A stretch of 43,735 nt of DNA from Bacteroidota bacterium. GTDB lineage: Bacteria > Bacteroidota > Bacteroidia > J057 > JAJTIE01. Positions within the stretch are counted from its first letter, which is position 1; the number at the start of each line of letters is the position of its first letter. The stretch lies in contig JAHBTG010000017.1 in assembly GCA_019638695.1 (NCBI GenBank), positions 1 to 43,735 on the forward strand, in the 5' to 3' direction. The notes beneath the pieces are model-generated. The model was not told where the DNA came from, made no database searches, and saw only the letters and a program-made list of their open reading frames with translations. Positions 1-43,735 of this stretch are shown in pieces. Made by a program: the position numbers and the translations under genes.

Positions 1-3000
1 GGCACCAGCCAGTTCCTGGATGCTTATGGCTACAACCTGATCGCCCTGAATGCGACAGGTCCCATCCTGTATGGAAAGAAGACCAACCCTGAGACCGGTG
101 AGCTTCTGCGGGATAGCCTGGGTAACACTATTGTAGATAAGAACAAAGCTAAGCTGGGTTTTATCGTTGCCGGGGAAGCTACTTTTAATAAAGATGCAGA
201 CCCTGCCTATGGAGGTATCTACCGTGTCAAGGATAATGTGCTGAGTGATCTGGAACAAAACCCCCTGCAACCCGGGGAAGGCAGCCAGTTCTTCTTTGTG
301 AACCGCGCCAATTTTGTGCGCAAAAGTGATATGGAAACCATAAAGGCCAAAGAGAATGCCTCTCAATGGAATGCCTCTTTCTTCGGCCGCCTGGACTACC
401 GCCTCAATGACAATACCACCATTAACGTGGGTACCAGCTACCGTCGTTTCCAGGGCTATGGGTGGTCTTTGGGCAATTCTCTGTTCTCTCCCCAGGCGAA
501 CGGTTTCCAGACTACGGATAATTACCGGGTATTTGGCCGCATCCAGCAGATCTATATGCCCAAGGATGCCAATAAGACTATCCTGAAGAGCCTTGTATAT
601 CGTGTGCAGGGAGAAGCTCAGCGTGTAAACAGCAATTCCTTTAACCCCGATTTTGGAGATGATCTCTTCAAGTACGGGCATATAGGCAGCTTCTATAACC
701 AGCGAGCAGAGGCCTTTGAAACGATCCTCCCGGGAGATGCCCGCCATAACCCCGTATTTTCTACCGGTCCTTACCTGCAAACCGCCGGTTACCAGGACAC
801 TGTGTGGAGCTTCGACGGCTCTAATAGCAGTAACCCGTTGCTGGCCAACTACAATAATTTCATTTACAACTACATGGCTCGTAACCCCCGCAATTTCAAC
901 GGGGCTCTGTTCCCGGGTGGTGACCTGATGGGCCAGCGTACTTCTGTATACAATTATTTTGACCTGGCACAGCTGGGGGGCCTTAACAATGGTAGCGGCC
1001 CCGCTGCCATTTATTCTATGTATACGGCACCCGGTGCCTATAACTGGGGCTACAGCTATAGCCAGAGCGATATGGTGCGCATAACAGGACAAGCCACCAT
1101 GCGTTTGGCACGCAAGTCCATGGAGAAGAAAAAAGAGGAAGGCGACCTGGGAGAGAAAAACTCGGAAAAAGGCTATCACAACGTAAAAGTGGGCTTTGAG
1201 TTTGACCAGCGTTTTGAGCGTTCCTATGGCGTTTCCCCTTCCGGTATCTGGGGACAGATGCAGCTGCTGGCCAACCGCCACCTCCAAAACCTGGATACTG
1301 CCAATGCGCAGGCCATTTATGATGCCGATGGCTTCTTTACCGGTCGTGTGCACCTGGATCCGCTTCCTGTCCTTTCAGAGCAAAGTACCTTTGATCGCAA
1401 CATGCGCATCAAGCTGGGACTGGACCCCAATGGCCGCGATTTTATCAACCCCCAGCAATATGGCCCGGACTTTTACTCTATGGATATGTTCGGCGTCAGC
1501 GAGTTGTTTAACAGCAGCTTGCAACTGGTTGCCTACAATGGGTATGATTACCTGGGCAATAAAATGAAACGCCGTCCTGCAGAAGACTTTTTCACCGATC
1601 TGCAGAATCGCCCCATCAATGCCTATGCACCCACTTATGTGGCCGCTTATGTAGAAGACCGTTTTGAGCTGGACAACCTTAACCTCCGCCTGGGCCTCCG
1701 GGTAGACCGTTTTGATAACAACCAGCCTGTCCTGAGGGATAAGTACCTGATGGTGCCTGCCTATAACGCGGGCGATATGGCAAACCTGGGCAATATAGAG
1801 CTGCCCTCCAACATTGGCCGGGACTGGGTACCTTATCTTAACCGCCAGATCCAGGACGGTGAGATCATTACCAGCATCAACGATGTTATCGGTTATCGCG
1901 ATCCCAGTAACAACCTGTGGTACGATGCCAATGGCTCTCCGGTAAATCCCCAGTTGCTCCAGGTGAGCGGCCGTGTACAGCCCTATACCAAGAGCGATTC
2001 CATTCAGCCTGCTGCTTTCAAGGACTACGATCCCCGTGTGAATGTGATGCCGCGTATCGCCTTCTCGTTCCCCATCACGGACAAGGCCAACTTTACTGCC
2101 AGTTATGATGTGCTTACACAACGCCCCACAGCAGCCAACGTGGCCAACTACTCCCAGTATATGTTTATCCAGAACCGCGTGACCGGAGCCATCTCCAACC
2201 CGGACCTGGGTGCACAAACCACGATCGATTACCAGGTGGGTTTCTCGCAGAGTCTGGATGAATTTGGCCTCACTGCTTTTACCATCAATGCCTACTACCG
2301 GGAGATGCGGGATATGATCCAGATCGTGCGTAATATCAACGCCTATCCCATTACCTATGATTCCTATGAGAACGTAGACTTTGGTACGGTCAAAGGCCTG
2401 AGCTTCTCCTTTACCACGGCTCGCCTGGGGCAGTTCAGTATCCGTGCCAACTATACCCTGCAGTATGCTACGGGTACGGGTTCGGGCGTAGGTTCTTCTA
2501 CCCGTGCCTTGAACAACATTACGGGATTTGCGCTCCTGCGCAATACGCTTCCGTTGTCCTTTGACCAGCGCCATACTTTTAACGGCGCCGTGCAAATGAC
2601 ATTTGATGAGCGCAAATACATTGGTCCCAAGATTGGCAACTTCTATCCCCTGAAGCGCACCATATTCAGCCTCACCTACAATATTGGCAGCGGTACGCCC
2701 TATACCCGTAACACTTTGCCCAACCCTGCGGATATCCAGGGCGGCCTCAACGAGGTGTTCCAAACCAAGGGGCAGCCTTTTGGCAGCAAACTGCCCATGA
2801 TTTTCAACGTGAATTTCCGTATCCAGAAGAGTGTCAGCCTGGTGCTGAATCCCAATCCGAAGGACGGATACAAGAAGCGTACCCTGGATATGGACTGGTA
2901 TATTGTGTTTAGTAATATGCTGAATATCAAGAATGTCCTGGGCGTATATGCCTACAGTGGCCAGCCCGATAATAGCGGCTACCTGGAGTCTGCCTTTGGT

Positions 3001-3126
3001 CCCCGCCTCATTAACAGCCAGCTGGACCCCGAGGCATTCGTGGATATGTATCGCATCCGCGAACAGAATCCGGGCAACTTTGGTAGCCCTCGTCAAATTC
3101 GTCTAGGCTGTATCTTCAATTTCTAA
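1..3126 (+). CDS. TonB-dependent outer-membrane receptor, 5' end outside window
   Basis: The reading frame is open from base 1, so the start lies upstream; about 1041 residues are visible. The visible part begins near the end of the plug region and continues through a long beta-barrel. It shows alternating aromatic/polar strands, many short turns and a C-terminal Phe (…GCIFNF), as is usual for outer-membrane barrels. TonB-dependent receptors import large or scarce substrates using ExbBD/TonB energy. This one is followed after 20 bases by a secreted protein with a T9SS-like tail and then a PorV/PorQ-like protein, and all three are co-directional. That arrangement suggests one surface system, not a lone siderophore receptor. 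The substrate cannot be read from the sequence. A GTG at 238 is an internal codon, not a start. Confidence 0.88.
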   Translation, partial: GTSQFLDAYGYNLIALNATGPILYGKKTNPETGELLRDSLGNTIVDKNKAKLGFIVAGEATFNKDADPAYGGIYRVKDNVLSDLEQNPLQPGEGSQFFFVNRANFVRKSDMETIKAKENASQWNASFFGRLDYRLNDNTTINVGTSYRRFQGYGWSLGNSLFSPQANGFQTTDNYRVFGRIQQIYMPKDANKTILKSLVYRVQGEAQRVNSNSFNPDFGDDLFKYGHIGSFYNQRAEAFETILPGDARHNPVFSTGPYLQTAGYQDTVWSFDGSNSSNPLLANYNNFIYNYMARNPRNFNGALFPGGDLMGQRTSVYNYFDLAQLGGLNNGSGPAAIYSMYTAPGAYNWGYSYSQSDMVRITGQATMRLARKSMEKKKEEGDLGEKNSEKGYHNVKVGFEFDQRFERSYGVSPSGIWGQMQLLANRHLQNLDTANAQAIYDADGFFTGRVHLDPLPVLSEQSTFDRNMRIKLGLDPNGRDFINPQQYGPDFYSMDMFGVSELFNSSLQLVAYNGYDYLGNKMKRRPAEDFFTDLQNRPINAYAPTYVAAYVEDRFELDNLNLRLGLRVDRFDNNQPVLRDKYLMVPAYNAGDMANLGNIELPSNIGRDWVPYLNRQIQDGEIITSINDVIGYRDPSNNLWYDANGSPVNPQLLQVSGRVQPYTKSDSIQPAAFKDYDPRVNVMPRIAFSFPITDKANFTASYDVLTQRPTAANVANYSQYMFIQNRVTGAISNPDLGAQTTIDYQVGFSQSLDEFGLTAFTINAYYREMRDMIQIVRNINAYPITYDSYENVDFGTVKGLSFSFTTARLGQFSIRANYTLQYATGTGSGVGSSTRALNNITGFALLRNTLPLSFDQRHTFNGAVQMTFDERKYIGPKIGNFYPLKRTIFSLTYNIGSGTPYTRNTLPNPADIQGGLNEVFQTKGQPFGSKLPMIFNVNFRIQKSVSLVLNPNPKDGYKKRTLDMDWYIVFSNMLNIKNVLGVYAYSGQPDNSGYLESAFGPRLINSQLDPEAFVDMYRIREQNPGNFGSPRQIRLGCIFNF

Positions 3127-3146
3127 TCTGAGAGGCTTTTCGCGTA

Positions 3147-6100
3147 ATGAACCATTTCCAAAGCATTCTTTCCGTTTTCCATATGAAGCATCTCGTATCG
3201 GCATTGATGCTGTCTGTTGCCCTGTGGTTCCCTTCCCTGCTCTTAGGCAAGGAGAACACACCCGGAGGTCCTGCCACCCCGCGTCCGGCACGTCAGTTCC
3301 GCACCTCTGCGGCCTGTTTGCCTTCTACCAGTGTATCCCAGCTGGATATCAATAACGTACGTGCCCTCATTCACAATGGTGGCGATATGTGGTGGGACCT
3401 GGTGGGCGCCGCTCGTTATGAAGTGCCTAAAGTGAACGACCCTGCTCTGGCACGCCACTCCCTGTTCGCCGCTTCGCTGTGGATAGGAGGCATTGATGAC
3501 TCGGGTTTGCTGCGCATTGCTGCGCAAACCTATCGTCAGAGTGGTAACGACTTCTGGCCCGGACCTTTGCGTATAACGGGGGGGGCTGATACGGAGCAGG
3601 CGATCTGTAACAAATGGGATAAGCACTTCCGGATTAATAAAACAGAGATAGACCAGTTCCTGGCCAATGGTACGACAACCCCGGCTATTCTCAACTGGCC
3701 TGCTATCAACGAAGATGCCGGGGCCGGAGATTTTGAACGTTTCCTGGCGCCTTTCCATGATGCCAATAACGACATGGATTACAACCCCGATGATGGTGAC
3801 TATCCTGTAGTGAAGATAGCCTCCTGCCTGGAGGGAGATGGTACCCAAAAAGAAATTATGCCCGACCAGTTTATCTGGTGGGTAATTAATGACAAAGGCG
3901 ATGTACACACTGAAACCGGTGGGCAAGCCATTGGCATAGAGATCCAGATGACCGCCTTTGCATTTACCACCTCCAATGCGGTGAATGACATGACCTTCTA
4001 CCAGCAGAAGGTATATAACCGTTCCAACCTTAAACTGAACGATACTTATATCGGACAATGGACGGATGCGGATCTTGGCTGGGCATTTGATGACTTTGGC
4101 GGTGCCGATACCCTCCGGGGCCTGGCTTATGTATATAATGCGGATAATGATGATGTTCCGCTTACTTTTGGCTATGGCCAGCAGCCCCCTTCCGTAGGGA
4201 TCGACTTCTTTCAGGGTCCCCTGGCAGATCTGAACAACGGTAAGGATGACGACAAGGACGGTCTCATCGATGAAGAAGGCGAACGCCTGCAAATGACTAA
4301 GTTCGTTTACTATAATAACGACTTTACCTTGCTGGGTAACCCTTCGCAGCCTACACACTATTACAACTATCTCACTGGCCGCTGGAAAGACAGCTCTCCT
4401 ATGGTGGATGACCGGGATGCCTCCATTACCGATGGATACCTCAATAGCGGAGATTTACCCGGCACACCTACCAACTTCATGTTCCCCGACTATCCCGGTA
4501 CCTCCAGTTGCCAGTATGTGAAATATACGAGCGCCAACCCTTGGGGAGAGGCGGTCAATGCAGTGGCACAGGGGCAGCCTGCCGATAAGCGCTTGCTCCA
4601 AAGCTCCGGGCCATTCACATTGGCAGCCGGTGCTTTTAATGAGATTATTATCGGTGCTGTGTGGGCGCGCGACCAGGCCAACCAGTATGATGTATTGCAA
4701 TTCGGCTCTCTCTGCAAGCTTTTGCAGGCAGATGACATTGCCCAGGCGCTTTTCGATGCCTGCTTTGACTTGCTGGACGGGCCCGATGCACCGGACCTGT
4801 TTGTAGATGAATATGACCGTGAGCTGGTGCTTTCCTGGCGCTATACGAATACCTCCGCCAATAACTATTACGAGAACTATAAGGAGCGTGACCCTGTACT
4901 TTGCCAGGCCAACCCCAATAACTGCGTGTTTGAGTTTGAAGGCTATATGGTGTATCAGCTCAAGGACGGTACTGTCAACAGCACTGAGCTGGAAGACCCT
5001 GCCAAGGCGCGCCTGGTTGCCCAGTGCGATATAAAGAACGGAGTGACTTCCATTGTCAACCGCGATGTCCTAATCATTCCAGGCCAGACAGAGCCCGTTA
5101 TTACGGATAAAGTAATGGTAGAAGGAAGCGACCGCGGCCTTTTCCGTAGCGTCTCTATTACCTCGGATGCCTTTGCTGAAGGCGCTGATGAGCGTGTGGT
5201 CAATTACCGCACTTATTATTTTGCCATCATTGCTTACTCTTATAATGATACTTCTGCTGACGGACGCAAGTTCATCCGTAGCAATCGTAACGTATTGATT
5301 AAGCCCGGTACTCCCCATAAGTCTGAGTTTAAGAACTTCGGCACCTCCCTCAAAGGCCGTTATGGCGATGGTCCGGAAATTACCCGCATCACAGGGCGCG
5401 GCAACAGCGGCCGATTCCTCCGTCTGGCACAAGCTACTGAGAACGCGCTGCTTACCCCTCCTTATTCTGTGGCTGCTCCTACCTATGCAGGTGGGTTTGG
5501 CCCGCTGAATGTAAAGATTGTAAACCCGCAGGAGATCAAGTCTCGCGTATATGAAGTAGACATCTATCGGGATAGTCTTATTCAGATGCGCCCTAACTAC
5601 GAATTTGCGGATAGCGCTATTTATTCCGACTTCATGGTCTATGACGTGACCGATGCACCTGCCCGCCAGTTGGTGTATAGGGCTCAATACAATGCAGACA
5701 ATATGGATCTGTCTGCGTATGAAGACAGGATCCTGAATGGACGGGAGCATTTGGTAATCAACTCCTTTAGTGCAACGCCCGAACGGTTAGGGTTCTCTGT
5801 TGCCGTCAATCAGTCTACTTACCCTGGTGATACCCTGGATCTTCCCAAATCCGGGTTTATCGATGCGGATATCGAACATGAAGACGGTACCCGTCAGTGG
5901 CTTACTGGATTGCCTGATCAGGATAACTTCCCCATGTATAACTGGATTCGTTCCGGTGCTACTCCTAGGGATGCGGCCACCGGCAGCCCGGATCCGGACT
6001 TCCTGGATTATTACGGTGCCGATATTGCTAACAACCCTGCCAATAACCTGGTCAAGACTCTCCATTTCTATGATAAGAATGAGTCTTATGAAGCGGTGTT

Positions 6101-7316
6101 GAACGGTACGTGGTCGCCTTATATCATGGCAGCCTCGTTCCATACTGCCAAGGATATCATTGCCCCCAGGGTAAAAGTCTTCTGGCATGATGGCTATACT
6201 GCCAAAACATTCCCGGGTGGGTATATCCCCGATTTTGAAATGGATCCCCATGAAGTCGTGCGTTTGGACAGCTTGCCCAATGTGGATGTTGTGATTACAA
6301 CGGACCAGAGTAAGTGGAGCCGCTGCGTGGTAGTGGAGACTTCTCCTTCCAAAAACCTGGGCTCCGGCGCATGGATCATGACCGCCAAGTGGCGCAATAG
6401 CATGTCTCTGGCTGATATTAATAACTGCGTGTCGCCCACGGCACCTTCCCCCGGTGCCACAGATTATGGTATGAGCTACTTCCCGGGCTATGCCATTGAT
6501 GTGGATTCTGGCCGGCGCTTGAATATCCTGTTTGGTGAAAGCACCTGGCATAAGGCGGATAATGGGGACGATATGTTGTTCAATCCTACCAGCAGCCTGG
6601 GTAATGATGGTAAAACAGTAGGAGGTCGTCACTATCTCTATGTCTCCAATACCACTTATGATGGGTGTGCCACACTGGCCACTCATCTGCGGGTGCCTCC
6701 CTCCGCTACTCTGCCCGGCCTGGGTACAGAGCTTGCTAACCGCCCGCTTCGCTTCAATACGGGCTCAGGTATGGCAGATATCCGGGAAGCCTGGAAAACC
6801 ATGACCTGGACTACTATTCCGCTGGCGGCCTCTTCTCAGCTTTCCTTCAAGTGCTACAATGGTATTCCCAGCAATGTGCGTATTAGCCTGCGTGTTGCCC
6901 AGGAAATGCAAAAAGGCGCCCGTTTCCGTTTTGACATGCGTCCCTATGCTGCCCTGTTTAACCAGCAGGATGTTGCCAAGGATGCGCTGAGTATCATTCG
7001 CGTAGTGCCTAACCCTTTCTATGGTAAATCAGGCGCCACCCGTGGGCGCTATGAGACCAGCCAGCTGGACACTCGGGTGAAAATTACCAACCTGCCTACC
7101 AAGTGCACGATTCGCATTTTTACACTCAACGGCGCTTTGGTGCGGACCTTCCGCAAAGACTCCAATGAGCCTGACCAGGAATGGGATTTGAAAAATGACT
7201 ACGGCGTGCCTATCGCCAGTGGTCTCTACATTCTGCACATTGATGCAGGAGATGTAGGTGAGAAAATCCTGAAGTTCTTCTGTGTAATGCCACAACCTGA
7301 CCTTAACGCTTATTAA
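3147..7316 (+). CDS. Large secreted protein with T9SS-like C-terminal domain
   Basis: 1389 residues. A signal peptide is visible (hydrophobic stretch at about residues 17-34). ATG 3147 gives a long N-terminus, and ATG 3183 (MKHLVSALM…) would give a more typical signal, so the start is uncertain. The body is rich in Asp/Asn and aromatic residues. It holds two Asp-rich, calcium-loop-like segments (about residues 205-218, DANNDMDYNPDDGD, and about 360-378, DLNNGKDDDKDG). The last 90 residues look like a sorting domain: a VVPNPF motif, a beta-rich segment with RIFTLNGALVR, then GVPIASGLYILHI and a basic end. I infer export by Sec and T9SS to the cell surface. No enzymatic motif was recognised. 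It sits between a TonB-dependent receptor and a PorV/PorQ-like gene, overlapping the latter by one base (TAATG). Confidence 0.8.
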   Translation: MNHFQSILSVFHMKHLVSALMLSVALWFPSLLLGKENTPGGPATPRPARQFRTSAACLPSTSVSQLDINNVRALIHNGGDMWWDLVGAARYEVPKVNDPALARHSLFAASLWIGGIDDSGLLRIAAQTYRQSGNDFWPGPLRITGGADTEQAICNKWDKHFRINKTEIDQFLANGTTTPAILNWPAINEDAGAGDFERFLAPFHDANNDMDYNPDDGDYPVVKIASCLEGDGTQKEIMPDQFIWWVINDKGDVHTETGGQAIGIEIQMTAFAFTTSNAVNDMTFYQQKVYNRSNLKLNDTYIGQWTDADLGWAFDDFGGADTLRGLAYVYNADNDDVPLTFGYGQQPPSVGIDFFQGPLADLNNGKDDDKDGLIDEEGERLQMTKFVYYNNDFTLLGNPSQPTHYYNYLTGRWKDSSPMVDDRDASITDGYLNSGDLPGTPTNFMFPDYPGTSSCQYVKYTSANPWGEAVNAVAQGQPADKRLLQSSGPFTLAAGAFNEIIIGAVWARDQANQYDVLQFGSLCKLLQADDIAQALFDACFDLLDGPDAPDLFVDEYDRELVLSWRYTNTSANNYYENYKERDPVLCQANPNNCVFEFEGYMVYQLKDGTVNSTELEDPAKARLVAQCDIKNGVTSIVNRDVLIIPGQTEPVITDKVMVEGSDRGLFRSVSITSDAFAEGADERVVNYRTYYFAIIAYSYNDTSADGRKFIRSNRNVLIKPGTPHKSEFKNFGTSLKGRYGDGPEITRITGRGNSGRFLRLAQATENALLTPPYSVAAPTYAGGFGPLNVKIVNPQEIKSRVYEVDIYRDSLIQMRPNYEFADSAIYSDFMVYDVTDAPARQLVYRAQYNADNMDLSAYEDRILNGREHLVINSFSATPERLGFSVAVNQSTYPGDTLDLPKSGFIDADIEHEDGTRQWLTGLPDQDNFPMYNWIRSGATPRDAATGSPDPDFLDYYGADIANNPANNLVKTLHFYDKNESYEAVLNGTWSPYIMAASFHTAKDIIAPRVKVFWHDGYTAKTFPGGYIPDFEMDPHEVVRLDSLPNVDVVITTDQSKWSRCVVVETSPSKNLGSGAWIMTAKWRNSMSLADINNCVSPTAPSPGATDYGMSYFPGYAIDVDSGRRLNILFGESTWHKADNGDDMLFNPTSSLGNDGKTVGGRHYLYVSNTTYDGCATLATHLRVPPSATLPGLGTELANRPLRFNTGSGMADIREAWKTMTWTTIPLAASSQLSFKCYNGIPSNVRISLRVAQEMQKGARFRFDMRPYAALFNQQDVAKDALSIIRVVPNPFYGKSGATRGRYETSQLDTRVKITNLPTKCTIRIFTLNGALVRTFRKDSNEPDQEWDLKNDYGVPIASGLYILHIDAGDVGEKILKFFCVMPQPDLNAY

Positions 7317-8509
7317 TGATGCAGATTCGGATGAAAAAACTGCTGTGGATACTGATATGGGCGCTGCCTGCACTACCTGCCCAAGCTGGTAATCCGGAAC
7401 GTACCGGCCAGGCCGGTGCTACCCAGTTACTGGTTAACCCCTATGCACGTTCTTCCGGCTTTCATGGAATGGATGTGGCCACTACCGGGGGGATTGTCAG
7501 CGTGATTAATAACCCTGCCGGCCTCTCACATACCAAACGCACGGAGGTGGTGTTTTCCCATACCAAATGGCTTGTGGGATCTGATATCAATATCAATGCC
7601 ATTGGGGTGAGCCAGCGCCTGGGTGCCAAAGGCGGTGTCCTGGGCCTTAATATCGTATCCTTTGACATCGGCCAGATTGAGATCACAACGATAGACCAGC
7701 CCGATGGCGGTTTAGGGTATTTTTCGCCCTCGTTCGTAAATCTGGGGCTGTCTTATGCCAAGGAGATGCTTGCCGACAGGATCTTTGTGGGAACTACCGT
7801 GAAACTGGTGCATGAGAGCATTACGGATGTGAGCGCCAATGGCGTGGCTGTAGATGCCGGTGTGCAATATCACAACCGTGACCAGAAGTTTAAGCTGGGG
7901 GTAGCCCTGCGAAATGTAGGTCCGCAAATGCGATATAGCGGAGATGGTCTGGCATTCCGTACCAATGCAGGTGGTCCTAATTTTGACAATGCCACCAGTA
8001 CTGTGGCAGAGAGTTTTGAGATGCCCGGTGTGCTGATGATCGGTACTTCCTATACCATCACCATTGGTCAGCCTAGCGGGTATCGCTATCGTGTGCGCAA
8101 AGTGGAGGAAACCGTAGCCGCTTCTGACTATAGCGACTCTACCGTCTATACCATCCGCAAGCTGGACTCGATTGCGGTGCATGACCATAAAGTGACGCCC
8201 ATGCTTACGTTTGTGGCCAATGCTTTCCAGCGAGATCAGGTGGGGGTAGGCGCTGAGTATCGCTTTAAGGAAATGGTAATGATACGCGCCGCTTATATGT
8301 GGGAACGATATGGCATGAACAAGGAAGAAACACGTAATGCGTTTTCCGGCCTTGCCGGCGGGGTTACGTTCGAACTGCCCTTTAGCGTACGTGACCAAAA
8401 GACAGGCGAAAAAGCGACGTCTGCTACCACTTTTGCCGTGGATTACAGCTTTCGCCACACCTGGTTCTTTGGGGGTACCCATAGCTTTGGTTTTCGTATA
8501 AACTTGTAG
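7316..8509 (+). CDS. PorV/PorQ-family outer-membrane protein
   Basis: 397 residues, with a signal peptide ending around PAQAG. The mature start contains GAGATQLLVNPYARSSG-like spacing followed by NNPAGL, the N-terminal signature of the PorV/PorQ (FadL-like barrel) family. The rest is an amphipathic beta-barrel ending in SFGFRINL. PorV in the T9SS shuttles cargo to the attachment complex; paralogues of this family often accompany individual secreted proteins. The start codon overlaps the stop of the upstream T9SS-like gene (TAATG), so the two are translationally coupled. Alternative starts are ATG 7319 and ATG 7331 (MKKLLWIL). Family membership is well supported; whether it is a general T9SS component or dedicated to its neighbour is inference. 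Confidence 0.82.
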   Translation: MMQIRMKKLLWILIWALPALPAQAGNPERTGQAGATQLLVNPYARSSGFHGMDVATTGGIVSVINNPAGLSHTKRTEVVFSHTKWLVGSDININAIGVSQRLGAKGGVLGLNIVSFDIGQIEITTIDQPDGGLGYFSPSFVNLGLSYAKEMLADRIFVGTTVKLVHESITDVSANGVAVDAGVQYHNRDQKFKLGVALRNVGPQMRYSGDGLAFRTNAGGPNFDNATSTVAESFEMPGVLMIGTSYTITIGQPSGYRYRVRKVEETVAASDYSDSTVYTIRKLDSIAVHDHKVTPMLTFVANAFQRDQVGVGAEYRFKEMVMIRAAYMWERYGMNKEETRNAFSGLAGGVTFELPFSVRDQKTGEKATSATTFAVDYSFRHTWFFGGTHSFGFRINL

Positions 8510-8516
8510 CCATCCC

Positions 8517-8990
8517 ATGTCTGAGATCAGCTACTATACCCAGGAGGGATATGACAATCTGAAGCGTGAACTCCACCGTCTGAAGACGGAAGAGCGTACC
8601 AAGATTGCCAACCAGATTGCAGAAGCCCGTGAAAAGGGTGACCTGAGCGAGAATGCAGAATATGATGCGGCTAAAGACGCCCAGGGTTTGCTGGAGCTTC
8701 GTATCTCGCAGATGGAAGCTATGCTGGCAAATGCCCGCATCCTGGATGACAGCAATATGGATACTTCCAAAGCGCTGATTCTCAGCAAGGTGCGCCTGAA
8801 GAACCTGGCTAATAATCAAATGGTCACTTATCAGCTCGTGGCGGCTAACGAAGCCAATCTGAAAGAAGGCCGTATTTCCGTGGATTCTCCTATTGGCAAG
8901 GGCCTTCTGGGTAAGTCCGTGGGCGAAAAGGCCGAGATTACAGTACCTGCCGGAACACTTTCTTTTGAGATTGTTGAAATAACCCGCTAG
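8517..8990 (+). CDS. greA: Transcription elongation factor GreA
   Basis: 157 residues, the usual GreA length. The N-terminal coiled coil (about residues 10-75) carries the acidic tip ARE.GDLSENAEYDAAK, which reaches into the RNA polymerase secondary channel and stimulates cleavage of backtracked RNA. The C-terminal FKBP-like domain includes SPIGKGLLGKSVGE and ends VEITR. The gene starts 7 bases after the PorV/PorQ-like gene and ends 5 bases before a HIT-family gene. The greA-HIT pairing is common in Bacteroidota. No separate promoter is obvious, so it may be read from upstream. Confidence 0.97.
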   Translation: MSEISYYTQEGYDNLKRELHRLKTEERTKIANQIAEAREKGDLSENAEYDAAKDAQGLLELRISQMEAMLANARILDDSNMDTSKALILSKVRLKNLANNQMVTYQLVAANEANLKEGRISVDSPIGKGLLGKSVGEKAEITVPAGTLSFEIVEITR

Positions 8991-8995
8991 CGCAT

Positions 8996-9391
8996 ATGGC
9001 CTCCGTTTTCACACAAATTGTCAATGGTGACATCCCGGCCTGGAAAGTGGCAGAAACCAACAAGTTCCTGGCTTTCCTGGACGTTAATCCCGTGACGCTG
9101 GGCCATACACTGGTAATCCCCAAACAGGAAGTTGATAACCTGTTTGACCTCGATGAAGAGACATATTCCGGCCTTTTTCTGTTCGCCAAAGTTGTGCAGG
9201 ATGCCTTGGTAAAAGTGGTGCCTTGCACCCGGGTGGGTGTGGCGGTTGTGGGCCTGGAAGTGCCACATGCACATATTCACCTTATTCCACTCCAGAGCAT
9301 GAGTGACTTCTCTTTTGCCAGGGAAAAAGTCAATTGCTCAGAGGCAGAGTTTTCAGCCCTGGCCAGCCAGGTGGCTGAGAAAATCAGCTAG
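8996..9391 (+). CDS. HIT family nucleotide hydrolase
   Basis: 131 residues. It has the histidine-triad motif H91-A-H93-I-H95-L-I, whose histidines form the nucleotidyl-transfer site. N-terminal landmarks are FTQIVNGDIPAWKV and the FLDVNPVTLGHTLVIP segment typical of the HINT/Hit branch. The family hydrolyses nucleotide phosphoramidates or dinucleoside polyphosphates; the physiological substrate is not known here. It lies 5 bases after greA and probably shares its transcript. The next gene is convergent 13 bases downstream. Confidence 0.95.
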   Translation: MASVFTQIVNGDIPAWKVAETNKFLAFLDVNPVTLGHTLVIPKQEVDNLFDLDEETYSGLFLFAKVVQDALVKVVPCTRVGVAVVGLEVPHAHIHLIPLQSMSDFSFAREKVNCSEAEFSALASQVAEKIS

Positions 9392-9404
9392 TTCTCGTCC
9401 CTGT

Positions 9405-10226
9405 TTATTCCGGTTTTCCCTTTTCCTGGCCTGCCGGTGCATTAGGGGTAACGGCTTCCTGCTGCAGGAAGAAGGGTAGTTGCCCGTTACTGAAAATCAC
9501 CTTGGTATTGATGGAATTGGCCAGTCGCTCAAAGGCTTCCAGGCTTTTATATTGCAGGATTTCTTTGGTCAGGCTTTGCTGGAGAATGCTGTTGGCCTTG
9601 CTCTGGCCCTCTGCCTGGATACGTAACCGTTCTGCTTCCTGCTGCTCTTTCTGGAGGACGAACTCCATGCGCTGGGCATCCTGTTCTGCCTGCAGCTTGG
9701 CTTCTATCGCCTCATAGAGCTTGTCTGGCAGGCGCACGGTCTTGAGCAGAACCGCTTCTACTATAAAACCACGGTCATTCAGCAGGCGCGACATTTGCGT
9801 CTTGATCTCTTTCTCTATCTGGGCGCGTTCTGCCGTGTGCATATCCTTGGCATAGAAACGCGCACTCACATCTGAGGCGGCAGATCTCAGTATAGGCAAT
9901 ATGACAATCTCTTCGTATTGTTTGCCGATACTCTGGATAATGGACTTGGCTGAATCTGCTTGTACATGGTACAGTATAGACAGTGTACAGGTAATATTAA
10001 GCCCTTCCTTGGAAGGGAGCCATAGGGTGACCTCGGTATTTACACTGCGCGTAGGGACTTTGAATACCCGCGTCAGAAAAGGGTTGATGAGGCGCATCCC
10101 CGGTTCTTTGTATACTTTGACTATGCGTCCTGCACGGCGTTTTACACCCACTTCGCCTTGGCGCACCACGGTGCAGGCAGTTGCAATAATCATGAAAGCA
10201 AGCAGGGGTAGAACGAGTTTCCGCAT
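9405..10226 (-). CDS. SPFH/prohibitin-family membrane protein
   Basis: 273 residues. The N-terminal hydrophobic segment (residues 3-18) ends in ATAC, so the protein is anchored either by a transmembrane helix or as a lipoprotein at C18. An SPFH/band-7 domain follows (about residues 20-190; VVRQGEVGVKRRAGRI, then GLNITCTLSILYHV). After it comes an Ala/Glu/Gln-rich helix (about 180-230; KLQAEQDAQRMEFVLQKEQQ) typical of prohibitin-type oligomers. Such proteins form ring-like membrane scaffolds and often modulate proteases or lipid microdomains. It is last in a minus-strand run after a glycosyltransferase, 79 bases away. The C-terminus is Pro/Gln-rich and probably disordered. Confidence 0.9.
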   Translation of the reverse strand: MRKLVLPLLAFMIIATACTVVRQGEVGVKRRAGRIVKVYKEPGMRLINPFLTRVFKVPTRSVNTEVTLWLPSKEGLNITCTLSILYHVQADSAKSIIQSIGKQYEEIVILPILRSAASDVSARFYAKDMHTAERAQIEKEIKTQMSRLLNDRGFIVEAVLLKTVRLPDKLYEAIEAKLQAEQDAQRMEFVLQKEQQEAERLRIQAEGQSKANSILQQSLTKEILQYKSLEAFERLANSINTKVIFSNGQLPFFLQQEAVTPNAPAGQEKGKPE

Positions 10227-10305
10227 AGATGACTTATTGGGTTCTTACAATTTTACTTATTTATCTGCCAAATTGTTTCCGGTATATGCCCCAATCTCTT
10301 TGCGT

Positions 10306-11382
10306 TTACGTTAAATTATCATAAATGCATAGCAATTCCCCGGGATCAAGTCTCCAGAAGCTGCTATCGGGTTGCTGATAAGCAGCCAGCAGTGAGCTAA
10401 CAGATGCCGGCGGGTGCAGCGTGGCTGCCATGCCCATTCCGGTTTGATGGTTCAGCTGCTCCCAATGAGGGTTGGGACTGAAGAGGAAAGGCAAGCCTGC
10501 GGCCATGTATTCATAGAAGCAGGTGGGCACTTTATGCCTGATGGCCGGATTCAGCTGATATAGCGCCAATCCCAGGTGGTGGATGCGCATGAGTTGCAGC
10601 AGGGTGGGGTGGGGTACATATTCCTTTCCACCGATCAGCGTAATGCCCAGTTCCGTACAGCGTCGGTACAGCTGCTCTGCATAAGCGCTGTCCGGCGCAT
10701 ATCCCGCCAGTGTCAGGGTACAAGGCGTGGTTTCTTGTAGGCGCAGGAAGAGTTCTATAGCAGCCCCGGTGCCCCAGTCTGGCGCCAGTGTGCCGGTGAC
10801 CAGTAGCCGGATAGGAGGATACCCTGGTTTTGGAGCCGCATATGGGTTAGGCGGCACACGATTGGCATAGACCGTACTTTTCTGCGGCAGGCTCCCGTCG
10901 TAAATAGCTTCTGCATAAACCACATGGTCTGTCCAGCAAACAGCGATATGCTCCCATAATGTGATGAGCATAGCCAGGAGCGCCCGGGGCCGGCCTGGGT
11001 AGGCGGCACTGTACCGCAGATTGGCTGCATAATCTTCATGTTTGTCATACAGGATATGGCAGCCCAGCAGCCATTTGAGTAGCCAGGCAATGCCTAGCAA
11101 TTCGGGGGTGTGTACGTGGCATATATGGGGTTTTATGCGCAGGCAGCGCCATAGAAGCATACCTTGTATGCGTATTCGCCGGCCCCATTGCCCGGGGCGT
11201 GGCATGGGATGCGCCCAGCAGCATACCCCCTCCCTGCGGACAGGCGCTTGTTCCTGGCCGGCAGCCAGTATATAAACCAGGTGCCCGGCTATGGAAGCGG
11301 GCAGTGCTTGTTTTTCAAAGATGCGCGGGTGTGCAACAGGGTTCAGCACACTAAGATGGCAGATGCGTTGCCTGCCGGCCAT
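10306..11382 (-). CDS. GT4-like glycosyltransferase
   Basis: 358 residues. It looks like a GT-B fold enzyme. The N-terminal half has the HVHTPELLG segment (89-97) and YDKHEDY (112-118), and the linker leads to LLVTGTLAPDWGT (about 193-205). The C-terminal nucleotide-sugar part has HKVPTCFYEYMAAGLPFL (about 283-300), including the E291 region of the usual donor-site motif. It probably transfers a sugar to a cell-surface polymer or lipid; donor and acceptor are unknown. It starts 3 bases after the stop of the coiled-coil membrane protein gene, so it is in the siaB-siaC transcription unit. The N-terminus is slightly shorter than in many GT4 enzymes. Confidence 0.85.
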   Translation of the reverse strand: MAGRQRICHLSVLNPVAHPRIFEKQALPASIAGHLVYILAAGQEQAPVRREGVCCWAHPMPRPGQWGRRIRIQGMLLWRCLRIKPHICHVHTPELLGIAWLLKWLLGCHILYDKHEDYAANLRYSAAYPGRPRALLAMLITLWEHIAVCWTDHVVYAEAIYDGSLPQKSTVYANRVPPNPYAAPKPGYPPIRLLVTGTLAPDWGTGAAIELFLRLQETTPCTLTLAGYAPDSAYAEQLYRRCTELGITLIGGKEYVPHPTLLQLMRIHHLGLALYQLNPAIRHKVPTCFYEYMAAGLPFLFSPNPHWEQLNHQTGMGMAATLHPPASVSSLLAAYQQPDSSFWRLDPGELLCIYDNLT

Positions 11383-11385
11383 AGG

Positions 11386-11985
11386 TTAGGAGGCCGCAAA
11401 TTTTTCCTGTATCTCGGATTTCTGTTTGGCCTCATCTCGCTGAGCCTGCCGGATAAAGTATCGCTCGGTATAGCCCTCAATGGGTTTCAGCAGCATCACA
11501 ATAAGCGCTTTGGGGATGAGACCGATCATGAACTGGAAGATCTTCTCCCAGTCTGTAAAATAGGTGTCTACAAATTTTTCTATGAAAAATTCCTCCATGA
11601 CCTCCGTCGCCACCATCAACACCACCACAAATATCAGGATGAAGGTTTGTGCCTTGCGGCTGGCACGTGCTTTGGTTAGCTCATCAATAGTGTTTTTCAA
11701 CTCCACATTGGTCAGTTGCAGGGTCTCATTGACGCGCTGAATTTCTTCAGACTGTTGCTGCAGCAGCATATTGGCGCCCTTGAGTTTGCGCTGCAGGCGG
11801 TCACCCACACTGGTGAGCAGCTTGGTATCTGAGAGTAATGTGGTATAACTCTTGAGTAGCTCGTCAATAGCCGCCCGGTATTCCTCCTTGGACAAATCAT
11901 CAGACTGCACGATGCCCTTGAACTTGACAAGCAGTTCATTCTCACGCTGGTAAGCTATCTCACTTTTGTTGGATGGGGCTGCCAT
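11386..11985 (-). CDS. Coiled-coil membrane protein, third gene of the SiaB/SiaC operon
   Basis: 199 residues, no enzyme motif recognised. Residues 50-110 form a strong coiled coil (LLSDTKLL…LQRKLKGANMLLQQQSEEIQ…). After it come a hydrophobic helix (about 113-130, AQTFILIFVVVLMVATEVM) and a second one (about 148-165, FQFMIGLIPKALIVMLL). The C-terminal tail is charged. There is no signal peptide, so the coiled coil is expected in the cytoplasm and the protein in the inner membrane. It lies 33 bases after siaC and 3 bases before a glycosyltransferase. I infer it is a membrane partner or output of the SiaB/SiaC switch. Its function is unknown. Confidence 0.8.
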   Translation of the reverse strand: MAAPSNKSEIAYQRENELLVKFKGIVQSDDLSKEEYRAAIDELLKSYTTLLSDTKLLTSVGDRLQRKLKGANMLLQQQSEEIQRVNETLQLTNVELKNTIDELTKARASRKAQTFILIFVVVLMVATEVMEEFFIEKFVDTYFTDWEKIFQFMIGLIPKALIVMLLKPIEGYTERYFIRQAQRDEAKQKSEIQEKFAAS

Positions 11986-12018
11986 ATAGCGTTTGAAGCA
12001 AGGATTGTGCGTTAGGGA

Positions 12019-12414
12019 CTAGTAGGTATCGGTGCGTTCTATCAGTTCAAAGGGTACTGTGAGCGATGCCTGATAATCTTCGCCGGCTTCCAGCATATCG
12101 GTATCGTCCTCAAAGTAATGCCAGCGGATGGCGCATGCCTTCCCGGTGTCATGGTAGTCTTGGATAAACCGCAGGATTTCCAATATATACTTGGCCGAAC
12201 TGGTGTTGAAATAGTCAAAGCTGAAGTCAACAGTAATCCCCCCCTGTTGGCCATCCTCGAAAAAAGCTCGGAACCAGTCGAGAATAGGCGTATAGAACTT
12301 GGTAGAGTTCTCCGGGTAGGAGTTACCTATCAGCTCATACACATTGGAGGCCGGGTCCAGTTTGATCCGGGGAGTGTCTTCTGTGGCGTCTAGTATAAGT
12401 GGGCTTAAGCTCAT
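12019..12414 (-). CDS. siaC: SiaC-family regulatory phosphoprotein (DUF1987)
   Basis: 131 residues. It matches the SiaC/DUF1987 family: N-terminal PRIKLDPASNVYELIGNSYPEN, then FYTPILDWF, and the conserved DYFNTSSAKYI segment with T71-S72-S73, where the family's phosphorylated Thr lies. In Pseudomonas, SiaB phosphorylates SiaC, and unphosphorylated SiaC activates the diguanylate cyclase SiaD. No GGDEF gene is present here, so the downstream partner must differ. The gene starts 6 bases after siaB and is followed by a coiled-coil membrane protein. The family call is firm; the output is inferred to be unknown. Confidence 0.92.
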   Translation of the reverse strand: MSLSPLILDATEDTPRIKLDPASNVYELIGNSYPENSTKFYTPILDWFRAFFEDGQQGGITVDFSFDYFNTSSAKYILEILRFIQDYHDTGKACAIRWHYFEDDTDMLEAGEDYQASLTVPFELIERTDTY

Positions 12415-12420
12415 ATTCTT

Positions 12421-12912
12421 CTAAACAACGAATTGTATATGAAACAACAGCTGGTCGGTATTTACTTCTTCTGCCTGGTAGTTGACGCGGTTGTCTATGG
12501 TTTTGCGGGCAATATTGAGTATGCCCAGTCCCCCGCCGCCAGCCGCGCTGATTTTCCCATTGGTCAGAATCTTTTGATAGAACTCGCGAAGCTCATCCTT
12601 ATCCATGGTGTTGATCTTGTCTATATAGCTTTTCAATTTGGTCGCGTTGGTTTTGTTTACCAGGTTAGTGGTCCGTATCAGGTACCCGTTGTCTTGCTTG
12701 AGCACCTGCAGGCTGGGCGGGTGTATCTCCGGGTTCATGGCATGGTGCATCAGGTTCTGGCAACACTCGATCAGGATGGAGTTTACCTTCTTTCTGAAAG
12801 GCACTTTTTCACCCAGCTCAGCCATTTTGGTGTCCATGGATACCAGTATTTTATTTAATACTGAATTATCCATTTCGCCCTGGTAATCATATATTACGTT
12901 AGCATAGGACAT
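12421..12912 (-). CDS. siaB: SiaB-family protein kinase
   Basis: 163 residues from ATG 12912; an in-frame TTG at 12930 would add six residues but is a less likely start. The fold is HATPase-like, with an N-box E49-C-C-Q52-N53 followed by LMHHA and a glycine-rich lid GGGGLG at 125-130 followed by ILNIARK. SiaB-type kinases phosphorylate SiaC on Thr or Ser. siaC follows 6 bases downstream. A consensus promoter (13021-13051) sits about 110 bases upstream and would drive the run siaB, siaC, membrane protein, glycosyltransferase and possibly the SPFH gene. Confidence 0.9.
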   Translation of the reverse strand: MSYANVIYDYQGEMDNSVLNKILVSMDTKMAELGEKVPFRKKVNSILIECCQNLMHHAMNPEIHPPSLQVLKQDNGYLIRTTNLVNKTNATKLKSYIDKINTMDKDELREFYQKILTNGKISAAGGGGLGILNIARKTIDNRVNYQAEEVNTDQLLFHIQFVV

Positions 12913-13020
12913 TGTGGGGGCAGTTCGCAAAGCAGTGGAGTCTTATAGAGTATTGTTGAGGACACGTTGGCTGTGGCAGTATTGATTGTATGGAAGGTAC
13001 TCGATAAAGTATTTAGCCCA

Positions 13021-13051
13021 CAAAAGTAATACAAAAAGCAGATGCTTCAAA
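13021..13051 (-). promoter_or_regulatory. Bacteroidota-type promoter for siaB operon
   Basis: On the minus strand this reads TTTG (13048-13051), a 19-base spacer, then TACTTTTG (13021-13028). It fits the Bacteroidota primary sigma consensus TTTG-N19-TAnnTTTG exactly. The predicted start near 13015 gives a leader of about 100 bases before siaB ATG 12912. Confidence 0.72.
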
Positions 13052-13145
13052 GGTATTTACACACATCCTCCCCGGCGATTTATTTGTATAGGGTAAAGAG
13101 GCTAAAACCGTAACTTTACGCACAAAATAGCCAATAACCATACGT

Positions 13146-14528
13146 ATGCAACTATCTCCTCTTAACTGGCCTGCAGATTTTGCCCAACCCACGCTGGAAG
13201 ATTGGGTGGCGGTCATCCGTAAAGAGTTGAAACAAGCTGTGTATGAAGATACCCTGATCTATGAGCTGCCGGGCGGGGGGCGCTTACCGGCGGCGGTCAC
13301 CGCCGCTTCTGCCCGCCGGTTGCCTGATCTGCCCGCTCCCGGCTGGCCCGGCTGGGAACTGGCCCAGGCCGTTACCTTAGGTACGGAGGATCTGCCTGCG
13401 CTCAACCAGGCCCTGCTGTTTTTGCTGGAACATGGGGCAGAGGCTTTGTTCATACGCCTGCCTTATGCAGAGGTATTTCAGGAAGGCGCCCCGGTCCGGG
13501 ACTACCTTGCAGCGCTCGATACCGTGCTCAAAGGCGTGATCCCCGGCTATATCCGCCTGCATTTCTATGCCGGCGCACAAACCCCTTACCTGATGAAGGC
13601 TTTTGTGCAATGGATGCAGCAAAATGGCCATGATCCGGCTACCCAGCAGGGCACCTTCATTTGGGATCCGCTTTCGCTGGCCATGTGGGCAGGCCATCGT
13701 AATGCCTCGGCAGAGGCTGACCTGCAGCAGTTTGCCCGGGACCTCTCCCGACAGCTGCCCGCCATGACGCTGGGTACTTCTAATGCCTATCTCTACAGCG
13801 CTTCCGGCGCTACACCCGTGCAGGAACTGGCGTTTGGACTCTGTGCCCTGTTTGCGCAGGCACAGCCTGCCTTGCAACAAGCCATACGAGTGTCTGCCGG
13901 CAAGCACTTTTTGCTGGAACTGGCCAAATTCCGTGCTTTGCCGGTACTTTGGCAGCGCCTTGCTCCCAGGCATGCCCCCCATCTGGCCGATGCTTTGCTG
14001 GAGGTGCAGGCTTCTACGGCCTTGTGGAACCAGGCCGCAACGGACCCCCACAATAACCTGGTGCGCAATACCTTGCAGGCGCTTTCTGCCGTGTTGGGGG
14101 GCGCCCGGGTGGTGGATGTGCAGCCTCACAATCAGCTAACGGAGCGCAATGATGCCATGGGGCTGCGTTTGGCCAAGAATATCCAGCTCCTTTTCAAGGA
14201 AGAAAGCCACCTGGCGCAGGTGGCAGACCCGGCAAGGGGTTCTTATGTGCTGGAGTCCCTGACGACCAGCATCGTAGAAGCTACGGAAGCGCTGGCAGAC
14301 CAGGTAATGGCACAGGGCGGCATGTGGGCTGCGGCCACCAATGGCTGGGCTGCCCGGCAGATCAATGAGGCCAAAGCACGGTTGCTGGAGGCGTTTGCCC
14401 AGAAGCAAGAAGTGGTGGTGGGGGTGAATAAATACGTGACCAGCGAACCCCGCTCCATGCCACCGGTCTTTAACCCAAGAGTGCCGGCGCCGGAGTTTCC
14501 CACGATAGCGCCGCTGCGTCTTTCCTAA
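13146..14528 (+). CDS. mutA: Methylmalonyl-CoA mutase small (non-catalytic) subunit
   Basis: 460 residues. The sequence follows the TIM-barrel part of the methylmalonyl-CoA mutase family, with DPLSLAMWAG, LGTSNAYLYSASGATPVQELAF and DPHNNLVRNTLQALSAVLGGARVVDV. The C-terminal cobalamin-domain relic present in the longer (about 620-residue) small subunits is absent; the short form is common in Bacteroidota. The small subunit pairs with a catalytic MutB to interconvert succinyl-CoA and methylmalonyl-CoA. No mutB gene is in the window, since the next gene, 13 bases downstream, is a PAP2 phosphatase. A weak -7-like TAACTTTA at 13111-13118 precedes the gene without a well-spaced -33. Confidence 0.88.
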   Translation: MQLSPLNWPADFAQPTLEDWVAVIRKELKQAVYEDTLIYELPGGGRLPAAVTAASARRLPDLPAPGWPGWELAQAVTLGTEDLPALNQALLFLLEHGAEALFIRLPYAEVFQEGAPVRDYLAALDTVLKGVIPGYIRLHFYAGAQTPYLMKAFVQWMQQNGHDPATQQGTFIWDPLSLAMWAGHRNASAEADLQQFARDLSRQLPAMTLGTSNAYLYSASGATPVQELAFGLCALFAQAQPALQQAIRVSAGKHFLLELAKFRALPVLWQRLAPRHAPHLADALLEVQASTALWNQAATDPHNNLVRNTLQALSAVLGGARVVDVQPHNQLTERNDAMGLRLAKNIQLLFKEESHLAQVADPARGSYVLESLTTSIVEATEALADQVMAQGGMWAAATNGWAARQINEAKARLLEAFAQKQEVVVGVNKYVTSEPRSMPPVFNPRVPAPEFPTIAPLRLS

Positions 14529-14541
14529 AACCCTTTAGTCT

Positions 14542-15105
14542 ATGCTGGAAACCCTACAGCACTGGGACCGGGCATTGTTTCGCGTCTTCAACGGATGGCA
14601 TACCCCTTGGCTGGATGGTCCCATGTATGTGCTCACCCAAACCTGGGTATGGGTGCCCTTCTACCTTTTTCTGTTATGGCTGGCCTGGCAAACCTTGCAC
14701 AAGCGTATCTGGCTGCTGCTGCTGCTGGTAGCACTGGCCGTTACCCTTAGCGACCAGACAGCCAGCGGTTTGCTTAAACCGCTCGTCCGGCGGCTAAGAC
14801 CCTGTAACGATCCGCTGGTGGCCCCCGTGCATATCGTGAATGGCTACTGCAGCCAGGCGTGGAGCTTTGCCAGCAGCCACGCAGCCAATTCGGCAACTGT
14901 GGCCGCTAGCTGCTGGCTTACGTTTGGCAGAAAACGCTGGTGGGTAGCTGCGCTGCTCCTGGGCTACTGGCTGGTGAATAGCTGGACAAGAATTTACCTG
15001 GGTGTACATTTCCCGGGAGATATCTTGGCCGGAACCTGCATAGGCGCGTGGTGGGCCCTGTTATTATACGGGCTTCAGAGGCGGTTTTTGCCCAAGCCCA
15101 TTTAA
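14542..15105 (+). CDS. PAP2-family membrane phosphatase
   Basis: 187 residues with about five to six hydrophobic helices. The three family motifs are in order: K79-P-L-V-R-R-L-R86-P87, SSH113 (in place of the usual PSGH) and SWTR150-IYLGVH156-FPGD160. H113 and H156 are the expected catalytic pair facing the periplasm. Members dephosphorylate undecaprenyl pyrophosphate, phosphatidic acid or lipid A; the substrate is not decided here. It begins 13 bases after mutA. Confidence 0.93.
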   Translation: MLETLQHWDRALFRVFNGWHTPWLDGPMYVLTQTWVWVPFYLFLLWLAWQTLHKRIWLLLLLVALAVTLSDQTASGLLKPLVRRLRPCNDPLVAPVHIVNGYCSQAWSFASSHAANSATVAASCWLTFGRKRWWVAALLLGYWLVNSWTRIYLGVHFPGDILAGTCIGAWWALLLYGLQRRFLPKPI

Positions 15106-15212
15106 CATAAGCCGTTATGGGATTCTTATCAGTATCCCTATTTTTTTATTCATTTTCCATTTTTTAACAAAAATTAATAGACATTGCCGTTAAAAATTGC
15201 GTCAATGATTTG

Positions 15213-15220
15213 TAACTTTG
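15213..15220 (+). promoter_or_regulatory. Candidate -7 element upstream of M23 gene
   Basis: TAACTTTG matches the TAnnTTTG -7 consensus, but the -33 position 19 bases upstream is not TTTG. If used, the leader to ATG 15336 would be about 110 bases. The rest of the AT-rich gap 15106-15335 shows no other recognised element. Confidence 0.35.
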
Positions 15221-15335
15221 AAAAACGTGAACCGTATCTCATTGTAAAGACTGCAAATACAATTCTGATTTCTCTGGAAGAATGGTAATGCAGTATGGGT
15301 TTTGCGAGATAGGTTTTACCAAATGAAAGTTTTTT

Positions 15336-16340
15336 ATGCAAATAAAAATATACGCTTATAGAATAGCTTCTTGCCGTATCGGTTGGGCGCTTGTGGTCAT
15401 AGGGGCTCTTTGTATGGGCCCGGCCAATGCCCAGCAATCGCAAAGCGGCCAGCGTGAGATTCCCCACGCCTCTAATCGCAGTTTTTTACTGGATTCTGCC
15501 AGCCGGGATACCCTGGTGCTCAAGACTACGGTGTGCACCCCCACCTATTGTTTCCCCAAGGCTCAGGGGTTTGCCCGCCTCGACAGCTTTCAGACCAGTG
15601 CATTTGACAACAAGATCCTGGACTTCTATCATTTCGATGTATTGTCGCTCAGAGATACTTTTGAGTTTCCTCTGGCGGATGAAGCTTCCGGTATGTCCCG
15701 CTTTGTATTTCCGGTGAAAGGCAAAGTGTCCAGCGGATTCGGCCCCCGTTACTTCTGGGGTTATCATTTTCATAAGGGGACGGACATTGCGCTGCAGCGC
15801 GGGGACAGTGTGGTGGCAGCCCTGGATGGTGTGGTGCGCATTGTACGCGTAGACCGCTGGGGGTATGGCAACTTTATCGTGATCACCCATGATGGCGGTC
15901 TGGAAACCGTCTATGGTCACCTGGATAAATCCCTGGCCATCGAAGGCCAGCGGGTGACTGCCGGAGACCTGATTGGCCTGGGAGGTTCCACCGGGCGCAG
16001 CACAGGCCCCCACCTTCATTTCGAATTCCGTTTCATGGGCGAAGCCTTTGATGCCGAAAAAGTCTGTGACTTTAATAATTGCGCCCTCAAGTCTTCTCAT
16101 ATTCAGCTGGAGCGCAACTGGTTCAGTCACCTGGACAAGAGTGTGAAGACTTCTCCTGTGGCTTCTGCCAATGTGGCTGCCATTGGTGACGGTGGCGCAG
16201 TATTTCACCGGATCCGCTCCGGGGAAAACCTCGGTTCCATAGCGGCCACCTATCGTACATCCGTATCAAATATTTGCCGACTCAATGGAATTGGCCCGAA
16301 TACCACTATTTTTGCCGGAAAAACGATACGTGTTAAGTAA
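15336..16340 (+). CDS. M23 family peptidase with C-terminal LysM domain
   Basis: 334 residues. A signal peptide ends near NAQQ (about residue 33). The M23 peptidase domain (about 123-235) has the zinc ligands H146-x3-D150 and H226-L-H228, within FHKGTD and GPHLHFEF. The C-terminal LysM (about 290-334; HRIRSGENLGSIAATYRTSV…NTTIFAGKTIRVK) binds peptidoglycan. The likely role is cell-wall endopeptidase activity in the periplasm. The stop overlaps the start of the following lipoprotein gene. Confidence 0.95.
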   Translation: MQIKIYAYRIASCRIGWALVVIGALCMGPANAQQSQSGQREIPHASNRSFLLDSASRDTLVLKTTVCTPTYCFPKAQGFARLDSFQTSAFDNKILDFYHFDVLSLRDTFEFPLADEASGMSRFVFPVKGKVSSGFGPRYFWGYHFHKGTDIALQRGDSVVAALDGVVRIVRVDRWGYGNFIVITHDGGLETVYGHLDKSLAIEGQRVTAGDLIGLGGSTGRSTGPHLHFEFRFMGEAFDAEKVCDFNNCALKSSHIQLERNWFSHLDKSVKTSPVASANVAAIGDGGAVFHRIRSGENLGSIAATYRTSVSNICRLNGIGPNTTIFAGKTIRVK

Positions 16341-16887
16341 GAATATTCTGCTCGGCATACTCCTGAGCGCCACCCTGTTTAGTGCCTGCACCATAGAACC
16401 CAGACCTGTACAGGAAAAAAAGCCTAAAGGTACAGACGGACATAAACCTCATAAAGTAGCTCCGCCATTGCCCCTGGAAGAACAACCCCGCGCATTGGCG
16501 GCCAGTTACTGCACCTGCCAGGAGGAGATCTTTACCAAGTACAGTAAGAAAATAGACCTTATTACAGCTACGCCTGTGGCTCAGCTCACACAAGACCAGG
16601 TAGTGGCCACCTTTAAGGATGTGAAAGGCATCAATGAGCGGTTTCTCTCAGAGCTCAAGCATTGCGGGGAAGAAATCAGCCATCATGCCTATTTTCAGCA
16701 GGTGACTTCTGATGAGGCGCTTTCCGTACAGTTTGGGAATGAAATGGAGGCGTGTATGACGGTGCTGGAGAAGAACTTTGCACCTAAGCTGGAGGTGTGG
16801 AACCGTTACCTGGATGCCATTGGCAAAGCACAGCACGAGCAACTGGAAAAATACCAGCTGGAACTCCACCGTCGCGAGGGCAAGTAA
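16330..16887 (+). CDS. Small lipoprotein of unknown function
   Basis: The most plausible start is GTG 16330. It gives VLSKNILLGILLSATLFSAC, a lipoprotein signal with Cys at residue 20 of this form. ATG 16285 is in frame but would put a 15-residue extension before the signal and overlap the M23 gene by 56 bases. The mature part has a Pro/Lys-rich linker and then a helical domain with Cys pairs (YCTCQEE; KHCGEE). No known domain recognised. The 11-base overlap with the M23/LysM gene suggests translational coupling and a role near the cell wall. Confidence 0.75.
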   Translation: MLSKNILLGILLSATLFSACTIEPRPVQEKKPKGTDGHKPHKVAPPLPLEEQPRALAASYCTCQEEIFTKYSKKIDLITATPVAQLTQDQVVATFKDVKGINERFLSELKHCGEEISHHAYFQQVTSDEALSVQFGNEMEACMTVLEKNFAPKLEVWNRYLDAIGKAQHEQLEKYQLELHRREGK

Positions 16888-16924
16888 ATAGCCCGCATCT
16901 GCCGCAGGCTTGCTACCTTTGCCC

Positions 16925-17809
16925 ATGCTACGCGATCGCCTATACCTGCACAGCGCCATATTCCTGTTTGGCTTTACAGGGGTATTGGGAGAGTTGATCA
17001 ATATGCATGAGACGCATTTCACCTGGTTGCGTATGGTGATCTGTATGGCTGCCTTTCTCCTGTGGTTTGCCTTGAGGGGGACTTCGTTGCGGGTGCAACG
17101 CTCCCAGTTGCGCACGCTGGGCCTCACCGGGGGGGTACTGGCCTTGCACTGGATTGCTTTTTATGGTTGTATCAAAGCAGACGGCGCAGAAATGGCGCTG
17201 GTGCTCTTTAGCCTGGGCCCGGCTTTCACCGCGTTGCTGGAGCCTGTTTTCTTTCGCCGCAAGCTCTATACCTATGAGCTCCTGCTTAGCCTGGTAGCTG
17301 CCGGTGGAGTTTACCTCATTATGCAGGCCAGATCCGCCAGCCCCGTAGGGGTAGCATTGGGGGTGGCGTCTGCCCTGCTCAATGCGTTCTATGGCATCTT
17401 CTCCAAAAAGCTGGTGGACCAGTTACCCCCGGATATCGTTAACTTCTATACTATTACGGCCGGGTTTGTATTGCTGTCACTGGCGCTGCCTTTGGTGCCT
17501 GTTGTCTACGAAGTGCCTATGCTGGCGCTTCCGCCCACTGCCCTGGACTGGCTTTATCTTCTGATCCTCAGTGTGATATGCACCAATGTGGCTTATGTGC
17601 TGTGCCTGAAGGGGTTGCAGGGACTCACCCCTTTTAACTTTTTGCTGGCGATAAACCTGGAGCCTGTGTATGGCATACTATTGGCATTGCTGCTATTGCC
17701 CAGGGAAGAGATGCCGGGGCTGTACTTTTGGCTGGGCGCTGCGGTAGTGATCTCCACCGTGTTTGCCAATATCTACTTCCAGCGCAAATACCACCCCCAA
17801 CTCACTTAG
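16925..17809 (+). CDS. EamA/DMT-family transporter
   Basis: 294 residues from ATG 16925; an upstream in-frame TTG at 16910 adds only five residues. About ten hydrophobic helices form two tandem EamA halves (about 8-140 and 150-292). Landmarks are FLFGFTGVLGEL near the start, LFSLGPAFTALLEPVFFRRKL and, in the second half, LKGLQGLTPFNFLLAINLEPVYGILLA. DMT exporters move small metabolites across the inner membrane; the substrate is unknown. It precedes the OstA-like gene by two bases. Confidence 0.93.
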   Translation: MLRDRLYLHSAIFLFGFTGVLGELINMHETHFTWLRMVICMAAFLLWFALRGTSLRVQRSQLRTLGLTGGVLALHWIAFYGCIKADGAEMALVLFSLGPAFTALLEPVFFRRKLYTYELLLSLVAAGGVYLIMQARSASPVGVALGVASALLNAFYGIFSKKLVDQLPPDIVNFYTITAGFVLLSLALPLVPVVYEVPMLALPPTALDWLYLLILSVICTNVAYVLCLKGLQGLTPFNFLLAINLEPVYGILLALLLLPREEMPGLYFWLGAAVVISTVFANIYFQRKYHPQLT

Positions 17810-17811
17810 GT

Positions 17812-19320
17812 TTGTTCTTTCGTAACTGTATATCGGTCTTTGGGGTCTTTGCCGGGCTATGGGGGGGGCTGCAGGCGCAGCAGCAGATCGAGGTGCTCAA
17901 TGCCGACTTGTTTACGCTGGAGAATAGCCCCGAGGGGAGCGTGCGCAAACTCCAGGGCAATGTGCAGATGAAACAGGATTCCGCTTTGCTCTACTGCCAC
18001 ACTGCCTGGCATTATCCCCAGGAGAACCGTATGCGGGCAGAAGGCAGCCTGCGCATAGTGCTCAAGAACGGGGTGGTGCTCACCGCAGACCAGGGCACTT
18101 ACGATGGCCGTACACGAGTGGCCCATTGCTGGGGAAATGTGGTGCTGGTGGATAGCACGGCGCGGTTGGAGACCAGCCGGCTTACTTATTACCGGAATGA
18201 AGGATATGCCTATTATGATACCGGTGGCAAGCTCACTGAGGCGGATAATGTGCTGACCAGCCGGGTAGGGTATTATTATCCGGACCGCGATCTGGCAAGC
18301 TTCCGGCGCCAGGTGCGACTGACCTCCGGGGAAGGCTACCGGTTGTATAGCGACTCCCTGGAATACCTGGTGAAAAAGGAACGGGCCTTGCTGGTAGCGC
18401 CTACCCGAGTATGGAATGCAGACAGTACGCGAACCGGCTATGCCTGCGGCGGCTATTATGACAGCCCGCGGGAGGAACTGTTTCTACATACCCGGGCACG
18501 TTTGCAGGATACCGCCTGGACGCTGCTGGCCGATACGCTTTTCTATAATAGTCCGCAGGATACCGGTTGGGCGCATTGCCGGGTATATGTGCTCAGCGCG
18601 GACAGTACACGTTTCCTGGCTGCCGAACGCGCGCGCTTCCGGCAACTGACCCGGGAGGTATGGTTGTGGGAAAATCCCTGGCTGGTGGAATATGCAGAAA
18701 GCGATACCCTGAGCCTGTTTGCAGATTCCCTGTATGCCCGTGATGATTCCGTGGCGCATGTGCACCTGTTTGAGGCCTGCAAAAACGCCCGTTTGCATAT
18801 GAAAGACCTGCAGAGCCGGTCCGGGTGGCTGCAATACCTGCGTGCGGACTCTCTCATTACCCTGGCACAGGATCCCGTCCTCTGGAGCAGCGATAATCAG
18901 CTGACGGGGGATACCATCCGCATCTGGGTGGCAGCCAATGAAGTAGACAGCCTCTTTGTAGACCGCAATGCCTTTATGCTTTCGCGGGTAGACTCTTCTC
19001 ATTTCTACCACCAACTGAGAGGCAGGCAGGTATTCGCCCGTTTCAAGAACAACCAGCTTTGCTGGATGCAGGTGGTGGGTAATTGCGAGAGCATTTATTT
19101 TATGGAAGACGGCCCCGACTTTGTGGGGATGAACCAGGCATATGCTGCGCAGCTAACCCTGTGGCTGGAGGATAACTCCCCGGTTCGTCTGCGCCTGGAT
19201 ACCCAGCCCAAGGGCACCTTCTTTCCCATACACGAAGTGTGGCAGAACCCGCCCCAGCTGGAGGGCTTCTACAACCGCAGTGCAGACAGGCCCCGGGCGT
19301 TTATTACAGTCCGGCCGTGA
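17812..19320 (+). CDS. OstA-like protein (LptA/LptD N-domain family)
   Basis: TTG 17812 is the best start: it follows the DMT stop by two bases and gives a clean signal peptide (LFFRNCISVFGVFAGLWGGLQA). A reading from further upstream (17728) would lie inside the DMT gene. The 502-residue product has repeated OstA-type segments: LQGNVQMKQDSALLYC, MRAEGSLRIVLKNGVVLTADQGTYDGRTR, CWGNVVLVDSTARLETSRLTYY. The OstA/LptA jellyroll carries lipopolysaccharide across the periplasm. Stacked turns continue to about residue 440. The likely role is LPS transport or outer-membrane assembly, though this long Bacteroidota form lacks a clear beta-barrel. Confidence 0.85.
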   Translation: MFFRNCISVFGVFAGLWGGLQAQQQIEVLNADLFTLENSPEGSVRKLQGNVQMKQDSALLYCHTAWHYPQENRMRAEGSLRIVLKNGVVLTADQGTYDGRTRVAHCWGNVVLVDSTARLETSRLTYYRNEGYAYYDTGGKLTEADNVLTSRVGYYYPDRDLASFRRQVRLTSGEGYRLYSDSLEYLVKKERALLVAPTRVWNADSTRTGYACGGYYDSPREELFLHTRARLQDTAWTLLADTLFYNSPQDTGWAHCRVYVLSADSTRFLAAERARFRQLTREVWLWENPWLVEYAESDTLSLFADSLYARDDSVAHVHLFEACKNARLHMKDLQSRSGWLQYLRADSLITLAQDPVLWSSDNQLTGDTIRIWVAANEVDSLFVDRNAFMLSRVDSSHFYHQLRGRQVFARFKNNQLCWMQVVGNCESIYFMEDGPDFVGMNQAYAAQLTLWLEDNSPVRLRLDTQPKGTFFPIHEVWQNPPQLEGFYNRSADRPRAFITVRP

Positions 19321-19351
19321 GGCAGCATGCCGCCCTCTGGTGAAATTTCTC

Positions 19352-21046
19352 TTAAAGAAGCTTGGACGAGGGAACCGGTGTGGCCGATGCCAGGGGCAGG
19401 CGGGCATGGATGGTGGAACCTCCCACGGAGGGATGGGAGATAAACTCTATATGACCACCCATTGCTTCTACCCGGCGGGTAATATTTTGCAACCCCATAC
19501 CCATGCCTTTCTGAAAGGCATTGCCAAAGTCAAAACCACTGCCATTGTCCTCCACCTGCAGGTGCACTGCCTCCGGAGAAAGAAAAAGATGTAGCGAGAT
19601 AACCTCTGCCTTTGCATGCTTGAGGCTATTATTCAGGAGTTCCTGGGCCAGGCGGTATACCATGATCTCTATGACACTGGGGATGGAAACCTCGCCCACA
19701 TACTGATGGTGAAACAAGACGGTACTGTGCGTAACCAGGCGGCTTTGTTGCACGAGCTTGTCAATGGCCGGCACCAGGCCGAGCTGATTGAGCGTGCTGG
19801 GGGTGATGCTCCGGGTAACAGCCCTCAGCTCCTGGATACCCAGCTCCAGGAGTTCCTGGGCAGAATGCAGGTGTTTCAGGTTCTCCTCATACTTTTGGTT
19901 TGCTGCCGCATCATGGGCCATGTTCAGCCCCATGAACACACCGGCCAGTAACTGGCCCACACTGTCGTGCAAGTCCTCTGCTATGCGCTGCCGTTCCTGC
20001 TCCTGCGCTTCTATGCCAGCCATGTAGAGGTCTCGCTGTGCATTGAGCAGCAGCACCTGATATTTGCTTTCCAGCTCCATGAGGTGTGTGATATTCTGGG
20101 CCTGCACCATTACAAATTGCTGGCCATCCAGTTGTATGGGCTCTGCCGCCACGCGCACATATACAGTGCTGCCATTCTTATGGCGGTGCTTCCACACCTG
20201 GTTAGAGAGCTCTTCCCTGAATTTCCGGGGATTATAATCCTGGAAATAACTTTTGATGCGCTTGTGAATGTCGGACAGGTCATCATTGGGGCGGATGTCT
20301 GCCAGGGTCATTTGCAGCAACTCTTGCCGGGAATATCCATATTGGCGTACCGTAGCTTCATTCACATCCACAAATGCCAGTGTATTGGCATTGCACAACC
20401 AGGTGGCAATGGGTGTTGCGTCAAAGAGGACCCGGTAGCGCTTTTCGGAATTGATGAGCTGATTCATATAAGTGCGGGTCTCCGTCACATCCCTGCATAC
20501 CCATAGCAACTGATCTCCGTGCCATTTTTCTACCACACAGTCCAGCAGTGCATGGTTCTTGTCTTTTTTGAGCACCCGTATGCCGGCTACCTTGCCCACA
20601 TCTGCCAGTTTTCGCAGATCGGGCAGGTGCAGGCTGGTGCCGTCTTCTCCATACAAGAACATCCCTGCAGGTTTGTGCAGCACCTCATTCTCCGAGTATC
20701 CCCACTGGCGCGTACAGCTGGAGGATATCATAAAGAAGGAGCCGTTGCGGTTCAGTGAAAACACCAGGTCGGCACCATTCCGGCTATATAGCTCCATCAA
20801 TTCCTGGAGTGCTTGTTCCCGCAATACTATCCGCCGGAAGCGGCGCACCAGCCAGTAGAGGCACAAAGTGGTGATGCCTACAAATGCCAGACCTTTAGCT
20901 GTTTGCAGCTGGTGTTCCGTTGTGCGCCACCACCGGCTGCCTTCTACCAGCAGATCCGTAAATACAATCCATGAAGAGGCCAGTGTCAGGTAAATGACCG
21001 CTATGCGCAACGGGGTCAGCCGGAAGAAAGTAGAACGCTTAGCCAT
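19352..21046 (-). CDS. PAS-domain sensor histidine kinase (HisKA_3 type)
   Basis: 564 residues. Two transmembrane helices (about 13-31 and 52-67) enclose a very short loop. Two PAS domains follow (about 82-190 and 200-320; FDATPIATWLCNANTLAFVDVN, then VQAQNITHLMELE). The dimerisation/phospho-acceptor motif is E351-RQRIAEDLH360-DSVGQLL, the HisKA_3 form of NarX/DesK-like kinases. The ATPase domain has N-box AQELLNNSLKHAKA, G1 VEDNGSGFDF and GMGLQNITRR. No response regulator is adjacent, so it is an orphan in this window. It is divergent from the phosphohexomutase gene, and a promoter at 21114-21146 precedes it. Confidence 0.94.
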   Translation of the reverse strand: MAKRSTFFRLTPLRIAVIYLTLASSWIVFTDLLVEGSRWWRTTEHQLQTAKGLAFVGITTLCLYWLVRRFRRIVLREQALQELMELYSRNGADLVFSLNRNGSFFMISSSCTRQWGYSENEVLHKPAGMFLYGEDGTSLHLPDLRKLADVGKVAGIRVLKKDKNHALLDCVVEKWHGDQLLWVCRDVTETRTYMNQLINSEKRYRVLFDATPIATWLCNANTLAFVDVNEATVRQYGYSRQELLQMTLADIRPNDDLSDIHKRIKSYFQDYNPRKFREELSNQVWKHRHKNGSTVYVRVAAEPIQLDGQQFVMVQAQNITHLMELESKYQVLLLNAQRDLYMAGIEAQEQERQRIAEDLHDSVGQLLAGVFMGLNMAHDAAANQKYEENLKHLHSAQELLELGIQELRAVTRSITPSTLNQLGLVPAIDKLVQQSRLVTHSTVLFHHQYVGEVSIPSVIEIMVYRLAQELLNNSLKHAKAEVISLHLFLSPEAVHLQVEDNGSGFDFGNAFQKGMGMGLQNITRRVEAMGGHIEFISHPSVGGSTIHARLPLASATPVPSSKLL

Positions 21047-21113
21047 AGTCAGTGGTGTGTTGATCGCATCAGGGGAATTCTCTGAGTTACAGCATCTTTT
21101 TACAAGCGTTTAT

Positions 21114-21146
21114 CAAATATAAGATTTATCTCTGATATGTGACAAA
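21114..21146 (-). promoter_or_regulatory. Candidate promoter for the sensor kinase gene
   Basis: On the minus strand: TTTG (21143-21146), a 21-base spacer, then TATATTTG (21114-21121). The -7 element matches fully; the spacer is two bases longer than the usual 19. The leader to ATG 21046 would be about 60 bases. Confidence 0.5.
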
Positions 21147-21161
21147 GCCTGGCAAATCCGC

Positions 21162-21169
21162 TATTTTTG
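21162..21169 (+). promoter_or_regulatory. Candidate -7 element for the phosphohexomutase gene
   Basis: TATTTTTG fits TAnnTTTG, with no good -33 at 19 bases. It overlaps the in-frame TTG at 21167, which argues that translation starts at ATG 21212 instead. Confidence 0.4.
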
Positions 21170-21211
21170 GGGCCACACCTATATCTGGCGGGTTTTCCGC
21201 TACGTTTTACT

Positions 21212-22615
21212 ATGTCACATCCTATCAAATTTGGTACAGACGGCTGGCGAGCCATTATTGCAGATACCTATACGCTGGATAACCTCAGCCGTGTCACAGC
21301 TGCCACGGCAGACTATGTCAAAGCACATTTCCCGCAAAACCCTTCTGTGATGATCGGCTATGACTGCCGCTTTGGCGGGCCGCTTTTTGCCCGTGCAGTG
21401 GCCAATCAGCTTGCCCAGGCAGGCATTAAAGCCTTCATTAGTCCGGATTACGCCTCCACCCCTATGGTCAGCCTGGCCACCCTCCAGCGGCAGTGCAGCC
21501 TGGGTATTGTCATCACGGCCAGTCATAACCCTCCTGAATATAGCGGCTTTAAGCTCAAAGGGCATTTTGGCGGCCCGGCGTTTCCTGCGCTCATCAGCGA
21601 AGTGGAGAGCCTGATTCCCCAGGAACCCCGGCGGGTGCCAGATCACTTTGAGACCCTCCTGCAAAGCCGGCAGATCGAGTACTATGATATGGAGGCCCTC
21701 TATATCAATCACCTGAAACAGAGCTTTGACCTGAATGCCATTCGGCAGAGCGGTTTGCGTATCGGGTATGATGCTATGTTTGGTGCCGGGCAGGGTGCCA
21801 TGCGCAAGCTCTTTCCTCAGGCGCACCTGCTGCACTGTGAGCTCAATCCCTCATTTGAAGGGACCGCACCCGAGCCTATAGAGAAGAATCTGGCGCCCTT
21901 CCGGGAGCTGATCCGCACACAGAACCTGGACTTTGGCCTGGCTACGGATGGCGATGCAGACCGCATAGGACTTTTTGACGAAGAGGGCAATTTTGTAGAC
22001 AGCCACCACATCATGCTGCTGGCCCAGCAATATCTCTACCAGGATAAGGGCCTGCGCGGCAAGATCGTCTACACCTTCTCCTGCACGGACAAGATCCGCC
22101 AGATGGCGGAGAAACACGGCCTTCCTCATGAACAGACCAAGATCGGCTTCAAGTACATTGGCGAGATCATGGCCAACGAACAGGTGCTGGTAGGGGGAGA
22201 AGAGAGCGGCGGTATGGCTGTGGCAGGCCATATCCCCGAGCGGGATGGCATTTATATGGGTCTGCTGATGCTGGAGATGATGGCCCGACGTGGCAAAACC
22301 CTGACCCAGTTAGTACAAGAGCTGTATGCATACATAGGGGCTTTCAGCGTGCAGCGGTATGACCTGCATATTGATGAGGACAAGAAGCACCGGGTGATGC
22401 TCTATTGCCAGGGGGGCAAGTACCAGCAGTTTGGCGCTTTTACAGTGGAGCGCACAGAAGACCTGGACGGCTACAAGTTTCACCTGGGAGAAGGGCGCTG
22501 GGTCATGGTGCGCCCAAGCGGTACGGAGCCCCTGTTGCGCGTGTATGCCGAGGGGCACAGCCGTCAGGAAGCCGATGCCATCCTGGAAGCGGCAGTGGCT
22601 GTGCTTAGTGTGTAG
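21212..22615 (+). CDS. Phosphoglucomutase/phosphomannomutase family enzyme
   Basis: 467 residues from ATG 21212. All four signature regions are seen: the catalytic phosphoserine loop ITAS104-HNPPEYSG, the metal loop TD246-GD248-AD250-R, the sugar-binding GGEESGGM and the C-terminal phosphate-binding RPSGTEPLLRVYAE. It starts KFGTDGWRAIIAD, as in bacterial alpha-D-phosphohexomutases. It interconverts hexose 1- and 6-phosphates; glucose versus mannose preference cannot be decided by eye. It is divergent from the sensor kinase and convergent with a radical SAM gene 12 bases downstream. Confidence 0.94.
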   Translation: MSHPIKFGTDGWRAIIADTYTLDNLSRVTAATADYVKAHFPQNPSVMIGYDCRFGGPLFARAVANQLAQAGIKAFISPDYASTPMVSLATLQRQCSLGIVITASHNPPEYSGFKLKGHFGGPAFPALISEVESLIPQEPRRVPDHFETLLQSRQIEYYDMEALYINHLKQSFDLNAIRQSGLRIGYDAMFGAGQGAMRKLFPQAHLLHCELNPSFEGTAPEPIEKNLAPFRELIRTQNLDFGLATDGDADRIGLFDEEGNFVDSHHIMLLAQQYLYQDKGLRGKIVYTFSCTDKIRQMAEKHGLPHEQTKIGFKYIGEIMANEQVLVGGEESGGMAVAGHIPERDGIYMGLLMLEMMARRGKTLTQLVQELYAYIGAFSVQRYDLHIDEDKKHRVMLYCQGGKYQQFGAFTVERTEDLDGYKFHLGEGRWVMVRPSGTEPLLRVYAEGHSRQEADAILEAAVAVLSV

Positions 22616-22627
22616 CGCGCTGCCGGA

Positions 22628-23587
22628 TTAGTATACCCATTTTTCCACCGTGTATTTAAGCGTAGAAGGCAGCGCCCTGAGAAACCAGCTGTTTAGCTCA
22701 AAAGCAAAGCTGGGTTGCATATAGCAGTTGATCGTGCACCCTTCGCATTGGGGCGAACGTCCTTCCTGCGCCCGTTCCCGGGCTACCAGTGGAGACTGCC
22801 ACAGGTCATACAGGCGGTTCTCTATAGGATAATGCTGCTCGCCCAGGTGATAACAGGGGAGTACCAGCGCATTCTCAGGTGAAATGACCACCGTACTGCT
22901 GGCCGCCCGGCAAACGGGGTGGTCCGTGTGGTTGCCGCCCTGTTCCCGCAGGGTGAGAAAAGCGTCATTGAGGTAGATACCCGGCTGCCTGCCCCAGTGC
23001 CTCAGCGCCTGGAAACTGGCTGCCTGCAACTGGCTGCCCACGGTATTGTATTCAAAGATAGGGTTCAGGATCAGCAGCAGGTCCCGCGGACGGGTGATCT
23101 CGCGGTAGATGCGCTCCAGGTGCGGCAGGTTTTCATCCGTCACGGTAAATAGCACATCCGGCCGCTCTCCCAGCTCTGCCGCAATATCCAGGCTGCGCAT
23201 GACAAAATCAAAGCAGGCTACTCCACGCCCGGTATCGTGTGTAAGGGCATCTGCCGCATCCAGGCTGAAGTGTAGCATATCCACCTTGCCCTTCAGCGCC
23301 TGGGCTTGTTTGGGATAGAGCAGGCCGTTGGTGGTGACGGTGGTGATCAGGCCCTCGTCCCTCGCCAGGCTCAGAAACTCCGGTAACTGGCGGTGCAGTA
23401 AGGGTTCTCCGCCGGTGAAGTCCACCACGCGCACGCCCAGCCGTTTGAGATCCCGCAGATTGGCTGCTACATGCTCGGGTGTGGCATAGGGACTGGGTTT
23501 CTCCCAGATGTCGCAAAAACTGCAGGCCGCATTACACCGGTAGGTCAGGTAGTAGTTGCATAATATGGGATGATGGAAGAGGCGCAT
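22628..23587 (-). CDS. Radical SAM protein with C-terminal Cys cluster
   Basis: 319 residues from ATG 23587; an in-frame TTG at 23611 is less likely. The radical SAM CxxxCxxC motif is in YRCNAACSFCDIW near the N-terminus, followed by FTGGEPLLH (SAM contact). The C-terminal part has Cys-rich segments (HPVCRAAS, LPCYHLGE, QCEGCTINCYMQ) that could ligate an auxiliary cluster, as in SPASM-type enzymes. The substrate is unknown, and no peptide precursor is seen nearby. It is divergent from dnaB across the DnaA-box region. Confidence 0.9.
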   Translation of the reverse strand: MRLFHHPILCNYYLTYRCNAACSFCDIWEKPSPYATPEHVAANLRDLKRLGVRVVDFTGGEPLLHRQLPEFLSLARDEGLITTVTTNGLLYPKQAQALKGKVDMLHFSLDAADALTHDTGRGVACFDFVMRSLDIAAELGERPDVLFTVTDENLPHLERIYREITRPRDLLLILNPIFEYNTVGSQLQAASFQALRHWGRQPGIYLNDAFLTLREQGGNHTDHPVCRAASSTVVISPENALVLPCYHLGEQHYPIENRLYDLWQSPLVARERAQEGRSPQCEGCTINCYMQPSFAFELNSWFLRALPSTLKYTVEKWVY

Positions 23588-23672
23588 CCGGTAACGGGAA
23601 GATAGAGGCAATTTACTATGCCGGCGGCTTAGGTTTTAAATGAATAGCAATTCTTCCCAAGTCAAGTAAAAG

Positions 23673-23762
23673 TTATCTACGCAATGTGCATAAGAAAAGC
23701 GCCTGATTTACAGGACCTTAGCGATAATCTGTCCTGTGGATAACTGAAAGTCCTTATCCACA
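23673..23762. promoter_or_regulatory. DnaA-box cluster upstream of dnaB
   Basis: TTATCCACA at 23754-23762 and its inverse TGTGGATAA at 23735-23743 are two perfect DnaA boxes forming an inverted repeat with a 10-base spacer. A third, TGTGCATAA at 23685-23693, is the inverse of TTATGCACA, which fits TTWTNCACA. A near-match TTATCTACG lies at 23673-23681. All fall in the 291-base gap between the radical SAM gene and dnaB. The likely role is DnaA control of dnaB or titration of DnaA; an origin is possible but not shown. Confidence 0.65.
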
Positions 23763-23764
23763 AG

Positions 23765-23772
23765 TATCTTTG
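23765..23772 (+). promoter_or_regulatory. Candidate -7 element of dnaB promoter
   Basis: TATCTTTG matches TAnnTTTG. It begins two bases after a perfect DnaA box (23754-23762), so bound DnaA would cover the -33 to -7 region. The -33 itself is not a TTTG. The leader to dnaB would be about 100 bases. Confidence 0.5.
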
Positions 23773-23878
23773 CGCCCCTTTAGATGAAAATGCCCGCACT
23801 GCGTATTAACAAGATAGTAATCCCGGTATGTGGTTCGTATCTTAATGGGTAACGGCCTGTAACCGTTTATACAAGAAG

Positions 23879-25465
23879 ATGGCTATGGAGAGTGCACCAG
23901 ATCTTACCCCGGACCGTTCCGCCCGCAAGGGGACTGCCCGCACAGTCTCCCTGCCTGTGGCCGGCAACCTGCCCCATGCCATGGAGCTGGAGCAGGCCAT
24001 ACTGGGCGCCATCATGCTGGAGAAGGATGCCTTTATCCGGGTAACGGATGTCCTTAGCCAGGACATGTTCTACAAGCCTTCGCACCCGCATATCTTTGAG
24101 GCTATGCTGCTGCTCAGCAATGCCAGTGAGCCGATCGATAAGCTCACGGTGGTGGAGAAGCTCCGGAAGATGGATAAGCTGAGCCTGGTAGGCGGTCCTT
24201 ATTATATTGCAGAGCTGACCAGCCGGGTGGCCTCTGCCGCCAACATAGAGCATCATGCCCACATTGTTGCACAGAAGTACTTGCAGCGGGAGCTTGTCCG
24301 CATTTGCCGGAACATTGCCGACGAAGCTGTGGATGAAAGCTCGGATATCTTTGAGCTGATGGACGCTGCCGAAAAGCAGCTGTATGAGCTGAGCACAGAC
24401 AAGCTGCGCAGGGAGAGTGTGAGCATGAGTCACCTGGCGCACCAAACCATACAAGAGCTGCAGGCGCTCATTGCCAAAGGCGATGGGGTGACGGGCGTCA
24501 CCACCGGTTTTGTCAAACTGGACGAGCTGACCAGCGGCTGGCAACCCTCGGATATGGTGGTGCTGGCTGCCCGCCCCGCTATGGGTAAAACGGCTTTTGT
24601 CCTGAGCCTGGCCCGCAATGCCGCTTTGCTGGATAACAAGGCCGTGGCGATCTTCAGCCTGGAGATGGCCGCTACCCAGCTGGTCAGGCGCCTGATCAGT
24701 GCCGAAGCGGAGATCGAACTGAGCAAGATGCGTAACGGGCAGCTGAGCGATTATGAATGGCAGCAGCTGAACCAGCGCATTACCCGCCTGAGCGAGGCGC
24801 CCATCTTTATTGACGATACCCCGGCTCTCAGCCTGTTTGACCTGCGCACCAAGTGCCGCCGCCTCAAGACCCAGCATGATATCCAGCTGATCATCATAGA
24901 CTACCTGCAGCTGATGACTGCCGAGTCCCGCAAGGGTGGCAACCGAGAGCAGGAAATATCTGCCATTTCCCGTGGCCTCAAGGTGCTGGCCAAAGAACTG
25001 AATGTACCGGTCATTGCCCTCAGCCAGCTGAGCCGCGCCCCGGAGCTTCGTTCCGGTTTTGACAAGCGGCCCCAGTTGAGCGACCTGCGCGAATCCGGCG
25101 CCATTGAGCAGGATGCGGATATGGTGCTCTTTCTCTTCCGCCCGGATTATTATGGCCTCACGGAAGATGAGGACGGCAACAGTACCCGCGAGATGTGCGA
25201 AGTGATCATCGCCAAGCAGCGGAATGGACCCATTGGTTCAGCTAAACTCCGTTTTGTGGGCCAGTTCTCCCGCTTTCAGGATTTTGACCCCGATTATTTC
25301 TCCGGCAATATGCCCAGCGCGTTCTATAACGGCGGCTTTGAGGGCAATGGCGGAAGCCCTTCCGGTGGCGCACCACCGGCGGACCTGGGGGCCGGCTTCA
25401 AGATATTCCCCTCCAAGATGAACCAGGAAGAGGACCTGGAGGGAGGGTTTACCGCACCGTTCTAG
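23879..25465 (+). CDS. dnaB: Replicative DNA helicase DnaB
   Basis: 528 residues. The N-terminal domain (about 30-180) begins NLPHAMELEQAILGAIM. The RecA-like helicase domain has Walker A ARPAMGKTA (231-239), FSLEM, Walker B LIIIDYLQLM (337-346) and the Gln/Arg region SQLSRAPELR…DLRESGAIEQDAD. The C-terminal tail is Gly/Pro-rich and acidic, as in Bacteroidota DnaB. It unwinds DNA at the fork as a hexamer and recruits primase. DnaA boxes lie just upstream. The base composition is host-like and changes sharply after its stop. Confidence 0.97.
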   Translation: MAMESAPDLTPDRSARKGTARTVSLPVAGNLPHAMELEQAILGAIMLEKDAFIRVTDVLSQDMFYKPSHPHIFEAMLLLSNASEPIDKLTVVEKLRKMDKLSLVGGPYYIAELTSRVASAANIEHHAHIVAQKYLQRELVRICRNIADEAVDESSDIFELMDAAEKQLYELSTDKLRRESVSMSHLAHQTIQELQALIAKGDGVTGVTTGFVKLDELTSGWQPSDMVVLAARPAMGKTAFVLSLARNAALLDNKAVAIFSLEMAATQLVRRLISAEAEIELSKMRNGQLSDYEWQQLNQRITRLSEAPIFIDDTPALSLFDLRTKCRRLKTQHDIQLIIIDYLQLMTAESRKGGNREQEISAISRGLKVLAKELNVPVIALSQLSRAPELRSGFDKRPQLSDLRESGAIEQDADMVLFLFRPDYYGLTEDEDGNSTREMCEVIIAKQRNGPIGSAKLRFVGQFSRFQDFDPDYFSGNMPSAFYNGGFEGNGGSPSGGAPPADLGAGFKIFPSKMNQEEDLEGGFTAPF

Positions 25466-25480
25466 TTTTGCAGAAAAATT

Positions 25481-26461
25481 ATGAAAAAACTTCTTACAAG
25501 TAAAAAATATAAAAAGAGAATATTAAAGAATCAATTACGTGAAAAGAAAAAACTAAAAAGAAATAAGAAATATATTATAATTCAGTTCTTGCCTGAACGT
25601 ATCTCAGTAGTCTCTCCGAAAGTTTTGGATATAATTAGTAATCCTGAAGAATCATTAAGGTTTATATATAAACTTGAATATCATCGGAAAAAAACAGATA
25701 GAATTACTGTTAACTTTGAGAATCTTGTTATTTGCCATAAATCAGGCATCATGCTGTTATCAGTAGCATTGTCTGGTTTTTACTTTAAGCCTACAATAAC
25801 TGAATCTAAACTAGATTCGGTGAAAGAGATGTTTAGAAATAATGATGTATATAGTTATTTTTCTAACTATAAAGGTAAAGACCAAGGTAGTGTTCAAGAA
25901 AGAGTATTAAAGAGGAAATTTATATCGCAAAGTGATATTGAATCATTGAAACGAATTGCTGCACAGCATACTTATATGAATGATGGTATTATTCCCTTAA
26001 GAATCGAGACAAGTGTTCAAGATGCATGTGCTGAGTTTATTCAAAATACGTTGGACCATACTGATAAATATTGGTATTTCTCCTTAGAGAGATATCCTAA
26101 TAATATATCTGGATTTTTATTTTTAGATAGAGGAAAAGGTGTTTTTGAAACAGCTAAATACTATCGTGAATCACCTGAGGATATTTTTAGACCAATTGAG
26201 ATGATGAGATATTTTAAAGAAAACAAAAAGTATAAAATACTTGAGAATGTTTTAAGGAGAAGATTTATAATTACAAGTAAAAAAGATAAAACTAGGGGAC
26301 AAGGGCTTTTTAAGATATACGATGGATTTGCCAAAAGAAATTATCATAATTTAATAGTTATTTCTAATAACGCATACTGTAATTTTTCTAATAATATGAT
26401 GAGAAGTTTGAGAGTTCAGTTGAAAGGTATTTTTGTGTATTTTGAAATTAAACCAGAATAA
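25481..26461 (+). CDS. AT-rich gene: STAS-like region plus GHKL-type ATP-binding domain
   Basis: 326 residues with a very Lys-rich N-terminus. Residues about 31-100 resemble a STAS-type fold (DRITVNFENLVICHKSGIMLLSVALS). The second half has an HATPase-like pattern: N-box D181-ACAE185-FIQ188N189-TLDH193, a D-box-like LDRGKGV (215-221) and a lid RGQGLFKIYD (272-281). No phospho-acceptor His domain is seen, so it resembles anti-sigma or SiaB-type kinases more than a sensor kinase. It is first in an AT-rich trio with a DUF4325 protein and a membrane protein. Codons are AT-rich, unlike flanking dnaB, which indicates transfer. The domain calls come from motifs only, and the function is not known. 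Confidence 0.72.
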   Translation: MKKLLTSKKYKKRILKNQLREKKKLKRNKKYIIIQFLPERISVVSPKVLDIISNPEESLRFIYKLEYHRKKTDRITVNFENLVICHKSGIMLLSVALSGFYFKPTITESKLDSVKEMFRNNDVYSYFSNYKGKDQGSVQERVLKRKFISQSDIESLKRIAAQHTYMNDGIIPLRIETSVQDACAEFIQNTLDHTDKYWYFSLERYPNNISGFLFLDRGKGVFETAKYYRESPEDIFRPIEMMRYFKENKKYKILENVLRRRFIITSKKDKTRGQGLFKIYDGFAKRNYHNLIVISNNAYCNFSNNMMRSLRVQLKGIFVYFEIKPE

Positions 26462-26471
26462 ACTAAATTTG
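26441..26471 (+). promoter_or_regulatory. Consensus promoter inside the AT-rich cassette
   Basis: TTTG (26441-26444), a 19-base spacer, then TAAATTTG (26464-26471): a full match to the Bacteroidota consensus. It overlaps the end of the ATPase-like gene and would start transcription near 26477, 16 bases before the DUF4325 ATG. The second and third genes can therefore be expressed without the first. Confidence 0.65.
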
Positions 26472-26492
26472 CAATGAATTTGTTATGGTAAC

Positions 26493-26831
26493 ATGGAAAA
26501 ACCAGCTATAGAAGAGATTAACATTGCCAATGACTTTAGTTTGACGCCAATTGGTAGGCTAAAGTCCCAATCTGATTCATCTGGCGAAGCTTTTCGATTG
26601 GATATTTTGGAGCCTAAATTAAAGCGCGCCATTGATTCTGGAAAGAAACTTAGAGTTAATATGAATGGTACTATTGGTTATCCAACTCCATTCTTGCATG
26701 AAGCATTTGGTAAGCTTAAGCTAAAATTTGATCTTAAGGTTATAAAAGAGCATCTCATTATAACTCATGATAACAATGAGTATGTTATGAAAGTATGGGA
26801 CTATATTGAAAATGCAGGTGAAATACTTTGA
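26493..26831 (+). CDS. STAS-like protein (DUF4325 family)
   Basis: 112 residues. It resembles DUF4325: FRLDILEPKLKRAI, then a central strand KLRVNMNGTIGYPTPFLHEAFGKL (the usual family pattern is a hydrophobic strand, a loop and FxxEAFGKL) and a short C-terminal strand HLIITHDNNEYVMKVWDYI. DUF4325 proteins are predicted STAS-like folds and are commonly found beside HATPase-type proteins, as here. This suggests a partner-switching pair in which the ATPase protein modifies or binds this one. It has its own promoter (26441-26471). Its stop overlaps the following membrane gene. Confidence 0.75.
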   Translation: MEKPAIEEINIANDFSLTPIGRLKSQSDSSGEAFRLDILEPKLKRAIDSGKKLRVNMNGTIGYPTPFLHEAFGKLKLKFDLKVIKEHLIITHDNNEYVMKVWDYIENAGEIL

Positions 26832-27414
26832 TAAAAAAGCTGTATTTATTTTTATTATATTGCTGGCATGTCTAGTTATTTCTCTTATAGTATATTCAGC
26901 TTTGAATAAAGCTGTTAATTATGAGATTAAATTTGGAGAGCTTATTACGTTCATTGCTACTGTAATTCTAGCTTTATTTATCCCAATAGGAGTACAAACT
27001 GCTTTAGAAATTAGGGCTAATCAGAAACATATATTTTTACAACATCTAACTGCTATTAAAGATAAAATAAATTTATTATATAATGATTTTATGCAGCGAT
27101 CATTTGATCAAATGGGTATTCTAGATATGATTACTTATACATCGTATATTGCAAAGCTAGATGATATTATTGCTGAACTCTCGGTTTTAAAAAAGCTTTC
27201 GAATACGCATTATGAAAAAAACAGTAATATTGAAAGTAGTTTAGATAAGGTTGCAAAATTGCTTTGGAAATTTCATGAAGCTATTTCAGATAGTACATTT
27301 AATGATAAAGTTCCCTTAATAACTCAACTTCAGATTGCCAAAGTAAAATCTGTTTATTGGTCATTAGACTATCATCTTTCTAGTAATATATTGCAGTTTA
27401 ATCGTTTGCAATGA
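26812..27414 (+). CDS. Small two-helix membrane protein of the AT-rich cassette
   Basis: About 200 residues from ATG 26812; an in-frame TTG at 26806 and GTG at 26818 are alternatives. Two hydrophobic segments lie near the N-terminus (about residues 9-31, AVFIFIILLACLVISLIVYS, and about 42-62, ELITFIATVILALFIPIGV). A mostly helical cytoplasmic region follows, with no catalytic motif. The start overlaps the DUF4325 stop by about 20 bases, so the two are coupled. I infer it is the membrane target or effector of the two upstream proteins. No known family recognised. Confidence 0.7.
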   Translation: MQVKYFDKKAVFIFIILLACLVISLIVYSALNKAVNYEIKFGELITFIATVILALFIPIGVQTALEIRANQKHIFLQHLTAIKDKINLLYNDFMQRSFDQMGILDMITYTSYIAKLDDIIAELSVLKKLSNTHYEKNSNIESSLDKVAKLLWKFHEAISDSTFNDKVPLITQLQIAKVKSVYWSLDYHLSSNILQFNRLQ

Positions 27415-27432
27415 TTTGGAAAGTCTAAGAAA

Positions 27433-28281
27433 ATGTTCACTCCCGATACGCTGAAAGGCAAGCATATCCTCATCACCGGTGGCGGCGGCGGCCTGGGCAG
27501 CGCCTTTGCCGACCGCTGTGCAGAACTGGGCGCCCATGTGCTCATCTGCGGACGCACCCAGCAAACGCTGGATGAAGCCGCTGCGCGCATTGCCCGCCAC
27601 GGTAACCGTGTGCTCACCTATGCCGTGGATATCCGCGATTATGCTGCCGTAGGGCAGATGGTGGCGTATATGGTGCAGGAACTGGGCCATATAGACTGCC
27701 TGGTCAATAATGCGGGGGCCAATTTCCTGAGCGCCAGCGAAGACCTGAGCCCTAATGCCTTTAAGGCGATAGTGGACATTGTGCTGACCGGTACCTTCAA
27801 CTGCACGCAGCAGGTGGGACGCCACCTCATTGAAACGGGTCGTCCTGGCAGTATCCTGAACATTGTCACCACCTATACCGAGACCGGGGGCGCCTTTGTC
27901 CTCCCCAGCGCCTGCGCCAAAGCAGGGGTCTATGCCCTGACCAATAGCCTGGCCTATGAATGGGCGCCCTATGGCATCCGGGTCAACAGTATAGCCCCGG
28001 GGCCTTTCCCCACAGAGGGGGCCTGGAGCCGCCTGATGCCCGATGCCGCCTTCACGGAGACCTATACCAAGCGGTTGCCCATGGGCAGGGTGGGGGAGAA
28101 GTGGGAGATCGCTAACCTGGCAGTTTTCCTGCTCAGTGACCTGGCGCCTTACATTACCGGCGAGTGTGTGGTGATCGATGGCGGTGAGCGCCTGCAGGGT
28201 GCAGAGTTTAACTACATCGCCCATATGGCCCCGCGGGAAGACCTCCGCAAGATCTTTCAGCAGATGCGGAAGCGGGGGTAG
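27433..28281 (+). CDS. SDR oxidoreductase, 2,4-dienoyl-CoA reductase-like
   Basis: 282 residues. The Rossmann dinucleotide site is ITGGGGGLGSAFA (about 14-26), with NNAG at 92-95. The catalytic set fits mitochondrial DECR1-type enzymes: Y148 in TTYTETG, S159 and K163 in PSACAKAGV, spaced 11 and 4 like Tyr/Ser/Lys of DECR1. It also has PGPFPTEGAWSRLMP near the substrate loop. The expected reaction is NADPH reduction of 2,4-dienoyl-CoA in unsaturated fatty-acid oxidation. GC-rich host-like codons resume here after the AT-rich cassette. A short hairpin terminator follows (28290-28308). Confidence 0.85.
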   Translation: MFTPDTLKGKHILITGGGGGLGSAFADRCAELGAHVLICGRTQQTLDEAAARIARHGNRVLTYAVDIRDYAAVGQMVAYMVQELGHIDCLVNNAGANFLSASEDLSPNAFKAIVDIVLTGTFNCTQQVGRHLIETGRPGSILNIVTTYTETGGAFVLPSACAKAGVYALTNSLAYEWAPYGIRVNSIAPGPFPTEGAWSRLMPDAAFTETYTKRLPMGRVGEKWEIANLAVFLLSDLAPYITGECVVIDGGERLQGAEFNYIAHMAPREDLRKIFQQMRKRG

Positions 28282-28289
28282 GTCCTGTC

Positions 28290-28308
28290 AGGGCAGAAGC
28301 CCTCTTTT
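28290..28308 (+). terminator. Short hairpin terminator after the SDR gene
   Basis: AGGGC (28290-28294), loop AGAA, GCCCT (28299-28303), followed by CTTTT. The stem is only five pairs, so it may be weak. Confidence 0.5.
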
Positions 28309-28319
28309 CCACCCTTCCC

Positions 28320-28357
28320 GTTATGCCGAACTGGTTTGAGGTCTCCGGCATAACACC
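28320..28357. repeat. REP-like inverted repeat, copy 1
   Basis: A 38-base unit whose ends pair (TTATGCCG with CGGCATAA). An inverted copy at 28734-28771 matches at 35 of 38 bases by eye. The two copies enclose about 375 bases of gene-free DNA. Confidence 0.6.
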
Positions 28358-28422
28358 ACATGTGTGAGTGGCATCTCCACTGTCCTTCTGGCACACACAG
28401 CATACGGCCGGATTATTTATTC

Positions 28423-28448
28423 GTACTTTTTTCTTGATAAAAAAGTAC
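28423..28448. repeat. Perfect palindrome GTACTTTTTT / AAAAAAGTAC
   Basis: Ten-base arms (28423-28432 and 28439-28448) around CTTGAT. It can form a hairpin on either strand. I recall similar AT-rich palindromes next to a CCCAAAAATCAAG-like string in many Bacteroidota intergenic regions, so this may be a widespread intergenic repeat; that is from memory and unverified. Confidence 0.45.
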
Positions 28449-28612
28449 CCAAAAATCAAGGCTGAACCGAAAAGGGCAGCGTGCACGGCCCTTCGGCGGC
28501 CCAAAACAAACTTGCCCCTTGGCAGGGGCTCAGACAGTGTTTTGGGCGATTCGCCTACGGGCCGCTCCCGCAGTTTCGCCCTTTTCGCTTAGGCCATTTG
28601 CCTTCCCCGTCA

Positions 28613-28631
28613 CCCCGAACTCGTTTCGGGG
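28613..28631. repeat. REP-like hairpin CCCCGAA / TTCGGGG
   Basis: Seven-base arms at 28613-28619 and 28625-28631 around a 5-base loop. It shares the CCGAA/TTCGG theme of the neighbouring hairpins. Confidence 0.5.
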
Positions 28632-28661
28632 TCTCCTGCCATACCTGTTTCTACCCAGGGG

Positions 28662-28682
28662 ATGCCGAAATAAATTCGGCAT
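28662..28682. repeat. REP-like hairpin ATGCCGAA / TTCGGCAT
   Basis: Eight-base perfect arms (28662-28669 and 28675-28682) around ATAAA. It is a variant of the same ATGCCGAA repeat family seen at 28320 and 28734. Confidence 0.55.
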
Positions 28683-28733
28683 GACGGGATGTACTCCCCT
28701 CCCTATCGGGGGGGGCAGGGGGTGGGGCTCACC

Positions 28734-28771
28734 GGTGTTATGCCGGAGAACTCAAACCAGTTCGGCATGCC
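28734..28771. repeat. REP-like inverted repeat, copy 2
   Basis: Reverse complement of the 28320-28357 unit with three mismatches. It lies just before the terminator of the next gene. The rest of 28282-28887 shows no convincing gene; the short open frames there run through these repeats. Confidence 0.6.
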
Positions 28772-28820
28772 AAGGGGCAGTGGGCGCCGCGGCTTTTATA
28801 ATGTAGGACGGAAGCCATAG

Positions 28821-28857
28821 AAAAAAACTTGCCCCACGACGAATATCATGGGGCAAG
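28821..28857 (-). terminator. Intrinsic terminator of the giant T9SS gene
   Basis: On the minus strand, 30 bases after the stop: CTTGCCCCA (complement of 28849-28857), loop, TGGGGCAAG (complement of 28828-28836), then seven T (28821-28827). Nine perfect pairs and a U-tract make it a strong rho-independent terminator. Confidence 0.85.
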
Positions 28858-28887
28858 CTTTGGATAAGATTACTTTAAGAGCGGACT

Positions 28888-31800
28888 CTACCGCACCACC
28901 AGTTTGCTGGTGGTGTTATGACCGTTTACGGAGATCCGCACCAGGTACATGCCCGGGGCCACATCATCCAGCTGCCAGGTGAAACCTGCCTGTCCGGATT
29001 TATAGTGCCCGTCCATAGGTGTGTGGATCAACCGGCCGGTGGCATCAAAGATAGCCACATGCACGGTGGCTTCTTCCTCCAGCGACAGGGAGAAATACGC
29101 CTCGGCATGCGCAGGGTTGGGATACAGGCTATAGACATAGCGGCTGCTGCCGTTCTCTACCAGCCGCGCCTGCGCCACGTTGGACAGGTGGGTGTGGCCA
29201 TCCATATCAATGGAGCGGTAGCGGTAGTAGTAGGTAACATTGGGCACTACGTTATAGTCAATGTAATTGTAAGCTGTGGGTGTGGCACTGTTGCCCGCGC
29301 CCTGGATGAAGGTAAGCTTCTCAAATCTGTCGGCGCTCAGTCCCCGCTCCAGGTCAAAGCCCAGGTTATTCTGCTCGGTTACCGTTCTCCAGTCTACGGT
29401 AATGGCCTTGGATAGCGGAGAAGCGGTAAGTGGAGACGCCTCCACCGGCAAAATGGTAGCGCCGGAAATGATGCTTATTTCACTGAACGAGGTATAGTTG
29501 GAGCGTTCTGTGAGCGATACGGGTGAACTACCTGCCCAGGCCCAGGGACTTGCGCCGTTTACGCGCTTACCCAGGGTGCGGTCGGGGCTGGAGAATACCC
29601 AGCCCGCACTGGGCACCACTTCTACGCTGTAGCTACCGCCGCTGGGCGCAGCATTGGGCGTCAGTTGCCACAGCCCTTCCTCTTCACGGGTGTCATAGGT
29701 GGCGGATAGTTCGGAGAGCGGCAGACCAGATTCCGATGTAGTGCCGTCTGTAGTGGGCCCTTCTACAAAAGCCACGGTAACGTCATTCACACCGGTCAAG
29801 GCATTGTCGATCTTGAAATACAGCGGCTCGTAATACACCGTGCCGGGGCCCAGGTCCGAACCTACCGGGTAGTGGTAAACATTCGTACCGGTTACGGAAC
29901 GGTTCAGGTTGCCCACTACGTGGCCTGCGGGGAACCGCACCAGCGAGGTGGCGGTATTGCGCGTCAGGCGCACGGTATTGCCATTGGCATTGACATAGTT
30001 GCCGTTTGCCGCAGGCAGCGAGAGGTACAGACCATTGGAGGCTACCACATCTCCGGCGGCTTCTACTGTTTTAACGCCGCTGCCGGAAAACTCCAGGTCA
30101 AAGTAGGTATTGCCCGTAAATGTGGGAGAACCCGCTGTGGAGCTCTGGATCGTCTGGGCGCCTGCGCCGTCCAGCACTACCCGCCCGGCGGCCAGGGTAT
30201 AAGTACCCGTAACTTCCGGTACCGTGGTGTTAGTAGTCGCTATTTCTAGGCGGCCGCCATTCATTCTCAGGCTGCTGTTCCCCTGCAAGTGGTCAGATGC
30301 ACCGGCTACATTCACCACCCCGTTGTCAATCACTATCTCGGAAGTGTTGGCTGCTGCTCCCGAGGATACCACGGTGCCTGCGATGGTCTTGGTGCCCAGC
30401 CCCAGGAAATGGAGGTTGCGGTAGTTATTCAGCGGACGGACCGTCTGGTCGCTGTCTGCATAGAACTCTACGGTGGGCTGGTTGGCTACGGTAGTCCGGT
30501 CGTTAAAGGTATAAGTACCTGTAAACTCGGGGAGGGTGACTCCTGTTTTGGCTACACGCAGCGTACAGGGGTTGGAAGTTCCGGTAGACATGAACACATC
30601 AGCTGCCCCACCCAGTGTATTGGTCCCTGCATCGAAGGTGTTCCTGGAGTTGGCAGTGGTGTTGGTGTTGACCAGGGTAAACCGGTTATCGATGGTTACA
30701 TTACCCGTCATGGTGCGGTTAATTGCGCCGTTGCCGGTATTCTCTGCCACCACCCTGTGATAAGAAGTTGCAGGTGCATACAACCGCTGGTAAGCCGTAG
30801 CCCCCGATACGTTATCCAGCAGGACGGTACCGCCGGTCAGCGTGTAGCTGCCGCGCAGTTCCGGCACGGTAGGCGCAGTAGCCGGAGAGGCCGTGGTGCG
30901 CGCCACGCGCAGCGTACAGGTGGCTGCCGTGGTTTCACTCATGGTAAGTGTGGCGTTGCCGCTGAAGATGTTGGTACCGGCATCTACCGTGTTGGTACCG
31001 GCAGCGGAGCCCGTGGCACTGATCAGGCAGCTCTCGGTCACGGTAATGGCACCGGCCAGGGTACGGGTTACCGCCGTATTCTGGGTATTGGTAAACAGCA
31101 GTCCCCTGTAAGGCGTGGAGCCTGCCGGCGGCACGCGCAGTATCTGGGCGTTGGGTGTACTGACGCCATTGCTGTTGTACAGTTCAATACGGGAGCCTGT
31201 GGCCAGCGTATAGGTGCCTGTAACCTCGGGCAGGGTGGGGACGCCGGTTACTTTGCCCAGGCGCAGCAGGCTGGCGTTGTTCATAACCAGTGTGGCAGTG
31301 CCGTTCAGGGTGAATGATTGGGCATCCAGTGTACCGTTGTTGATCAGAAGACTACCGGATACCCCCAGGTTGCTTTGCAGGAAAGCCGTGCCTGCAGACT
31401 TGTCTACCTGCAACGTGGGTAAGGTAGTAGCTGCATTAAAGGTCAGGTTCTGGTTGGTACTCACATCCTGCGTGGTAATGACAGCACCGGGAGGATTGCT
31501 GTAGTTGTTGGTCCAGCTGGCTGCCATGGGGCCGTCGGCGCGGAGAATGCTGCCCGCATTGGTAGTAAGAGTGGTGCCGGCCGCACGGGTAAAATCTTTC
31601 TTCACCGTTACCAGGATGCCCGGCATATTCAGCGTGCCGTTGGCCAGGTTGAAACTGCGGCAGTTGAGCGGAGCTTCCAGCGTAAGCTGGTGCGTGGCGC
31701 CGGTGCCCACCTGATAGTCCACGTCCACGTTGGATCCGCCACCCCGGTAGACGCAGCCCGTTCCGGCAAATATGATGTCTGCCGCAGGATTGTTATTGGT

Positions 31801-34239
31801 GGTAGTGATGGTACCGAAGTTGTTGAGGAAGCCCCCTATAGTGAGGCTGTGATTGGTGGCCCCATTACCTAATGTCAGCGTGCCACTATTACATACGTTC
31901 AGGGCTACGGCCCCACCGGCATTGATCACTGGCATAAACTTGCCGGGTCCCAATGTGGTCGGGTCTGGTATTTCAATGCTGGTCCCTATATCAGGCACGG
32001 CACCGGATGTCCAGTTGGAGGCGGTGAACCAGTCGCTAGTAGTGCCGTCCCATACAGTGGCTACGGCAGGCGGCGGGCTGCCTGTGATGGTCACGTCATC
32101 CACGGCAAAGGAAGGATCTGCTCCGTTCCCATCGATATTATCTCTCCAGCGGAATTGTATCCGCAGGTTAGTGATATTTTCACAGGATGCGGGCATGTTC
32201 CAGGTGGCACGCGTCCAAAGTCCTGCTGTGCCGCAACCGGTAGTGGACGCATGCAACTGTGTCATATTTCCACTGGGGGCTGCGGGAGTAACCGTGGTAA
32301 AAGCTGTAGGAGAACAGTCTAACCACGTGGTGCCGCCATCGATAGAATACCGGAAATCTGCCCGGTCCTGGCCGGTCTGCCCGACGCCTATAAAGTCAAA
32401 TGCCACGGCGATGCCGGTATAGCCCACCGTGTTGATCAACGGCGAAGTGGCTGTGGCAGTAGAGGGGGTGGCACCCGATCCGGAACCTGCATTATATACG
32501 GCACCGGAAGCTTCGTAACCTGTAGAGGTGATATGCAGTGAAGGATCGCCCTGGCCTGCAGCACCGCATACCCCTGCAGGCATGCCCGATGCATTGTCAT
32601 CTACAATAAAATAGTTGCGGTTGGGATTATTCAGCGTCCATCCGCTGGTTCCGCTATTGAAATCATAGGTAACAATGGGCTCAGAACCGGCAGAAGCCGT
32701 ACCGCACTGGCAGTTAACCGCTGTGATGTAGCTGGTTTTGGTGACCGGGGCATTGGAGCCGGCTCCGTCCAGGTTGCTGGTGGTCAGCGTTACGGTGTAA
32801 GTTCCGGGTATCAGGAACTGTACCTGGGGCTGGGGATGTGAGGCGTTGGTGCCGTTCACATACTGATAGTCCACTCCTACCGTTTTGCCCGGGAAACTCC
32901 AGGCATAGGTAAGCGCTCCCCGGTTGGGCGGGTTGCTGGACATGTCTATGAGTGTGTCTATAGTGATGGAACCGGGTAGGGGTACAGGGGTGGTGGCGCA
33001 CAGGGTGGTATATCTTGCCCTGAAATCGGTAAACGGCCGGCAGGAGTTCAGGATAATGTCATGCGATACCGAGGTGGTACAGGGCACCGAGCCATAGATG
33101 ACATTCAATGTGGCAGGGATGGTGCCGAAGGATACAGATTCATCAAAGTATACAATGGGTTCAATGGAAGTAGCGCTGGTGCCACCGGTATAGGTAGCGC
33201 CCGGGATATCCCATAGATATCCTACTATATTGTCGCTGGGCTTTTTAGTAGTTTCCGTGCGGTTTTTGATGACCGTAAGGTTTGTCATTTTACAGATGCT
33301 TGTCGTATAGATAAAACCCGTGGCAAACTGGTCAGAACCGCCAAAGTTGAAGTCTGCCACGGGTCCGCTGGCCTCGAGTGCCAGGTTATCGATGTTGAAC
33401 CCGGATACCAGCGAATAATCACCCGTGCTGGTGAGCGTGTTGGCATCGTTGCGCCAGCGGAAAGCGAAGCGCAGCGTAGCCACATTGGCGCATTCGGCAG
33501 GCAATACCCAGGCTACGTGGTGCCAGTAGTTGCACATACCCGCAAGGAAATGGGAGTAGGATGCCGGCCGGATTGGGTCGTTGGCCACTTTCCAGGTGGC
33601 GCCGCCGTCAATGCTATAAAGCAGGGTGGCATAATCCTTGACCGAGCTCATATCGCCGCCCATAAAGACCTGGGCTTTCAGTGTGAGGTTGCAACGGCCT
33701 AAGGTGCTGATATTGGTGGTCATATAAGCCGTTTGGTCCGAGCTGCTGTATTCTGCAGGACCATTGCCAAACGCGTTGATAAAGGAATATTCATCCTGGT
33801 AGTCCGGCGGACCTTCATTCATGCCAAAGGAATAGCCTGCAGCACAGGGCTGGAACGTGATATGAAGGCTCTTGTTCGTGGTTGTGCCGCCATCCGGATC
33901 GGGGTTGGGTAATCCTGCGGGGCAGATATCCCTGTACCCTTGCACAAACTTGGGACTGTTATAAGTGCCGCCACTGCCTGACAGAGGCCCTACCGGGGAG
34001 TTTTGGGGCGTGTGGGCTTCATTGATGATCCAGTAGTTGTTACATGCCTCGTTAGCCATCAACTGGCCGCCTGGTATGTTGGTGGTGAGGCTCTGCGTGG
34101 GATTGGTCTTGGAGCCCGGTGTATTCTCCAGAGACCATGCAGGAGAAGCCGCGTTAAAATCCTCCGTCCAAAATACCTGGGCATAGACGGGCAGGCTGCA
34201 GAAAATAGCAAGAACAACGAGTGATAACGTTTTTTTCAT
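28888..34239 (-). CDS. Giant secreted protein with PKD domain and T9SS type A sorting domain
   Basis: About 1783 residues from ATG 34239 (MKKTLSLVVLAIFCSLPVYAQ, a clear signal peptide). An upstream in-frame start at 34272 would overlap the promoter, so it is unlikely. The order is an N-terminal lectin-like beta region (WTEDFNAASPAW…), a PKD-like domain (LTYAWSFPGK…PGTYTVTLTTSN), a second FRWRDN-type beta-sandwich, then repeated modules with LPEVTGTYTLATGSRIELYN-like units. The C-terminal type A sorting domain has YPNPAHAEAYFSLSLEE, VAIFDATGRLI and GMYLVRISVNG…SKLVVR. It is exported by T9SS and probably surface-attached or released. Role unknown; adhesion is plausible. Confidence 0.9.
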   Translation of the reverse strand: MKKTLSLVVLAIFCSLPVYAQVFWTEDFNAASPAWSLENTPGSKTNPTQSLTTNIPGGQLMANEACNNYWIINEAHTPQNSPVGPLSGSGGTYNSPKFVQGYRDICPAGLPNPDPDGGTTTNKSLHITFQPCAAGYSFGMNEGPPDYQDEYSFINAFGNGPAEYSSSDQTAYMTTNISTLGRCNLTLKAQVFMGGDMSSVKDYATLLYSIDGGATWKVANDPIRPASYSHFLAGMCNYWHHVAWVLPAECANVATLRFAFRWRNDANTLTSTGDYSLVSGFNIDNLALEASGPVADFNFGGSDQFATGFIYTTSICKMTNLTVIKNRTETTKKPSDNIVGYLWDIPGATYTGGTSATSIEPIVYFDESVSFGTIPATLNVIYGSVPCTTSVSHDIILNSCRPFTDFRARYTTLCATTPVPLPGSITIDTLIDMSSNPPNRGALTYAWSFPGKTVGVDYQYVNGTNASHPQPQVQFLIPGTYTVTLTTSNLDGAGSNAPVTKTSYITAVNCQCGTASAGSEPIVTYDFNSGTSGWTLNNPNRNYFIVDDNASGMPAGVCGAAGQGDPSLHITSTGYEASGAVYNAGSGSGATPSTATATSPLINTVGYTGIAVAFDFIGVGQTGQDRADFRYSIDGGTTWLDCSPTAFTTVTPAAPSGNMTQLHASTTGCGTAGLWTRATWNMPASCENITNLRIQFRWRDNIDGNGADPSFAVDDVTITGSPPPAVATVWDGTTSDWFTASNWTSGAVPDIGTSIEIPDPTTLGPGKFMPVINAGGAVALNVCNSGTLTLGNGATNHSLTIGGFLNNFGTITTTNNNPAADIIFAGTGCVYRGGGSNVDVDYQVGTGATHQLTLEAPLNCRSFNLANGTLNMPGILVTVKKDFTRAAGTTLTTNAGSILRADGPMAASWTNNYSNPPGAVITTQDVSTNQNLTFNAATTLPTLQVDKSAGTAFLQSNLGVSGSLLINNGTLDAQSFTLNGTATLVMNNASLLRLGKVTGVPTLPEVTGTYTLATGSRIELYNSNGVSTPNAQILRVPPAGSTPYRGLLFTNTQNTAVTRTLAGAITVTESCLISATGSAAGTNTVDAGTNIFSGNATLTMSETTAATCTLRVARTTASPATAPTVPELRGSYTLTGGTVLLDNVSGATAYQRLYAPATSYHRVVAENTGNGAINRTMTGNVTIDNRFTLVNTNTTANSRNTFDAGTNTLGGAADVFMSTGTSNPCTLRVAKTGVTLPEFTGTYTFNDRTTVANQPTVEFYADSDQTVRPLNNYRNLHFLGLGTKTIAGTVVSSGAAANTSEIVIDNGVVNVAGASDHLQGNSSLRMNGGRLEIATTNTTVPEVTGTYTLAAGRVVLDGAGAQTIQSSTAGSPTFTGNTYFDLEFSGSGVKTVEAAGDVVASNGLYLSLPAANGNYVNANGNTVRLTRNTATSLVRFPAGHVVGNLNRSVTGTNVYHYPVGSDLGPGTVYYEPLYFKIDNALTGVNDVTVAFVEGPTTDGTTSESGLPLSELSATYDTREEEGLWQLTPNAAPSGGSYSVEVVPSAGWVFSSPDRTLGKRVNGASPWAWAGSSPVSLTERSNYTSFSEISIISGATILPVEASPLTASPLSKAITVDWRTVTEQNNLGFDLERGLSADRFEKLTFIQGAGNSATPTAYNYIDYNVVPNVTYYYRYRSIDMDGHTHLSNVAQARLVENGSSRYVYSLYPNPAHAEAYFSLSLEEEATVHVAIFDATGRLIHTPMDGHYKSGQAGFTWQLDDVAPGMYLVRISVNGHNTTSKLVVR

Positions 34240-34273
34240 GCGAAATGAAGTAATAGGATAGCGATAGTGCAAG

Positions 34274-34304
34274 TAAATTTAATAAAAAGTCCATATTTAG
34301 CAAA
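34274..34304 (-). promoter_or_regulatory. Promoter of the giant T9SS gene
   Basis: On the minus strand: TTTG (34301-34304), 19 bases, then TAAATTTA (34274-34281), one base off TAnnTTTG. The predicted start near 34268 gives a leader of about 30 bases before ATG 34239, and decides that start. Confidence 0.62.
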
Positions 34305-34337
34305 AAATGGGGAAATAAAAACTGTAACCGCAACTGT

Positions 34338-36077
34338 ATGAAAAATTCACCCGGGCGCAGGCCAGCAGGCTCTAAAAAAGTGGGAAAGCCTCCTGTTCAG
34401 AGGGTTAACCCGGTGGTTCCGGCGCCTGTGAGCATACCTTTCTGGGCCAGAGTGTTATTGGTGGGGATACTGGCGGTGGTCCCTTACCTGGGCACGCTGC
34501 GTTATCCATACTCCTATATGGATGATAACATTGTGATCCTCCTGCAGGAGAAGATGCTGAAGGATGCAGATGTGGTGCGTGCTTTCCAGTCCGAATTCTT
34601 TAACCAGGAAGATGAGCCGGACTATTTCTACCGGCCGTTGCAAACGCTGACATTCATAGGGGATTACCAGTTGGCCGGCCTGGATATCTTCCAGTATCGC
34701 CTCACCGGTATCCTGCTTCATGCGCTGGTGGCCATTACACTTATGGTTTTTCTGGGCCAGTTGGGGGTATCGGCATGGGTTGCTTTTGGGCTTAGCCTGT
34801 TATTTTCGGTGCACCCGGCCTTTGCCCCGGTACAACTCTTTATTGCCGCCAGGGCCGATAGCCTGGTGGCGTTGTTCCTGATGCTGTCTATGATAGGGCT
34901 CATACGATATGCAGTGCAACCCGGAATAGGCTGGCTGGCTTTGCATGTAGTGGGATTTGCCCTGGCATTGTTTACCAAGGAAACGGGTGTTTTTCTGCCT
35001 GTGGTAAGCACGGTATATATCCTGCTTTATCCCTCCCTGGCAGGTAAGAGACGGAGTCTGCTGCTGCGGCTGGTGCCTTTCTGGATAGGTCTGGCGGTTT
35101 TCTGGTTTTTTATGCGCAAGGCTGCGCTCAGTAATCCCCCGGATATTGAGATGAGCCTGATGCTTTCGCAGTTCTTTGAAAACCTGCCCGGCATATTCCT
35201 GTATGTGGGCGTATTGTTTGCGCCGTTTTCATTGCCCTCCATACTGGTGTTGCGTAGTCCTTATTTGTGGGTGGGTATCGCTGTTTCACTGGTGATCCTG
35301 TATTTTCTCACCAGGCGCACCCGTCCTGTCCCCCGCTGGGTCATATGGCTGGGCGCTTCCTGGTTTGGGCTGTTCGTGCTGGTCACCTTTCTTTCGCCCT
35401 CCAATCTTCCTTTGTTCGATTACCTGCTTAACCGCACCTATGTTCCGGCCATTGGCCTGAGCCTCTTGTTGGGTTATTTGCTGGACAGGTTTGTCATACC
35501 CCCCAGGCGCATAGCGGTCTTCACGGCATTGTGCCTCCCCGTGCTCATTTACCTCAATTATAAGTACACGCACCAATATTCTGACAGGATCCGTACCTGG
35601 GATACCCTGGCTAGGCAAGCGCCCAATTCCGCTCATGTGCTGAAGCACCAGATCTTTGCTTATGAGCAGGCCGGACGGCAGGGCGAGATCTCCGAACTTT
35701 ATATTAAGGCTGTGCAATTGTCGCCCAAAACACTCAATGTGAATTATAGCGCGGGGGTTGTTCTCTATCAGCGAGGTCAGAAGGAGCAGGCTTTTGCCTT
35801 GTTTATGAAAGAGTATGCACTCAACCCCAAACATGCCCAGAATCTTAACTACATAGGAGTATACTATGAAAGCAAGCAAATGCTGGCCAGGGCAAAGGAG
35901 TATTACCTGCGAAGCGCAGAACAGGACAGTACCTGCCAGCATTGCCTGTGGAACAGTGTGCGGGCCTGTGCCATGACTGCAGACCGGGCGCAGGGCAAAA
36001 AATACTTGCAACTGATGAAAAGTCAGGGGTATCCTGTCCCTATTAAAGCTGTGGAAGACTATATCCTGGCACGGTGA
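34338..36077 (+). CDS. Polytopic membrane protein with C-terminal TPRs (GT-C/TMTC-like)
   Basis: 579 residues. After a basic Pro-rich N-terminus (1-35) come about ten to eleven membrane helices (about 38-400). Motifs resemble GT-C and TMTC-type proteins: YSYMDDNIVIL near the first loop, FSVHPAFAPVQLFIAARADSLVALF and FTKETGVFLPVV. The C-terminal part (about 420-570) holds TPR-like helices (AEQAGRQ-type repeats, YSAGVVLYQRGQKEQAFALF, LNYIGVYYESKQMLARAKEYYLRSAEQ). It may glycosylate or assemble a surface polymer; the donor is likely lipid-linked, but this is inference. The stop overlaps the next gene's start (TGATG). Confidence 0.82.
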   Translation: MKNSPGRRPAGSKKVGKPPVQRVNPVVPAPVSIPFWARVLLVGILAVVPYLGTLRYPYSYMDDNIVILLQEKMLKDADVVRAFQSEFFNQEDEPDYFYRPLQTLTFIGDYQLAGLDIFQYRLTGILLHALVAITLMVFLGQLGVSAWVAFGLSLLFSVHPAFAPVQLFIAARADSLVALFLMLSMIGLIRYAVQPGIGWLALHVVGFALALFTKETGVFLPVVSTVYILLYPSLAGKRRSLLLRLVPFWIGLAVFWFFMRKAALSNPPDIEMSLMLSQFFENLPGIFLYVGVLFAPFSLPSILVLRSPYLWVGIAVSLVILYFLTRRTRPVPRWVIWLGASWFGLFVLVTFLSPSNLPLFDYLLNRTYVPAIGLSLLLGYLLDRFVIPPRRIAVFTALCLPVLIYLNYKYTHQYSDRIRTWDTLARQAPNSAHVLKHQIFAYEQAGRQGEISELYIKAVQLSPKTLNVNYSAGVVLYQRGQKEQAFALFMKEYALNPKHAQNLNYIGVYYESKQMLARAKEYYLRSAEQDSTCQHCLWNSVRACAMTADRAQGKKYLQLMKSQGYPVPIKAVEDYILAR

Positions 36078-37261
36078 TGCAGGCTTCACCGGTCATAGTG
36101 GGTGCGGGCCCTGCGGGTACATTATGCGCTCTGTTGCTGGCCCGGCAGGGTGTGCCTACCCTGTTGCTGGATAAAGCCGTATTTCCCCGCGCCAAGACCT
36201 GTGGCGATGCGCTCAGCGGCAAGGCCCTCCGTGCCTTGCATACACTTGACCCTGCTTTGCCGCAGGAACTGGCTGCTTTGCCGCAAACGGAGCTCTATGA
36301 CAGCCTGCTTTTAAGCGGTCCCGGGGGTGGGCGGGTGCACCTGCAACTTCCTCCCAACAACGACCTTGGAGCTAGTGCGCCGGGTTACCTGGTCTCTCGC
36401 TATGTATTTGACAACTGGTTGCTGGAATTGGCACGGAATTGCCCCGGGATTACCTTGTGTACCCATAGGCAGGTGCATAAAGCAGAATTCGTGCCTTCGC
36501 AGGGGATTCGCCTGTCTTTCACTTCCGGCGACCCTATACTTACTCCGCTGGCCATTGGAGCGGATGGCGCGCATTCTGTGCTGGCTGCCGGTCTGACGGC
36601 AAATGCATTGCAGCGCAGGCATTATGCGGCCTCCGTGCGGGCCTATTATACCCAGGTAGCCGGCCTGACGTCCGCACTTGAGTTGCATTTCCTCAAGGCC
36701 ATACAACCCGGCTACCTCTGGATCTTCAGGATGCCCGGCAATGTAGCTAATGTGGGGGTTATTTGCCGTTCGGATGTTGTATCCCGCAAGAAACTGAATA
36801 TCAGGCAGTTGCTGCAAGAGGCCCTGGCAACAGATCCGCTGTTCAGTAGCCGTTTTGCCGGGGCTCACCTCCAGAGCCCTGTCGAAGGGTTTGGGTTGCC
36901 GCTGGCTTCTCAGAGGCGGCAGCTCACGGGACCGCATTTTTTGCTATTGGGAGACGCTGCCGGCCTGGTGGACCCGTTTACCGGGGAAGGGATTGGCAAC
37001 GCCCTGCTTAGCGCGACTATTGCGGCGGAAACCATTGCAAGTGCATATAAGACGGGGGACTACTCGCCCAAAATGCTTGCCGGATATGCCGTCCGGCTGC
37101 GCCGGAGGCTGCACAAAGAACTGGCGGTAAGCCGCTTTTTGCAAAAGGTATCCACCTGGCCGGGGTGTTTAGATGCTGCTGTCTGGGCGCTGCGGCATGC
37201 TTCTCCTGTTGCCAGTGCCCTCAATTGGGCTGTGCGCCAAAAGCGCCGGAAAGGTTTTTAG
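36077..37261 (+). CDS. FAD-dependent oxidoreductase, geranylgeranyl-reductase family
   Basis: 394 residues from ATG 36077; GTG 36074 is in frame one codon earlier. The FAD site starts VIVGAGPAGTLCALLLARQG (GAGPAG 9-14). PRAKTCGDALSG (about 38-49) is typical of the geranylgeranyl reductase/FixC group. GDAAGLVDPFTGEGIGNALLSA (about 292-313) binds the FAD ribityl/pyrophosphate. The family saturates polyprenyl chains (quinones, lipids); the substrate here is unknown. It overlaps the TPR membrane protein stop by one base, so the two are probably co-expressed. This is the last gene before the island junction. Confidence 0.9.
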   Translation: MQASPVIVGAGPAGTLCALLLARQGVPTLLLDKAVFPRAKTCGDALSGKALRALHTLDPALPQELAALPQTELYDSLLLSGPGGGRVHLQLPPNNDLGASAPGYLVSRYVFDNWLLELARNCPGITLCTHRQVHKAEFVPSQGIRLSFTSGDPILTPLAIGADGAHSVLAAGLTANALQRRHYAASVRAYYTQVAGLTSALELHFLKAIQPGYLWIFRMPGNVANVGVICRSDVVSRKKLNIRQLLQEALATDPLFSSRFAGAHLQSPVEGFGLPLASQRRQLTGPHFLLLGDAAGLVDPFTGEGIGNALLSATIAAETIASAYKTGDYSPKMLAGYAVRLRRRLHKELAVSRFLQKVSTWPGCLDAAVWALRHASPVASALNWAVRQKRRKGF

Positions 37262-37491
37262 CTCACGGAAAAAGTGCACGAACCCATATCCGACCATGTC
37301 TGCATCCTGCGGGAAGACGCGCGGCAGTTTGTAAGGAGCTAACCTTGCCATCTTAGAAGGAATTACTGATTTGACCCCTCAAATGCAGTTTTCCTTCTCT
37401 ATACCTAAAACGGCTCCGGCGCCCCAGCCAGTATGTACCGTCTGCTAGGAGAATATTGTCCAAGTTTTGTCCAAACTTTCTGAGCGGGCAC

Positions 37492-37532
37492 AAAAAAAGC
37501 CTCAAAACCACTGATTTAAGCGGTTTTGAGGC
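37492..37532 (-). terminator. Intrinsic terminator on the minus strand beside the att-like site
   Basis: On the minus strand: GCCTCAAAACC (complement of 37522-37532), loop, GGTTTTGAGGC (complement of 37499-37509), then seven T (37492-37498). Eleven perfect pairs. It directly follows, on the minus strand, a CCGCCATCTCCACA end that resembles the 3' end of a tmRNA, but no RNA gene body is present upstream. Confidence 0.78.
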
Positions 37533-37536
37533 GATT

Positions 37537-37557
37537 TGTGGAGATGGCGGCTCCACA
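37537..37557. other. Putative recombinase core attachment site
   Basis: Arms TGTGGAG (37537-37543) and CTCCACA (37551-37557) are perfect inverts around a 7-base centre ATGGCGG. Tyrosine-recombinase core sites have this design (inverted arms around a 6-8 base crossover region). The minus-strand reading CCGCCATCTCCACA resembles the 3' end of ssrA or a tRNA with a G3-U70 acceptor stem, a known integration target. The integrase starts 175 bases away. The remainder of the gap 37262-37732 includes a near-repeat TTGTCCAAG/TTTTGTCCAAAC (37456-37475), which could be recombinase arm sites; otherwise nothing is recognised. Confidence 0.5.
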
Positions 37558-37732
37558 TCCGGCATTCTTTTTATAGAAGACGAATTCCAAAAATAGCCTT
37601 TATACGTACTGTATCGCATATTCTGTTGCCGGGCCTTTCATCGGACTATCATAAGTTTACATATTTTTTGACTAAAATAAATACTAAAAGGTTTTATCTT
37701 GGGGTTATAAAAGAGACCAATCTGAATCCTTT

Positions 37733-38956
37733 ATGGCGAGCATTAATTTCTACCTGTACCCTTACGTCAATAAGAAGAACGAGCAGTTGGTTATCCTGGT
37801 GTACCAGCACAAGGGGGCCAAGCTGAACCATTCTACCAACATCAAGATACAGGCCAAGGCTTGGGATACGGGTAAGCAGCGGGTGAAGCCGCAGTACCCG
37901 AATGCTGCCGATTATAACGCCTATTTGGCCTCGTTGAGGGAACAGGTAACCAGGGCCATGCTTGAGCTGAAGATTCAGGGTTTGGAACCAGTTGTCCCGC
38001 GGATGCGGGAGCGGCTGTTTCCCAAGGAAAACAAAGACCTTACGCTTTTGCAGGGCTTATTTAAGTTCATAGAGGCACATAGAACGACTCATAGCCATGA
38101 GTTTGTGCAGAAGTACCAGACCATGCAGGCAGACCTGGAACGATATGAACAAGTAAACCGGGTGACCCTGCATTATTCACAGATGGATTCCGGTTTTTTT
38201 GAGCGCTATACTCAATTCCTGATCACCGAGAAGAAAAACACCAACAATACCGTTGCCAAGAAACTGAGCTTTCTCAAAACCTTCCTGGGTTGGTCGGTTC
38301 GGCACAAGCTTCACCACAACAGGGACTTTGAGGAGGCCAAGACATTATCCCCCAAACGGTCGATCCATATTGCGCTGACCGAATCGGAATTGCAACACCT
38401 GGCCCGGCTCAATCTTAAGAAAGACGAGCGCCTGGAGCGGGTGCGGGATGTGTTCTGCTTCGGTTGCTACACGGGCTTGCGGTATTCGGATATTGAGAAC
38501 CTGAAACCGGAGAATATCGTGGATCTGCCGGGGGAGAACGGACACAAATCCAAGGGACTGCGTATCAATATTATCAAGACCCACGAGCATCTTACCATAC
38601 CCCTAGCGGCACCGGCCCTGAGCCTGCTGGAGAAATACGGCTATCAGTTGCCGGTGATGAGCAACCAGAAAACCAATGTTTACCTGAAGGAATTGGGCAA
38701 AGTTGCCCGACTGGATAGCCCGGTGCAACGCGTGACGTTCCGGGGAAGTGAACGCATAGAGACCAGACAGTCTAAGTACGAACTGGTCACCACGCATACC
38801 GCCCGCCGTACCTTTGCAACGTTATCTGCTGCCAGGGGTATGAACCTGGTGGTACTGCAACGCATCCTGGGTCACGCCAATATCAAGCAGACGATGGAGT
38901 ATATCAAGGAGGTGGAAGGGGCTAAGATCAGCGAGGTGCAGAAGGTGTGGGGGTGA
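37733..38956 (+). CDS. Tyrosine recombinase / site-specific integrase
   Basis: 407 residues. An N-terminal arm-binding region (about 1-90, MASINFYLYPYVNKKNEQLVILVY) and a SAM-like core-binding domain (about 103-205) precede the catalytic domain. Catalytic residues in order: R250 in CYTGLRYSD, K282 in IIKTHEHL, H355-T-A-R358, H381 in LGHANIKQTMEY and the nucleophile Y390. This is the Bacteroidota phage/ICE integrase type. The gene follows the att-like site and is convergent with ietS. Codon use is closer to the host than that of ietA/ietS. Confidence 0.94.
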   Translation: MASINFYLYPYVNKKNEQLVILVYQHKGAKLNHSTNIKIQAKAWDTGKQRVKPQYPNAADYNAYLASLREQVTRAMLELKIQGLEPVVPRMRERLFPKENKDLTLLQGLFKFIEAHRTTHSHEFVQKYQTMQADLERYEQVNRVTLHYSQMDSGFFERYTQFLITEKKNTNNTVAKKLSFLKTFLGWSVRHKLHHNRDFEEAKTLSPKRSIHIALTESELQHLARLNLKKDERLERVRDVFCFGCYTGLRYSDIENLKPENIVDLPGENGHKSKGLRINIIKTHEHLTIPLAAPALSLLEKYGYQLPVMSNQKTNVYLKELGKVARLDSPVQRVTFRGSERIETRQSKYELVTTHTARRTFATLSAARGMNLVVLQRILGHANIKQTMEYIKEVEGAKISEVQKVWG

Positions 38957-39008
38957 AGACAAAGAAAGCTTCAATTTGTTCAATCTATGCTTCAAATATA
39001 GATTAAGT

Positions 39009-41507
39009 CTACAAACTAACAGGTATCTCAATTGGAACTTCAATCATATTCTTAACCGTAGTGTATAACTCAATATCTTGAATAGGTGTTTCTAATGAAA
39101 CAATTAAAGAATAACGAGTTTTTGTTTCTACCTTTTTTAAATGCTTTCTTTCTCTCCACCAGCCAATAATAGGATAAACGGCTATGAGATTACAGGTGGC
39201 TAAAGCGGCAGCAGTTCCTTCCCAGTAATCGGAATGAACAGAACCACTGCTACGATTATTTACGCCTACAACCCATCTATCACTTCCAGAATTAGTATTT
39301 ATCTCCTCATCCTCCTCTCGTGCGGCACTATTAACTCTCTTCCTGAACTCATTTTCACTCTCTCTGATATTATTAATGTCAAAGCGTAAGCCATGTGATT
39401 GATAGCGATATTTATCTTTCCACCCAATCTCACCAGCTCCAGGCTCTATATAATAGGAAAGAGTAACCTTGAGTTTTACAGGGACCTCTCCAAGCTCAAG
39501 TAGTAGATCTGTGGGCCATGGAAAATTAAAAAAATGAATTTCATTTGTTTCTGGTTGGCCATTTTCTTTAATATTAAATGGCTGAATCGTTTCTTGTGCA
39601 ATAAATGTTAATGCACTCTCTTGACTATATAAGGCCCTCTCAAGCAGCGGAATACCATGCCCAAATACCCTTAGGAGCCTCCGAAAATCACCACGATTCC
39701 CACCCCGAACTGCTAGTTGATTATACATGGCGTTATGCCAGTTTGCAGAATGAATGATCAGTCCTCGGATTGTTTCTGGCCAGGCATTTGGATATTCATA
39801 AGCTATTTTAGCCGCAAACCAAGCCGCTTGTGCCGTTGCTGCACTTGTTGCATTAATTGTGTCAAATGGCTTAATATTAAAAGATTTAGAGGTAGACAAT
39901 AACTCAAGGTCTTCATGTGAAGTAATGGAGTTATCAGGCGTTCTTAATAGGTTACCTCCTTCAAAGACAACATCAGGTTTGATGGGCCACTTTTTCTCCC
40001 AAATAAGAGATGTAGAGCTATATGGAGAAAGCTCGCCAGTATTTGCAACAGGGGTATAATTATAAAAATCTGGATTATTTACTTGTATCTTTTCTGTATA
40101 TGCTCCTATTATTAGGGCATTCCATGCTTGTGCTGGATTCTCTATTGTAGTAGATAGATTTGATTCTGGGTAGTTTCTCCATAATTCAGGATCTTTAATA
40201 TTTCCTGCTGAGATAATTATTAATCTTTGGTTCTCTCCGTCTCCAAAACAGAGATTATCTATTGCTCCTGACCAAGAAGATGGCCTTCCTTTCTCTGCAT
40301 CTTCTTTGGAAGTTACAGCCATACAATACACAAGAATCATCTTAGGATTTTGAATCTCAGCCCGAGATAAACCTTGAGCAGTAATATCTCCCCATAGTTC
40401 TTTGGGAGTTTCCCCTTGTGATTCTGGGGGAATAATTTTGACTGAGCATAACTTATGAGTAATAGTAACTTTACTAGTAGTGGCTAATACCTCTTCTAAT
40501 CTACCATATCCAGCGATTCCTGCCATTAGTGTACCATGCCCACTACGATCATAATGGTCATTGGTGCCCCACAGGGGATTAACTGCCATTGTATTGATAT
40601 CCTCAATGAGTGGTTGCAAAAGCTCATGTCCATTATTTACTCCTGTATCTAAAATACAAACCCTAACTCTTCCTTCTAAAACATCTAATCTTTGACGTAA
40701 ATCTTCTACCCATTGTTGTTGTTCAATTGTGTTTTCGTTTCTCCAAAACCCAGCTAAATCCTGACTTGTACGAAATTCGGCCAATTGGTCACTTTGTAAT
40801 ATGAGTTCAATTAATTGTTGCCTATTTGCATTGATTAATAAAACAGCCCTTTCAGGGAAAATAATAACACTTTCTTTGTAGGGTATTGCAACGCTGTCAA
40901 GTGTAGCTCTAAAAGCTCGAATTTGTTCCTGCTCCTTACTATCTTTTGTATTGATATTTAACCATACTTCACACCATTTTGGACTTTCTGTGGGTATAAG
41001 TCGAACTCTAGATGTCCATAATCCTTCCAGTAATGCAATACTTACATCTTCAATACTATTTACAAGAGATGAATTTTTAGGTTTGCCATTTCGAGTATCT
41101 TTGGTTCGGTACTCTTGAATCTTATGGATAAAATGTCCTTCTTTTCCATTTGGGACATATACCGTTGCTCTTATTTGCTTACGATCTTCATCAAGAGTAA
41201 TTTCTTTTACATTTAATAGTCGTATATTTTTTCCGATATCCTCTAAGCTCTTAGTAATTAGATCATGATCCGCCGAGCTTGTAAATGAAATATAGGTGCC
41301 ATCCCTTGTGGGTATCTGTTCGGCACTTCGTTGCTGTTGTAAGCTTTCTTTTTCTTTCCAGATGGTATCAAATTGTTGTAAAAGCTTATCACTATGAGTC
41401 GTTCTGTCTCGGTCTGGTATATTAACTTGTCCTCCTAGCTTAGGGGGTGTTCTGTATTTCTCACTCCTTACATTTTCTGTGATAAAAAAGTGTTTGTAAT
41501 TTGACAT
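39009..41507 (-). CDS. ietS: Subtilisin-like serine protease, IetS-like
   Basis: 832 residues. The catalytic triad of family S8 is complete: D287 in VCILDTGVNNGH, H324 in DRSGHGTLMAGIAG and S555 in INATSAATAQAAW, with N436 (IISAGN) as oxyanion residue. An N-terminal region of about 275 residues has no signal peptide, so the enzyme acts in the cytoplasm. The C-terminal about 250 residues are of unknown fold. It lies 9 bases after an AAA ATPase gene. A two-gene AAA ATPase/subtilase operon is the composition of the Iet (IetA-IetS) anti-phage and plasmid-incompatibility systems. Codons are AT-rich. The function is inferred from family pairing. Confidence 0.8.
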   Translation of the reverse strand: MSNYKHFFITENVRSEKYRTPPKLGGQVNIPDRDRTTHSDKLLQQFDTIWKEKESLQQQRSAEQIPTRDGTYISFTSSADHDLITKSLEDIGKNIRLLNVKEITLDEDRKQIRATVYVPNGKEGHFIHKIQEYRTKDTRNGKPKNSSLVNSIEDVSIALLEGLWTSRVRLIPTESPKWCEVWLNINTKDSKEQEQIRAFRATLDSVAIPYKESVIIFPERAVLLINANRQQLIELILQSDQLAEFRTSQDLAGFWRNENTIEQQQWVEDLRQRLDVLEGRVRVCILDTGVNNGHELLQPLIEDINTMAVNPLWGTNDHYDRSGHGTLMAGIAGYGRLEEVLATTSKVTITHKLCSVKIIPPESQGETPKELWGDITAQGLSRAEIQNPKMILVYCMAVTSKEDAEKGRPSSWSGAIDNLCFGDGENQRLIIISAGNIKDPELWRNYPESNLSTTIENPAQAWNALIIGAYTEKIQVNNPDFYNYTPVANTGELSPYSSTSLIWEKKWPIKPDVVFEGGNLLRTPDNSITSHEDLELLSTSKSFNIKPFDTINATSAATAQAAWFAAKIAYEYPNAWPETIRGLIIHSANWHNAMYNQLAVRGGNRGDFRRLLRVFGHGIPLLERALYSQESALTFIAQETIQPFNIKENGQPETNEIHFFNFPWPTDLLLELGEVPVKLKVTLSYYIEPGAGEIGWKDKYRYQSHGLRFDINNIRESENEFRKRVNSAAREEDEEINTNSGSDRWVVGVNNRSSGSVHSDYWEGTAAALATCNLIAVYPIIGWWRERKHLKKVETKTRYSLIVSLETPIQDIELYTTVKNMIEVPIEIPVSL

Positions 41508-41516
41508 TTTAAAATA

Positions 41517-42470
41517 TTATTGATGATATGCAGCATTTCGATCTTTAATGGCTTTTAATATCAACTGGTTATTCATTTGTTGTTTTTCATTTAAAATAGT
41601 TTCTTTTATGGCATCTAAGCATGCAAGTGAGATTTCTGCGTGACTTAATCCGTTTATATTTGGTAGGAGACTATTAAAATTAAGTTTCTTTCCGTAACGT
41701 GATAAACGACTCTTTAGAAGGGCTAGTTTTTCATCTTTATCAGGTAAATGATATAAAATAACATCATCAAATCTGCGAAAAAGGGCCTGGTCTAGGAGTG
41801 CTTTATTATTTGTTATTGCTATGATGAGACTGTCAGAATTATCACGCTCTATAAATTGTAAAAAAGAGTTTAGTATCCTACGCATTTCTCCTACATCATT
41901 TTCCCTACTTCTTTCACCCCCAATTGCATCAAATTCGTCAAACAGATAAACGCCTTTTTTCTGTTCAATTAAGTCGAATACTTGTCTCAATTTTGCACTA
42001 GTTTCTCCCATATATTTAGTTACCATTTTATCCATGAGGATGGTATACAAAGGGAGATCTAACTCATTGGCTATTATAGATGCTGTTAATGTTTTTCCGG
42101 TCCCTGGAGGGCCAGACAACAAGATTTTTCTTCTATTTTCCAAATCATGCTTGCGAAGTTTATCGCGCTGTATGAACTCAGAAATAATACGTCCTATCTT
42201 ATTTTTTATATCATTTGAAGCAATAATATCACTAAGATTTACAGACGGTACATTCTCAAGAATGAGACCTTGTAGCTCAGGCGAGAATGTTTTTGATTTA
42301 TGTCTATTCTCCTTAGATTTATCAATAATTACTTTAATATCATTTGCCACACCAGTATGCCCAAGCTTAGCTTCATGAGCCGCTATTTGGAGCGCTACAG
42401 TAGTAAATCGCTCTGGCTCATTGTTATAATGAGCCCTTATTAAAGATATTATGTACTCGGCTTTTGCCAT
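41517..42470 (-). CDS. ietA: AAA ATPase, IetA-like
   Basis: 317 residues. An N-terminal helical region (1-80) precedes an AAA domain with Walker A GPPGTGKT (120-127), Walker B YLFDEFD (175-181), sensor-1-like IIAITNN (216-222) and the arginine-finger region ALFRRFDD (229-236). It is one of the smaller AAA modules, like the ATPase of Iet systems. ietS follows after 9 bases, so both are one operon. AT-rich composition contrasts with the integrase and host. Its role is probably to sense or remodel a target and control the protease, by analogy. Confidence 0.82.
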   Translation of the reverse strand: MAKAEYIISLIRAHYNNEPERFTTVALQIAAHEAKLGHTGVANDIKVIIDKSKENRHKSKTFSPELQGLILENVPSVNLSDIIASNDIKNKIGRIISEFIQRDKLRKHDLENRRKILLSGPPGTGKTLTASIIANELDLPLYTILMDKMVTKYMGETSAKLRQVFDLIEQKKGVYLFDEFDAIGGERSRENDVGEMRRILNSFLQFIERDNSDSLIIAITNNKALLDQALFRRFDDVILYHLPDKDEKLALLKSRLSRYGKKLNFNSLLPNINGLSHAEISLACLDAIKETILNEKQQMNNQLILKAIKDRNAAYHQ

Positions 42471-42475
42471 AAGTA

Positions 42476-42483
42476 CAAAGTTA
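42476..42483 (-). promoter_or_regulatory. -7 element just upstream of ietA
   Basis: On the minus strand TAACTTTG ends five bases before ATG 42470. The start of transcription would fall at or next to the ATG, so ietA mRNA may be leaderless. The -33 position is TTTC, one base off TTTG. Confidence 0.45.
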
Positions 42484-42773
42484 CTGTTTTTTTACTGTCA
42501 AAGAAAATAATACCCGTAAGCCCACTCTTTGATGAAACCGGCTCAAGTAGTACCTCAAAAGTAAAATAGATGAAGGCGATTCCCCACCACCCGCTAAGCA
42601 GGGCATTCCCCTTACGGCAAATAACCTCGATATTCTCCGCAGGTATGCGGTGAATGCAGCTAGTAGAGCGGATGGACTTGCCCCTTGCACGATTATCCAT
42701 CTGCAAAAAGAACTTACAGGGGGCAGGAGCGCAGCATACCCGCCTGAAAGACTAGCCCGGAGCCCGGCATTCC

Positions 42774-42804
42774 TTGCCCGCCGCGGGTTGCATGCCTATC
42801 TTTG
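42774..42804 (+). promoter_or_regulatory. Orphan promoter-like site
   Basis: TTG (42774-42776), 20 bases, TATCTTTG (42797-42804). No gene follows on the plus strand. It may be a relic of a gene interrupted by the island. The rest of 42484-42973 shows no recognised feature. Confidence 0.3.
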
Positions 42805-42973
42805 TACAAATTCCTCCTCTAACGCCCCCTCGCCTATACCCCAAGACCCCTGCACATAATTAGATAACCACGATATAATCGCATATCTGGTCATTTCGAC
42901 AACGAGAAATTGCTACATCTCCAAGTCTGTCAAGATGAGCCCGTGCTGTGCCGAAAGGATTTCTATGATACTA

Positions 42974-43330
42974 TCAAGTTTTTGTTGCAGAAGATTGTAC
43001 GGCGGTGATGGGCAAAATGGTATAAGGTCTTTGTTTCCGGATAACGGCACAGATACGGTGGATGAGTTTGTTCTTTACGGCATTGGCTGCCTGTAGTTTT
43101 GACTTGCCTATTTCGATAAGCCGTTGGTAGAAGTGCCTGATTTCCAAGTTGGACTTGATAGCCGCATAGGCTGCGAGGCGCAGGATGGATTTGAGGGTTT
43201 TATTGGCACTGTGGCTGACCCTTGCTTTGGCATTGTGCTGGTGCCGCTGGTACAGGTAGAAGGGGCAATACCTGCATAACAGGCGAGCTGTCGTGGGTTG
43301 CTTAACCGCTGGAAGTTGCAGGTATTATAT
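42974..43330 (-). pseudogene. IS110-family transposase remnant (C-terminal part), frameshifted
   Basis: Read on the minus strand, one frame (about 43330-43241) gives NPRQLACYAGIAP, and a second (43240-42974, ending in a stop) gives QHNAKARVSHSANKTLKSIL and then YQRLIEIGKSKLQAANAVKNKL. Both belong to the Transposase_20 C-terminal domain of IS110/IS116/IS902 transposases. A frameshift at about 43240 joins them, and the N-terminal half with the DEDD-type catalytic domain is absent. It is therefore dead. It marks past transposition in the island. Confidence 0.72.
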
Positions 43331-43555
43331 GCAACTGGAAGGGCAGCCCGTAACCAAATCGTTCCTGCGGGCTTTTATATTGGAGTACAGAAGTCGTCAG
43401 GCAGTAAGCGCATGCGCTTGCGGGAAATGAACCACGGGCCCAGGTTCTGGGCACATGTGGCCAGCTAATACCCAGCTACAAACAAGCCATAAATACCCTC
43501 AAGCAAGAGCAGTGGAAGACAGGCATATACGACCAAGGGCCTCAGGGCACTGCGC
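43331..43555. other. Gene-free stretch, no recognised feature
   Basis: No convincing gene. A possible hairpin AGCCCG/CGGGCT around 43346-43374, followed by TTTTATATT, could be a plus-strand terminator but has a long loop. Confidence 0.4.
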
Positions 43556-43735
43556 CTACTGCGGCTTGTTGTAGAAGAAGGTAAAGAAGACCAGCGCCTG
43601 AGACTCCGTCACCCCATCCAGCTTGAGCAAGGTGTTGTAGTTGTAGTCCTGGATCTTGTCTGACTCCAGGTGACCCAGTGTGTAATGGTTGCCATCTTGT
43701 ATGCGATTGCGGCAAAAGAGGTAGGTGAGCGTTTT
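43556..43735 (-). CDS. C-terminal fragment of an unrecognised protein, 5' end outside window
   Basis: 59 residues up to a TAG (complement of 43556-43558), open to the window edge: KTLTYLFCRNRIQDGNHYTL, then about 19 mixed residues, then KLDGVTESQALVFFTFFYNKPQ. It is rich in aromatic residues near the end. No family was recognised. The frame could be real, as host-like codons and the absence of stops suggest, but it is too short to judge. Confidence 0.4.
   Translation of the reverse strand, partial: KTLTYLFCRNRIQDGNHYTLGHLESDKIQDYNYNTLLKLDGVTESQALVFFTFFYNKPQ

Follow-up and report, generated by a model that had tools for sequence, protein, structure and literature searches.

DnaA is an established transcription factor for replication genes, and most work on how initiation is coupled to the supply of replisome components has been done in E. 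coli, Bacillus and Caulobacter. The stretch of DNA analyzed here (the window, 43,735 nucleotides) is one whole contig (C56) of a Bacteroidota draft genome of 2.9 Mb in 146 contigs (G000, hereafter the window genome), and it contains a cluster of DnaA boxes in front of a dnaB gene. Does this cluster control dnaB, does it mainly hold DnaA, does it serve another protein or another gene, or does it mark the chromosomal origin?

The box cluster and its downstream gene

The initial annotation described two perfect inverted DnaA boxes, a third box fitting TTWTNCACA and a near-match within 90 bases, and these were found at exactly the positions given. The features of the region are:

22628..23611, minus strand: divergent radical SAM protein gene (PF04055), not conserved as dnaB neighbour in relatives
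23673..23681, plus strand: near-match to the DnaA box, TTATCTACG, with two mismatches; a weak site or no site
23685..23693, minus strand: DnaA box TTATGCACA, one mismatch to TTATCCACA, fitting TTWTNCACA
23735..23743, minus strand: perfect DnaA box TTATCCACA, overlapping the position expected of a -33 element
23754..23762, plus strand: perfect DnaA box TTATCCACA, 2 bp before the -7 element
23765..23772, plus strand: TATCTTTG, candidate Bacteroidota -7 promoter element of dnaB (consensus in PMC7366714), also present before dnaB in the nearest relative (G001)
23879..25465, plus strand: dnaB, replicative DNA helicase (TIGR00665)

The perfect boxes at 23735 and 23754 form an inverted pair with 10 bp between them, within an intergenic region of 267 bp with a GC content of 0.41. 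It is the clustering of the boxes, and not their number, that is unusual: TTWTNCACA is not over-represented in the window as a whole (four found versus 2.99 expected). Three boxes within 90 bp, or two TTATCCACA within 30 bp, occurred in none of 1,000 dinucleotide shuffles of the window, and three boxes or two TTATCCACA in none of 20,000 shuffles of the intergenic region. The clustering is therefore not due to chance.

The gene downstream of the cluster is indeed dnaB, for the replicative helicase (TIGR00665 match of 543 bits versus a cut-off of 385), and the DnaA of the window genome has a C-terminal box-binding domain (PF08299). In two relatives the dnaB match is split within a single long open frame (G004:C69:164430-166847, 861 aa; G020:C502:1239-3170, 695 aa), as if it carried an in-frame insertion such as an intein.

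Elsewhere in the window, two stretches are low in GC (0.30 at 26001-27000 and 0.34-0.39 at 39000-42000, versus about 0.52). An S8 peptidase-like gene (39009-41507) lies inside the second stretch; its match to NF042956 is weak and below the cut-off.

Boxes upstream of dnaB in related genomes

The dnaB gene was located by tblastn in each of 21 genomes from the same order, and the 400 bp preceding its start were examined (for G016, 278 bp). At least one TTWTNCACA is found in 15 of these 21 regions and at least two in nine; the genomes are related, so that the counts are not independent, and the boxes are spread over six families (f1, f2, f4, f5, f7, and f8). No box was found before dnaB in families f3 and f6 and in some members of f4, which counts against a role of the boxes in dnaB control, as does the situation outside the order, where TTATCCACA is present in only one of 78 dnaB upstream regions of other Bacteroidota orders (chance level).

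As a control for composition, every permutation of TTATCCACA was counted in the same upstream sequences. TTATCCACA itself occurs before dnaB in nine of the 21 genomes (16 sites), while the average permutation scores 0.08 and none reaches nine. No other 9-mer exceeds it in the number of genomes, the second commonest being TTTTCCACA (8/21). The conservation before dnaB that the initial annotation had proposed as a check is thus borne out in the order. Boxes are much scarcer upstream of other genes: at least one TTWTNCACA is present for smc in 5/19, holA in 6/21, dnaA in 7/17 and dnaG in 4/20 genomes; TTATCCACA precedes holA in four genomes, likewise above all its permutations. In genome G011, the only place genome-wide where three TTATCCACA fall within 100 bp is upstream of dnaB.

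The gene upstream of dnaB changes among the relatives. It is ftsY-like in G014 and G015, TonB-receptor-like in G010, G012, and G017, and different again elsewhere (these names were read by eye from the sequences, except for the radical SAM gene, assigned by PF04055). Because the neighbour changes in this way, the boxes, as read from these genomes, follow dnaB independently of the neighbouring gene.

The recurrence before dnaB in related families, even in those where the rest of the neighbourhood differs, suggests that the initiator controls helicase supply. We give a probability of about 0.6 to the explanation that DnaA binds the cluster and thereby controls dnaB, tying the supply of helicase to the initiator. 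In this view DnaA would occupy both perfect boxes, probably together with the TTATGCACA box, and would alter the transcription of dnaB, so that helicase supply would track the level or the nucleotide state of the initiator.

Position of the boxes relative to the promoter

Bacteroidota promoters have a -7 consensus TAnnTTTG, plus TTTG near -33 (PMC7366714). The innermost box does end two bases before such an element, as initially annotated: the perfect boxes lie 2 and 21 bp upstream of the predicted promoter element TATCTTTG. The inner boxes would thereby lie over the -33/-7 stretch, where bound DnaA would exclude RNA polymerase. Since these two boxes cover the -33/-7 region, repression by polymerase blocking is the likeliest sign of regulation in the window genome.

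The direct repression by promoter covering put forward in the initial annotation is plausible in the window genome only, as the abutting arrangement is not conserved. In the relatives, the boxes lie farther upstream, about 27-167 bp from the candidate -7 element. The nearest relative, G001, has kept TATCTTTG, with a perfect box 83 bp upstream and a one-mismatch box in tandem with it, 2 bp apart; G015 also has tandem boxes 2 bp apart, and the gap between box and candidate -7 element is 75-88 bp in G011, G014, and G015. Given this variable distance, occlusion is not the shared mechanism: what is conserved is the dnaB-linked DnaA site and not the occluding arrangement, and the sign of dnaB regulation may differ between lineages.

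DnaA could therefore also activate dnaB, a variant of the same explanation with the opposite sign that takes the smaller part of the probability given above. The distance of most relatives' boxes from the candidate -7 element is in line with activation. So is the window genome itself at other genes, where a TAnnTTTG follows the ends of the holA, holB, smc, and rpsT boxes at a distance of 26-33 bp, which puts these boxes in an activator-like position. What speaks against activation is the layout at dnaB in the window genome, with the inner box directly next to the -7 element and the other perfect box overlapping the -33 region.

Among the named Bacteroidota loci (L002-L081), TAnnTTTG often starts 12-13 bp before the ATG of dnaB, which would give a leaderless or nearly leaderless message.

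Possible DnaA titration or binding of other proteins

Instead of regulating transcription, the cluster might mainly titrate DnaA or shift its nucleotide state in the manner of datA and DARS of E. coli, its place before dnaB being incidental. Two perfect boxes plus a third suffice to retain DnaA, the window genome as a whole has few perfect boxes (25 in 2.9 Mb), and a variable distance to the promoter fits a site that needs no promoter contact. The datA and DARS loci are, like the dnaB cluster, clusters of DnaA boxes away from oriC; they differ in that they are not defined by a downstream replication gene and rely on sites for the accessory proteins IHF and Fis (PMC5835720). Pure titration would not need the cluster to stay with dnaB, yet it does so despite the change of neighbours and across chromosomal places, including one near the probable terminus in G014. 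We consider this explanation unlikely.

Far less probable still are two other readings, in which a different, dyad-binding repressor uses the inverted pair as its operator or the boxes act on the divergent radical SAM gene. TGTGGATAA-N10-TTATCCACA is an inverted repeat, and a similar repeat (N9) is found between HU and mutY, but the boxes of the relatives are direct, inverted, and tandem with varied spacing, which fits DnaA, as expected, and not a fixed dyad protein. In the relatives the radical SAM gene does not occupy this position, and the changing neighbours argue against control of the neighbouring gene by the boxes.

Location of the chromosomal origin

The reading of the cluster as the chromosomal origin, for which a DnaA-box cluster within an AT-richer intergenic region would speak, has hardly any probability left, as it is disfavoured in the window genome, where the GC skew keeps the same sign on both sides of 23.7 kb (the GC-skew check proposed initially hence gave a negative answer), and contradicted in two relatives with long contigs, G012 and G014, where the skew flips at thiL amid clustered boxes, far from dnaB.

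The skew sampling in both relatives is coarse. In the 7.54-Mb contig of G012, most 20-kb samples taken between 0.4 and 3.6 Mb have negative skew, and most of those between 3.8 and 7.2 Mb have positive skew; for G014 the change falls between 6.7 and 7.2 Mb. In G012, a 1-kb stretch beside thiL at about 3.79 Mb (G012:C1 3.786 Mb, L329) holds six boxes, and thiL at 6.77 Mb in G014 is likewise accompanied by boxes (G014:C1, L344); the name thiL rests on a match to an AIR-synthase-type domain plus our own reading. The distance from thiL to dnaB amounts to 2.9 Mb in G012 and 4.2 Mb in G014. An origin at dnaB was rejected on the basis of this sampling together with the thiL-linked box clusters, and oriC is probably located beside thiL in these two relatives. 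In this large-genome family, the probable oriC by thiL is megabases from dnaA, with dnaA and origin being uncoupled.

In the window genome, a single perfect box lies near the thiL-type gene. With five boxes in about 690 AT-rich bp, the dnaA-alaS intergenic region is a better origin candidate than either thiL or the dnaB site.

Boxes elsewhere in the genome

Sixteen of the 24 TTATCCACA sites read in the window genome are intergenic or just before a start (judged by eye), in a genome that is mostly coding. They include sites upstream of dnaB, holA, holB, and smc, between HU and mutY and between dnaG and nadA; others precede rpsT, fumC, a moeB/thiF-type gene and genes of unknown function. In the nearest relative, dnaB, smc, holA, and the unknown gene at C125 are still preceded by perfect boxes, and one lies in the dnaA-alaS region. 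These positions allow the tentative proposal, which we hold to be rather improbable, that DnaA runs a small replisome regulon comprising the dnaB, holA, holB, smc, HU/mutY, and dnaG/nadA promoters. In G011, 30 of the 90 TTATCCACA sites were read, and as these lie mostly within coding sequence, a broad replication regulon is not evident among them.

Two arrangements deserve mention. An inverted pair, TGTGGATAACC-N5-GGTTATCCACA, is located between the divergent HU-type gene and mutY (G000:C80, L082, 2016-2042), directly after a TATATTTG element. Two tandem TTATCCACA (G000:C125, L083, 2023-2052) precede a gene at 2176-3096 without a match in Pfam or NCBIfam, whose homologue in G001 is preceded by a box as well.

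Comparison with known systems and implications

The link between DnaA and dnaB drawn in the initial annotation is supported by the order-level conservation of the boxes, whatever gene lies next to them, and by their distance from oriC. The closest parallel is Caulobacter crescentus, where dnaB has predicted DnaA boxes and a DnaA-dependent expression (Hottes et al., 2005, as reviewed in PMC8203912). As in the window genome, predicted boxes are located upstream of dnaB, and replication genes of Caulobacter are under DnaA; Caulobacter belongs to another phylum with another promoter type, and DnaA dependence was demonstrated there, whereas here we infer it from conservation.

According to a ChIP-seq study, DnaA of E. 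coli has a compact regulon of replication, repair, and nucleotide targets, binding the same box TTATCCACA with a preference for tandem boxes 2-3 bp apart (PMC11317965). The inverted pair upstream of dnaB, with its gap of 10 bp, differs from this preference, which is a point against control of dnaB by DnaA in the window genome. While boxes precede dnaB here, dnaB is not among the E. coli targets in the passages of that study that were consulted.

A Bacteroidota account of DnaA-dnaB control was not found in the open-access literature searched. DnaA-linked control of dnaB is of a kind already known, and by this literature search the Bacteroidota case is a new member. Should the regulon proposed above be true, the supply of helicase, clamp-loader subunits, and condensin would be tied to the initiator. 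The dnaB-linked cluster offers a simple promoter test of DnaA control. Its persistence across families, although neighbours and chromosomal location vary, suggests that a further phylum uses this kind of control.
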